From Podaxis mareebaensis (Eukaryota; Basidiomycota; Agaricomycetes; Agaricales; Agaricaceae), in the NCBI GenBank assembly GCA_018524725.1, contig JAEUWP010000553.1, positions 1-64,000 on the forward strand: DNA of 64,000 nt, written 5' to 3'. The notes beneath the pieces are model-generated. The model saw nothing but the letters and a program-made list of their open reading frames with translations. It was not told the origin of the DNA and ran no database searches. The translations under genes and the position numbers were made by a program. This document shows positions 1 to 64,000 of this stretch, piece by piece (the first letter of the stretch is position 1; the number at the start of each line of letters is the position of its first letter).

Positions 1-420
1 CGGTCCGCATCACTCCACAACAAACAGGAGTCTCCACAACATTCCTCCGACAAGGGCAAGGGCAAGAACCCGCCTCCAACTGCCAAATCCAGCAACAGCA
101 ATAACTCCACCAATGCACCCCAGCAGTCCGGTAAGGGGTTCCATTCCACCAAGCCCACTCCATCCACCAATCAGCCTTCGTCTTCATCCTCGTCTTCATT
201 TCCACCAAAGTCACTCTCCAACAAGCTCGGAAAGGATGGTAAGTTGACCCCCCAGGAACGCCAGCGTCACATCGACAACAAGTTATGTCTCTTTTGTGGC
301 GAACCGGGTCATCAGGTTGACAACTGTCTGCAGAAATCCGCTAACAAGGCTAAGGCTCGCAAGGCCACTGCGGATGCCCCTCCCGCTTCAGGTCCCCCTT
401 CGGAGGGCTCGAAAAAATAG
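1..420 (+). CDS. gag: Gag C-terminal part with zinc knuckle (partial)
   Basis: An open frame runs from base 1 to a TAG at 418-420. It encodes a low-complexity Ser/Thr/Pro/Asn-rich linker followed by one CCHC zinc knuckle (CLFCGEPGHQVDNC, about residues 96-109 of the visible part), then a basic Lys/Ala tail. CCHC knuckles of this C-x2-C-x4-H-x4-C form bind element RNA during particle assembly. The start lies outside the window. The last sense codons are AAA AAA directly before the stop, and the pol frame is -1 relative to gag, so a -1 shift on this A-run is a plausible way to make Gag-Pol. This is inference. Confidence 0.85.
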   Translation, partial: RSASLHNKQESPQHSSDKGKGKNPPPTAKSSNSNNSTNAPQQSGKGFHSTKPTPSTNQPSSSSSSSFPPKSLSNKLGKDGKLTPQERQRHIDNKLCLFCGEPGHQVDNCLQKSANKAKARKATADAPPASGPPSEGSKK

Positions 421-422
421 AG

Positions 423-3400
423 GGCAGTCCTCAGGATTCCGCACAGACTGGGGGCCACGTTGATCTCCTCTGTGCACCAGGGAGTTTCCGCCTCAACGCA
501 TCCGCTCTTTCTGACCCTAATGCTTTGTATCTCAAATTCACTTCATCTCTATTTTCTTCCCCTTCATCTGACTCTCCTTTCTTCGTCACCGTGCTTGTTG
601 ACAGTGGTTCTACTCACTGTTTCGTCGACTCTGGTTTAGTGCGCAAATTCAACATTCCGACTTCACCTATTGCTCCGGTGGAACTTCGCTTATTTGATGG
701 CTCTTCAAATTCCTTTATCACTCAGTCCGCTTCACTTCCTGTAACCTTTGATACCGGTGAATGTATGAACCTTGACCTGTATGTCACCCGGCTTGATTCT
801 GCTTGTTCAGTGGTTCTAGGACACGACTGGCTCACCCGCCACAATCCGTTGATTGATTGGGTTTCGGGCCGTATCACTTTCCATGCCCCTGACAATGCAA
901 ATCTCGCACCTTCCATTTCTGTATGCGCGTCCTCCGTTTCCTTGGAGTCACTTACCACTGTTCTGGATCCAGTTTCATCCCTGACTCCATTCTCTGACTC
1001 CACTCCCTTCTCTCCCGCGAAGCCTGACATCCGTCTCATCAATGCTGCAGCATTCATGTGTGCTTCACGTCTTCCGGGTTCATACCGCTTCGCCCTTAAT
1101 CTCCGCTCCGCTGCCGTTTCTGCTTCTGCTGCCTCCACCGAAGAGCCTACCGATCTTTCCAAAGTTCCCACTGAGTATCACGAATTTGCTGACGTTTTCA
1201 GCAAAGCCCGCGCCAACTCCCTTCCTCCACACCGTCCTTTTGACCTCAAGATTAATCTAGAGGAGGGTGCTTCTCCCCCAGTCGGAACGATTTATTCGTT
1301 ATCGCAGGTCGAGCTGGAAGCGCTCTGAGAGTTTATTGATGAACATTTGTCAATAGGCTTTATCCGTCCCTCCACCTCTCCACATGGTGCCCCTGTTCTT
1401 TTTGTCAAGAAGAAAGATGGATCCCTCCGACTTTGTGTCGATTTCCAAGGCCTCAACCATATCACCAAGAAGGATCGTTACCCACTTCCTCTCATTTCCG
1501 ATCTCCTCGACTCGCCCTGCAAGGCCCGCATTTATACGAAGATTGATCTCCGTCACGCTTATCATTTGGTCTGGATTGCTGAAGGTGATGAATGGAAGAC
1601 CGCATTCCGAACCCGCTACAGCTCGTTTGAATGGCTGGTCATGCCTTTCGGTCTTACCAACACTCCTGCTGCTTTCCAATGATTCATGAATGATATCTTC
1701 AAGGATTTACTTGATGTGTGCGTTACTGTCTATTTGGACGACATCCTGATCTATTCTGACAACCCGTCTGAGCACCGCAAGCATGTCCGGGAGGTCCTCA
1801 AATGTCTTTGCGAAAATGGTCTTTATGCACACGCTGATAAATGCGAGTTCGACTCCGATACTGTTGAATACCTTGGTTACATTCTATCTCCCAAAGGTCT
1901 CAAGATGTCCGAGGACAAGGTCAAGATCATCCAGGAGTGGCCTGAGCCGAAGAAGGTTAAAGATATTCAGTCTTTCCTTGGGTTTGCAAATTTCTACCGC
2001 TGTTTCATCCATGCGTACTCCGACATCGTTGTTCCACTTACCCGTCTCACCCGGAAAGGTACTACATGGAATTTCGGTGATGAAGCCCGCAAATCGTTCA
2101 ACACCCTCAAGGAAGCCTTCACCACCGCTCTGGTTCTCACTCATTGGATCCCCGACTCCCAAATCATCGTCAAGACTGACGCTTCCGACTATGCCCTAGC
2201 CGCAATTCTCTCCATTGTCGCTCCAGATGGCGATATACATCCCATAGCATTCCATTCCCACACATTTTCCACTTCCGAGCTCAATTACGACACCCATGAC
2301 AAGGAACTCTTGGCGATCTTCGAAGCCTTCCACATTTGGCAACATTACCTCGAAGGCTCCGCTCTTCCAATAGACATCGTCACGGATCACAAGAACCTTG
2401 AGTATTTTTGTACCATGAAGGTTTTGACCCGACGCCAAGCCCGCTGGTCCGAATATCTTTCCCAATTCAACCTTGTCATCCGCTTCCGCCCTGGTCGCCT
2501 CGGAACAAAACTGGACGCTTTGACTAGACGATGGGACGTCTACCCTAAAGGGGGGAATAGCGACTACTCAGTGGTCAATCCGCACAATTTCTGGCCCGTA
2601 TTCACTCAAGAACAGCTTGCTGCCTCTGTCCACGCTACCTACCTCTACACTCCAACCCTTTGTGCTGCCGTGGTCATGGATACATTTAAACTCCATTCCA
2701 ATATCCTCACCGCCCTTCCTAACGACCCGATTGCAGCTGAGCACCTCGCTAACCCCGAAGGACATTGGTCTGTAGATTCCGATGGCTTCTTACAACTTGA
2801 TGACAGGATCTATGTACCCGACTCCGACAACCTCCACCTCCGCATCTTGCAGTACCACCATGACCACGCTCTAGCTGGTCATTTTGGCCAGAACAAAACC
2901 CTAGAGCTAATCCGACGCGATTATACGTGGCCTGGCATCCGAGACTTTGTCAAGGAGTTCTGCAAGAGTTGTGTGACATGCATGCAATCCAAACCCCAAC
3001 GTCATCAGCCGTATGGGAACCTCAAGCAGCTTCCGATCCCTGAACACCCCTGGGACTCAATTTCCATGGACTTTATCGAGAAACTTCCCTCTTCCTCCAG
3101 TTACGACACTATCCTCGTAATCGTTGACTGCCTCACGAAGCAAGCAATCTTTGTTCCGACACATGATACCATCACTTCCGCCGAGCTCGCCCGATTATTC
3201 GTCCTACATGTATTTTCCAAGCATGGTGTTCCTTCGCATGTTACCTCCGACCGTGGTTCTGAGTTCATATCACACTTCTTCCATTCCCTTGGTCAAGCTC
3301 TCGACATGAAGCTTCACTATACTTCCAGATACCATCCCGAAGGTGACGGACAGACAGAACGAACTAACCAGACCTTGGAACAGTACCTCCGCATTTATTG

Positions 3401-4157
3401 CAACTACCAACAGGACAACTGGGCCGAACTCCTTCTGATTGCTGAGTTTGCGTTCAACAATGCCCCGAGTGCAACTACGGGTATCTCTCCCTTCTTTGTG
3501 AACAAAGGTTACCATCCGAATATCACTGTTCATCCCGAACATGATCTTGCTTCCGCCCGCGCCCGACAATTTGCTGTGGACCTTGATGAGCTTCACACTA
3601 CTCTGAAATCCGAGATTGCTCATGCCCAGCGCAGATACCAAGTTTCTGCCAACTCCCGTTGCCTTCCAGCTCCCGATTTCAAGGTCGGAGACAAGGTATT
3701 CGTCAAAGTGCAATTCTTCCATACTATGAGGCCTTCAAAGAAGCTTTCCGAGAAGTACCTAGGTCCCTATGAGATCATCTCCCAGGCCGGCTCGCACTCA
3801 TTCACAATCTGACTACCCAATTCCATGTGCGCTGTCCATCCCGTCTTCCATGTCTCTATGCTCGAGCCCGCCACTCCGAACCCGATTCCAAATCGTACTG
3901 AACCTGCTCCTGCACCTGTTATTATCGACGGCGAACCCGAATACGAAATTGCTCGGATCGTCGACTCGAAAATTGATCATCGCAGGGCATGCAAGTTATT
4001 GTACAAGGTTATCTGGTTAGGTTATGAGGATACCGACGAGGAATCCTCCTGGCTTCCCGCTATGGAGCTAGAACATGCCGCTGAACTTGTAGCCGACTTC
4101 CATGCTGCTTATCCCGCAAAGCCTGGTCCTCTTTCCGCTCTCACACTTTCGCGCTAA
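423..4157 (+). pseudogene. pol: Pol polyprotein of chromovirus (PR-RT-RH-IN-chromo), three TGA stops
   Basis: A single reading frame carries in order: an aspartic protease (VDSGSTH near 600), reverse transcriptase (YLDDIL near 1731-1750), RNase H (VKTDASDYA near 2170), an integrase with HHCC zinc finger (CKSCVTC near 2960), core acidic residues in SMDF, TSDRGSEF and GQTERTNQ, and a C-terminal chromodomain (YEIARIVDSK to about 4110). The frame is broken only by TGA codons at 1326-1328, 1680-1682 and 3810-3812. Family conservation expects arginine at each (for example FQ-R-FMND), so all three fit CGA to TGA. There are no frameshifts. Chromodomains usually direct integration to heterochromatin marks. 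Confidence 0.93.
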
Positions 4158-4366
4158 GTTTCCATTTCTATTGTTGTTTTCAATTAATATTCTTTTCCTT
4201 ATTAGTTTCCGATTTTCATTTTTATTTTCATTTTCTTATTTTTTCACACTTCCCGGGACCAAGACAAAATGTTCATTCATATTTGCAAACATTCCGACAA
4301 CAATGCAGTACTACATTACAAGAAAACGAACGAACTCCGCATGAGGGCACTAGGAGGTGAGGGGAC

Positions 4367-5579
4367 TCATGGGCCCTTTTGGACCCGCCTCGACGAACCT
4401 CCTCCGCATCCCTCCAGATCCTCCTGACGACGCACCAGCTCGAGATCCCGCATCATCTCCATGTTCCGCTCCATCGTCACCTGCATCACTTCCGTCGCCT
4501 CTGTGTTCCGATCCATCGCCTCCACTGTCCGATCCGTCGAGCGCATGATAGTCCGCTGCAGTGATTGATTCGACTCGATGCCCCGCTCCAGAGTGGTCTA
4601 CAGACGGTCGATCACCTGCCGATTCTGGTTGTGCGACTCCCGCATCATCGCCAGCTCGTCGGAGAACCGCTCGATCGTAGAACCGAGGTATTTCATCTCC
4701 CATGCACGTTGGCGGGATTGCGGAGACAAGGGGGACTATCGGATTTCGTCAGCTTTCATTATTCCCTGTACCCGATGCACTCACCAGCGACAGCTCCTGC
4801 CCGGCTTCGGCCTCCTCGCGCTGAGGACTCTTAATTGGTATCGGAGCTGGCTGAGAGAACAATGACAGGGTCCAAGCGACTGCTGAAGAGCTCGACAGAG
4901 TCTGCGCCATCGTAGATGCAGGTGGCGAGAAGGCCGGAGTTGTTAACCTGACTGGATTTCCGAAACCACTCCTCCCAGAGCTCGACGCTGCGCCCGATGT
5001 CACTCCCGAGGCCACCGACAATCCCCCAGTCTTCTTCCTAGGTGCAGGCGGCACTGTTGACCTCGTACCCCCGGATAGATCGCACCCGACATGTCCCCAC
5101 TTGCACTCGTTACAGGCCGTCCCTGGATACCCACGACACACCAGTCCCTTCTCCGAACACCTCTTACACGGCACCAGCAGGATACCTCCCTCGCCCGCTC
5201 CTGAGCTCGAACCACCCGATCGTGAAGGCATGGGTGGAACCGCGACATGTGACATTGTAGGACCCGACGGAACTACTCATTGCGCACTCCGTAACGCCCG
5301 CTGACTGATTTGCACGCTCGGAGCTGGCGTATCTACCCCTTCATCGTCATCTTCCTCCTCCGGACTTTCCGCTTGCTTACTCTTCGACTTCTTCTTCATC
5401 TTTTCCCACACAGCCACTTGACTACCTTCTGACTCCCGACGACGCTTGCTCGCATCTCCGCTTTCGCTCGCATCGACTTCCATAGCCACCGAGGACTTGT
5501 CCGGGAACCCGAGCATCGCATGTTGCTCCGGGGTGAGCTTGCTGAGGTTGACAGTGACTTGGCTGGGCTGGGAAGGCAT
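4367..5579 (-). pseudogene. Antisense spliced gene inside the chromovirus: Cys6 cluster plus coiled coil
   Basis: The proposed structure is complement(join(4367..4735,4785..5579)), about 387 codons. The start is the ATG at 5577-5579. The N-terminus is charged and acidic/Lys-rich. A cysteine module follows at about 5055-5180 with spacing C-x2-C-x6-C-x7-C-x2-C-x6-C (starts CKRCSEKGLVC), resembling a fungal Zn2Cys6 cluster. The intron is canonical (GTGAGT...GCTGAC...TAG, 49 bp). Exon 2 is a Met/Arg/Glu-rich heptad-like coiled coil (starts SPLSPQSRQRAWEMKYLGS). Two stops break the frame: TGA at 5277-5279, as expected from CGA, and TAG at 4598-4600, as expected from CAG. Because it is transcribed opposite to the genomic RNA, its intron would survive retrotransposition. 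The function is unknown; DNA binding is only an inference from the cysteines. Confidence 0.7.
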
Positions 5580-5710
5580 GAGGGTATGAAGGGAAGGCTG
5601 GAACAAAAATTTTTTCGATGAGTTCCGACCCGGATACACGTTTTGATGACTCCTGATCACTTAGGCTTCGTTTCTGAGTCAGCCGCCTCAAGGCCTCGAG
5701 GGCTCGGCCT

Positions 5711-5722
5711 TAAGGGGGGAAT
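5711..5722 (+). other. Polypurine tract of the chromovirus
   Basis: The purine run TAAGGGGGGAAT lies directly before the LTR start TGTCAC at 5725. This is the expected primer site for plus-strand DNA synthesis. Confidence 0.8.
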
Positions 5723-5724
5723 AC

Positions 5725-6480
5725 TGTCACAACCACTCGTGCGCGTCTGCACTTACTTTCCTGCGCTTATCCAATGTCCGAAAATCCGATATCCGATGTT
5801 CCGATTTCGCACGACTCCGATCCACTCATTCTGTTGATGGATTTCCGTCCGCCCTGTTATCCAAACAGGCGGGTGCGCGCACTTGGTTGCTCACGACCAC
5901 TGCAACGAGTGTTGTTCATTCGCTTTTCCTTTATCGTCTCGGATCCTTTACCCTTGCCTCGGTCCATTTGTTCCTTGCTTCCGTTCTATGTTTTATTACA
6001 TTCCAAACAGCCTCCTTTCCATTCTGCCTCCATACCTGTACCTTCCGCCCGCTTCTAGTTTCTGCTTTACCTCCGAAATGTTTTACCCGTTTGTACTCAC
6101 TTTTGTTCTCCAGTTATTTTCCTGTTCCCCGTTTCCAGTTCTCGATGCATATTTAAGCGTAGTAGTTTCCTGTATCCGTTTCCTCAGTCTGAATATCAAC
6201 TTTGTTATCCTCTTCCTCCTCTGTTCTGCTCGTCAGTCCTCTGGGTCGTCTTCCGACCACTCCTGCTGCTTGTCCGCACTCTGTCCCTCGTTCCCTCCGC
6301 CTCCGGGTTCCACCTCTGTCCAAATCAGACCAACGCGATACTGGAAGGGCACAGCACATAAGCTGAGGCCGAGGTCCACTCCCTGACGCCCTAGGTGCCC
6401 ATCTGGAACGTAACACGCCTACTGCTCTTCTGGTCACATTGACCAGGTTTCCACGGTGATATACCAAGGCCACTGAGACA
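5725..6480 (+). repeat. 3' LTR of the chromovirus
   Basis: It begins TGTCACAACC immediately after the polypurine tract and ends most likely at ...GAGACA (6480). The right end is uncertain by about 40 bp because the other LTR is not in view; ...GGTCACA near 6439 is the alternative. A TATA-like GCATATTTAA lies at 6147-6156, placing transcription start in the last third. The sequence is pyrimidine-rich and keeps CpGs. Confidence 0.7.
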
Positions 6481-7326
6481 GCCTGGTAGAAGCCATGAGT
6501 GGGCTAACTTGCATTGGTGCCACAGTAGGCTGTGTCAGGGGAGTGTTTCGCTTCTCTCAAGATGATCTCCATTTGTTGCAAGTACCTTGCCCAGTCCTAA
6601 GGAATCTAGCGGCTTTCTTGGAGGTATCAAGAAGACTGCTACTAGCATTTGATCCAGCTTTGTTCAACAATAGCACTTTAGTACCAGTTTAGCACCTTCC
6701 ACCACTCAACTATGGGAGGCTTCAAAAGGTCCTTTCATGGGTGTAGAAAACAGAGAGGACTTCATTTGCAAGCTCCCTTCTCCTATCTTGACTCTTGGAA
6801 CTAAATGTTCTATGTCCACTGACAATATTTTGGCTACTCAGACTTGCAAGAGTTTAAAGGTCCATAATGACAATGATGTTGCTTCTTCTGTCCACAGTGC
6901 TGAAGAAGACAAAGATGAAGGTTCTTAAGGCCTTTCTACTCATTGGCCATATGGTTGAGGGGTTTGGATGTAGGCTTAATTCCTGCCAGACCTTTCAGCT
7001 GTGTAGTCCCAGGTTCAAACCCCTAGGGATGCATTTCTTTGGAGGCTACTGGTGCACAAAGCATAGTTGCTTAGCAATAATCTCAGGTGACTCTGAAATA
7101 GTTATATGGTCCTGTTTGGGTCTCAGGTGGTTCTGGGCACACTGATCACTGGTACCCTCTGGGGTTAAGCTGGCTTTCAAGTGCCCAGGGAGAGATCTCC
7201 CAAGCTAGCATGGGTAAATTACTCAGCCATGCAGCAAGTCATGTAGTGATGTCACACTGTAATAGTATGACTAAGCTGTGTGCTCTGCCCAAGTCCAATA
7301 TACTGGCTGAAGGTGGTGGTACTCCC
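6481..7326. other. Unassigned CpG-depleted DNA
   Basis: No gene is recognised. Short open frames exist, but none has a recognisable domain or is longer than about 90 codons. The stretch is poor in CpG and is part of the DNA into which the retroposon at 7342 inserted. Confidence 0.5.
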
Positions 7327-7341
7327 TTGGTAAAGGAGCTT

Positions 7342-8319
7342 TTTTTTTTTTTTTTTTAATTCAACAATTTATTATGTGGGGCTCGATTGCAGTCTGCGCC
7401 TGCACATAGAATCACTACATACAGGATGTCTAAATTGTACACTAGGCTGTTACACACCAACACAGTCACACCTCCCAAGGGCTACCATGACCAGGATGAA
7501 TGCCAAGTTGACATTGGCTTTGTGTCTCTGGGACCCCCCAACAGTATGCTCCTAGTCCCCATGCTTTGGCACATTGATGTTAATTCACTGTAAACCCCCA
7601 CCTTGATAGAGGTTAACCAGGCACTGAAGGGAGGCAAGATAATTACCTCCACAGGGGGGAGGGTGAACTCTCTGATATCACCTCAGACTGCAGATCAGCC
7701 ATCAGTGCACAGGAGTACAGAAAATGAACAGGTCCCACATTTAGTGGGCAGTGCTCAGGGGCATACACCCTGATCGGAAGCCTCACAGGAATGCACTTGG
7801 CAGCTCTCATAGAGAGCATACCCAATAATGTTCACTTCCCCTTGTGGGGAGAGGGACGGTGCAGCTAGTGGCTGCAGCAATAGGGGGGGATATAAAATGT
7901 CCTGCAGGAGAGCCACATCAGGACAAGTGTGGGTGCTCTGACAAAGCACTTGGCCAGTGGTGCTCAGGCCAACTAGGTATCATAATAGCAAGTCACTAAA
8001 GTGACTTGCTCAGATGATAGGAAATGGCCAAATATTGGCCATTGCCTGAATCCCTAGGGCCAATGCCCATCAGGAGGCAATGTGTTAGAAGAGACCATAT
8101 ACTAATGGTAGCACTGGTGGTGACGATGCCACCAGCTAGAGCTACCCTGAGGTAAATTGGCACCCAAGTGTGATGCTTGTGGCCTAGATAAAGGTGTGGA
8201 AGCTGATGCCTCCATAGACATGTAGCCAGAGTCTGCAAACAGACTGCTGGTGTTGGTGAATAGGGCCTGTGACCCCTCAGTGTGAGGAGTCACTGCCTGG
8301 GCAGGAGATGACTCTTCTA
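7342..8319 (-). mobile_element. Minus-strand poly(A) retroposon with 15-bp target duplication
   Basis: The sequence TTGGTAAAGGAGCTT occurs at 7327-7341 and again at 8320-8334. Directly inside the left copy is a run of 16 T, the complement of a poly(A) tail, preceded on the minus strand by AATAAATTGTTGAATT. A variable-length direct repeat plus a poly(A) end is the signature of LINE-type target-primed reverse transcription. The 978-bp body shows no recognised protein domain, so it is either a non-autonomous element or a 5'-truncated LINE of a family not otherwise seen here. Confidence 0.85.
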
Positions 8320-8334
8320 TTGGTAAAGGAGCTT

Positions 8335-8875
8335 AATCTGGGGTATATCTCAGGCCATTACTGGAAATATGGCATTATAAGAGGGGGATTTGGGGAGAAA
8401 ACAGTCTGATCTGGAAGTGTGCTGAAAAAAACTGGCCAGAACAGGATACCCCCCACCAGTCCACTTTGGCATAGTTCTGGTAGTTAGTAGGCATAACCCA
8501 ATCTTTAGATTGAGGGTGTTAGCTGATAGCTGGCCAATAACCCCATGTCATGTACCTCTGGGGTAACCTTGGGAACCAATCCAGTAGTGGTGCCCGCAAG
8601 GTGTAGAGCCCAGACAGTTAAGCACAGAGATCCAGGCCTTAATGGCATACTGAACTGGCTGCTGGGTAATGGGAAGTGGCCCTGGGGTAGTGCCTGGATT
8701 AAGCTATAGGCCATAGCAAGGGATATCAGAGAATGCTCCCTTGGCTTGAGAGGACTAAATTCTATACCAGTCAGCCTGATACAGTTAAAATAGTCAGGTT
8801 CTGGCTCAAGTTGATTCCATGTCACCTGAAAAAAGGTAGGGGTGCCTGCAAAGGGCTCTGTAGATGGGCATCTGC
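8335..8875. other. Unassigned CpG-depleted DNA
   Basis: No gene is recognised. The sequence continues the unit interrupted by the retroposon at 7342-8319 and ends where similarity to LINE copy B begins. Confidence 0.45.
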
Positions 8876-9713
8876 CAACTGGTCTGTTCACCACCAGGCA
8901 TATGTCCTTGCAAAGTCACTCCATCTCCCCAATCCTAGATGCCAACCCATCCACACATCCCTCAGTTTTGTTTGCAATCACTACACACAGAAATGCCTTT
9001 TGTTATAGCAAGAATGCATGAACAACCTGTCCTATTGTGGCCACTCTTGGCTCCACCTTCTCAACCCCACTGAGCAGCCCCTCCAGCCCAAGTATGCCAA
9101 AGGCAGAACTTGGTTGAATTTTCTCCTTGGGCATAACACCCAACTATGTGCATGCTTCATGCACTGTGTCACCAATCACATGCCCATTGGTGCTTTCTGT
9201 CAGTGCTTTTTCCCTGGACACTACATTACTTCTTGCTCATGCAGAGAACCTCTTGAGACATGAGACCACATCCTCAATGACTGCCCATGCTTCTGATACC
9301 CAGTAGGAGCTTGTGACAGCTTCTACTGGATTATCCAATTCTTAGACCAGAACCTAGCAGCCTTCTCATTTGCCAACCAGATCCAAGGACCCATCACTCA
9401 AGAAGAGTTTGCCACCCACTGCCTCACTTGCAGAGAGTGACTCACCATTAATAGAATTCCTGACATCCACTGAAGGTCTTTCCTTTCACTTTGCCTCATA
9501 GCTAGCTCCCCACTCCTACACCTCTTCAAATTCTTCATTTCCTCACTCTCAATTTGTGTCTTGCTAAGTTAGTCTCTCTATCTTTTCAATTCATTGCTTC
9601 TAGCATAGCTCCCTTGCTCCTCATCCTCTTCTGCTTTCATCTTCTCTTTCCTTCTTGTCTCTTTCTTTTATCTCTAGTTTTGGTATTGGGACTGCTATCA
9701 TGCACCTGTTTGT

Positions 9714-10533
9714 TGTTATGAATATTGCAGACTCCGAGAACACTGAGGAGACTGAAGAGCCTGAGGAGCAAACTTACAAAGAACAGGATCTGATAAAGTG
9801 CATGATGGTTAGCCTCTGGCAGGAAACCACAGAGTTGTGACAAATGCTTGATTGGGAAATGTGTGAGAAGGTAGATGAAGCATGCTGCTACCACAAAGTG
9901 TACTTTCCATGTGATGATGATTTGTGATTGAATGCTGAACTTACCATTTCCTTTCCCAGACATTCTTCTATATTTGGACCAGGTATCAGTTTCATCTCCT
10001 CTGTCATATTTATGTTCATATCAATTATGTTCACTCATGCAGACTTCCGTCCTATGCCATATGCACTCCTCTTCTTTACTCCATATGCCCTATGCCCATA
10101 TGCCTTATAAATTCCCTTTCTTATATGCTCTCCTCTTATTTGTCTTCTATGCTACTATTGATCTACTTCCTAAAGTAGTCATAGGACTTAGTATATGTAC
10201 AATGCCTGGACATGTAGATTAGCCAAGTCTAATCTTAGTGCGTGTTACCTTCTCTTGGTACTTGAATAAGTCCTTGAGCATTCATAGTGCATTAAGTCTA
10301 CATCTCTTCACCCTTGTGGTCAGCTTTTCCCTCTATGGCTTCTTGTCAATGTCTTGTCCTACAGAGTGTGTGATCTATATGAGTTCACTGCCTAGAGACA
10401 ATGTGAACAGCCACTCGAGGTTAAACAGAGCAGCTCCTTCTGACCTGTATAGGACAAGGACCTCTGCTCATCTCACTTACAAGGATAGGCCCTGACTTAG
10501 GTGTTGCTTGGCCAAAGAAGAAACCTTGTAACA
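9714..10533 (+). repeat. Solo LTR, family 2 (820 bp), TSD TTTGT
   Basis: It starts TGTTATGAAT and ends TTGTAACA. It is flanked by TTTGT at 9709-9713 and 10534-10538, a clean 5-bp duplication inside LINE A. The LINE 3' UTR is continuous once the LTR is removed, as judged against the intact copy at 16925-16995. A second copy lies at 43618-44418. Confidence 0.9.
9718..9927 (+). pseudogene. Small ORF starting at LTR base 5 (family 2), one TGA
   Basis: ATG begins at the fifth base of the LTR. The frame is 70 codons with a TGA at 9838-9840 where the second copy has TGG. It encodes an acidic, Glu/Thr-rich N-terminus (MNIADSENTEE) and a conserved SLWQETTEL / DWEMCEKVDEAC segment. The 43.6-kb copy has the same length and is broken at a different site, so the ancestral frame was open. 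The function is unknown. Confidence 0.6.
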
Positions 10534-10715
10534 TTTGTAGTAGCTAGCTCTATTGTAATAAACATTGATTTTTTTTTTAAAAAAAAAAGGCTTTTCTACT
10601 CCCCACTCAATTCACCCTTCCCTTGCACTGGTCTGCAAGGAAATTGACATGTCCCCTGAAATTGCTCCCTCTTCCTATTGAGTTCTTTCTCCAGCCCAGG
10701 CTATCACTGTCTCTC

Positions 10716-12838
10716 ATGGCTTTGTTCCCTTCCACCCTGGGAGCAGCTTGGGATGAATCCCAATTCTCTGATCCCCTCCCCACTCTTCCCTCCTTCACCC
10801 CTCTTTTTCCCCCTGCCATTGTGCAGCCTCATGGCAATGTGCAGCTGACCCATGGAATGGATTGGTCATCCATCCATGAATCTCTTGGTGACACTTTATG
10901 CAACATAGATGTCACTGACACTAATGATGTCATGAGACTGAACTGCCTCATGTCCCTGCTCAGTTTCATCTCATTCTATCTCACTAATTGGGCTGATACA
11001 GGTGACATGTCAACATTTGAGGGTACCCCCCATCTCATCTACATCCTCCGAACCATTGTGCATTCTGATCAATTGCACAACAAATCTGTCCCTTTCAATG
11101 ATTATAAATTAAAACTTTATGATTACATTTCCATGCAATTCCCACCCTCTCACACCCTATCCCCTACCCCCACTCCCACATCCACTGGACATCACAACAA
11201 TTGTTGGGCTAAAAAGGCTCCAGCTGTATCCCTCCCTCCCCATAGATGTTACTGGGCAGACCCAGAACTCCTCTATCCTTCCCTCTGATGTCATTGGGCA
11301 GTCCCAAGACTCAAATTCACAATTTGCTCAGGACACAGCTTATGCAATTGCCCTCTCTCACCTCTCACCAGCTGACTCCAACAAACCAGGTGAGTCCTCC
11401 AGTTCAAATATCAATACCAATATACTCCCCCCTCCTTCCACCACTCCTGACACCTAACCCAAGACTTTTAGTCCAGGGAAGGGTAACCCTAATCCTAACC
11501 CTAGTTTGTGGTCTACTGTCACTTGTAGATGGGTGCCTCACAAACTAGTAGCTGCTCAAGAACAGTGTAAGCCTATCATCACTCCTGTGTTCCCTCTCCA
11601 TCTCCCTAAACTCTTCCCCCCTTCTTCTACCCCTCCTCCCTTCAACTACAAGACCTGCCCCAGGTCTAATGCCCTCTCCCCTTCTACTCAGAGGTAATCT
11701 TATGCCAAGGCTGCCTCCAACTCACCTATGAACCCTGAGGAACTGCAAAAATATGCTGCTCTTCAAAACCAATTTCCTCAGATGTTGCTGGTCAAATCAT
11801 TAACTTTCTCAGATCTTCTGGAGACATCAAATCATCCTCTCCTTCACCTAAATCTTCCCCTTCCCCCCATCCCTCCAACAAACCTAAGGCCACTCAAGGC
11901 CCATCATGTAAGAATATTGTTATACCATACAATGATATCTTTAAACCAATACACATCACCTCCCTTGACCTTGTAGTCTAAAACAGCAACAATGCCCTTT
12001 ACCAGAAGGGCTTCTTACTCAAAATAGAATCAGCCAAGTTTAATGACTGAACTCTCTGGTTGACTACTAACCAGGTTGCCACTAATGATGAACTCCTCAT
12101 TGTCAAAAAGGACATTCCTGATTCAAACAGGTTGGCCTTTGTCACACCCAAAATGAGGAATGCCATTGTCCCCTCTTTGCCCATGTCCAAATTATTCATC
12201 AAGCTGATGAACCTTCCCTATTTTTGTTCAGACAGCACCCCCCATGTCACTGATGACTTCAAGGAGGTCATCAAACATTCTCCTTATCATGAGATAATTC
12301 AGCATTTCATAAGTAAACCCTGCTTCCATTGTGTATCCCCTTATTCAGACTCCACCATCCTCTTTTTTGACCTCTGGGATCCACAATCTGCCATGAGGGC
12401 AAAACTCCTTATTAATCACACCCTTCTATTTGAAAACTGCATTTGCACTTTCTGAGGTGCAACCATGCATACTGCCAGCCTCCTTTGCAACAGATGTTGG
12501 AGGTAGGACCACCCTACTCATCTTTACAAGGCATGCAATCCAAGGTGTGCCATATGTGGAGATCCTCACACACTAAAAATCACTGCTATGATGGCTTCTG
12601 CTGCCATGGCAAAGCTGGTCTGAATCCATGTCCCCCAACCCCTGCCAACATCAAAGACTGTCTACACATGACCTCTTTCTACTGCCTATCATGTGACTCC
12701 AAGGAGCATCATGCAAATTCAGAGAAATGCCCCTTCTTCTGACACCAATATGATCAAGAATGGATTTCCACTAAGCTCTATGAACTCAAAGCAGAAAAGA
12801 ATTGCCACAACTTCAACTCTGGTACTGTAAATGTCTAA
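10716..12838 (+). pseudogene. LINE B ORF1 (Gag-like) remnant
   Basis: The open segments are 10716-11288, 11728-11976, 12060-12455 and 12443-12742, in shifting frames. The N-terminal part is Ser/Pro/Thr-rich. The middle holds a conserved block (near 12190-12400). The C-terminus has at least three Cys/His clusters (CNRCW, CAICGDPH, CLSCDSKEHH near 12490-12720) like nucleic-acid-binding ORF1 proteins. The same architecture appears at 59880-61590. Frameshifts and TGA codons make it non-functional. Confidence 0.75.
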
Positions 12839-12879
12839 AGGACAATCTTCCAGCCTAACTTCCTTTTCCTCTCTTCCCA

Positions 12880-15800
12880 TTTTGTTTTTTAATGTTCACT
12901 GTTCCAGGAACACCATCAAAATTCTCTTAAATGACCCCCTTTTCAAAGACATTCTAGTTCTTTATATCTAAGAACCACCATTCAGAATCATATAGAACAT
13001 TCCATCTACTGACAACTCTGAAGGAGTACCATATAAAGGAATGCCATACAATCCTAATTGGTGCCTTTTTATTTCAGATGACAAGTGCCCAAGAACTGTG
13101 ACCTTCATTTGCAATTCATGTGCATCCCTTCTACCAGTTTCATACCCAGATATTATTTCCTCACCAGACTTCCAACTCATTTCTCTCTCTTTTCCAAAGA
13201 AGTTGTACTTCCTTAACTGCTACCTTGACCCTTCTGATGATTCTGCCATCCCCTATCTTGAATCACACATCCACCTTTTCCCTAAAAACATTATTTGTGC
13301 AGGTGGAGACTTCAACATCCATTCCCCCAAATGGGACTCATACATCTTTCACAACTCCACTAGAGTAGACCTCCTCACTTCACTGACATTATGAATTCTT
13401 TAGGTCTTACACTTTCACAGTTGAAAAGTATATACACATCCCATTTGATGACTCCAAACACCCTTCTGTTATTGACCTTATCTTCATGATAGATGACCCA
13501 CTTCAGCCAAGCCCAGTCCACTCAATATGTGACAACTAGCAATTCAAATCCAACCACCTCCCTCTCTTCACTTCCCTCCCCATCCCCTCCCCTTTTCAAC
13601 CCTTCATTAAGAAGCACACCATCCCCTGAGACTCTGAAGAGGAAGCCACTTTCCTCTATTCTATCACTATACACCTACAACTCATACCATCCATCTTCAA
13701 CTCCAATCAAGATGTCCTCACATATGCCTCAGCCATGTCTTCTATCATTGACCAAGAATGGCAGAACAATGCCAAAATAGTCAAGATCTGCACTAGATCC
13801 AAGCCTTGGTGGAATCCCCAGTGCTCAGCCTTCCAACATCATAAGTCCAAGGCAAATTGGTCTAAATTCTGGTGGGTTACATGCCAATCCAAACACTCAT
13901 TCTTTGACAAGAAAATCAAGGACATTGCTGAAGAAAATCAGTGTCCATGGGACCTTATGTCCTGGGTTGATAAGAGGAACCTCCCCCCCTCCCAATCCAT
14001 CTCTTTCAACAGGAAGAGTTGTAATGAGCTAGATGACCTCTGGCATGCTCTTGACTCTTCCTACAATTCTGCCTCTAACTGCCCAGTTGATCTAAGTGCC
14101 ATTGACTCCATTGACACCCAATTGGAGCATCCATGGCCTCCTTTCTCTAACACTGAGTTATTTGATGTTCTCAATCCATGTGCTAACTCATCTGCTCCAG
14201 GTCCTGATCACCTATCCTGGGTGCATATCAAACTCCTCATGTCTAACAATACACTCCACTACAACTTCCTCCTCTTCACCTCCAAATGCATCAAATTCTC
14301 CACCTGACTGGAACACTTCAAAAACTCCACCTCTGTCATCATCCCAAAGCCCAACAAACCTCACTATTCCACCCTAAAGATGTTCCACTCCATTGTCCTC
14401 CTCAACACACCCAGTAAACTCATTGAGGAAATGATCTCCACATGAATGCAATTTGAAGCTGCCCAATTTAACCTCATCCACCCCCTTTAATTCAGAGGCA
14501 TCATTTAGTGCTCAACTGAAGACACCAGCATTTATGTTACACACCTAGTCTGCTCAGGTTGGAAGCACAAACTCAAGACAAGCATCATTGTATTTGATGT
14601 CACCAATTTTTCCCCTCCACCAATCACTCTGTCCTTTGTGCCACTCTCAAGCACCATGGTTTCAATTCCAACCTTGTCTCCTTCTTTTCTCACTACTTAA
14701 AGGATTGCTTCACTACATATTCTTGGAACAATCATCTTTCCCCTAAGTTTCCTGCTTCTGTAGGCATAGGCCAAGGTTCTACACTCTCACCCATCTTGAC
14801 TGCCCTTTTGCTTTCTCCATTTATGTACAACTTCTCTTCCGACCCTTGCTGTAAGATAGTATCTTTTGTTGACAATGGACTCATTGCTGTTCAGTCAGAC
14901 TTGTCCACTACTAACTCAAGTCTTCTCACACAGGTCTATAAATCTTGTGAAGATTACCTCTGTCACTTTGGTTTTGTTCTTAAAAGAGACAAGACTGAGG
15001 CCTTCCACTTTTCTAATCACTCATCCCATGAACCCAATCCCCCTATCCCTATCAATGACTTGCTCACCATCCATCCCAAACCTTACCTCCACTACCTTGG
15101 CTTCTGGTTTGACAGGAGCCTTGCCTTCAAAGAACATGTCCAGTTTTACTCAACCAAGGCCCTTTCCACTGTCTGATGCATGTGCATGCTTGGAAACTCC
15201 ATCTGCAGTCTCTCCCCTCTTCACAAGAGGCTTCTCTACCAATCCTGTGTGGTATCCATAGCCACATATGGATTCTGCCTCTGGTTCAACTGAAATGCAA
15301 AGTTCTGTAGACTTATCAAATCCCTCCAGTGCATGCAAAGACAGGCTGCCCTCTGGATAACTGGTGTGTTCTGTACCACCTCCTTGGGTGGGGTTGAGGC
15401 CATCACCAGTCTCATACCCATCCAACTCCACCTCTTCAAACTTGCAAAAAGATGCTTCCTCCACTTCCATACCCTCTCCCTATTCCACCCCCTTAAGCTC
15501 CTCACATGTGATGTTGACCCCTTAAACATGTGTCACACCAAACAGTGCTCTACAGCACTTGATTTTGTATCAGACACCCAATTGGTCATGGACTAGTTCC
15601 AGTGCCTCCATCCTAGTGCTAAACCTGGCCAGTGCCTACTGGACTTGTTTAGTAATCAAATCAAATTCATCAAGTGTCCTGACCCTTCAAAAGAAGGCAC
15701 CATGGCACTTCATATTGCCAATGCCTCCTGTGCCTGGGACCTTTCTTTTTCCTCTCCTGTGTCATTAGTAGTAGCTACAGATGGCTCAGTTCCCTCCAAC

Positions 15801-16710
15801 ACTTCTCTATCCACCACCTCTGCATTTCTAGTTTTTAACTCTTCTTCTACAGACATTCTTTCTTCTTCCATTCACCCATACAGTGAAGTTCTCTCTTTTG
15901 ACACTGAATCATACACTCTTTGACTTGGTCTATTCTCTTCCATTTCCTCCACTTCCTCTCTCAATATCTCTTCAATTGTAGTTTTTACAGACTCAATTTC
16001 TTCAGCTAAACTTTTATTTTCTTATAGCCCCCACAGTGTGCACCAAGACTCCATTGTGGTTGCTCCCCTCCTCCATCAATAGCTCTCCTCCTCTCCTCTA
16101 AACCATGTCCACTTCTGGTCAATCCCCTCCTCAGCAAAATAGTCTGTTCACTACCAGGTGCATCAGCTGGCTAAATCCCTCCATCTCCCCAATAATAGAT
16201 GCCAACCTTTCCACACTTCCCTCAGTTTCATTTGCAACTACTATACTACAAAATGCCTTTCATTATGGCAAACTCACATGAACAACCCCTCATACCACAG
16301 ACATTCATGGCTCTCCCTTCTCAATTCCACTGAGCAACCTCTCTAACCCAAGTATGCCAAAGGCAGCACTTGGCTCAATTTGCCCCTCAGCTGAGATGCC
16401 CAGCTATGTGCACACTTCACAAGATGCATGACCAACCATGCACCCATCAGCACCTTTCAACAGTGCTTCTTTCCTGGGTGCCACATCACTTCCTGCCCCT
16501 GCAGAGAGATGCTAGAAACCCATGATCATATTCTTGATGATTGCCCTCACTACACTTACCCAGTAAGAGCCTGTGACAGCTTTTATTGGGTCATCAATTT
16601 CCTGGAACACAATTCCTCTGCATTCTCTTTTGCCAACCAGATCCAAGGACCACTCACATGGGAGGAGTTCACCACCCACTGCCTCATCCAGAGAGTGACT
16701 TGCTATTAAC
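12880..16710 (+). pseudogene. LINE B ORF2 remnant (endonuclease, RT, RNase H)
   Basis: An endonuclease/exonuclease/phosphatase-fold block lies at 13040-13340 (GGDFNIHSPKWD near 13302-13338). Reverse transcriptase lies at about 14140-15170. Its catalytic motif reads FVDNGL near 14866 instead of the expected F-V-D-D, so the second aspartate is lost. An RNase H start (VVATDGSVP) lies near 15770, and the C-terminal Cys/His motif (CFFPGCHITSCPC) lies near 16470-16505. Many stops are present. Fungal Tad-clade LINEs have this domain order. Confidence 0.8.
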
Positions 16711-17406
16711 AGAGTCCTGGACATGTTATCTCTTTCCTACTTGCCTCATAGCTAGCTCCCTGCTCCTACACCTCTTCATTTTCTTTTCTCTCCATCTCTC
16801 TTAAGCATCTTGTTAAGTTAGTTTCACTCTCTTTTCAGTTCATTGTCTCTAGTGTAGCTCTATGCTTCCTACTCTCTTCCTTTTCTCACTTTCTTGTTTC
16901 TTTTCTTTCTCTTTAGTTTCAGTATTGGGACTGCTATCATGCACCCATTTGTAGTAGCTAGTTCTATTGCAATAAATGTCAATTAAAAAAAAATGGCTTG
17001 TACCAGGCTGTTTCAGCAGCTCTGGTCTACAACTGCAGAAACTTGGTCAATGTGATGAGGAGAGCAGTTAGCAATATCATGGCCTCTGATGCTGAGCTCT
17101 TTGCCATCTGATTGGCACTGACCTGGGCTGTACACCTGGAAGGTGTCAATACTATTATAGTATGGACTGACTCACTGGCCTCAGCCAAGAGATCAGTTGA
17201 TCTCTCTCCCACATCAGAGCAAGTACATGTCCTGGCAGTCATTCATCTTCTTTTCCCCTGGCTGGCTCAGCCTGGGAGAAAGCTCCAATTCTGGGATGTT
17301 CCCTCTGGGGACCCCTGGGAAATCCATGGGGCAGTGCATGAGCATGCCACTACTCTCCTGTCTGTAGCCCTAGGGACACAGGTGATCAGATCCCTTAATC
17401 AACAGC

Positions 17407-18771
17407 TGTTATGAACCAGCCCAGCACACCCTGCTGCAACCATATCTATATTGCCTTAGTCCATGAACTTGGACTCCCCAATGCCTCCTGCCAGACCACC
17501 CAACCTACAGGTATACCAGATGAAGACCCCATTCACTATTGTAATCAAGCCTTTGCCAATTGTTGCCTTCCTGGTCACACATCTCTATTCTCTGAAGACT
17601 GGCTGACACCTGGACCCCTATTCTACTTGACCAACTGTATGATGACTGAAATCCTCCACATCACCTGGGAGAATGCTCCCTTCACTCACATCTTCAATCC
17701 TGATGGATTATACATCCAAACAACTCACAATAACTTCAACTCCACCTGGGCACATGGTTGGAAGATGATTCCTTACACTGGAGAGCCAATCATATTCCTT
17801 CATCCTTACATGATGTATCCACCTGAGGTCATCCCACATATCATCAAGTACAAAGTCACTCAAGGACTCTACTTTTGAGAAGTAGAAGTCTATTGTCTCA
17901 ACCCTAACTCCAATGAACCTCCAGCCATCCCTCCCCACAGATTGCAGCTTCCTCCACTCCATAGCATCGACTCCAACATCCCCAGCATTGATGACTCAGA
18001 ACCCACTGCAGATCCTCCTCCTTATCCACCTCCCTATGTCACTGCAGACATCTCATTGTCATCATTGTCATCATTGTCACCACACTGCAGCATGCTCGTT
18101 ATTCATGAGTCAGATTTTTTTGACTCACCTCTTGTTGGGAACTTCTCTGTTCCCAGTTCTGCCTTGTCACCAGCCTCTTACTCCTCTGACTCCAATGGAT
18201 ATCTTCACCCCAATATGGACTTGTAACATAACTAGTAAATAGTTTCTTTCTTATCTCTCTTGCTACAGATGCTTTGCCTTGTATCCCTGTATCCCACCTG
18301 AACTCTGACTTGTATGATTTCCTTATCTAGCTAGTTTCCCTTCTTGTCTAGTTTCCATCTTTGTCTTAGTTTCTATTCTCGTCCCACTCCACTCCATAGT
18401 TTCACTTCTATTGACTCTTGGACTTGTAGCCTTACTTCATCATAGTTACCTTCTTAGGACTTTAGAAGTAAAGCTTAAATAGCTGCTCATGTACTGGAAG
18501 CACAAGCTTCCTATATTCTCAAATTCAGAATATTGCTTTGCTTTATCTCTGGATTGACATTAGTTCATGATCAGTGTGGTAGTAAACATCTTATCAGTCA
18601 TACTCTCGACTAATAAGCATTCAACCTCTGAGTGTGCTTAACTGGACACTTGCCTCACCACCTTCTTATCATGATCCTTCTTGCTAGATCCTAGTGCCTC
18701 TGCAAACCATCTAGTGAGATAGCTGCCCCCTAGCAAAGCTTAGGTGACCAGTGATAAGGACCATCCTAACA
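17407..18771 (+). repeat. Solo LTR, family 1 (1,365 bp), TSD ACAGC
   Basis: It starts TGTTATGAACC and ends CATCCTAACA. It is flanked by ACAGC at 17402-17406 and 18772-18776. It aligns end to end with the LTRs of the chromovirus at 49484-59742. Nearly every CpG of those younger copies is TpG or CpA here, making it the oldest of the three. Confidence 0.93.
17411..18226 (+). pseudogene. U3 ORF in the old solo LTR, one TGA
   Basis: ATG is at LTR base 5. There are 272 codons in one frame, against 275 in the young copies, so the net length difference is in frame. The only interruption is TGA at 17876-17878, where the copy at 49.5 kb has CGA (context Y-F-R-E-V-E-V). The Ser-rich acidic tail and the DMDL end are retained. 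Frame retention despite heavy CpG loss argues that the frame was protein coding. Confidence 0.75.
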
Positions 18772-19374
18772 ACAGCTAAAGAACATTGTTAATTCTTGCC
18801 TTGATGCCTGGAAGGCAGTCTTCCAGGAGCTGAAATACAGGAGACACCAGTTCCTTGAGATCCTGGACCCTGGCTTGAAATGGCTGCTTCAACCCAGGTA
18901 CCACTCTGGTGGCACCTGGTTCTCACTTCTCAAGGGTGTGCCACCCTTCCTATCAGCACACTTTGCAAGATGTGTCCTTAGACATGTCCCCATTGGGTCC
19001 TACAGGGTCTAATTCTTCCCACAGAAGGAATTCTCCTGTTCATGTGGCTCAGCCATGGTCAAGACATGTGATCACATCTTGCAGTGGTACACCTGCTTCA
19101 AGGACCACATCAAGGACCCCATCTATTTGGGGGACTTGATCAAGTTCCTGAAAACAAATGCCCAGGCATTTGCTTTTAGGACTAATCCTTCAGACATTGG
19201 ATAACTGCCAAACCCAGTCTGGTTATAGACTTTAGGCCTAGGCCCTTGCATCCTTTATAGTGAATTAACACCTATCCAACTGCAACCACTGCTGTCCACT
19301 GGTTTTTGCTAGTAGTAGTTAACTGGAAATCAACCCATTGTTCTGGTTGTGGGTCCCTTCAGGGATTGGCTTCT

Positions 19375-19413
19375 GGGGGCAGGCAGGGGGCAGGCAGGGG
19401 GCAGGCAGGGGGA
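19375..19413 (+). repeat. Short tandem repeat, 11-bp unit
   Basis: About three and a half copies of GGGGGCAGGCA lie in tandem inside the LINE C 3' UTR. Confidence 0.85.
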
Positions 19414-19616
19414 CCAGAATGGGGTAGCTTGTCTGGCAGCACTGCTGCACTGCCTTCATCCTGCACTTGGTAGCCTTTGGGAGGCAAGCCAAGTCAGCCC
19501 ACAGGGAGCTTATCCCTTGTGTCATCTTAGCATAGAGTAGATACAGTGATGTACTCTGCAACCAGACTGTGACTGAGCACCAGTATATAAATTAGTGAAC
19601 AAAAAAAAAAAAAAAA

Positions 19617-19935
19617 GTATGTAGCAGCTGTTGATGGAGGAAAGGAGATCAGGTGGATGAGGAACATTCTGACAGAGTTTAACTACCCACCTTCCCTTCC
19701 TTCCACTCTCCACATTGATAACAAGTCAGATATCAGTGTTGCTAAGAATCCTGAACACCATGGTAGGATAAAGCACCTGGACTTGAGGTTTTATTGGCTC
19801 CAAGAGGCAGTAGCTGATGGAGTTATCAATCCAGTTTATGTGCCTACTGATGAGCAACTGGCTGACATTCTCACCAAGGCTGTCTATCCCAAGACTATCA
19901 ACTTTGCTGTTCCATTACTTGGTCTCTGTAAGTAG
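19617..19935 (+). pseudogene. Ty1/copia RNase H C-terminal fragment
   Basis: The visible residues include DNKSDISVAKNPEHHGRIKH, a stretch typical of the end of copia Pol (H-x-R-T/I-K-H-I/L), and LADILTKAVYP. It stops at the TAG after GLCK. The 5' side is removed by LINE C, whose poly(A) abuts the fragment. A purine run (GATCAGGGGGGTA, 19948-19960) and an LTR follow, so this is the 3' end of one element. Confidence 0.85.
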
Positions 19936-19960
19936 TTAGACTGTTTGGATCAGGGGGGTA

Positions 19961-20355
19961 TGTTAGATTAAATGTGATTGATTGATCCTCTTACAGTCCC
20001 AAAGTAGATAGACCCTGTAGTCAGGTGATATATTGGACTTAGAGTAGGCCTATGGATGTCAGAGACTCCAGTCTCTTACAGTCATCCACAGGTGAGCCTG
20101 AGTTGCTTAGAACTCTTCCCAGTCTCTTACAGTCATCCATAGTTTGTTTTAGTGATTCCTAGTCACTCCCTTAGTCAAATCATTCTGTTTCTTCACTGTT
20201 AGGACTGTCTCCAGTCCCCCTAAGCTCTCCTTTCTTTACACCCAGAGGGCCCAGCCAACCTTTTGGTACCTTCCTATATGGTAAATAGGGGGATCTCACC
20301 TGCTGTGTGCACCACTAACTGAATGCCTGGGTACTGACTTGGTATCAACTTAACA
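19961..20355 (+). repeat. 3' LTR of the copia fragment
   Basis: It starts TGTTAG right after the GATCAGGGGGGTA polypurine tract and most likely ends CTTAACA at 20355. It has two internal copies of AGTCTCTTACAGTCATCCA, a motif shared with the sequence at 61938-62193. The right end is inferred only from the terminal inverted match. Confidence 0.6.
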
Positions 20356-20470
20356 AATTTCAAAAAGCTTTTGGCAATAGGTGTAAACTTTTTTGCACCA
20401 AGTACTGACAATATATTTACACTTCATGTTAGTCACAGTACTATGTGATTGTCATCAGGAGGCATCAGCC

Positions 20471-21655
20471 ATGGCACTCAACTTGGGGACTTATTTCTTA
20501 AAAATTGCTGGGTCTACCCAACCAGAGGACTGGGCAAAATAGGAACAGGATATTGTCAAAGCCAAGCAGTGCTGGTTTGATAACCTAGTAGTGATGGACA
20601 TACTACATGCTGAAAGTGTGCCAGTCTCTATCAGTCCAGTGATCTAAGACCTGAACCCAGGGAGTACAGATGCCAAACAGTGGCTTGAGATGGTCCTAGT
20701 GTCCATGCAAGTGCCAGCTCAGCCCAACTGTTGCCACCTTCACCCTCTGTTGTTCTCACTGCCCTCCACACATATGCTGCAAGTGACTCTTCAGGTGTCT
20801 TGCCAACATCTCCCCATACCTTTAGTGCTATCAGCACTGCAGCTGATACCTCCCCCAAATCTCACAGTTCTGACAGCAAAGTTTCCATCCCTTCTGTTGC
20901 ACACATTCATTAGGCCTTAGTGGATATGTCTCTGGATGACAACAATTCTCATGCCAGCTTGCCTCATGATGTGCCAGTTGCCAGTTTGTTATCCCCTTCA
21001 CTTGCTCTCTCTTCCTTCCTTATAACTTACACTCTTATTTGCAGCTGTTCACCAGGCTCTTTTAGCTATCTCATCCAATGATAAAAGCTCCCATTCTAAC
21101 TTGCAACCTAATATACCAAATGCTGGTAACCCACCCTCTCTTACTTTGTTTTTACATGATTCACCTCACCAACTCCACACCTAGCTGCAGATATCCATAG
21201 GGCACTTTTAAAGATGTCCTCTGATGCTGAAAGCTCCTCTTATAACTTGCATGCTGATATGCTGGATGCTAGTAAATCACTCTCACTCATTGTAGTTTCA
21301 TCTTTTTTCACCTGACAGCCCATGTACCTATCTACAGATGTTTACAGGGCACTTTTAGAGATGTCCTCCAGCATAGAAAGCTCCCCCACCCAAGTAACTG
21401 ATGATTTGCCAGATGCTGGTATGTTACTATACACTTTTACTTTCTTCCCATATGACTCAGACATTTAAAGATTCTAGTGATGGTCCATCTGTCCCAGATA
21501 TGACAGATATTCACCATATTCTCCTAATCATGCTGGACTCCAACAACAACATGGAGGCTGGTCTGTTTGGCACAACTGGGGCACTGGGGCCTTATACTGC
21601 AGCCAACTTTGACAACTATCTGGGACCAGATGACTATGTGACATTCACCAACTAA
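20471..21655 (+). pseudogene. Decayed spliced gene with repeated exon-intron modules
   Basis: A readable block starts near 20471 (MALNLGTYFLKIAG) with two internal stops. From about 21040 three modules repeat: an exon of roughly 70-90 bp (GGCACTTTTA-A/G-AGATGTCCTC ... GATGCTGG/A) followed by a 45-65 bp intron with GT...AG ends (GTAACCC, GTAAATC and GTATGTT donors). The last exon ends with LGPDDYVTFTN and TAA. The function is unknown. The setting suggests a transposon-associated or captured gene. Confidence 0.45.
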
Positions 21656-23424
21656 TATAATTATTATGCACATATTCTCTTGACTGTAATATTTTGCATG
21701 TAATCACTCTCCTTATTTGTGAATATATTTTCTCAACTTCCCACTTCTCCTCTCAGAGTGAAGAGCTAGTCAGCTTCTGGCTCACTCCTGGTGCCAGAAC
21801 TGTGGTGCCTGTTTACCCATCCAAACCCATTGCATGGCCAGTAGGCCCATTAGTCCTGTCTCACTCATTACATTGTATGGCTTCACTGGAGTGAGTCACT
21901 TACTACACTGTAGGTTGACTATGTATCTACATAGCCACCAAAATTATAGCCTGGAGACTGTGTGGAGCATGAAATTCTTCAAACAGGTTAGAAATAACTA
22001 GAAAACAAGGAAGATGTCATATTCTATCACAATTGTCATGCTGTGTGACAATCTTCACCTCAACTGGCTTTCTACCTTTTGTCCCTCCTTCCATGCTAGA
22101 ATTTGGCTATTTATGCAAACCCCTAATGCATATAATATTGGTGTGGAGTATTTGGGTGATTAGTACAGATGATTTCTTGACTGAAGGTAGAGATTTCATC
22201 AGTGTGTTACTCATGTCACATACAGGGCATCACACTGTTAAAAGGACTGATTTTGTAATATATCTTGAAAGTGATTTTGTGACCACAGTTCTTACCAGAA
22301 AATTCTGATAACTTGTACAGACATAGGAATCAGCCATAAAATAATGTATATAAAGTTTTACCTAGTTTGAGTCAGAATTGTGTACAGAATTTGGGAAATA
22401 TAATATAGTGTTAAAAGGACTGCTAAGTGACTGTATCTACTGCAGCTGTTGCAGAGAAATGATTTTCATCATAAGTGTTATGAACTTAGTAAATGTCTGC
22501 TATACATTTACCAATATGTTTTCAATCTATTTGTTCTTTGTTTTATCTGAAAGCTTTAGTCTTTAGTTTGTTTGTTACTTCTATATCTTTCTAACATTGA
22601 TTATGCTTATGTAATATCAAAAGTCATATGACTTTTACAGATTGATAAGTTTTCATTCTATTGTTAGAAAAGAAGACTTCTTTGATAAAGAACTTTTTGT
22701 ATTGAACTATTATTAGTAGAATTATGCTTCTATTGTTCTGAGTCAATCTCTGAGTTGAGCCTCAGTACCTTAAGAACTTCTGGAAAGTTCTACTGTAGAT
22801 ATATATTTAGATACACTGTCTAGTATATAAGTTGTCGACACTAACAAGTAGAAAGTATTATTTCTACTTGGTTAGGTGGAGACTCAAATAGAAAGTTTTT
22901 ATCAACAATAAGTGATACGATTTAAGTTCTCTTATATATCTCTATCACTCTCTAAGTTGCTTAAGGATTCTATTGAGGAAGTAGACATATTGTGTGACTA
23001 TAAGTAATAGTTATCTTAACATGTTGACTCTGTCAGTGCATAAAGGTAATCTATCTGTTAGTACATGAGAAGTCTCCTTTGATATGATCTGCAGATACAT
23101 ATCAGGCCTCTTTATGGACTGAAGTGGCCTCACTATAACAATGAGTGGGAATGTCCATGTCCTTCATTCCTTTCTGATCCCTCTCAGGTTTTCACACAAT
23201 ACAGTATACCTTAGCTTGGGGTTATAGCTCTTCTCTGCTCCATTAGAAACCCCATAGCCATCAGACTTCAGCATATAGTACTGAAAAATACATAGATATA
23301 TGTAAAATCTAGATACACTGTCTCCAAGTATGATATCATGAAATTTCATTTTGAAAGGGGTGGGGATTCCTGTCAGTCACATCACATTTGGGTTTATGAT
23401 TGGATTTGGGCACATCAACTCATT
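21656..23424. other. AT-rich CpG-depleted DNA, no gene seen
   Basis: Only short chance frames (under 95 codons) are present and no domain is recognised. The DNA becomes increasingly AT-rich toward the foldback at 23425. Confidence 0.6.
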
Positions 23425-24048
23425 GTCAATGCTACTGGTGTGTGACTATATAAGATACACAGATATCCTGTGCTTATGTGTCAAAATATCTACAAACTTT
23501 ATCTTAGAACCAGATATTTTTAATTTCTGACTGATATCTTATTCCTTAATATTCAATAGATATTATGCATTTCATGTGGATATAAAGAGCCAAGGAAACT
23601 AACATATTGGCTGACATATCTGGACAAAAGATATGTATTATATCTATGGGTTATATCAACAGTTCATATCAGAACTATTACCAAGTTACATATGATATGG
23701 ACAATAAACAAGATATCTTGATGGGAGATATGTGAAACAATATATTGTTGTTCTACATATCTCCTAACAGGATATCTTACCTATCATTTGCACCATATGT
23801 AACCCAGTAATAATTCTAATATGAGCTGCTAATATAATAAGCAGATACAGTAAATATCTGTAGCACAAATATATTGATATGTTGACTTCTTCAACTTTTT
23901 ATATCTGAATGAGATGTATGATATCTCTTGAATACTAAGGGATACAATATTCAAGATATCTGGTTCAGAGATAAGGTATGTTGATACTTTGGCAAGTAAA
24001 TACAGGATATCTACTAGTCTTATATAGTTGTGCTCCAGCAGTGTGAAC
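23425..24048. repeat. ~620-bp imperfect foldback (inverted repeat) upstream of ETF-QO
   Basis: The two halves are imperfect reverse complements about a centre near 23742 (ACAATATATTGT). Matching landmarks include ACTATATAAG (23445) with CTTATATAGT (24019), AGATATCCTGT (23461) with ACAGGATATCT (24002), GAACCAGATAT with its complement near 23955, and AAGATATCTTGATGGGAGATATGT against ACATATCTCC...GGATATCTT flanking the loop. Most arm differences are transitions. It resembles a long foldback or MITE. Confidence 0.8.
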
Positions 24049-24133
24049 AGACTCTATGAATTGTCACGTGACACAGCAGGTCCAAGAAGGCTTCCAGTAT
24101 TGTAGCCCCAAGTTTCCTTCCAGTTCTGCCACT

Positions 24134-26422
24134 ATGCTACGTCCCCATCTCTCAAGAATACCCAAAAAACCTTTCAAATGGCGACCTACGCGCCAATTTC
24201 GGTCTTCTCCATCTCATCTAGCTGATGTATTTGATCCGGTTGCCATTGAGCGTGCGGAGGACGAAGTTGATGTTTGTATCGTCGGAGGAGGTCCGGCTGG
24301 CCTCAGTGCAGCGATACGTCTGAAGCAACTAGAGAGGGAGAAAGGGAAGGATATTCGGGTGGTTGTTCTAGAGAAAGGATCGGAAATTGGTGAGAAATTG
24401 TCAAACACCGCTTAAATCTCCCTTTTCATTGTTTTCAGGTTCACATATTGTCTCTGGAGCCGTTATCGAACCTCGGGCATTGAACGAGCTCCTTCCAAAC
24501 TGGCAGAGTTTCGGCGATCATCCTCTTACAATGCCAGCGACGTCTTCGCACATGCGTTTTCTTACCCCAAAGCTCTGTTTGCCATTCCCCCATCCTCCAC
24601 AGATGGGCAACAGCGGCAATTATATTGTATCGCTTTCACAATTCACCCGTTGGTTAGGAAGTGTCGCGGAAAATGAATATGGCGTCGAAATTTATCCTGG
24701 TTTTGCCGGATCTCAGTTGCTCCTGAATCCTACTCCCGATGCACACGACTCATGGGGCAACCAGGTACGCAGCGTCCAAGGCGTCATCACCAATGAAGTT
24801 GGGCTTTCTCGCAACTTTACGATGAAATCTTCCTTTGAGCCCGGCATGGCCTTCCGCGCCAAGGTCACACTCCTTGGGGAGGGCGCTCATGGCTCGCTGT
24901 CAAAACAAGCTATCAGCATGTACCAATTGCGCAAGGAAGCCCAGCCTCAGACTTACGGTATTGGCCTCAAAGAGGTATGGCGCGTCGACCCAGAACAATA
25001 CCAACCGGGCAAAGTCAATCACTTCTTAGGTTGGCCATTGCCATACGACGTCTATGGTGGAGGTTGGGAGTATCATATGGGCGACGGTCTCGTAAGCATT
25101 GGTCTGGTCATTGGGCTCGACTACAAGAATCCTTACCTGAGTCCATACCGTGAATTTCAAGCGAGTTCCATTGTTCTATATCCCAGAAACAGACCAAACT
25201 GATCGTGCTGATTGTAGCGGCTCAAACACCACCCGTATTTCCGCAAACTCCTCTCTGGAAACTCGGAGCGACTCTCATACGCCGCACGTGTTCTCAATGA
25301 AGGTGGTCTACAGTCTGTTCCACGACTCCACTTCCCAGGAGGTGCTCTCATTGGGTGCTCGGCCGGTTTCGTCAATGTCGCGAAAATCAAAGGTACTCAT
25401 AACGCCATGAAGACCGGTATGCTTGCTGCGGAATCTGCTTTTGCTGCCATACATCCCCCCGAGGACGGTTCCGAGCCAACCCTGGGGAAGGCTGCAGATT
25501 TATCTTCGTACGAGGTTGCTTTCAGAAGTTCATGGGTCTACGACGATCTCCACGAAGTACGCAACATGCGCCCCGCCTTCAATTCCAAGCTCGGCCTCTG
25601 GGGTGGCATTATTTATTCCGGTATCGACTCGTTGTTCCTCAAGGGACGGACTCCCTGGACGTTCCGTCACGCCCTTGCGGGTACAAAGGAGAAACACCAA
25701 GTACGCAGTCCACACTGTATCTTTGTTCCTACTCATCCACAAGATCTTCATCTTGCAGGACAGCACTTCATCTCTCGATTCCTACCATACTGAACCCATG
25801 TCATGGCACCAACCGATTGACTACCCTCCTTTCGAACCCCCGCTTTCTACGGATCTCATGACAAGCGTCGCACTCACAGGTACCAACCACGCCGAAGACC
25901 AGCCTGTCCATCTTCGTGTTGTCAAAACCCGTGAATTCATTAACCAGTTAGGTCGTATGCGCTCCGGTGACGAAGGTGCCAATCTCGCAATTGGCGCTGG
26001 GTCCAAAGCCGTCGAGACGTGTGCGAAGAATAGTGCAGAAGTTGAGGAGGAGAAGAAGACAAGGTGTGAACACGTGAAGGTCAATGTCGAACAATACGCT
26101 GGGCTGCTTGGCCGTGCGTGCCCAGCCGGGGTGTACGAATACGTGGATCAAGATGGCGCAGAGGCTGAGAGCGGTGAGGGGTGGAAAGGAAAAAAGCTAG
26201 TAATCAACTCTCAGGTGAGCGTACATCCGGAAAGGCCGATAAGTCCCGCTGTTAAACCGGTTGTAGAATTGCATTCATTGCAAGCTCTGCGATATTAAAG
26301 TGCCGACGCAAGACATCACTTGGACCGTTCCTGAAGGTGGAGGAGGCCCTAAGTACAGTGAGTTCTCGTTCTTCCGGATGATGGCCGAGGTTCTGATTTA
26401 TCATTTTCCAGCTAATACGTAG
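24134..26422 (+). CDS. CIR2: Electron transfer flavoprotein:ubiquinone oxidoreductase (ETF-QO), mitochondrial
   Basis: The structure is join(24134..24389,24439..25160,25218..25700,25759..26214,26267..26357,26412..26422), 672 aa. The enzyme passes electrons from ETF (fatty-acid and amino-acid oxidation) to ubiquinone at the inner mitochondrial membrane. The visible features are a basic N-terminus typical of a mitochondrial presequence ([12 protein letters not shown]), an FAD-binding [24 protein letters not shown], an ubiquinone-side [17 protein letters not shown], and the C-terminal 4Fe-4S ligands (CPAGVYEY, then [11 protein letters not shown]). The protein ends GGPKYTNT. All introns are 49-58 bp. 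Intron 2 (25161-25217) has a GC donor (CAA|GCGAGT). An in-frame ATG at 24056 is possible, but 24134 gives the normal presequence. The gene appears intact. Confidence 0.95.
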
Positions 26423-27894
26423 ACCCAACGTTCCTCACGACGCCATTAATTAGTGGAAGAGACGCTCGTCGTTTGAAGTTTTAACCTCTGGTCCTAAAGT
26501 ATCGGCTAGCTTCAAATACACGGCCTTTCATTCTAAAATGACTGTGCGAAAACTCCCGTCACTTCGGGGTTGTATTGTCTTCCCATTGCTTGGACCGAGG
26601 CTGTGACATGGTGAAGATTTGATTTTGGGTGTACCTATCATCCCTCAACCCCGACAGAGGAATATATGACATTTTGAGCCTCACCCAATCGAGGAGTCGG
26701 TCATCATGAAGGTAATGAATGATCTCGCTGGAGGTAATCTAGAAATCGCTGAATTCATAGAGCCTTTGGTGCGATTACAGACCACCTACATCCATTGCTC
26801 GACGACGCCGTTGCCGCAGTTGACAACATGACGAGGCAATGCAGCATTGTTGTTCGCTGGTAAGACCTTTATGAACCCCGGCAAGTTCCCTGGACCCATC
26901 CGGTAGCTGTGCCTCTGTCAAGCTCGATGAAAGCCCATCGAGCAACAATTGCCGTAGAAACAAGAATAAGACACTGAATTCTCAAATTTCAACAACTCAC
27001 GAAGGATACCAGCTAGTACGCGTTCACACTTTCCGTTTTGGTTCTGGGCGTATGCGCCAAGCCGGGCGGCGCATGACGGGATCTGAAGACATGCAAAAAA
27101 ACTCAACAGATGCGAAACGCTCCCACACGCTACGTGGAAGTCTGGGTGGGAGTTGAAAGGAGCATGCGAAACAGTAGACTGCTATGATTTTGAAGGAGAG
27201 GGAACAAAAGGCAGATCGAGGTTCGCGGATGTCGAGGTGCAACCGAACAGGACAATGGGATGTTTAATTCAGACAAATATGATAGTTCGAATCTATCTAA
27301 AGGTTTTTAATTTATTAGCCCAGTCATAGGCAGCACCCAGCCATAGGCTGCCGCTATAACAAGCTATAGTAAAGTAAAAATAATACCTAGTCTAGCCTTT
27401 GGCTGTTAATGTTCCAGCCAAAAAGTGCAACAGGCTGCAGCCTATTTAAATTTAAACACAATATCTGCTAGTCAGCAGCAAATATTAAATGTAAACAATT
27501 TTGTGCAATGTAAAAGGTTGCAGGGTATAGAGGCATACTGGGTTTTAATTCTACTTTTGAAGTTTAGGATCACTGTCCAAGGGAAGGGCCTGACCAGGAT
27601 ACCATGTTGCGTTGCTACTTAGGTGGTGGCCATGCATCATGAGGGCAGACTTTGTCAGACCACTTGTTCGGACCGAGACTGATGTTGTGGACAACGAAAC
27701 ACCGCGTCGTGACGATACTAAGTGGGAACGTAATTATGAGGATGTGATTAATGATACATCATACGCTTGACGTGTTCCTACAGATAATCTAGTCGTGAAA
27801 GTCGTAAAGGTCGTCACAGGTCGTTAAAAGAAAAGAGTCTCCAAATTAAAGCAAGACGAAAGCAGAGCATAACTCCAGCCCGGTCAGGGTCAAC
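26423..27894. other. Intergenic region with a short foreign-looking AT-rich insert
   Basis: No gene is recognised between ETF-QO and the minus-strand gene at 27895. The segment 27290-27620 is AT-rich and CpG-poor, unlike its surroundings. It holds several short palindromes such as CAGCCATAGGCTG and GGCTGCAGCC, suggesting a small decayed insertion. Confidence 0.5.
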
Positions 27895-28451
27895 TCATGC
27901 CGCAAAGCCTGTTGAACTAGGCGGCCGTGAGCCTGTGCATTCACTCTGACCCCGCGGGCGACCTCCATTATTGAGTCCACGTTTTGGCGGAAGATTAATG
28001 TCATCATGGGATTTGAAAAAGTCATCTTCCCCTTCATAAGGTGACGAGGAAGCATTGATCTTGAAAGAAACATTGAGTATCCTTTAGCGAAGAAGAGCTG
28101 CATATCACCTACCCACTGCCCAAGCACATCACCCAAGCGTGCGGCCTCTTCAGGACTCAATCGGCAATCTGTTCCCTTTTCCGCGTGCAGCCTAAGCAAT
28201 TCGCTCAACGTCCTTTTTCCCTGTCCACTCGCATATCTAGACCTCTCAGCCACATTTCTGCTAGGCGTAGCGTCACTGCCTTCCTCCGCGACAGGAAAAA
28301 TGACAGAGTTTCTGGGTGTTGACGCGCCGTGCGTGAGTGGTTGAGATGCATTATCCGAAGATTCGGGAGAATAATCGCCCTCCGACACAAGAGAGTTATC
28401 CCAGTCTTCATGATACGAGTCGTTTGAAGCAGAATCGAGCTGGTCGGACAT
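27895..28451 (-). CDS. Small conserved acidic protein, function unknown
   Basis: The structure is complement(join(27895..28059,28113..28451)), 167 aa. The intron (53 bp, GTAGGT...TTTCAAG) falls between a GQW and an INASSSPYEGEDDFF block. Splicing is preferred because it yields this coherent motif and a proper end (SSTGFAA). The N-terminal half is Ser/Asp/Glu-rich and probably disordered. The middle (KRTLSELLRLHAEKGTD) looks like an amphipathic helix. I recall similar blocks in other agaricomycete hypothetical proteins but cannot name a function. The start is the ATG at 28451; an upstream in-frame ATG at 28595 is less likely. It shares a tail-to-head arrangement with the next minus-strand gene. 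Confidence 0.7.
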
Positions 28452-28766
28452 GGCGAGGAGACAAGGACTTTCGCGGATGCGGGTGACAAGAGATGAAGGT
28501 TTGAAAACGGGCAACAATAAATAACAAGGAGAAGGGGAAAGCTCGTGAGGACGTCGTGGCGAGTGGATGAATGGGTATACGGTAGACCAACGCACGCCTC
28601 GGAGTTTTAAACGCGCTCACATATTCTCAATCAACAAACACTGTCCCATCACGTGACTTGACAGATCTACCTATATAGAGAACGTCCCATGAGTCCGAAC
28701 TACGTAAAGCTCGACCTGATAACCAATAAACACCAAGTCCAGAAACTACTACAAGGTCACACTCCT

Positions 28767-30277
28767 TCAGAAAAATGCAGCTCCGACTAGAACTGTGGCA
28801 GCACTCCATACCCAAAGTCCTACACTGGGAGCAATAACACCCTCAGCTCCATTGCTGCTAGTGTCACTCGAGTTAGCATTCTGAGCACCCCGAGTACCGG
28901 ATGGTACGGCACTCGAACCAGATCCCGTGGCCGGAGGGTTCGTGGTAGCTGTGGGCAGCTTGCTAACAGTGATCCAGTCCGCGGCTGCGTTCTTGTCTTG
29001 CGCTTCTTGGTCAAACGCGAGGTAAGAGACGGAGCCCGAAGAGGAAAGTTGAACGAGAGCAGTCGTAGAGGCAAAATAGGTTGCCTTAGGGTCCTTGCTA
29101 GCAGGCGCCTTCAGTGTCTCCGTACTGTTGGTCTGCGGGTAGTATAATAAGCAACAGCTCTAGATGGCGAACAAGAGATGCTCCTACAGTAACATCTATC
29201 ACAAAGGTCGCCGAACCGTCATCAGGAATGAACGCAAATTTAGTTTGAACCTGGGTGAGGGTCAGAAAATGAGAATGTTTCGATTTGTAGGAACATACAC
29301 CAGTTTCTTTAAAGAACGAAGCAGTTTGTCCGTGAGTGTTTGGGAACTTTCCGTAAGACTGAGGCTCGGGCTGCATGTACGAGACTAAGGGGAGTGTGTC
29401 AACGGGTAGCTGCGCGCCAATCCATGGGCGGACATACAGTGAATGACGAATATTTTGGCACTTCCGTCTGGGATACCAGGGACTCCGATAAAATGAACGT
29501 GATTTTGTGCCAAAGCCATGGTCGGTTGATAGTTTGAGGTATCCCATGGAACCTGTTGAACCTCGTTCCATTGCTTTGGGGTGGCGTTCGCTGCTTTGAG
29601 GAGCTCCATATCGAGAGAGAATAACTCCCCCTTAGAGTAGGCATCTGTATATCCTTAAAGTTCAGCACACAATAGATACCATGAAAAAAACGGTAAACCC
29701 ACAGAACACATTTGTATCGTGGTCTAGGATAGCAGCGAAATCAGTAGGATCAAACTTGCCAGCGTCGACCGCTTGAGTAGACCACGATTTAGCAGTAGCG
29801 TCATAGATGTGAACCGCTGCAGGGTTGGCTGAGTCGGCGCCCAACACATAAATTGCATTCGTGAACTATTAACGGCATTAGTAACGGGCGCTTAGGTATT
29901 CCAATAGTGACTTAGAAGTCCGTATCCTTACCTGTGAGAGATAGCAAGACACGTTGGAGCCATCGAAGGGTCTGCATTGGAATAAGTAAAAGAGGCCGAG
30001 GAAATAATTGAAGATAGATAGGCTCACGGTCGGTCCTGGGTTGTTATGTCGGTCGGAGTGCCTGCGACGCTACTTCAGCAACAGAAAAGCCCTTGCCAGG
30101 GAACCATGACTGACCTTGAGTCCATGTATTTTGTGTGCCGGCATCATAATCCTTGCCGCCAAAATTGAAGGCAAGAAGGTTCCAGTGGATATCAAAGGCA
30201 ACGCAGGAACTAGCAGCGGAGGCAACTGAAGAGAGAGAAAGGAGAAGGAGTGATGCAATAGCGAGAGTGCGAGGCAT
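28767..30277 (-). CDS. Secreted kelch-like protein with C-terminal membrane anchor
   Basis: The structure is complement(join(28767..29132,29188..29250,29299..29384,29438..29644,29703..29865,29932..29971,30028..30061,30115..30277)), 373 aa. An N-terminal signal peptide (MPRTLAIASLLLLSLSSVAS) is followed by repeats of the kind seen in beta-propeller/kelch-like fungal proteins (NAIYVLGADS, DHDTNVFYAYSKGELFSLD, YQPTMALAQNHVHFIGVPG, FAFIPDDGSATFVID). A Ser/Thr/Gly/Pro-rich linker and a hydrophobic C-terminal segment (SAATVLVGAAFF) then suggest a GPI signal or membrane anchor. The seven introns are 48-66 bp with GT-AG ends and all phases close. The family is known to me only as uncharacterised basidiomycete proteins. 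A cell-surface role is inference. Confidence 0.85.
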
Positions 30278-30864
30278 TATAGATGTTAGAGAAGGAGAAG
30301 GCAAGTAGGAAACGAGAGTGAGAGACGTGAGGCTGACCGCACGGCGTGAGGATTCGGGAGCTCCAAGATGCTGAAGTTAAACGGTGGGAATTTATTTTTA
30401 TCCTCTCCAATGTCACCTCTGTCACGTAGCAACACATTCTCCCGTCATCATTCGCTTGTAGACTTTCACAGTCCCAGGCCTCTCCACACTCAGAACATAA
30501 GCCTCTTGGCTTCAAGTTGAGCCAACGAAAGTGCCCCTCGGACAAGATGTGTATTGTTGTCTCTTCAAATGGATTTGCTCACATTCGGCCGACACGTCGC
30601 CTCAAGTGTATCTCGGGCTGTGCGATTAGGAACCCCTCCATCATTAACAAGGATTCATAACTCCGAGCTGGTCTCTTCTCCGATCAACGTCGGTAGACGT
30701 TTTGCAGGTGCCCATCAAACTCCCTAATGGCAAAGTCCCGCAATTTGCCAGCCACCGAGACTTATTCCCACTTGGCTGTTCAAGACCAATATAAGCACAT
30801 CCGCTGCGGGCTGATTCCCATCTTTACTCCCACCGTATCCTCCCCCAGTTACTACGAGGAAGTG
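30278..30864. promoter_or_regulatory. Divergent intergenic region between the kelch-like gene and FAD2
   Basis: The two start codons at 30277 (-) and 30865 (+) are separated by 587 bp, so both promoters must lie here. No clear TATA box or named transcription-factor site stands out. Short frames here are not supported. Confidence 0.5.
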
Positions 30865-32853
30865 ATGTACTTTGAAAACAGCCCAGAATATGAATCGAGG
30901 CGCGTCCACTGTTGTATACACGCAAACAGGTCTATATTTATCTTGCTCTCAGGTTAACAAGACCATTCAGGCCCCCAAAAGCTTCCCTTAAGGACATTCA
31001 TGACGCTGTACCGAAACACTTACTACGACGTACGCCACCTCTCACCTCCATTTCGCCTCATGGGTATTAAAACGCCATCATAGCTAATCCTGTGCGAGCG
31101 GCACTCTATGTCGTACGCGATATCACCCTCGCCTCCTTTCTCTTCAAGGCCGCCTCTTCTATCGCATATTGGGAAAGCATCGATTACTACGGGTTGATAA
31201 TGTCCCATCGAATAAAACTCCTGTTGCGCGCTGGCCTATGGATCAGTTATTGGCTCCTCCAAGGCTTGGTATTCGCAGGAATCTTTTGCCTTGGTACGCC
31301 AGCCATCCCTAACGCCACCCAGGGTCGCTGATAATCGGAATCATATTAGGACACGATGCAGGCCATGGTTCCTTATTCAAACAAAAATATCTCAATAATA
31401 TTGTTGGATTCATCCTTCACACTGTGCGTTCTGTGACTGCATTCTAGTCATCATTAACGTCTCTCGTTCTAGTTCTTGTTGATTCCCTATTTTTCCTGGA
31501 GAGCGACTCACCATGCCCACCATGTAATTCACCTTCAAGCACTCATCAGCATCATTTCTGACTTCCAGATAGAAAGCTACAGCCTCGATGGAGAGAGACG
31601 AAAATTACGTGCCTCACACTCGGAAAGCGTATCATCTCCCTGACGGGAAATCGGCAACCAAGATGGACTATATGGAGGCCTTCGAAGAAACGCCGATTAC
31701 AACAGTCTATCGCCTTTTCATTCAACAGTTTTTGTACGTGATTCAGCACAGGAGAATGACACCAGGGGCATCTAACAAAGGTATTCCAGCGGTTGGTGGG
31801 TTTACTTGACGTAAGGCGCCGCTTTGGAAGGCCTTCTCATAAGCTAATGACCTAAAGCACGAACCTAATGGGAGGTGTTTCACACCCACCCGGGACAAAT
31901 CACTTTAATCCATGGTCGACACTGTTCAAATCCCAACACCGTGAGCATAGTTACCTTCGAAGGCCCAAGCCGTTATTTATGTCCCTTCAGGAAAATCAAT
32001 CATCATCTCAGATATCTCCCTCATCGCTATGCTCTGCATCCTCTATTACGCAGGATGGGAGATGGTTTCCAAGTACTACCTTATCCCTTACTTCGTGAGT
32101 CGTGATTACGACTGATGACACGGGTTTATCTAACACGTTTACAAGTTCCTGAACCACTGGTAAGTCGGGCAGTCAATTCGTTGGAGCCACTGAGCTTGAC
32201 CCGTCTATAAAACTATCATTATTAGGATTGGTGACCTGCTTTCTCTACAGTTTGCAGTACCCAGCTGATTTTCTTTCGTCTCCAGTCATGTTTACTTTCC
32301 TGCATCACTCAGATCCTACAATCCCACACTACCGGAAAAACGCATGGACCTTCCTACGTGGCGCTGCTGCAACGGTCGATCGTCCGTTACTAGGCTGGGC
32401 AGGTCGATTCTTCTTTCATAATATTAGCCATGACCACGTTGCGCACCGTAAGTTACAGGTTCCGATCCATCTTCTATTCTTACCAGAGGCTCACCGAACC
32501 ATTCGGCAGATTTCTTCCTTTCCGCGCCCTTCTGTGAGTTTCTTTCAACTTTATTGCGAGGCTACTCTACTCACCCTCGCCTCAATCTGCAGTCAACGGG
32601 CCCCAAATAACGCAAGCCATCAGGTCAGTCTTAGGCGATGATTACAATTATGATTCAACGGTGAGCCGCATTACTGTCTCGGAATCCTCCATGCCTAACT
32701 AGTGCAAAGCCATCCTTCTACGCCTTGTGGCGTTCATTCACGCAATGCCTTTTCGTGGAGGAAGACGGTGATATCATCTTCTACAAGGACAAGAACGGGA
32801 ATGCCGCCAGGAAAGTTGCAGAAGATGCCCTTCTTGATGCCCCAAAAGAATAG
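30865..32853 (+). CDS. FAD2: Delta-12 (oleate) fatty acid desaturase, 15 exons with a 5-nt microexon
   Basis: The structure is join(30865..30899,30953..31029,31084..31293,31350..31423,31473..31523,31573..31733,31790..31810,31858..31940,31991..32094,32146..32159,32226..32230,32286..32447,32510..32533,32593..32660,32710..32853), 410 aa. The protein introduces the delta-12 double bond into oleoyl chains at the ER membrane. Three di-iron histidine boxes are visible: HDAGH, HHAHH and HVAHH, plus hydrophobic segments between them and FYKDKNGNAARKVAE near the C-terminus. Exon 11 is only GATTG: with its neighbours it gives the conserved NHW-I-V before MFTFLHHSDPTIPHYR. Intron 1 uses a GC donor (CGAG|GCGCGT). 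Every junction keeps phase. The start is set by MYFENSPEYESR, which matches the family N-terminus. The first intron and the upstream start are the least certain parts. Confidence 0.92.
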
Positions 32854-33071
32854 AGCCACGGCCCCACGCCTATCTCTCAACACTCTTCGTTGAAGCTTTC
32901 CGAAGCAACTCGAAGTAGCTGATTCATTGTCCAATAATTTAACAACCCCTAATACTAATTCACAAATCCATAAATGAAAGTAGCGAAAATGTCCTCAGTC
33001 TTTAAATGAATGAGTATAACATTGAAGCAGAAAGTGACACCGTAACGAAATATTCAAAAGGCATTCAACCA

Positions 33072-35921
33072 TCATGTCTGTAATGCGGGGGAGTTAGGTG
33101 ATTTGGGCGTACCAGGAGGTTGCGCTGAGAGCCTCCAGCTTCGGCGTCTACTGCCTTGTAATGCAGCGAAAATAGACTTCCTCCTTTCCATGGGGCTCTG
33201 AGCAACCTCGTATCCATCCTCTCCCTCCATAACGATTTTCATCGTTCTGGGATCAATTCTGAACCTCTTCCCTCGGAGAATGTTGTCGATCTCCTCCGCC
33301 TGTTGTCTGCCCGCGAGAAGTTCTCCCATTCCTGTTTGCGCCCCAATAGATACTGCAGAAGCAATAGTTCCAGGCTCATGTTTGAGGCGCAGTTGGCGGC
33401 GATCATGGCGATGGAAGAGCTGGATCAAGGTGGCAAAAACTGCGAGAAGCAACATCGCGGCCGTTAAGAGATGGACGGCGGTGTCACTGCGATGCCGGTG
33501 AGAAGGCTACATACAACAGGGACCGCCATTATAGCACGCACCTGAGCCAGACGCGCTTCCTGAACGTCCTGACTTCAACGGTCATGGATTCTCGATGTGG
33601 CAAGAAATACACTGTCCGGGCAATCAGAGCCAAATAGGTTGTCTGCAATGCACATCAGCTAACACTCTACCTAAGAGGGCAAACAAGGAACGTACATAGA
33701 CCCGAGTTGCAAGATTCACAAATTTGTCCGCATCAAAGCTACCAAGAAGACCTTCGGGACTTTGAACGGCAGCTTGGAAGACGGCCGCGGGAAGTTGAAG
33801 CTGAAGCGCCTCAAGTCTACGAAGAACAAACTCATCTGGATCTGACAAGTTGAATCTGATTCCGTTGTATGCACGACCGTTGAGGGGAGGTCCTGTGATG
33901 TTTGCAGAAAGGGAAGAGAAGTTTGAGGCCGATGAGAAAGGTTGTAGCTCCTTGACATTGGTGAGGTTGCCTGTCATGATATCGACGGTGGCTGTAACAT
34001 CCCAAAGTTCAAGCTGAGGAGTGCAGAAGGTAGCAGACGCCTGAACAGGTTGGGTCTCATATCTGTATGGGAGTGGTCAGTTTGGCAAGACGAGTAAGCA
34101 ACTCCAAACGACCGACGTGAAAAACCAGAAAACGACAGGACTAAACTGTGGAGGAACTTCAGGATCGCATGTTGTAATATTCGTCCCTGGGATGTACTAT
34201 CAGACCTCAAACGAAGAGATACTTAGAGATCCATCCATACCGAATAAAGTGCGCGCGTTACGGTCCACGGACCAGGTGATGCTACAACCCTTGAAACTGA
34301 CGGAGTTGTTCCAGCCCGTAGGCGTCTGTTGCATATTGACCTATCAAAATGATTAGACAGTAAAAGGAGTTGAAGCGCGCACAAACACTCACTGTAACCG
34401 GCTGACAACCTGATACACTTTTAACTGCTGTTGTATTCGCGATCACACTTCCATTCTTTGCCACGAAGGTTGGCAACTGCGGAAACATGTTACTCTAGCC
34501 CCCACCTCGTAAGAAACCCACTTACATCAAAAGGTCCGATTGTATACCCTTGGCGGATGAATGGTGGATCTCCAAGATCATAAAGAATTGATGCTCCTGC
34601 ATAGCCAGACGCAGTGAGGAAAGCTGGACTGGTGCATAAATGACCAGATTACGATATTTCCGAGGGAGACTTACATGTTAAATCAGTGAACTGAAGGTCC
34701 TGGTTCAGCCCAAGTGCGGCGAGATTGTTGACAGTGATTCCTGTTAGGGGGTAACGTCGGTGTTAGCCGTGGCGTGAGGGGCTCGAATTCGCGTACCTGG
34801 CTCGGCGAACCATGTATCTCGGACAGCCAGGAGCGCAGCCGCAAGCGGCTGGAAGGATAAGGCTAGCAACGCCATCAACGATGCCAAGGCGACAAGATAA
34901 TGCTTATTCGCTGCTGCCCGAGTCCAGACGAAGAAATTGCTACGGCGTGTTAGTAATGAAGGATAGCGTAAGGTGTCAACGTACTTGTGCCGAGTGTAAT
35001 CTAAGAGCAAACTCCTGTGAGGAGGTGAATCTCCATGGACAAGGTCGACGTAGGGCTACGAGAGTAAGCGGCCATTTGCAGAAAGCGTAGGGAGCACTTA
35101 CCTGCATCTTCTTGATCTCGATGTCTGTCCATGCCCACATGGCCACGAGCTATTCAGGTGAATGAGCGTAATTCTCTATTAAGTCATAAAGAGTGCTACG
35201 CACGATCGCTGCGACGATCACAGGAGGTAATGTCTATACGAGCAATCAGTGGCACAGTTCAAGTCCTCTTCTCATTCACCCACATATACGTAGTGCAAAG
35301 CATTTTCTGTGTTACCGATGTCGCCGCTAGACGGCCATCCTGTTCAAAGAGAGTTGGATGATCGGAACATCACAATACCATACACGCCACAAAGCTCACC
35401 TTGATTTCGGTGACTAAAATGTAGTGCAACCTCCAACCCTATCGCACCCAAAGCCAATACAACAACGAACGGGACCCAGAACCAAGGTCGAAGGGGTAAA
35501 GGGAGCCACTTGAGATCGGATGAATTTCCTCCTTTTTCCTCTGCTACAACCATCTTGGTGAGTACAACGTGGCGACATGAGGGGGGTATACGGACCCATG
35601 TAGCCATGAACATGGTCCTTTTCATCCTTGTACGTCGCAAATTGTACATGATTCATGTCGTTCTCCAAAAGCCCTTGGTGTGGGGTCGCGGGTGGACTAG
35701 CGTCTAGCCTCTCCCCGGATGAGCTAGTACTCCCATACTGCGGCGCCGGATTGTCAGCATGTGTATCAGGCTAGCCAGCGTCACGTCAAAATCAGCATCA
35801 AGGAGTGTTTCACGAAGACAAGGAGGATATGGCTTACCGCCTTATATGAAATGCTGGGAATGGGCATGGATGATGCGTCGCCAGCCAACGGGGCACTCTG
35901 GCCACTGTTAGGAGCTGCCAT
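33072..35921 (-). CDS. Multi-pass membrane protein, DUF3433-like
   Basis: It is a multi-exon gene. The start is the ATG at 35919-35921 (MAAPNSGQSAPLAGD) and the stop is at 33072-33074 after NSPALQT. Exon 1 ends near 35842; the exon containing LLENDMNHVQFATYKDEKD runs to about 35599. After a 55-bp intron the first hydrophobic block appears (LPLRPWFWVPFVVVLALGAIGLE). Further blocks follow: LPPVIVAAIVVAMWAW (about 35160-35230), HYLVALASLMALLALSFQPL (about 34840-34910) and, near the C-terminus, MLLLAVFATLIQLF (33455), ending in a basic Arg/Ser-rich tail. Segments such as VKSVSGCQPVTV and WNNSVSFKGCSITW may form an extracytoplasmic loop with cysteines. The motif W-L-P-L-P-L-R-P is typical of fungal DUF3433-type proteins. 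The biochemical role is unknown. Not every exon boundary was fixed. Confidence 0.75.
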
Positions 35922-36901
35922 CTGTTCTGGATGCAGGACGATATCTGCCAGGGGCAAGATTGTGTACAAAAGATGACGAAGGTAAAAGGATGGTTAAAGA
36001 ACAAAAGAACGGATGCTGAACAGCCCAAGCCAGGACGGGATGTGTAGGCTGAGAACTTGATGGACACATGTATGCTCAGCTACTAAATGTGTGTTAGAGC
36101 GCTCGAGAATTGTTTGATGATCATTTAGAACTGCCTCAGGCGCCCGTAGAAACCAGAGTGATGGCCTAGCTGCTAGCCCTTCTCCTGTCAGACATGAACG
36201 GAAGGAAGTGATTCAAGCGAGGCTGTCTGCTTGTGGGACCAAGGTCTCGTTCCGGAACTGCTCCAAAAGGACTTTGAGGTTAAGTACACCAAGTGGCTGG
36301 AGGAGGTATTTTTAAGCCGACTCAGTTAGGGTCACCCCTGACATGCTGAAATTGCGCGCTCGACTTGAACTGATCGCCCTGAGGCCTGAGGCACAAACTG
36401 ACTTAAGATCCGGCATCTGGAAACTTTCCTCATACAGTACAATAGACCCGATGTGAACATGGTTCGAAAATATCCTCAATTATTATACTTATGACCACAG
36501 GCCAACGGTGTATACATAGACGTATCCGTCTCAACTGTGCCGCAACATCAACTTGGATTCTGAAAGGAAGAGCGGTAAAGCCACTTCCCTGTTTAGGCAC
36601 ACTCCCGCTCTTCCCTGCATCCATCTCGACCTTGGGGGCATCGCAGAGATTGCGAAGGCAGGTCAACTTAGAGCGATTTGGGCTCTAGTGGCTCAATACT
36701 TGACCAAGCCAAGGTCCCAAATTCGACATTCGCTTCGACTTCTCTATCAACACATCACCCAACGCGTCAACGTTGCATCAACGGCTATATATAGCCATCC
36801 CACGACAAAAGTACCCGTTGGGAGCATCCTGATGCTGCATAGCCAACATCAGCCTCTAAGGGGCGACAGGTTGTCACAAACACGACTCTCTGCTGTTTTT
36901 T
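35922..36901. other. Intergenic, no supported gene
   Basis: It contains the 5' flank of the DUF3433-like gene. Open frames at 36430-37011 on both strands have no recognisable domain and overlap each other. Confidence 0.5.
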
Positions 36902-38233
36902 TCCAGGTGAAATTAAGAACCGCGAGTCAGCGGTTATTTATGGACCAACTTCATCTGGTGAAGCTCTTCTACACTGGCCTATCCCAGTGCCGGGTGATCG
37001 CACACCCGTAGCCTTCGCCGATGGTCACCTACAAAGCAATCTGAACAAGCCGAGTTAAAAGCGCCAATTTCGCCAAACTGGCAACATCCCAGAGGTGCTT
37101 GTGCTTTCCCCGATCAGTGCTCTCGACAGTCGTGACTGCGGCGATAATGGACGTCGAGTGTTGAGTGCTGAGCCTCCCCTTCGCTTGACTCTAGCAGCTT
37201 TAGAAATACCCGCGCTGGATTGTCGCTCACAACACGAACCGACTTGTGAGCGAATAGGTATTCCAACTGTGCCTTCATTGACTACTGCGTCCGGACCCCT
37301 GTCCGGTCCGGTTTGAAAGTGCCGGCGACATACGCGTCGTTTCCATCTTGATACGGAGCATGCTATGACATTACAGAAAACAAGCCATCGAAGCCGGTGG
37401 TTGTTGTGTTCCCTGTTCGCTTTGGCAACATTCCTGAGCATGTTTTTGGCGAGGACACCGGTCGATATGCGCTTGTCGTCAAAGAACTGAAAAAATTTAT
37501 CGGAGACGAACACAATTCGTCCCTGAAAAGCCATTTATACCCCGAAATCGGCAAGGTTTGGTCCAAGGTACGACTCGAACTTAAGATTTTCTCGGTGTCA
37601 GAAGCTGAATTGGATTGTCGGAGGCGCAATTTGTCCCGGATGCTGTTTATTCTGCAGCGCTTTCGTCCTCTGCAGCAAATTCTCCTTACGCATAATGAAT
37701 CAACATTAAGGCCACCATAAGTCATAGCCGAGAGGCTCACCTAGGCCAAGCAGGTCCATACCCATCCTGTTGACTCATTGTCCACAGTGCCGGAAACGTC
37801 TACCGATCTACGGGTTTCTACGTTCAAAAAACTCTTCAGCCAGAACCGTGGCGATGAATATCTGCCAAGCACGCTTTCCTCGCGCACTAATATCGTTTTC
37901 TGGAGTGTCGTCCGCAAGAGGTCCGTCAACCAAATTATTATCAAGGTGGCTCCGCATTTTACTTTGGTGTCATCCCTTTATTTCTTCCGACACACCTTGA
38001 TCTAGATTTCCAACGCGACTACTACCATCTCTCGTCTCACTTGCAACCTGCCTTTCTCCAACGTTGCGACTACCGGAACGGCACAAGTCCCGACGGGAGC
38101 TGCAACCTCTAGCAACACCCCAGAGAGTCCGAACCCGATTACGCCACAGACTAGTAGCATCAGGACTGGCAGGTGGTTTAATTGTAACGCGCCTGCTGTT
38201 AGTATCAGCGTTTTGGCAGTTACTGCTCAATAA
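36902..38233 (+). CDS. Unassigned multi-exon locus, possible secreted protein
   Basis: Several coding-looking blocks are on the plus strand. One follows a TTTTTTTCCAG acceptor at 36905 (reads EIKNRESAVIYGPTSSGEAL and onward to 37056). One lies at 37380-37720 (VVVVFPVRFGNIPEHVFGED). One lies at about 37778-38000. The last exon follows a GATCTAG acceptor at 38006 and reads a Thr/Ser/Pro-rich region ending NCNAPAVSISVLAVTAQ with TAA at 38231. I could not join these into one gene with confidence, so it may be two genes or a pseudogene. No family is recognised. Confidence 0.35.
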
Positions 38234-38342
38234 GGGAGCGAAGCAAGTGTATTTAGATACTGTAACAAATGATGAAATCAGCATTTTGTGAGGTGACGTC
38301 AGGGACCTTTTGTCAGTGAACGTCTGACCCTAACCCTGAGCT

Positions 38343-39651
38343 ATGGCTTATTCTGTGCTCCGCCCACAACTTGCTCGTTCCTCATTTTCTCGTCAAAGAG
38401 GGCTGCATTCGTCTTCGGCGCTCCTCCATGAAAATCCACTTGTGCGGAACTCTGCTATCACCGGGAAATGTAACTAACGCGCTCCATAGGGCTTACCAAG
38501 GTCCTCAGACCGGCCCGCGCCTTCAATACCGCGTCGAAGCACAGGTCCTATCCAGAAGCGCAAAATCCCCTATGTCAAACACGTCGTCGCTGTAGCTTCC
38601 GGTAAAGGTGGTGTCGGAAAGAGCACTGTATCTGGTGAGTGTCTGAACCCACACATTTCTCTTCGACACACCACCAATTCCCGACAACATAGTGAATCTG
38701 GCATACGCTCTCGCCACGACACGTCCACGCTCGAAGGTCGGACTCTTGGATCTTGACGTGTTTGGTCCTTCCACCCCGAAACTTATGGGCCTGGAGAACG
38801 TTGGAGAGCCGGATCTCACAACCGGTACGGATACGATTCTTTCGAGCTGGGCCGGCTCTTAACAACGTCGTTATCCCAGCTGGCGCCCTCATTCCTTTGA
38901 CCAACAATGGTATCCCAACGATGTCAATGGGCTATCTCCTGCCAAAATCGTCTGCTAACGACTCGCCTGTCGTATGGAGAGGTTTGATGGTCCAAAAAGC
39001 AGTTCAACAATTATTGTTCGACGTAGACTGGCGGAGGCGGACGAGCCATTCCCAAGCGGAAGATGGAGGCTTGGATGTTCTAGTGATAGATATGCCACCT
39101 GGTACTGGGGATGTTCAGTTGACTCTTGGCCAGCTCGTCAAGGTTGATGGTACGTCGATGCAATCACAACCTGTGATAGGCTCTAATATAGCTTCTCAGG
39201 CGCGATTATTATCTCGACGCCGCAAGACGTTGCGTTGCTCGACGCGAGGAAGGGTGTGCACATGTTCAGGAAAGTTGACATTCCGGTACGTTCTGAGCTT
39301 CCACAGCCAAAGCTCTTCTGACATATCCCGAAGATCTTCGGCCTGGTGATCAATTCAGCTTATTACCGTTGTCCATCTTGTTCGGACAAGCACCAAATCT
39401 TTGGTTCCCTAGATTCGGCTCGGCGTGTAGTCAACGAACTAGGTCTGAGTGCGCCCGACAGCGAGTCTGGAACTTTAGGCAAGGTGCCAATGGTGTCTGA
39501 AGTGAGTAATCTAGGGGACCAAGGGAGATTGGGGGAAATTTTCCTCGGAGACAGACTAGTCGCGCAGAATCCTGGGTTGGAGGAGGTTCGGAACGTCATG
39601 GAAAATGTCGCAAAGAACGTCTGGGGAAGATTAGACAAGACGACAATCTAA
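38343..39651 (+). CDS. IND1: Mitochondrial Fe-S P-loop ATPase, IND1/NUBPL (complex I assembly)
   Basis: The structure is join(38343..38441,38490..38634,38693..38824,38880..39149,39200..39285,39334..39651), 349 aa. An N-terminal Arg/Ser-rich presequence ([20 protein letters not shown]) points to mitochondria. The Mrp/NBP35 P-loop module shows the deviant Walker [10 protein letters not shown], then [16 protein letters not shown]-like PTMSMGYL, and the switch region [14 protein letters not shown]. The CxxC pair CPSC near 39376, which in this family binds a bridging 4Fe-4S cluster, is present. IND1 delivers Fe-S clusters to respiratory complex I. The five introns are 48-58 bp with phases closing. 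The gene appears intact. Confidence 0.93.
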
Positions 39652-39974
39652 TAGTATTTTACACCGCTGAAATCACTCCCAATGATATGCCATCCGTTCC
39701 CCGTCACGTCCACAGTGGTGGCGCTGAACCTTGTACGAGATACTCCCCAAAATTCTCTTCGACGGACACTGAAGCAATTATTGACTGGAAGAATCAGTTA
39801 ATAGCGGTTTAAGCCCGATGTCTATGGCTGTCCATGTATATACCACCAGGCTTGGAAGAAGTTGATGGATGAACGCTTGGCTGTAGAACGGACCTGGCCG
39901 TCTTCGTCTCCCGGCATGCATGTGCTTCGTTTGTAATTCCAAAGGCAGATCCACCAAACCATCATCTCTGACAG

Positions 39975-40199
39975 TTATGCACCCTTAAATGACAAGAATA
40001 GATATCCAGACCAATTGGGCTGTATTAGGACGTCAGAGTAGGGGTAAAGCAGACTGACATAGCAAATAAAAGACATTATGACGCATAAGATCACTACAGG
40101 CAGGAGAGATAAGTGGATATATTGAGAATAGGCATCATAAGCGAACTCACCCATGAGGCCCGCCGCTGCCTGAGCTTGGAGTTGCTTCGTGACTGCCAA
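39975..40199 (-). CDS. Possible very small membrane protein
   Basis: The proposed structure is complement(join(39975..40093,40151..40199)), 55 aa. The N-terminus MAVTKQLQAQAAAGLM is followed, after a 57-bp GTGAGT...CTGTAG intron, by a hydrophobic stretch (VILCVIMSFICYVSLL) that would span a membrane. No family is assigned. An alternative second intron (GTCAGT...ATACAG, 39 bp) would shorten the C-terminus. Confidence 0.45.
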   Translation of the reverse strand: MAVTKQLQAQAAAGLMGEFAYDAYSQYIHLSLLPVVILCVIMSFICYVSLLYPYSDVLIQPNWSGYLFLSFKGA

Positions 40200-40294
40200 A
40201 TCGCGCTACACCTTCTTTTTCCGAGCACCTCATCTCCGCTTATTCAGATGCGACCAGTCCTCGCCTATACCAACTGAGGCACCAAAACGGCTGC

Positions 40295-40833
40295 TCAGGG
40301 GCCTTTTTGCGTCTTCTGTTTGCTTTCTGTGGGACCACAGGGCTTCCAGACCCAAGCTTTAACAAGGACAGGGTTTGAGGGGGAAACTTTAGCAGTCTCT
40401 TTCGTGCTATGCGTGAGAATCCTGCCCTTCTCCCCTCGTGCGGGAATTGGGGTCGTGATCTCGCGGTTTGTGATGACTTTGACGACTTCCTTGCTGCTCA
40501 CAAGCGCCGAAAGAATGGTTCTCTTCAAGAACCTGCACAGACCGAATGAAAAGCCTGACACGAGTAGAATAAGAGTAAGGACGTACACTTTGGAACGAAC
40601 GGGGTGGTCGTTGTGTAGGGGGACCGCGATTCCCTTGGCACCAGCGGGCTGGCCATTGAGCCGTGGGTCGCCCTTGTAACCTGAGGAGCTGGTTCGCGGG
40701 GAGCTAGTTGGTAAAGCTCTGCGGTGGTGAGGCCTTTGGAGCAGTCGTGGGTGGTAGGAACTTTGCGGACAATGTTTATGCCTTCTCGAATGGCATTGGT
40801 CTGGAAGGCGGTGGCTTTTGGGAGGATGCTCAT
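40295..40833 (-). pseudogene. Small single-span membrane protein gene with one frameshift
   Basis: The first part from the ATG at 40833 reads MSILPKATAFQTNAIREG and continues to ...APREPAPQ. The coherent continuation (GYKGDPRLNGQPAGAKG, then the hydrophobic VLTLILLVSGFSFGLC) is in another frame. The switch falls at about 40678-40686, where the reading is restored by one extra base in CCTCAGG. No intron fits there. The protein would be about 179 aa with one membrane span and a Lys-rich C-terminus. The break is either a real mutation or a sequencing/assembly indel. The function is unknown. Confidence 0.55.
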
Positions 40834-41071
40834 TGGGAGGACAGTGGGTGAACCGAGACAAATTCCTCGCCAAACCCACTACCCAAAATATACTTATGTA
40901 CGTAAACATGTTCTTCCAATTTTCCGTCGCTTCTTGGTCGACCTTCAGTCACTTTTGGCTTAGATTCCGCGTGCATATGATGTAGAGTGCATCCAGGATA
41001 TAATATGAAGTACATACTCTGCTATTAGGTTTCTGTCAGATTATTCTGAGAGAGCCATCTCGACGTGTTGT

Positions 41072-42570
41072 TTGACGCTGCCGACCATAACAAACAACGA
41101 TCAAAGATGTGTCTCGATTCGAACGCGCTTACAACAAATGTCTCCAAGACTCAAAATACCACACCAAAGAGCTCAGGAGCTCTTCGAGTCAGACGACGGG
41201 GTGTTAGACGAATCAGACAACTCTGAAGATCACTCAAGTCGGAATGACTCTCCAACCTCGCCCCGCAAAACCAAGGGTAAAAGCCCAGGGCTCATTAAAC
41301 GTTATAGTCTAAACCTCTTTCGAGGGCTATTTATTTCACCCCCACCGCCTTGCGAGCCCAAACATCCTCCAACGTCTTCTCCAACCTCGTTCTTCCCCTC
41401 TCCGCAGAGGAGTTATAACAACGCCATCGCCTCCGCGAAACCTAGACTCAAGTCACTCCAGCCCATCATCTCCACGCCTCCCGTCTGTGACGCTCTTTTC
41501 TCGCGGTTCCTCGTAGAACTTGAGCAGGGATTCAATATTCTATGCTATGGGTATGGATCTAAACGACGGCTACTCAACCAATTCGGAACGAAATTCTGCT
41601 CGAAAAAAGGACACGTAGTGATAGCCAATGACCTCCAACCCGATTTTAGCATCAAAGACCTACTCAATCAAATTGAGAATATCCCCGCAATACAAAATCT
41701 TGAGCTGACGTCCTCGAAACCCGAGTAACAAGCACAACGGATATCCGAGTTCTTCAGCCAATCAGCATCAGCAAGGCGACGATCTCATCTGTACATCATA
41801 ATTCACAACATTGACTCCCTGCCCTTAGTGCTCCTCGTTCCAAAGTTATCCTCTCCCTCCTAGCCCTAACTCCCAACATCCACTTTATCGCCTCGATAGA
41901 CCACATCAACTCCCCGCTCATCTGGTCTTCATCTGAAGCTTCCACTTGCGAACCTTCATCATTCTCCTTCTCCCCATTCCCTTCATCTCCGTCCACCAAC
42001 AACCCAACGCTGCCCCGAGGCTTTTTCTGGCTTTACCACGACCTCACCTCTCTAGAGCCCTACAACTTCGAACTCGCGTACGTCGACCACGCATCTCTCA
42101 CCTCTGCTTACGGTGGTGGTCCACGCAAAAAGCTCGACTTTACATCCACGCTACCCTCAGCACTCAACCCCTCGTCGACCCTCGCCGGGGTGGGATATCC
42201 AACATGTCCGAAACGGCCGCACTCCACATCTCAGCATCTGTGACACGGAAAGTGCAGAAACTTTTTGTCTTGTTTGCAAAAAGGCAGTTGGAATCTATTG
42301 GAGGATGTCAATGCTTCTGGTTCAGGTTCCAAAGCTGACGGGAAAGAAGCGGTGGATTTGCAAGCTATTGCGATCGGCTATGATGCCCTATTTAACTTTG
42401 CTCGTGCGGATTTAGTCGCGACGAATGAGACTGCGCTTCGTGCACTGCTTGCTGATTATCGGGATGACGGGTTGATTGTTTCTGCTCAGGGTGGATTCGG
42501 GAGTGGGGGTGGTGTTTTGTGGATCCTGCTGAGGAAGGAGTGGTTAATTAATGTGTTGCAAAGTCTATAG
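41072..42570 (+). pseudogene. ORC2: Origin recognition complex subunit 2-like gene, one stop and three frame changes
   Basis: The ORC2 core can be read piecewise. Block 1 (to 41725) includes FNILCYGYGSKRRLLNQFG and HVVIANDLQPDF. After a TAA at 41726-41728 the same frame continues QAQRISEFFSQS and LYIIIHNIDSLP. The frame changes near 41826 to VILSLLALTPNIHFIASIDH and GFFWLYHDLTSLEPYNFE, near 42200 to MSETAALHISASVTRK, and near 42302 to YDALFNFARADLVATNETAL and LWILLRKEWLINVLQSL (TAG 42568-42570). ORC2 is normally an essential replication-initiation protein, so an intact copy should exist elsewhere, or these are assembly indels plus one true nonsense change. It sits right at the boundary of the repeat-rich DNA. 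Confidence 0.8.
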
Positions 42571-43238
42571 GTGCAGGTGTAGTAGGACAGGCCATTCTGG
42601 ATCTTGTACATCTATTATTTGGTGGTAAAGTCACTATTTCTTTGACAAGCAGAAAGAAAGGCACCACATAAATTTGGACTGGCCACCCTCTCAACTGCCA
42701 TTTGGTGTTCCAAGAACCCTTGTCCATGTGCCTGAGATCCATGCCTTCTTACAGACACTTCACAGGCTCTTCTCTCATTCAGGCTCTTTATAGATTTGGC
42801 CCAGGTGAAGAGAAAATACAAAAGCTTGTTGCTTCAGACTCTAATTCATTCCAATTTGATTTCCAATGCATAATGTAGCTATGGTGCAGGACACCTAAAC
42901 ACTGCTACTTTTGTGCAAATGAAAAAAAAATTCAATTTTTAATATATTTCTTAGTTCTCTGGTAAAATAGCTTCTTTTGCTTGTCTGAGCAAATTGTCCC
43001 AGAGGAATTCTTTTTTGGTCAAGAATTGACAGAGCTATTGTTTTGGATCCACCTCACAATGGCCAGCTTACATACACATGTTCCAAATATGGTAACCATT
43101 TCCAAATCTGGAACAACCTTATCTTATCCACTAACCTAATATTCTGGCAGTGTTCTCAGGAACATGTTGATGGGACTTGTACTTGTGAGAACTGAATGCC
43201 CAAACATGTAACTGTGCATTGCATGCAAAAAGACCACC
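42571..43238. other. CpG-depleted repeat DNA, no gene assigned
   Basis: It begins immediately after the ORC2-like relic. A plus-strand stretch near 42650-42880 reads as protein (WPPSQLPFGVPRTLVH) with few stops but matches nothing I recognise. Confidence 0.4.
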
Positions 43239-43613
43239 TCAATATGCATCCAGCCAGCAGAAAAAATAGTTCTGCCACTTCTGAATGAGTAGAGTATCAA
43301 CTGAGGCAAGTGCAAGTGGCATGTTCTCTTGCAATGTCAAGAATGTGTAGTCACAGTGCTTGTTAAGCCACTGCTTCACACAGCCCCAGAAGTACTCAAT
43401 AATATTGAGTTCACAGTGGAACTTTGGAAGCACCAGACAGATATGGCCTGCACCCTCAATAACTTCTTGTGCCAACAATTTTTGGGCTTGGAAGTCAGGC
43501 TGGAGTTCAATGATGTGCTTCACACAGCAGTCCAATGCATCCTCTGGACATTGCTTGCATTGCATCACCAAACCAGCCCTCCAAAGGTTCCATTCAACAA
43601 GTACCTCCTTCAT
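43239..43613 (-). pseudogene. DDE transposase C-terminal fragment (Tc1/mariner-like, fungal type)
   Basis: 124 codons read MKEVLVEWNLWRAGLVMQC, a cysteine-rich QCPEDALDCCVKH segment, then LPKFHCELNIIEYFWGCVKQ. The last contains the final catalytic acidic residue of the DDE/D fold in the N-x-I-E-x-F-W-G context common in Tc1/mariner-like and related transposases of agaricomycetes. The N-terminal catalytic part is absent; the gene is cut by the LTR starting at 43618. Confidence 0.7.
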
Positions 43614-43617
43614 TCCC

Positions 43618-44418
43618 TGTTATGAATGTTGCAGACTCTGAGAACACTGAGGAGACCAAAGAGACTAAGGAGCAGTCATATGAAGAATGGGATCTGATGA
43701 AGCAGATGATGATCAGTTTATGGCAGGAGACAACAGAACTCTGGCAGACACTGGATTGGGAAATGTGTGAGAAGGTAGATGAAGCATGCTAGTATCATGG
43801 AGTATACTTCCCTTGTGATAACAACCTGTAATGAATGCTAAACTTACCACTTCTATTCTTAGACAGTTTCTATTCTTAGGACTAGGTATAAGTTTCATCT
43901 CTTCTATCTTACTCATGCCACATCAATTATGTTTGCTCCTGCAGACTTTCTCTTATGCTGTATGCCATCCTTTCCATATGCCTTATGCATCTTATGCCCT
44001 ATGCCCTATGCTTCCCCTTTTGTGCTTTCCTCCTAGTATTTGTCTTTTATGCTACATTTGATCTACTTCCTTAAGTAGTCATCTGGACTTCTATATGTAC
44101 ACTGCTTGGACTTGTAGATTAGCCAAGTCTAATCTTAATGTGTGTTACCTCCTCTCTTATGAGTCAACTAGTAGCCCATTAAGTTTACAACTCTTTGCCC
44201 TTGAAGATAGCTTTTCCCTCCCAGCTTCTTGTCAATATCTTGTCCTATGGGGTGTACAATCTTTACAAGTTTGCTGCCTAGAGACAATGTGAACAGCCAC
44301 CCATGGTTAAACAGAGCAGCTCCTTCAGACCTGTACAGGACAAGGACCCCTGCTCATCTCTCTTACAAGGATAGGCTCTGACTTAGGATTGCCCAGCCAA
44401 GGAAGAAACCTCATAACA
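43618..44418 (+). repeat. LTR, family 2 (801 bp)
   Basis: It starts TGTTATGAAT and ends CTCATAACA. It is similar throughout to the solo LTR at 9714-10533, including AATGTGAACAGCCAC and the GCCAAGGAAGAAACC end. The flanks TTCCC and CTTTT do not match, so this may be a recombinant or an LTR whose partner is lost. Confidence 0.8.
43622..43831 (+). pseudogene. Small ORF starting at LTR base 5 (family 2), one TAG
   Basis: It has the same 70-codon frame as at 9718-9927, here broken by TAG at 43790-43792 where the other copy has TGC. It reads MNVADSENTEETKE and ISLWQETTELWQTLDWEMC. Two copies with identical length and different single breaks imply an intact ancestor. Confidence 0.6.
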
Positions 44419-47400
44419 CTTTTGGTGTTAACACCATGTTGAAGGGCAATGACATCCTTGCAGGCAGGGGTGTTTTGAACACATTACCATTGAATGAAGT
44501 GTTGAAACTCCTGAGTGCAAATGGATTGGGTGGTGTTATTGACAAGAGTAGAACAATGTTGCTACTACACAAGCATAGTGTCAGTGGAGAGTAACCCAGT
44601 TACTCACAATCTGAGGCTGGTCAAACAGGAAAGTAACTTGAGAAATGTAGAAATGGACTATCTTGGGGAGTACCAGAGAATATATGACCAAGTTGGAAGT
44701 GGCAAGGAATCTTTGAATGCTTAAGAGAGGCAGTTGAGATGAGGAATGTGAAACTCCAGTGAAAAAAGTATGCTACTACAGAGGGGCTTAAATACCATAG
44801 AGAGTAGCTACACTGGGCATAGGGTATGATACATGCATAAGTCAGAAACATAAGGCATATGTGCATACAACATGAGTCAAGTGCAGGTAAGAGTTATAAA
44901 AAAAGATGAAACATGACTCTACCATATGCTACAGGAGTCATTAGAAGCATAAAACATTTCTACAAGTCATAAACCATGAGGATACGAGTAATACTAACAC
45001 AGGCCATACATCTATGCAAGTGTTATAAGTATTAATATAGAAATGGATTAATCTATAAATAGCATGAAGCTATGGAAGTGTCTAAAAATTACTTTGCTCT
45101 GTCATTGTAGAGCATATGTATCAAGGATTCAGTATATACTGCTGATGGCATGTATACACATAAGTGCAATGCTGATTAATTCCTCAATAGTTATGACCTA
45201 TTGACTGGGGAGAGGATGTGGACAAAGGAAGAGTGGAAGAGGCTTGATGCATGTTTCACAGATGAGAGGCTGGAGGTTGGTGCTTGCTTGGGTTACAACA
45301 CTGGGTTGGTTAGCAAGGTGTTATGACCTTTGTATGAACTCAGGTTGCAACTAGGCAAAGACTTGAGGATGAGCAAAGGGAAAAGAACTAGTTGGTAAAG
45401 CATAAGGAATACAGGTGCTCTACCTAGGGCTTATATACTGTGGGAGAGGAAGCTAAGAATATACCACTAGCTTGGTCAGGGTACATCATGGATATCTGAT
45501 GTGAGATACCACAGGTGTCTTCCCAAGATATATGTAACATATCTTGGGGATATCCTCTGGATAGGAAAGTATAAATCCCTGGATATCATCAGATACCAAA
45601 TCTGGTGATATCTAGGCCAGGGTATCCTCAGGCTAGCCTGACCATTCAGATACCTCATGATGGATATCCCACAGACATTGATTTGGGCCTAAAAATATAT
45701 ATTATCATGTCATTATATCCCTGATTCAAGAAAATGTTATATGCTTTGTTATTTCACCAAAACATATAATTGTCATGTCATGCTCAGAAAACATATCAGT
45801 AATAATGTTTGGAATCCCAATAACATTATTATAGCTATAGCATACTCAATCAGTCCTGGAAATGATATGTGTATGGAGGAGTAAAATGAATGTAAATAGG
45901 AATATCACAGCCCAAAACGGCCAGCTGAAATCTTGAAATCTTCAATATGGTTGTTCACTGCAAATCAGCTGCCAGGCAACTCCTCTACCTTCCCATTCTC
46001 TTGAGGAAGTGGAAATTGCTCATGGTCCATCTCAAGGGACCTTGCAAAGACACTGAAGAAGATTAAGTTCAATAAGCCAATTAAACTGAAATAATGAACT
46101 CACTTGGAGATCCTCACTGGATCATTGTTCTTCTCAACTTGGACATCCTCCAGGGCCTTGTCCACTTTCTGCCAGAAATTGTGGCCTGTGTCTCCTGCTT
46201 CAGCCTCAACAAGGTATACCTTGCACTACATGATTTATCAGTCATGAAGCTCTTGGAGGAGACCAAGGACAAACCAGAAATGCAAAACATGCTGCCATGT
46301 GAAGGGTCAATTTGACCTTGGGAGTGATTTTGATCTTTGCATTGATGATCCTCCTGCAAAGGAAATGAATGTTGTGAGGGAGCTCTGATGTCACACTGCT
46401 ACACTTGACAATCTGGGAGAACTTAATGATTGTGAAGACCAAGACAACTCAGTTACTCACTGCTTGCTTGAAATCAGAATGAAGGTCAGTGAGGGCACTG
46501 CAGATTGCAGCTGTAACAATGCCCTTCTTGACTGAATCTGTGGCAACTGCCTTCATATACCCCCACCCTGGGTATTTCTAGAGGATACTCTGTAGTTTCC
46601 TTAACAAATGTAGAGAGGTGATACTGGGCAGGTAACATACCAGAACCAGCTGGCCTGGGATGTTGTCCTTGAGGTATGCAGAAAGTGCTGGGTCAATCAT
46701 TACAATGAATGCATACTTGCAGATCTTGTCCTGGGCATGTGAGCAAGTAGAAAATGAGGGAAGTGTAAGGGAAACATACAGCAATGATGGGGCAGCAAAT
46801 GGATTACTATTGAATATAACAGATAATAGGTATAGTGTGAAACAAAATATAAAATAGTATTACCAAAAGCCACACCCTAGCAAGTTTGTGGGGGACTCTG
46901 ATTCAGAAATGAAAGGGTAATAAAGTGATGCAAGATTGAAATGCTCACTAGGAATGTTAAAAGGTAAGGATAAGAGTTGTGAAGGAGTGGGGGAATGTGT
47001 ATGTGCTTGGTGCTATCTTTGCTTAATGCAAAGATCTCTGAGTACTGTCATGAGGTGGTCCCAGTGATTTCCCAGTTCAAGACTGAACTAGACTGTTTGT
47101 TCTTAAATTGACAAGTCTCTGGCATGGTGTCACTATGATACACAAGTACCAAAGAATTGAAGGTAGTGAAAGTGATCCCTTGCTACTACTAGAAATATAC
47201 CAACTCATACTGATGAGTTCTCTGACCAGTGATATGCAGCTGTGATGTATTTGTAGGTAACCCTGCTAAGGCTAACCTCTGATTCTCAACTTATGGAAAC
47301 TTCTGGGGGAACTACTGGGTCTTTGTTCTGGCTCTTGCTAGTAGGTTGCATCAACCAAAGAAAACTCCTATAAATGCTTAACTATCACTTCAATGATTGT

Positions 47401-47507
47401 TGAATATACAACAACCCTCTAAGTGAAGCTTGGCAGGAATTCCCTTGCTTCACCTCATGTCATTGAGGGGATTTTATATTATAGGCTGAGGAGTGATTAC
47501 AATCTAA
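44419..47507. other. AT-rich CpG-depleted DNA with remnants only
   Basis: No intact gene. On the minus strand between 46784 and 46114 several collinear frames (YAFIVMIDPALSAYLKDN, CYLPSITSLHLLRKLQSIL, LTDLHSDFKQAV, KVKLTLHMAACF) look like the remains of one intron-containing, transposon-associated gene. A compact foldback lies at 45473-45656. Confidence 0.45.
45473..45656. repeat. Compact foldback with internal hairpins
   Basis: TGGTCAGGGTA near the left end pairs with the CCTGACCA near 45640. Inside are CCCAAGATAT...ATATCTTGGG (45523-45547) and GATATCATCAGAT...ATCTGGTGATATC (45585-45613). The unit GATATC is unusually frequent, as in the larger foldback at 23425-24048. Confidence 0.6.
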
Positions 47508-48257
47508 TGTTACAATGTTCTGACTCAACAAAGGATTATGCATATAAGTACAGAGTCATATAATTTATAATCTACATTACTCTCTACCCAATAGGATGTT
47601 CTGATAGTGGATGCATATGCATTTTTACTGAACACACAGACTGATAAAGTACACACATATGATAATTATCAGCTCTCACTGACCAAGTTGACTATGTGTG
47701 TAATACCATTCATCATTTCTGACTCAATGATGTTATGAATCTTCATTCTCCACATTTCTTACTAAGATGATTTGAATCACTGACTACTAATGAGTCTCAT
47801 GGTCTTGGCATCTTGTGAGGTCAATGAATCACTTCTAATGAGGTGATGTGTCGATCCCTTAGTTGGGTTGTTCTCTCTTCTGACTTGGACTTCATCCACT
47901 GAGGTCATAGCTGAGCTAGGTCTTTGGTACACAGTGGCAGCTAAGCATACTACTGAACAAGATAATCCTTAGTGTCACTTGTGCAAGAAAGGATCCTCAC
48001 AAGGATGTGATTAATGAATAGCCCTCAGTAATATAATCCTGACTTCAGTGATGATACTGAATCAACAGCATATGGATGCATCTAGTCAGTACAGTTTTCC
48101 CAATCTAGGTGCCTAGACTATACTACTGGGTTGATCCTCATGAGGTGCTGAGGTTGCCTCTAGTGTGGATTCATAGTCTGTTATTCTAGCCATAAAACTC
48201 GATTATATTATAACCTAGATACCACTTTCATGGCTGAAAACAGTTTAGGCTGTAACA
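47508..48257 (-). repeat. LTR of a minus-strand element (750 bp), with polypurine tract
   Basis: The ends TGTTACA (47508) and TGTAACA (48257) are perfect inverted repeats. To the right, CTCCCCCCCACT (48260-48271) is the complement of a polypurine tract, which places the element body at the right on the minus strand and makes this its 3' LTR. The internal region is unrecognisable. CpG-depleted. Confidence 0.6.
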
Positions 48258-48271
48258 TCTCCCCCCCACTA

Positions 48272-49081
48272 TAAATGACTGCCCTCAGTCACCTTTGTGA
48301 TGGACTACTGTCAATAGTATCTTATGTCTGTACTGGTTCCCTGACTTGGGTCTGACTATGATCCTCATGAGCTGAATCCTTGCATTGAGATCACTTGCTG
48401 ATTTCTAAGGGCTTGATACACTCATCTTATCATGAGAATATCTGCAGGCATGTCAGGGACACTAGTTAATGCCATATTGTATTCTGCTTATGGAATCTTG
48501 TGCAGACTTAGTTCCTCTGCTATGGGATTCCACAATTCTGTATTTCCTCCTGCTGAGAAATTTCCTAGCTTGAATTTCCAATCTTGAAAACCCATAACCC
48601 TGGGAATCTCCTGTTGGTCTCCAAGGCTGTTGCTACAGGAAGCTTGGAGTGAGGTTTGTCTGGAGAAGTCTTGAGGCTGCTGTTCTCTCAAGCACTTCTT
48701 TCATCTAATTTTAGATTCTCATGGATCCCAAACATCCCATCCCTGAGTGCTATAGATCAACTTCATGAGATCTATGTCATATAGCTACTGATTCCAATTG
48801 TGATCCTATAGATCATTTCTGGAACTTCTGTGAATACCAAGTACATTTCCATTGTGGAAATGGAGATCTCACACTATTGTGACAAGTTTTTACCCTATTT
48901 TCTAGGATAAACCTGCTCATGTCTTCTGTATTCTGTATTAACTAGAACTTTAATTCTAATTGATTTCTGGGGTGGATTTCATCCAAGTCTGCAGATGTCC
49001 AGTTTCTGTTAAATAGAAGAATTTTGATGCTAGCCAATTCCTCACTACTCTAGTGTCCTCAATTCTCCAACTTGTGCTACT
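48272..49081. other. CpG-depleted DNA without recognisable gene
   Basis: By position this is internal DNA of the minus-strand LTR element at 47508. No domain is seen. Confidence 0.4.
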
Positions 49082-49483
49082 ATGTCTCCAAGCTCACCCA
49101 CTGTCAACACCCTCAAAGCACTATCCTCTAAAGACCTAGAGGCTCTCTTGGCTCAGAAGAGAGCCAAAGAAGAACACCTCATGAAGGAAGCTGAAGAGAA
49201 GCAGAAGAGAAAGGAGGAATGTTGTGCAAGAAAAGAGGCCAAACACCTGGCTCACAAGGAGGCAGAGAAAGAGAAGAAGGCTGAGGCTGAATGCCTGGCT
49301 TGTGAGGAGGTGGAGTGTCACTCCAAGGAGGAACAAGAGAAGAAGAGGAAGGAAGAAGTTTGTTGGGCTCATAAATGTCAAGAATGGGCTTGTAGAGATC
49401 ATGAGGAAGATGCCCATCAGTGGGATGCAGTGGAAGCCCATCTTCAGGCACAAGGTAAGTGTCAAACTCATCCTAGCATCTTG

Positions 49484-50852
49484 TGTTATGAACCGCCCTA
49501 GCACACCTCGTCGCAACCGCATCTACAATGCCCTAGTCCATGAACTTGGACTTCCCAACGCCTCTCGCCACACTACCCAAGATACGGGTATACCAACTGA
49601 AGACCCTGCACGTTATCGCAATGAAGCCTTTGCTAACCGTCGCCTTCCTGGTCACACATCCTTATTCTCTCAAGACTGGCCAATGCCCGGTCCACTATTC
49701 TACTCGACCGACTGTATGATGACTGAAATCCTCCACATCACTTGGGAGAACGCTCCCTTCACTCACATCTTCGATCCCAACGGGTTATATGTTCAGACCA
49801 TCCACAATAACTTCGACTCTGCCTGGGCCCACGGTTGGAAGATGATCCCTTACGCTGGAGAGCTGATCGTATTCCTTCACCCTTATATGATGTATCCACC
49901 CGAGGTCGTCCCGCATATCATCAAATATGAAGTCGCTCGTGGACTCTACTTTCGAGAAGTAGAAGTCTATCGTCTCGACCCCAACTCTGACAAACCTCCG
50001 GCCATCCCTCCCCACAGATCGCAGCTTCCTCCATTGCGCAGCATCGACTCCAACGTCCCCAGCATCGATGACTCTGAACCCGCCGAAGAACCTCCTCCCT
50101 ATCCACCTCCCTACGTCACTGCAGACGTTTCCTCGTCATCGTCATCATTGTCATCACCTCACTGCAGCATGCTGATTATCCACGAGTCAGATTCCTCTGA
50201 CTCCTCTGATTCACCCCTCACCGGGAACTTCACCGATCCCAGTTCCGCCTCATCTCCCGACTCTTACTCTTCTGACTCCAGCAGACAACTTCACCTGGAC
50301 ATGGACTTGTAATATAACTCGTAAATAGTTTCCTTTCTATCTTGTTACAGACGCTTCACCTTGTACCCCTGTATCTCGCCTGAACTCCGCCTTGTACAAT
50401 TTCCCTAGTTAGTTAGTTTCCTTTCTTGTCTAGTTCCTATTCTTGTCTTAGCTTCTATTCTTGTCTCGCTCTGCTCCGTAGCCTCCCTTCTATTGACTCT
50501 CGGACTTGTAGCATTACTTCATAGTTACCTCTTTAGGACATTAGAAGTAAAGCTTAAATAGCCGCCCATGTACTGGAAGCGCAAGCTTCCTATATTCTCA
50601 AATCTCAAGTTATTGTTTACCTTTAACTTTTGATTGACGTTAGCTCACGATCAGTGTGGTAGTAAATGCTCTATTGGTCATACTCTCGACTTATAGACGT
50701 TCGACCTCCTGAGTGTACTTAACTGGACACTTGCCTCGCCACCTTCTTATCGTGATCCTTCTTGCTAGATCCTAGCGCCTCTGCGAACCATCTAGTGAGA
50801 TAGCCGCCCCCTAGCAAAGCTTAGGCGACCGGTGATAAGGACCAACCTAACA
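49484..50852 (+). repeat. 5' LTR, family 1
   Basis: It contains the 275-codon frame 49488-50312. A TATA-like TTAAATAGC follows at 50555-50563, so transcription should start downstream of the frame. The frame would then lie in U3 and be absent from the 5' end of the genomic RNA. Confidence 0.9.
49488..50312 (+). CDS. U3 reading frame within the 5' LTR (274 aa)
   Basis: ATG is at LTR base 5, overlapping the terminal TGTTATG. The protein has a conserved-looking globular part (HELGLPNASRHTTQD, TEILHITWENAPFTHIFDPN, HGWKMIPYAGELIVFLHPYM, PPEVVPHIIKYEVARGLYF). A Pro-rich segment, a Ser-rich acidic region with SSDSSDSPLTG, and the end QLHLDMDL follow. There is no stop in this copy. The same frame, in the 3' LTR, is the C-terminal third of the gene starting at 56862. 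I know no family for it. Confidence 0.7.
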   Translation: MNRPSTPRRNRIYNALVHELGLPNASRHTTQDTGIPTEDPARYRNEAFANRRLPGHTSLFSQDWPMPGPLFYSTDCMMTEILHITWENAPFTHIFDPNGLYVQTIHNNFDSAWAHGWKMIPYAGELIVFLHPYMMYPPEVVPHIIKYEVARGLYFREVEVYRLDPNSDKPPAIPPHRSQLPPLRSIDSNVPSIDDSEPAEEPPPYPPPYVTADVSSSSSSLSSPHCSMLIIHESDSSDSSDSPLTGNFTDPSSASSPDSYSSDSSRQLHLDMDL

Positions 50853-52200
50853 TTATATAGGAAGCTTCCCTCGGCAACCCTTGTGTCCGTTGTAAGCGAC
50901 TAGACGACACACGATATCTCTAGGGTGACATGGGCCCTAATCCCATCACGGACCTAGCCAACACTAGACTGGATCTGCGAGTAGACTGCAAATCTATGTC
51001 AGGAGATATGCCCAAACATGGTGATCAGGATAGCAACCTAGATCTTAAAGGCCCGCAGATTGGAGAGAGGAAACCGCTCCGTCTAAAGCAATTTAGACAG
51101 ATTGTAGGAACCTTGGCGAACCCGGAAAACAACTGCGACCTACTCTGGACCGATAACAAAGGGCAGAGCCAATCCTTGAAAGCCTGGATAACCGGCCATT
51201 ATCTTGGATAACGAGTAAAGGAGAAAAGCACCCACATCAAGCACTAGACCAGCTGTGGGAGACAATAGCCGTGCCATGGAATAACTCTAAGCCACGTACA
51301 AAGAAGGAGTATCCGATCGAAGGGTAACCGGAAAGGAAAGATAGACCCCTAGCGCAAGTGTGGATTTTGCACACTACAGAAATCGTCCACCATCCAGAAG
51401 CACAACTGGATTCGAGAAAGATTAAAGCTGTACTGCAAGAAATCCCAGAGATACTCGAAATCAAGATAGGATTTCGTCCAAGCTAGTCAGCAACCACCCC
51501 GTGATACCTTCACCACCACGGATTCTTCAACACCACCCTGTTCTCAGGAAAAGGAAAGCAACAAGCTCAGACCAAGCCCGATCCCAACCAATCTTCCTCC
51601 TCATGATCCAGAAAATCCAAACAACCTTGACAACACCAACCGACCCTGCCCTCTGATCCCTCATTTCGGCTTCGTACCCACTCACCAGAGCAAACCCCAT
51701 ATTCACCACCCCCACCCATCCAACGCGCCAAATCCTTTCACAACACTCCTCCCCCCATCAAACCCTCAACCAGCGCCACAGCAGGACTTATCAGACAAGC
51801 TTCTCTCGGAGAGCGCTCTGAGCGAATTAGCCAAGCAGCTACGACACTGGAACAATCTACCCAGCCAAACCCCCTCCTTCAACACAGAGGAGATCCTGAG
51901 CACATCGACACCAAGTCTGAACACTCATACCACTCAGGAAGCAACCAACAGTCTGAATCCCCAGAACAATCCCCTGAAGAGCCAACACTCCACCTGCTCA
52001 TCCTCACCTCAGTACAACAGGCCTGGTACAACTCATTCACACTGGAACAACAGCTATATATCAGAACTACCTCACCCACCGATCGAGAGTGTATCCTCAA
52101 CAACCTCATCAACACACACGGACCAGACCCATACAATCCGACTACCCCGTATCCTGATACAACCTCCAGAGCCCAATCACCTCAGTCAGTACATTCCACC
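50853..52200 (+). other. Leader region between 5' LTR and gag
   Basis: There are 1.35 kb with no recognised domain. A frame at 50930-51211 is open but has no recognisable content. 51500-52200 is Pro/Ser/Thr/Asn-rich in translation and could encode an N-terminal extension of Gag, but I could not connect it in frame. Confidence 0.4.
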
Positions 52201-53229
52201 ATGTTGAACACCCGAGACCCAAAGGTCGAAAAGCCCGAGCCTTTCTATGGAGACCCCTCTGACTACCCATGATGGAAGAGAGACCTACAAATTTACTATG
52301 CATGCCAACCGACCAATCTCTCCTCCGACTCTGCTAAGATCATGTTTGCCCTCCTCAATATGCGAGGACTGGCTACAACATGGAAGGAAGCCTACATCAC
52401 CTCCCATACCACCAGAAACACCTTCAACACAACACAAACCCTATCACAGTTCTTCACCGAGTTGGACAACTCATTTAAACAAGCCTCTACCACCGTTGTC
52501 AGCATCGACCACCTCACACACCTCAAACAAAATGGCAGACCAATCGAAGAATACATCAACCAGTTCAAAAGCCTATGCACCTCAGCAGGCATCTCTCATA
52601 ACGAGACCAAAGTTGCATTATTCCTTAAAGGACTGGACCCATATTACTGCAAAGGCGTCATTAACCAAAGCCCAGCAGAAAACGACCCTGAAGCTGTCTA
52701 CACAGCAGCCCGCTGCACAGGAGGACTGGCGCACTTTCAATTGTTTGCTGATCGCCTGAGAAATTCGTACCGACACTACTCGAACTCCCATCGCAAGAAG
52801 CATTCGAAATCTCGTATTTCAAGCAAAAGCTACAACTTCTGAGTGTATACACTGTCTCAAACAACTCGTAACCCCCCAGGATATGGTCCCATGGACATTG
52901 ACAACATCCTCATGAACAAGCTCAATAATATTGACAGAACAGATAGCGAATCTGAACAGTCATCAGACGAAGACTCTTCAGAAATATCATCCAACGACGA
53001 CTACTACACAAGTGAACAAGTTAATCAAATCGTCGAAGCACGCGTCGAATCAGAACTCAACAACCTCCTACCCCAAGAACTCCACGAACTCAGAAGCAAA
53101 GGTTTATGCTTCATCTGCAAAACCAGCAAGCACTATGCACGGTCGTGCCCACTCAACAAGCGAAAATCAAAGAACCGAGCCTCCTATTCCCGAAACCAAC
53201 ATGGAAGACGATTCCGAAAACACCGATGA
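52201..53229 (+). pseudogene. gag: Gag of the second chromovirus
   Basis: The frame starts with ACC ATG at 52201 (MLNTRDPKVEKPEPFYGD). It contains a retrotransposon capsid-like region (IEEYINQFKSLCTSAGI, KVALFLKGLDPYYC), an acidic Ser/Asp/Glu linker and a CCHC knuckle CFICKTSKHYARSC (53107-53148). TGA codons at 52270-52272 and 52840-52842 replace expected arginines. The TGA at 53227-53229 follows CGA and may be the true stop or a third such change. No frameshift. The pol frame is -1 relative to this one. Confidence 0.88.
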
Positions 53230-53334
53230 ACCAGACTCAACAACATCAAAGAAGAGTCAAGTGACAAAGAAGACTCAAAAGGGAAAGGAAAGGATTTTAC
53301 CAGAAGGGACTAGCCAGCATCGCATCTAGTTCCA

Positions 53335-56300
53335 GTAACTTGCAAATCGCGAGCAGCGATTCTGAATATTCATTCGATGGATATCCATGACCAAGAAACC
53401 CACCTAATTATCGAAAACCAACTCAAGCCATTAATCAAGTAACTGCCCAGCAACATAACAAGATCCTATATCTTCCGGCGCGCATACACCACAATCAACG
53501 ACAACCTATCGACACACTCATCCTGCTAGATTCAGGAGCAGGAGGAAACTTCATCGATGATACTCTTATCAACCAATGGAACCTCAAAACACGCTCCTTA
53601 CTGAAACCAATCGAAGTCCGTAATGCTGATGGATCGATTAATAAAGCTGGAACAACCACCAAAGAATGTATACTTAATATCGAGATTGACAACTGGATCA
53701 CACTGGTTATGACACGAGTGACGAAACTCGGCAAACCCAAGATTATCCTTGGAGCCCCATGGCTTATGAAACACAATCCCGATATCGACTGGAGAAATCA
53801 AACACTTACCTGGAGAAACGACGACCCAGGACATATTTATCGAGAACTTCTCCATACCATGGAAGAAGAAGAAACTGATGAACTCAACCATATCACATTA
53901 GAACCCGAATTGTTCCTCGAAATCAACTTCAAAGCAAATGCTTCGCAAGCCATTGCACAACAGTACGGAGATCAGAAGAAAGAATCTGACCCACGAAAAG
54001 TCATTCTGAAAGAATTCCACAACTACCTCGACGTATTTTCCGAGAAGAAAGCATCATGATTTCCACCAAGCAGACCTTGGGATCACAAGATTGAACTCAA
54101 GGATTCATTCGAACCCAAATCATTCAAACCTTATCGACTATCACCTATTGAAATGCAAGAACTCGACAAGTTCATTGACAAAAATCTCGCTAAAGGATAC
54201 ATTCGTCCTTCCGAATCACCCATGGCATCACCCTTCTTCTTCGTAGGGAAGAAGGATGGCAAACTACGACCATGCCAAGATTATCGTTACCTCAATACGC
54301 ATACCATCAAAAACGCGTACCCGATACCACTCATATCTTCACTACTCGACAAGCTCAGAGGATCTAAATGGGTTACAAAATTCGACGTTCGAGCCAGATA
54401 TAATAACATCCGCATCTGCGAAGGTGACCAATGGAAAGGAGCCTTCAAAACGCCCAGAGGATTATTTGAACCGACAGTCATGTTCTTTGGAATGTGCAAC
54501 AGCCCCGCAACATTTCAATCTATGATGGACCATATCCTCACCCACCTCATTCGAAGAGGACAAGTACTCGTCTATATGGACGACATCCTCATTCACGCCA
54601 AAACCCGAGAAGAACTCCAACAGATCACACGGGAAGTACTCGACATACTACGCAAACACGACTTATACCTCAAGCCTGAAAAATGCGAATTCGAAAAACA
54701 ACGTGTCGAATACCTAGGAGCAGTAGTTACTCCTACCTCAATTGAAATGGATGCCGCCAAACTTGAGGGAATCAAGAATTGGCCCATACCGAAAACAACT
54801 CAAGACGTCTGAAAATTCATCGGCTTTTGCAACTTCTACCGATGATTCATCTGGAACTATTCCAAGCACGCAGCGCCCCTCAACACACTCATGTCAAAGA
54901 ATGTCAAGTTCGAATGGAAACCCGAGCACCAACAAGCCTTTGATGAACTCAAAAAGAAATTCAAAGATCGGCCTATTCTTATCGCACCAGACCCATCAAA
55001 ACCCTTCGAAATCGAAACTGACGCATCACAATATGCAGCAGGAGCTGTGCTCTACCAAAAAGACGAAAACGGCATTCGTCGCCCAATAGCCTTCCAGTCC
55101 AAAGCCTTTACCCCAACAGAACGCAACTATCATTGCTCTGAACTCAAATGGCTTGCTATAATTATCGCACTACGCACATGGTGCCACTACCTCGAAGGAT
55201 CGCCACACGAAATCATCGTCTGGAGCGACCATGAAAATCTATCAAGATACAAGGAACCACAAACCTTCAATAAATGACAAGTCCATTGGGTACAATTCAT
55301 GCAGCGATTCCAACCCAACCTCAAGATCAAACACATCCCTGGTTGGAAGAATGGACCAGCAGACGCACTGTCAAGATGACCCGACTACGCACCACAAGAA
55401 CCAGAAAACCGAGACATAACTGTATTTGATCAATCAATGATCACCATCATCACAGAAGATGACAAACGAGTCATCAAGAAGCATCGAGAAATGATAGACC
55501 CCAATGATGATGACACACCAGATCAAGAATTGCCTACACATGGGAATCGAATCCTGATTCCTAATGAACCATCATTACATCGCAAATTACTCCAACGAGT
55601 ACACGATCATCAAACCGCAGGACATCCTGGAATAGCTGAAACACTACGAAAACTCACTGAATACGTTTACTGGCCAGCCATGAAGGACTATGTCACCGAA
55701 TATGTTAAAGGCTGCCCGACCTGCCAACGGCACAAGATCATTAGACGGCCAGACAAACCACCTTATCAACCGATTCCAGCACCTCAATCGATGCGACCCT
55801 TTTTGCAAATCTCTATGGATCTCATCACGGATCTACCACCATCCCATGGATATGATTCTATTTTGGCCATAGTGGACCATGGCCTAATGAAGGGGATAAT
55901 TTTAGCCCCTACTACGAAAACCACTGACAGCCAAGTCATTGCTTCTATTTTAGTCAACTGCCTATTTTCGCAATATGGCCTTCCCGATAAGGTCATCTCA
56001 GATCGCGACCCCCGATTCACATCCAAAGCAATGCGAGAACTGTACAAACTCCTCGACATCAAGCCCGCCTACTCCACAGCCTACCACCCACAAACCGATG
56101 GATCCACTGAACGCTTCAACCAAGAAATTGAAACCTACCTTGCCATCACCACTTCAAGTGACCTGAATGAATGGAGCAAGTACCTTCCAATCTACGAATT
56201 CTGCCACAACAACCGTCCCCATGCTGGACGCTCCGAAACTCCATTCCAACTACTCTATGGCTACACCCCAAAAGCGTTTCCAACAGAAATGGAACCAACA

Positions 56301-56852
56301 AACAATCCATCAACAGAAAACTGCATGGATTGATTAATGGAAGCATGCCACCACGCCATTCAAGCCCACAACCATGCCTGTCAAATCATGGCAAGACGCA
56401 CAGCCAACTATCGACTCCCCACCTACTCCATAGGAGACCAAGTATGGTTAGACACCCGCAATCTTCCATTGCAAGTCAAATCAAGAAAACTCGCCCCGAA
56501 ACGCAAAGGACTGTTCGAAATCATCAAGAAGATATCCGCAGTCAACTTCGAACTAAAGTTACCCAAAACATGGAGAATTCACCCCGTGTTTCACACCACC
56601 TTACTGACTCCAGTAACCGAAAATAACCTATACGGCAAACACTACCCATGACCCGCACCAGAACTGCACAATGACGAAGAACATTATGAAGTTGAAGCCA
56701 TCCTAAATCATCGAAGACTGCGCAACTGCCTCGAATTCTTAGTCAAGTGGACTGGCTACCCACACTCCAAAAATACATGGGAACCGCAGTCTGCATTCTC
56801 CAATGCACAGCAAATCCTCAATGCTTATAAAAGGAAGAACAAACTTCAATGA
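53335..56852 (+). pseudogene. pol: Pol of the second chromovirus, eight TGA stops in one frame
   Basis: The domain order is protease (LLDSGAGGNF near 53522), RT (VYMDDILIH near 54571), RNase H (IETDASQYAAGAVL near 55012), integrase zinc finger (CPTCQRHK near 55710) and core (SMDLITDLP, SDRDPRFTS, GSTERFNQE), and chromodomain (YEVEAILNHRRL to about 56810). The frame contains TGA at 53388, 54057, 54810, 54843, 55275, 55377, 56331 and 56649. All are in the same frame, all are at positions where arginine fits, and there is no TAA, TAG or frameshift. The natural end is TGA at 56850-56852. Confidence 0.94.
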
Positions 56853-56861
56853 CCACTGGAG

Positions 56862-59202
56862 ATGTCAACCACCAACAACCAGCAACCCACCGCTCAAACT
56901 GAAGCTCAGCAAGATACTCAACTACCTCCCAACTCTACTACAAGCACTGGCCATAACACTAACAGCATCCCGTCCCTCACAGAACCACCCACCACCTTCC
57001 AAGAGTGCTTGAATGCCATCACAGAACACCTCGCCATACAACACATCACGACGACCACGATTGCGCAGGATGCCGTGCCCTTCCTCATCTTGCACCCACT
57101 CCGCCCGCTCCCAGCCTACTCAACCCACATCGGAACCCGAGAATTCATCTGGCCAATCAACACCGGATCCCCGATCGAACTACCTTCCCTCCCTAGTGAA
57201 GTATCCGACCTTGACTCCGAACTCATTCGACTCAGAGAATCTCTGGACTGGGTTAACTCCATCACCCAGGACGCCGCTCTTCGAAGGAATCCACTTTTGG
57301 TTCAGAACTGCAACGTCTACAGGGAAACTATTGCTACTATTGTGCATTCTGCTAGAATGCTCATTCGACTTTTGAACTCAATGGAGACAGCCCGACTTGC
57401 TTGTATTGGCCACAACATCTCCCCTCGACTACGTAGTGACATCAAGAGCTCAAGCACTACCACCAAACTTCTCATTGATAAAGTCAGTCTACGACTCAAC
57501 ACACTTAGCAGAACTAGCTCTCTTTCGAATCCTCCACTATCCAGACCTACCCAACGAGCAGATCGACAATCACAATCTGATTCAACTCTACATGAGACTC
57601 GCGCCTTACATTCCCGGACTTCCCCAACTCCAAGTCCACATCTCATGCCTCCAATTCAGGGAAGTGTTAGATCTTATCAAGATGCTAGCCTTTCATCGCG
57701 AACCGAGGCTCTACTGTCATGATCTACCAATGCAAGCCGCTATGTGGCTCCACATCAAAGAATACAATGACGTCCTGACTCCCCAACAGACATTCCCAAT
57801 CTGGGCAACCGCCGCACTCCTAGCCGACCTATCACTCCTCCTTGGCACCTGCTCCCATCCCGACCTCCTCCACTACTTCGCCCTTCACGCACTTTTCCAC
57901 AAAGGACTGATCAACACCAGCGGTATCTGTGTACTGATCAATACCGAGGAAGTAACGTCACCAGATCATCTCTACGAGCTAGGGACTATAATGGAACCCC
58001 CTACCTTCCCCGTTGTGCCAGAAGCCCAAGTCCATCAAGTGCACAATTGCACCAATCCATCGATGCTGCCATCTCCGCCCTCGCTGACAACATCATCAGC
58101 ACCAGAAGCAGGCAGACCATGTGCCCCAACTCCTATACCTTCAGCCTCCCCTGCATCAATCAGAGAACAACACGGGATACTCGACAGAGCCACTGCGTGC
58201 ATTCGCTCCCTCGTCCATTGGGACAGACACGGGAACCAACACATACAGCTGATGGACATCACGAATCTCCCTTCTCCGACGTCGGAAGTGGAAGATCATA
58301 GACCACCCACTCCCCACCCAACACCAGTCTCAGATAGTAGCGAGATGGAACTCGCTAATAATGAAGGGGATAATGTTATGAACCGCCCTAGCACACCTCG
58401 TCGCAACTGCATCTACAACGCCCTAGTCCATGAACTTGGACTTCCCAACGCCTCTCGCCACACTACCCAAGATACGGGTATACCAACTGAAGACCCTGCA
58501 CATTATCGCAATGAAGCCTTCGCTAACCGTCGCCTTCCTGGTCACGCATCCTTATTCTCTCAAGACTGGCCAATGCCCAGTCCACTATTCTACTTGACTG
58601 ACCATATGATGACTGAAATCCTCCGCATCGCTTGGGAGAACGCTCCCTTCACTCACGTCTTTGATCCCAACGGGTTATATGTTCAGACCATCCACAATAA
58701 CTTCGACTCTGCCTGGGCCCACGGTTGGAAGATGATCCCTTATGCTGGAGAGCCGATTGTATTCCTTCACCCTTATATGATGTATCCACCCGAGGTCGTC
58801 CCACATATCATCAAATATGAAGTCGCTCGTGGACTCTACTTTCGAGAAGTAGAAGTCTATCATCTTGACCCCAACTCCGACAAACCTCTGGCCATCCCTC
58901 CCCGCAGATCGCAGCTTCCTCCATTGTGCAGCATCGACTCCAACGTCCCCAGCATCGATGACTCTGAACCCACCGAAGAACCTCCTCCCTATCCACCTCC
59001 CTATGTCACCACAGACGTTTCCTCATCATCATCATCATTGTCATCGCCTCACCACAGCATGCTGATTATCCACGAGTCAGATTCCTCTGACTCCTCTGAT
59101 TCACCCCTCACTGGGAACTTCACCAATCCCAGTTCCGCCTCATCTCCTGACTCTTACTCTTCCGACTCCAGTGGACAACTTCACCTGGACATGGACTTGT
59201 AA
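56862..59202 (+). CDS. Extra 3' gene reading through the polypurine tract into U3 of the LTR
   Basis: It starts 10 bp after pol (ATG 56862). Part 1 (56862 to about 57480) reads MSTTNNQQPTAQTEAQQD, then FQECLNAITEHLAIQHI and SEVSDLDSELIRLRESLDWV. The coherent continuation (LALFRILHYPDLPNEQIDNH, LDLIKMLAFHREPRLYCHDL) is in another frame from about 57513. Either a frameshift or an intron ending at CTTAG/CAG (57509-57512) lies between; no donor with the right phase was convincing. The second frame then runs without a stop through the polypurine tract (E-G-D-N-V) into the LTR frame, ending at TAA-preceding DMDL (59202). No known domain was recognised. An Env-like position, but no signal peptide or membrane span was seen. 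Confidence 0.65.
58361..58373 (+). other. Polypurine tract inside coding sequence
   Basis: ATGAAGGGGATAA directly precedes the 3' LTR start and is simultaneously read as codons for N-E-G-D-N of the extra gene. Confidence 0.8.
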
Positions 59203-59742
59203 TATAACTCGTAAATAGTTTCCTTTCTATCTTGTTACAGATGCTTCGCCTTGTACCCCTGTATCTCGCCTGAACTCCGCCTTGTACAATTTCCCTAGTT
59301 AGTTAGTTTCCTTTCTTGTCTAGTTCCTATTCTTGTCTTAGCTTCTATTCTCATCTCGCTCCGCTCCGTAGCCTCCCTTCTATTGACTCTCAGACTCATA
59401 GCATTACTTCATAGTTACCTCTTTAGGACATTAGAAGTAAAGCTTAAATAGCCACCCATGTACTGGAAGTGCAAGCTTCCTATATTCTCAAATCTCAAGT
59501 TATTGTTTACCTTTAACTTTTGATTGACGTTAGCTCACGATCAGTGTGGTAGTAAACACTCTATTGGTCATACTCTCGACTTATAGACGTTCGACCTCCT
59601 GAGTGTACTTAACTGGACACTTGCCTCGCCACCTTCTTATCGTGATCCTTCTTGCTAGATCCTAGCGCCTCTGTGAACCATCTAGTGAGATAGCCACCCC
59701 CTAGCAAAGCTTAGGTGACCAGTGATAAGGACCAACCTAACA
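58374..59742 (+). repeat. 3' LTR, family 1
   Basis: Same length as the 5' LTR. Differences between the two are largely C/T or G/A at CpG positions, for example AACCG against AACTG and ACAATGCC against ACAACGCC near the start. Confidence 0.95.
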
Positions 59743-59821
59743 TCTTGCAAACTAACTTCTATGTCTACCAGGGGTGCTTTCCTGTTAGATGTGCTCCTAT
59801 TGGTCCATAGATAATGTTGGG

Positions 59822-61931
59822 CACCTTCCTTTTCCAGCAACCACCATCATCTACTCATTGGTCAGTTGTACTTAGCACTATGGGCCATCGCAAGAAGTCG
59901 TCTGCCTCCCAATACACTGATGATATGTTTCAAGAAGTCCCTGAGACTCCCCAGCATCATTCACAACAAGAGCGAGGCATCGGTATCACTGGCCAGGTAT
60001 CCCCAGGTAGCACACCACTCGAATACAAGATTGAGTCCTCCAAAGGACTCCTTTGCATCCACAACAACTCCACAGGTCAATTTGTAGTCTATGAGTTGAA
60101 GAATCCCCCCAGTTCCTCCACTCCCCCTTGCACTGATGCTTTGGGTCATCTCCAAAGTTCAGCTCCCCCTCCCTCTGGCATGGATCTCGATTCTCCAGTC
60201 GGATCTCCCTCTCACTCTGAGCAGCTCACTCCCAAAGCTACTCCCTCTGCTCCACCCTCTGACTCCACCCCCAACAAGGTCACTGAGGATGAGGATGAAG
60301 ATACTCCCTTGGGCACGCTCATAATGCTGTCCTGAGCCTTTCTTGAAGTCAATGATCCATATCCCCCTGATCCTCACTTATTCACCGCCCTCTGTGACTT
60401 CATCTCTGTCTTGGAGTCTAAGAATCTATTTGCCAACTGCACTCCCCCCTCTGCCTGGCACACCCCCCCCCCCCAGCAGACAGTATCACTGCTCTGCTTA
60501 TTGAGGCATGCAAGCCACATGCCCAACACATGCCATTCCATGGAATGGCTGACTCAGCAATGGCAGACGCCCAACCAGTGCCTGCTTCCCAACCCTCTAC
60601 CCAGGCTCTGGCACTTCCTCAGCCCCCCCCTGTGACACACGCTCCACATGACAGGCCCAGACCTCCCTCATGTGCCCCTCAGCCTCCACATGACAGGCCC
60701 AGTCCTCACTCGCATGATGTCAGGACTGGTCTTTCTGGACCCAATCCCTCCACAAGGCGCAAGCCTTACTATGTGACCTGGGGGCCTATCCAGCATCAGT
60801 TCTTCTTGAGTGCCAGTGCTAGCGATCTGGCTAGTGCTCACATCTCCCTCCAGTCCCTTGTCATGCACTTCAACCAAGCGCTCACCTGGGCCAAGTCAGC
60901 ACTCACTGTTGACTCTGGCCACTTCCACTTGGGAGTCATTGCCTTCTCCACTGGCAGCATCCCTTCCCAGGCAGACCTCGACACCTTCTCTGCCTGCCTC
61001 CCCACTGCACTCAAGAGCGCCTCCATCACCCTCCCTGTGTCCCAGTCTTTCATCAAGATCGTGGACATCCCTTTTTTCTCAGCCAATGGTTTCACCCTCA
61101 TGGCTGATCAAGTCAAGATGGAGGCCTCAGCCTCCCCCTTCTTCCCCACCCCCAATGTGCACCACTTGCGCATCGTCCACAATTCTGCCAAGTCCAACAC
61201 TGCCACTGTGTGGATCGACTTGGTCGATTCTCAATGTGGCACCCTTGCCACTTCCCTCATCAATAGGTGCATCATGATTAATGGTGCTTCTTGTCTTATC
61301 AAAGGGGCTTGCACCCATACTGGTACACCTCAGTGTCAGTGCTGCTGGTGCTGGGGTCATCCTTCTGATGCCTGCTGCACTTGAGTGCCCAGGTGTCCTC
61401 TCTGTGGGGGACCTCACTCTGAGGCCTCTCACTGCTCCATGGCCAGGTGTTGCAAGGGCAACCCCAAAGCAACTCCCCCCATCCCCCCCACTCTGGCAGG
61501 CGATCCCTGCCCTCATTCCCCCTGGTGCCTCAATTGCTCAGGCGCCCACTCTTCCAATGACTGCTGGTGCCCATACTGGTGACATTGCTTCGATTGGGAT
61601 TGGATCCTTGGTCAATACCATTGCAATGTGGCCTCTGCTTCAGCCAAGAAAGCTTCCACTCCTCAGGGTGGGGGTCGTAAGGGTTAGTCAAGACAAGTGC
61701 AAGTGGCCAGGTCATCTTACTATGTACGAACTCTTTTGTTTTTGTCTCCATGTGATCTACTTTGAACTTTTTCATTCATGTTGTTTGGGGCACCTGTTTT
61801 CCTTTCTTCTTTTTCTTTTTCTCCTTAACCATTGGGACTGCTACCATGCACCCGTTTGTTGTAGATAGAGTCTGCTCTTGTAGTAGATAAAGTTTGCAGC
61901 AATAGACCTCAATTTAAAAAAAAAAAAAAAA
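59822..61931 (+). mobile_element. ORF1-only LINE with 13-bp target duplication and poly(A)
   Basis: AGATAATGTTGGG occurs at 59809-59821 and at 61932-61944, and the element ends in a run of about 16 A. The 3' UTR has the same TTGGGACTGCTACCATGCACCC motif as LINE A and B. ORF1 is followed almost directly by the 3' UTR: no endonuclease or reverse transcriptase is present. It is therefore an internally deleted, non-autonomous member with intact ends. Confidence 0.88.
59880..61590 (+). pseudogene. LINE ORF1 (Gag-like, three Cys clusters)
   Basis: The main frames are 59880-60335 (MGHRKKSSASQYTDDMFQEV) and 60530-61384, then 61385-61582 in the same frame after a TGA at 61382-61384. A Ser/Pro-rich middle is followed by a folded-looking block (FIKIVDIPFFSANGFTLMAD, NTATVWIDLVDSQCGTLATS). 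Then come CQCCWCWGHPSDACC, CPLCGGPHSEASHC and CLNCSGAHSSNDC, the nucleic-acid-binding clusters typical of LINE ORF1. One TGA at 60333-60335 separates the first two parts. Confidence 0.75.
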
Positions 61932-61937
61932 AGATAA

Positions 61938-62193
61938 TGTTGGGACTTAGTGATTTGAGGCTAGGATAGTCAGGTGACTTAGTCATGTGATAGTTGGCCT
62001 TGTAGCTGGCCTGTGGACATCCTGGAGACCTTAGTCTCTTACAGGTGTCCACAGGTGAGTCCCAGTGTTGTATTTCTTAGTACTTAGTCTCTTACAGGTG
62101 TCCACAGTATTTCACTTATATCTCCCCCATTTCTTAAATTCGTTTCACTGCTGTTAGGTCCATCTCCATACCCCCTACATGCACCTTCCAACA
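61938..62193 (+). repeat. Copia-type LTR-like sequence
   Basis: It starts TGTTGG and may end CCAACA (62193). It shares two internal copies of AGTCTCTTACAGGTGTCCACAG with the copia LTR at 19961-20355. The first seven bases belong to the LINE target duplication, so the LINE inserted into the LTR edge. No 5-bp duplication was found. Confidence 0.4.
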
Positions 62194-62211
62194 TTTCCCT
62201 CCCTGCAGCTA

Positions 62212-63956
62212 TGCAGGCTTCAGCCAGAGTGGGTAAGTTATTTACCTGCTCACTAGGGTTGTTTGGTAGGAACTGTTTTCCTACCAAACTTCTCTATCTT
62301 AAACATTATTCTGACATCTGTTTACAGGGCTGTCTCTTGCCATCCTCACACCCCCTACTCCTCAAGCAGGACCTTCCAACAGGCCAGCTGCTCCCCAAAG
62401 TAAGTGACTTGATTTCTAGACTTAAAGACTTTCTACTAATTATTTCTCATTACTAGCTCCTAAACCTAGGAAGAAGCACAGGAGGCTCCAGGCTCCCAAA
62501 ATCAGTGAGCCCTGGGTTGAAGAAACCCCATCAGGAGGCACCTACATACCTTCCCTGACTCTGGTAACCTCACCATTCCCTTGCCCTAAGAAACAGGCTC
62601 ATGCCACTTCATCTTCACATCCTGTAAAGGCCACAAAGTCTTCTACTGCTCAAGATGCCAGCTCCAAATCTTACAAGGAGGCTGGCCAATCTAAGGGGAA
62701 AGGCAAGCAAGCCTCTAACCCTAAGTCAGGTAAGCTGCCCATCTTAACTTTTATTTTTAGCCTGATTTCTGATTTATCTAGCCCCTTGGACTAATGAGGA
62801 ATTGGTATGCTTGAATGGGGTAGTATCCTCTGTCAGGTGGTTACACCCCATTCCTCACTTATTTTCTCTGCCTGACTCGGAGGACATGGTATGTCTTCCT
62901 TGTGTTATTTTTATTAACTTTGCACTGGGGTCCTGTTTGGGATGAAAATCCCAAATGCCCCAACTGTACTCACAGTTGGGTACCTTGTACTCACAAGCCC
63001 AATACTGAAGATGACTGAGACAATGCAAAAATGACCAATGATCCACACTTTGGCTGCCTTCTTGAGGAGTCCCTAAAAAGGATTCCTTGTGAGACTTACC
63101 AGAGCAAGAACCAACTGCATTGTAGCCATGTGAAGCCACCTTCACTGGTGCAAAATCTTGCAGAGATGTTGTGCATAGGTGGCATCTCTAGCAAGCATTG
63201 TAAGTATGAATTTTCTTCTGTTTATTCCTAGCTGAATGTTTTCTTTTCAGACCTTCATAATTGTGTCTGAAGCCTCAACATTGCCTGGTCTCAGGTCCAG
63301 GCCCTCAAACTTCATCATTGCATGGCTGTCAATAGTTATCAGGCCCAGCTCAGTGAACTTGTGCTGGACTTGATAATGTCCCAGAGGTATCACAGCCACA
63401 ACCTGAACTACTGGGTTGAAGCAGGTCTAGCCAAGACTTGTGAGGACATGGAGCAGGTATTTGAGCTTGCTCATGACTGTCTTGCTGACTCAGACAATGA
63501 CTTAAGCATCTCTACTACCACTGCCTGTTTATATCAGGCTCAAAGCCATCTGGAGAGGCATCTGACCAAGGCCTTAGGTGGTAAACCTGTTGTTTGGGCC
63601 AAACTTCCTAGAGCCCCTTCTTGGTTGGATCATTGCTGCCTGGCCTGTGTTTGCACAGGCTTGACTCCCCCCCCTGCTGACCATCCTCACAAGGAAGAAG
63701 TTACTGGTGCCCCTGCTGCTGAAGAGGATGTTGAGATGGCTGAAGTCCATGAGGATCACTTGCCTTCTCTGCCAGTTCCCAGCAAGCCTTCAAGTCCTCC
63801 CAAGGCTCCTTCTAGCAAGTCTTTGTCCTCTGATTCATCTGAGGCCTCTGCTGCTAATTCTTGCATGGTCACTCTAGCTTCTGTTCATGTACTCTGGGAT
63901 CCTCAGATTCTGACTCTGAGGAATCCTCTGAGGAGGAGCCATTGGCTGGCAAGTAG
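62212..63956 (+). pseudogene. Decayed multi-exon gene, unknown function
   Basis: Exons are separated by typical short introns. ATG at 62212 (MQASARV) runs to a donor GTAAGTT at 62233. The next exon begins after CTGTTTACAG (62327) and ends at GTAAGTG (62400). The next follows TTACTAG (62456) and reads PKPRKKHRRLQAPKISEPWV. Another intron runs from GTAAGCT (about 62729) to TTATCTAG (62781). The final long exon from about 63252 (after TTTTCAG) reads SLNIAWSQVQALKLHHCMAV and onward to an acidic Ser/Glu tail (SDSDSEESSEEEPLAGK, TAG 63954-63956). A TGA lies near 63268 and one frameshift near 63900. CpG-depleted. Gag-like or captured gene; no family named. Confidence 0.45.
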
Positions 63957-64000
63957 GGCTGGTTGGGTTTTTCTCATGTGGACTTCTGAATTTTTGACAT

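What the first reader, a model, noticed from the sequence alone, without database searches (positions are those of the whole stretch)
49484..59742. Chromovirus whose 3' accessory gene continues through the polypurine tract into U3 of a coding LTR
The LTR (1,369 bp, confirmed by TSD TCTTG) carries a 275-codon frame starting at base 5. Upstream of the 3' LTR, an extra gene after pol reads in frame through the polypurine tract into that frame, so the LTR supplies its C-terminal third. The TATA-like box lies after the frame, so it belongs to U3. This layout recalls nef of lentiviruses or sag of MMTV. I know of no described fungal Ty3 element with it. The frame is preserved in three copies, including a very old one.
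Basis: partly seen in the sequence, partly recalled or inferred. Interest (0 to 1): 0.88.

Follow-up and report, generated by a model that had tools for sequence, protein, structure and literature searches.

The report
Fungal retrotransposon with protein-coding LTR
A jumping gene in a fungus carries an extra gene whose last third is written inside its end repeat, and the pattern of mutations shows that natural selection kept that protein intact while the element was moving, a layout otherwise familiar from some animal retroviruses.

Summary
A 10.3-kb Ty3/Gypsy chromovirus (49484-59742; Pfam gag, RT, integrase, chromodomain) has 1,369-bp LTRs with a 274-aa frame from LTR base 5. A gene downstream of pol runs in that frame through the polypurine tract, so the LTR supplies its last 274 codons. 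A 13-nt self-primer match puts the transcript start near LTR base 1100; the frame (LTR 5-829) then lies wholly in U3.

The genome gave 141 scored U3 frames (of 318 candidates), 82 without a stop. Between elements dN/dS is 0.11-0.24. Between the two LTRs of one element, nonsynonymous transitions match the neutral expectation (182 of 292; 187 expected). Indels are multiples of three in 101 of 101 cases inside the frame, 47 of 167 in the rest of the LTR. Selection thus acted on the protein in the mobile lineage, not on inserted copies.

Beyond the finding: a second frame (ORF3, 56862-58301) probably overlaps the U3-reaching gene (ORF4, 57013-59202), and one lineage seems to have exchanged its U3 coding segment. 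No relatives of either protein were found, although the integrase has 1,433. Function is unknown; an accessory or regulatory protein is most likely. Verdict: real, new variant of a known kind.

The parts
49479..49483 (.). target site duplication TCTTG, left copy
   Evidence: sequence
49484..50852 (+). 5' LTR, 1,369 bp
49488..50312 (+). U3 frame in the 5' LTR (274 aa, no stop), upstream of the inferred transcript start
50554..50560 (+). TATA-like TTAAATA of the 5' LTR, 23-29 nt before the inferred start of R
   Evidence: sequence; the same box at 59444 in at least 25 of 30 3' copies
50583..50595 (+). AAGCTTCCTATAT, LTR bases 1100-1112, inferred start of R (self-primer)
50855..50867 (-). primer-binding stretch, perfect 13-nt complement of the self-primer
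52342..53229 (+). gag region in two frames (Retrotrans_gag, Ty3_capsid; weak zinc knuckle below cut-off)
54153..56651 (+). pol in pieces: RT, RNase H, integrase, Tf2-like SH3
56652..56852 (+). chromodomain (PF00385, E 2.2e-16) and pol stop at 56850
56826..56832 (+). TATAAAA, kept in 24 of 27 ungapped copies, weak candidate for an internal promoter
56862..58301 (+). ORF3 frame: ATG 56862 (25 of 30 copies) to TAG 58299 (29 of 30); interrupted in this copy (open 56862-57719)
57013..59202 (+). ORF4: ATG 57013 (28 of 30 copies) to stop 59200 (28 of 30); open in this copy from 57376
58363..58373 (+). polypurine tract, read as codons of ORF4
58374..59742 (+). 3' LTR, 1,369 bp
58378..59202 (+). U3 frame: last 274 codons of ORF4
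58981..59004 (+). tandem PPxY motif (PPPYPPPY)
59444..59450 (+). TATA-like TTAAATA of the 3' LTR
59743..59747 (.). target site duplication TCTTG, right copy
17407..18771 (+). old solo LTR of the family, TSD ACAGC, frame with one stop

Best explanation
A family of self-primed fungal chromoviruses carries an accessory gene, ORF4, downstream of pol. ORF4 runs through the polypurine tract and ends inside U3, so every LTR carries a copy of its last 274 codons. Shown here: the continuous frame, its position before the inferred transcript start, purifying selection in the mobile lineage, and neutral decay once a copy is inserted. Inferred: the 3' U3, as part of the genomic RNA, is both read as protein and copied into both new LTRs, while the 5' copy of the frame lies upstream of the promoter and is not read from it; ORF4 is made from a spliced or internally started RNA or by reinitiation after pol; a second gene, ORF3, is read from an overlapping frame. 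The protein most likely acts as an accessory or regulatory factor: an internal domain, a second conserved domain encoded in U3, then PPxY motifs and an acidic, serine-rich tail. My first guess for its task, at about one in three, is control of the element's own expression or of particle assembly through a Nedd4/Rsp5-type ligase.
For: Third-position excess of diversity runs through the U3 frame and ends at the stop codon (0.236 against 0.052 and 0.030 inside; 0.091, 0.081, 0.103 after it). dN/dS 0.149 in U3 over 25 copies, 0.11-0.24 in 28 pairwise comparisons. Six LTR pairs: 182 of 292 transitions nonsynonymous, 187 (sd 8.2) expected if neutral; 7 of 7 comparisons between elements below expectation. 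Indels multiples of three: 101 of 101 in the U3 frame, 39 of 40 in internal ORF4, 47 of 167 in the rest of the LTR. 49 of 74 scored matches run in one frame across the LTR junction (my count). Self-primer in this and four further elements. Conserved PPxY.
Against: No transcript or protein data. All copies are from one genome. Single copies carry stops in the ORF4 frame: 117 in the 30 aligned copies from 57013 on, 94 of them TGA (my count), one site being TGA in 12 of 30. The first 50 codons of ORF4 show no constraint, and the same frame looks coding before its ATG (56890-57025), which the model does not explain. No homologue, fold or domain gives a function.
Confidence: 0.87

Rival explanations
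1. The U3 frame is a separate protein started at its own ATG at LTR base 5; the upstream frame belongs to another product.
For: The LTR ATG is kept in most copies, and many LTRs carry an open frame without the upstream part.
Against: The junction region is selected in the same frame (dN/dS 0.23-0.25 at 58285-58420), no stop in that frame occurs in 30 copies between 58240 and 58419, and 49 of 74 matches are continuous. The first LTR bases are also fixed by the terminal repeat.
Confidence: 0.1
2. The U3 frame is open by composition or because U3 is conserved as DNA (promoter, enhancer), not as protein.
For: U3 is conserved at many places; C-rich, G-poor sequence has few stops.
Against: Phase-specific diversity, dN/dS, indel phase, and the neutral within-element control.
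Confidence: 0.01
3. ORF3 and ORF4 are one protein joined by a +1 frameshift or a splice near 57385; or the synonymous constancy of 56862-57460 and 58000-58130 is an RNA element rather than overlapping coding.
For: The ORF3-frame signal fades near 57385 where the ORF4-frame signal rises. Synonymous sites of ORF4 at 57460-58000 vary freely (0.164, pol 0.173), so ORF3 shows no constraint of its own there; constancy also covers 56862-57012, where ORF4 is not yet open. In the ORF3 frame single sites are TGA in up to 18 of 30 copies.
Against: The ORF3 frame holds no TAA or TAG at 57460-58297 in six copies tested (3.4-5.9 expected from synonymous shuffles, P 0.0005-0.02); its TAG is kept in 29 of 30 copies while the ORF4 codon over it changes; the ORF3 frame shows selection again at 58015-58150 (dN/dS 0.25-0.38).
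Confidence: 0.3
4. The extra gene is an envelope-like gene.
For: It lies between pol and the 3' LTR, as env does.
Against: No clear transmembrane stretch (highest 19-residue mean 1.54 in ORF4 and 1.02 in ORF3) and no env family.
Confidence: 0.04
5. A recently captured host gene rides along as cargo without a task for the element.
For: No relatives outside this family were found.
Against: Present in a large family with synonymous divergence of about 1 between U3 types and still under selection.
Confidence: 0.03

Closest known systems
Lentivirus nef (recalled)
   Same: 3' accessory gene that crosses the polypurine tract and ends in U3
   Different: Host, element type and, as far as searched, sequence; nef follows env, which is absent here
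MMTV sag (recalled)
   Same: Long frame in U3 of a long LTR, before the promoter
   Different: sag lies almost wholly in the LTR; here it is the last 38% of a longer gene
Foamy virus tas and bet (bel1/bel2) region (recalled)
   Same: Accessory genes in overlapping frames, one running into U3; internal promoter possible here too
   Different: No env, no sequence likeness sought or known; overlap here is probable, not proven
Tf1/sushi-type self-primed chromoviruses (recalled)
   Same: Self-primer, Tf2-like SH3 and chromodomain in pol
   Different: Tf1 has one ORF and no gene after pol
crapaud of Podospora (PMC10787394, passages seen)
   Same: Fungal chromovirus whose LTR variation sits in U3, with U3 recombinants
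   Different: LTR 339-443 bp, variable U3 under 200 bp, only gag and pol ORFs shown
Additional ORFs of plant and rotifer LTR elements (PMC7264820 and PMC11963269 passages; PMC5408684 abstract)
   Same: Extra ORF between pol and the 3' LTR
   Different: In the passages seen the ORFs are internal, often antisense in plants; none is said to enter the LTR

Membership tests
Ty3/Gypsy chromovirus | gag-pol with RT, RNase H, then integrase | tested here: met
   Pfam
Ty3/Gypsy chromovirus | chromodomain at the end of pol | tested here: met
   PF00385, E 2.2e-16
Ty3/Gypsy chromovirus | LTRs with TG...CA ends, polypurine tract and target site duplication | tested here: met
Self-primed (Tf1-type) element | PBS complementary to an LTR-internal stretch at the transcript start | tested here: met
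   13-nt perfect complement here and in four further elements; the transcript start itself was not mapped
Self-primed (Tf1-type) element | RT phylogeny within the Tf1/sushi clade | not tested
   no RT tree was made
Retroviral U3 accessory gene (nef, sag, bel) | protein frame in U3, selected as protein | tested here: met
   this is likeness of layout
Retroviral U3 accessory gene (nef, sag, bel) | sequence homology to a known accessory protein | tested here: not met
   no Pfam match for the window proteins or 19 U3 proteins, no protein relatives; not a member, only a similar layout
Retroviral U3 accessory gene (nef, sag, bel) | expression from a spliced or internally started RNA | not testable with these tools
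   no RNA data
Envelope-bearing Ty3 element | membrane glycoprotein downstream of pol | tested here: inconclusive
   hydropathy peak 1.54, just under the usual cut-off (recalled); no env family

The most novel reading that the evidence does not exclude
Independently of retroviruses, a fungal chromovirus family evolved a complex 3' region: two accessory genes in overlapping frames, one of them completed by U3, with the U3-encoded domain exchanged between lineages as a cassette during reverse transcription, so that the LTR is both promoter and swappable protein module.
Probability: 0.45. Interest if true: 0.82.

Novelty: new variant of a known kind. Interest (0 to 1): 0.72.

Why it matters
LTRs of retrotransposons are commonly treated as non-coding. 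Here 60% of the LTR is a protein frame that was under strong selection in the mobile lineage. It would show that a trait known from complex retroviruses, an accessory gene running into U3, also arose in an element of fungi. With well over a hundred copies in one genome it gives natural material for asking what such a protein does and how it is expressed from a repeat that must also serve as promoter.

Tried and rejected
Chance or composition as the cause of the open frame: rejected. An intron at 57433-57508, whose length would join the two frames: rejected because that stretch shows codon selection in the ORF4 frame. Weak PDB matches (ribosomal protein eS10, E 0.36-0.45; others E 0.2-0.75): not significant, not used. 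Two AlphaFold jobs gave useless models (mean pLDDT 30.8 and 34.9), so no fold search was run. Two scans of viral contigs found no relatives. The first alignment mixed strands and was discarded. The 'chromodomain' row was computed in a wrong frame and is not used.

Rows dropped: searches used 25 of 30 copies (five truncated or badly aligned); searches used 20 of 30; the indel count compared 24 copies with the window copy and skipped indels over 60 nt, and an indel shared by copies counts in each. In the same of 29 copies had a net length divisible by three over 58300-59199. Of the LTR pairs, C31 (16 transversions) was judged not to be one element and left out; C132 was left out there for unequal length; the C277 5' LTR had no partner locus. 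One search compared 7 of 15 possible element pairs, those of equal length, and they share elements, so they are not independent. Genome searches score only part of their candidates (141 of 318; 73 of 328), best first, so copy numbers are lower bounds and the share of open frames may be biased upwards.

Full report
What is there. The window lies in an unnamed assembly of 36.95 Mb in 429 contigs, probably a basidiomycete fungus (inference). The element at 49484-59742 has two 1,369-bp LTRs with TGTTA...TAACA ends and TSD TCTTG. Pfam finds gag, RT, RNase H, integrase and a Tf2-like SH3 domain in Ty3 order and a chromodomain at the end of pol (PF00385, E 2.2e-16). This copy is decayed: pol is in pieces, and the LTRs differ at 55 of 1,369 sites, all transitions.

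The limits of U3. AAGCTTCCTATAT at LTR bases 1100-1112 is the perfect complement of 50855-50867, which starts at the third base after the 5' LTR; shuffled windows give no match. The two sites occur together in four further elements, at C399, C65, C79 and C31. This is how self-primed elements such as Tf1 are built (recalled): the primer is the 5' end of the transcript. A TATA-like box lies 23-29 nt before it and is the same in at least 25 of 30 3' copies. R then begins near LTR base 1100, and the 274-aa frame, LTR 5-829, is entirely U3. In the 5' LTR the frame is upstream of the promoter. The transcript end itself was not mapped.

The gene. In the window the frame that enters the LTR is open from 57376 to 59199. 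A translated search of the genome scored 74 matches to the 601-residue version; by my count 49 run in one frame across the LTR junction. The 274-aa U3 part gave 141 scored matches of 318 candidates, 82 of them without a stop by my count. In an alignment of 30 3' ends the frame follows a stop at 57010 (28 of 30) and an ATG at 57013 (28 of 30) and ends at 59200 (28 of 30). Stops do occur in single copies: 117 from 57013 on by my count, of which 94 are TGA, at single sites in up to 12 of 30 copies, where other copies mostly have CGA or CAA. That is the trace of CpG decay.

Selection. Over 25 copies, non-CpG diversity in the U3 frame is 0.236 at third codon positions and 0.052 and 0.030 at first and second; in the LTR after the stop codon the three phases are alike (0.091, 0.081, 0.103). 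dN/dS is 0.149 in U3, 0.151 at 57440-58000 and 0.281 in the end of pol. Indels are multiples of three in 101 of 101 cases in the U3 frame, 39 of 40 in internal ORF4, 47 of 167 in the remaining LTR. The control is the comparison of the two LTRs of one element, which differ only by change after insertion. Six such pairs show 292 transitions and 2 transversions; 182 transitions are nonsynonymous against 187 (sd 8.2) expected for random C-to-T or G-to-A decay in the same CpG classes. Between elements, 7 of 7 comparisons have fewer nonsynonymous transitions than expected (29 against 48.4 to 55 against 82.7), and 58 of 82 transversions fall on third positions. Pairwise dN/dS between elements is 0.11-0.24 in 28 comparisons; within true pairs it is 0.33-0.66, which the transition-only decay explains. 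The frame was selected while the element moved and decays freely once inserted.

A second, probably overlapping gene. The ORF at ATG 56862 (25 of 30 copies) is in the frame of pol and starts 9 nt after the pol stop, itself a stop codon in 25 of 30. Its frame reaches a TAG at 58299 that is kept in 29 of 30. In between, single sites are TGA in up to 18 of 30 copies, the rest mostly CGA or CAA. Shuffling synonymous codons of ORF4 in six copies predicts 3.4-5.9 TAA or TAG in this frame at 57460-58297; none is seen (P 0.0005-0.02), while the third frame has more stops than expected (16-18 against about 10). The ORF4 codon over the TAG varies (CCT, TGT, CGT, CAT) but keeps the T that the TAG needs in 29 of 29. 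Fourfold sites are unusually constant at 56862-57460 and 58000-58130 (0.02-0.04) compared with pol (0.173), ORF4 at 57460-58000 (0.164) and U3 (0.258). I read this as two genes in overlapping frames, each conserved where the other is loose. Results against: at 57460-58000 the ORF3 frame shows no constraint of its own; the first 50 codons of ORF4 show none either; the ORF4 frame looks coding at 56890-57025, before its ATG (dN/dS 0.35-0.39); and fourfold constancy covers 56862-57012, where ORF4 is not yet open. An RNA element or a frameshift join is not excluded.

U3 as a cassette. In trees of 20 copies, four (window, C399, C103, C168) sit inside the others for the internal region on a branch of 0.054, and for the LTR tail are set off by 0.035, but their U3 frame is set off by 0.31. 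Against their nearest internal relatives, transversions are 0-5% upstream, 1-15% from about 58400 to 59240, and 1-9% up to about 59480 before falling below 3%, so the left edge is clearer than the right. Fixed differences between the two groups number 14 in U3, 2 in the 2.5 kb upstream and 1 in the LTR tail. Exchange of the U3 segment with a more distant lineage fits best; a burst of change in U3 is the alternative. U3 recombinants are described for crapaud, a fungal chromovirus with a short variable U3 (PMC10787394, passages).

The protein. At 57532-58164 twelve other copies are 83-92% identical to the window copy. The U3 domain keeps many aromatic and histidine residues in 19 copies, then a tandem PPxY motif and a serine-rich acidic tail. 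PPPYPPPY is intact in 38 of 57 distinct tails; most others differ at one proline. PPxY motifs bind WW domains of Nedd4/Rsp5 ligases and serve as late domains in retroviral Gag, and acidic tails occur in transactivators (all recalled). These are leads only.

Relatives. The 601-aa query and a profile of 19 U3 proteins found nothing in about 5.8 billion proteins (7,997 and 1,860 candidates scored). As a control, the integrase piece of the same element found 1,433 relatives, the four best at 57-63% identity and one named as Trametes cubensis, so the collection does hold related fungal elements. The search needs shared 5-residue words; distant relatives may be missed. No Pfam or PDB match was significant. 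Ten paper searches listed no paper that I could recognise as describing a fungal LTR element with a protein frame in U3; the library holds only openly licensed papers, and I saw listings, passages or one section. A survey of fungal Gypsy elements marks additional ORFs of unknown function in a figure legend (PMC2864245, section 5 read); I could not see the figure.

How it most likely works. The 3' U3 of the genomic RNA is read as the end of ORF4 and is copied into both LTRs during reverse transcription, so selection on the protein shapes the LTR of the next generation. ORF4 lies over 6 kb from the inferred transcript start and is not fused to pol, so a spliced RNA, an internal start or reinitiation after pol is needed. 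TATAAAA at 56826, kept in 24 of 27 copies, is a weak candidate for an internal promoter, since it also encodes conserved residues. Between the ATG of ORF3 and that of ORF4 another ATG occurs at one site in 11 of 30 copies. The route of expression and the function remain open.

Noticed in passing
58378-59202; copies at C129, C399, C103, C168: U3 coding segment with a different history from the internal region: branch 0.31 against 0.054 and 0.035, as if exchanged by recombination.
   Followed up: partly
56862-58301: Second frame overlapping ORF4 by about 1.3 kb, with conserved ATG and TAG and a lack of TAA/TAG.
   Followed up: partly
56890-57025: Coding-like signal in the ORF4 frame before its conserved upstream stop and ATG; unexplained.
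   Followed up: no
LTR pairs of C129, C399, C375, C235, C307, C132, C68: The two LTRs of one element differ almost only by transitions (0-1 transversions per pair), many in CpG context in some pairs: methylation or RIP-like decay of inserted copies.
   Followed up: partly
17407-18771: Old solo LTR of the same family with intact TSD ACAGC.
   Followed up: yes
50868-52200: Leader of over 1 kb between the primer-binding stretch and the gag region; its content was not analysed.
   Followed up: no
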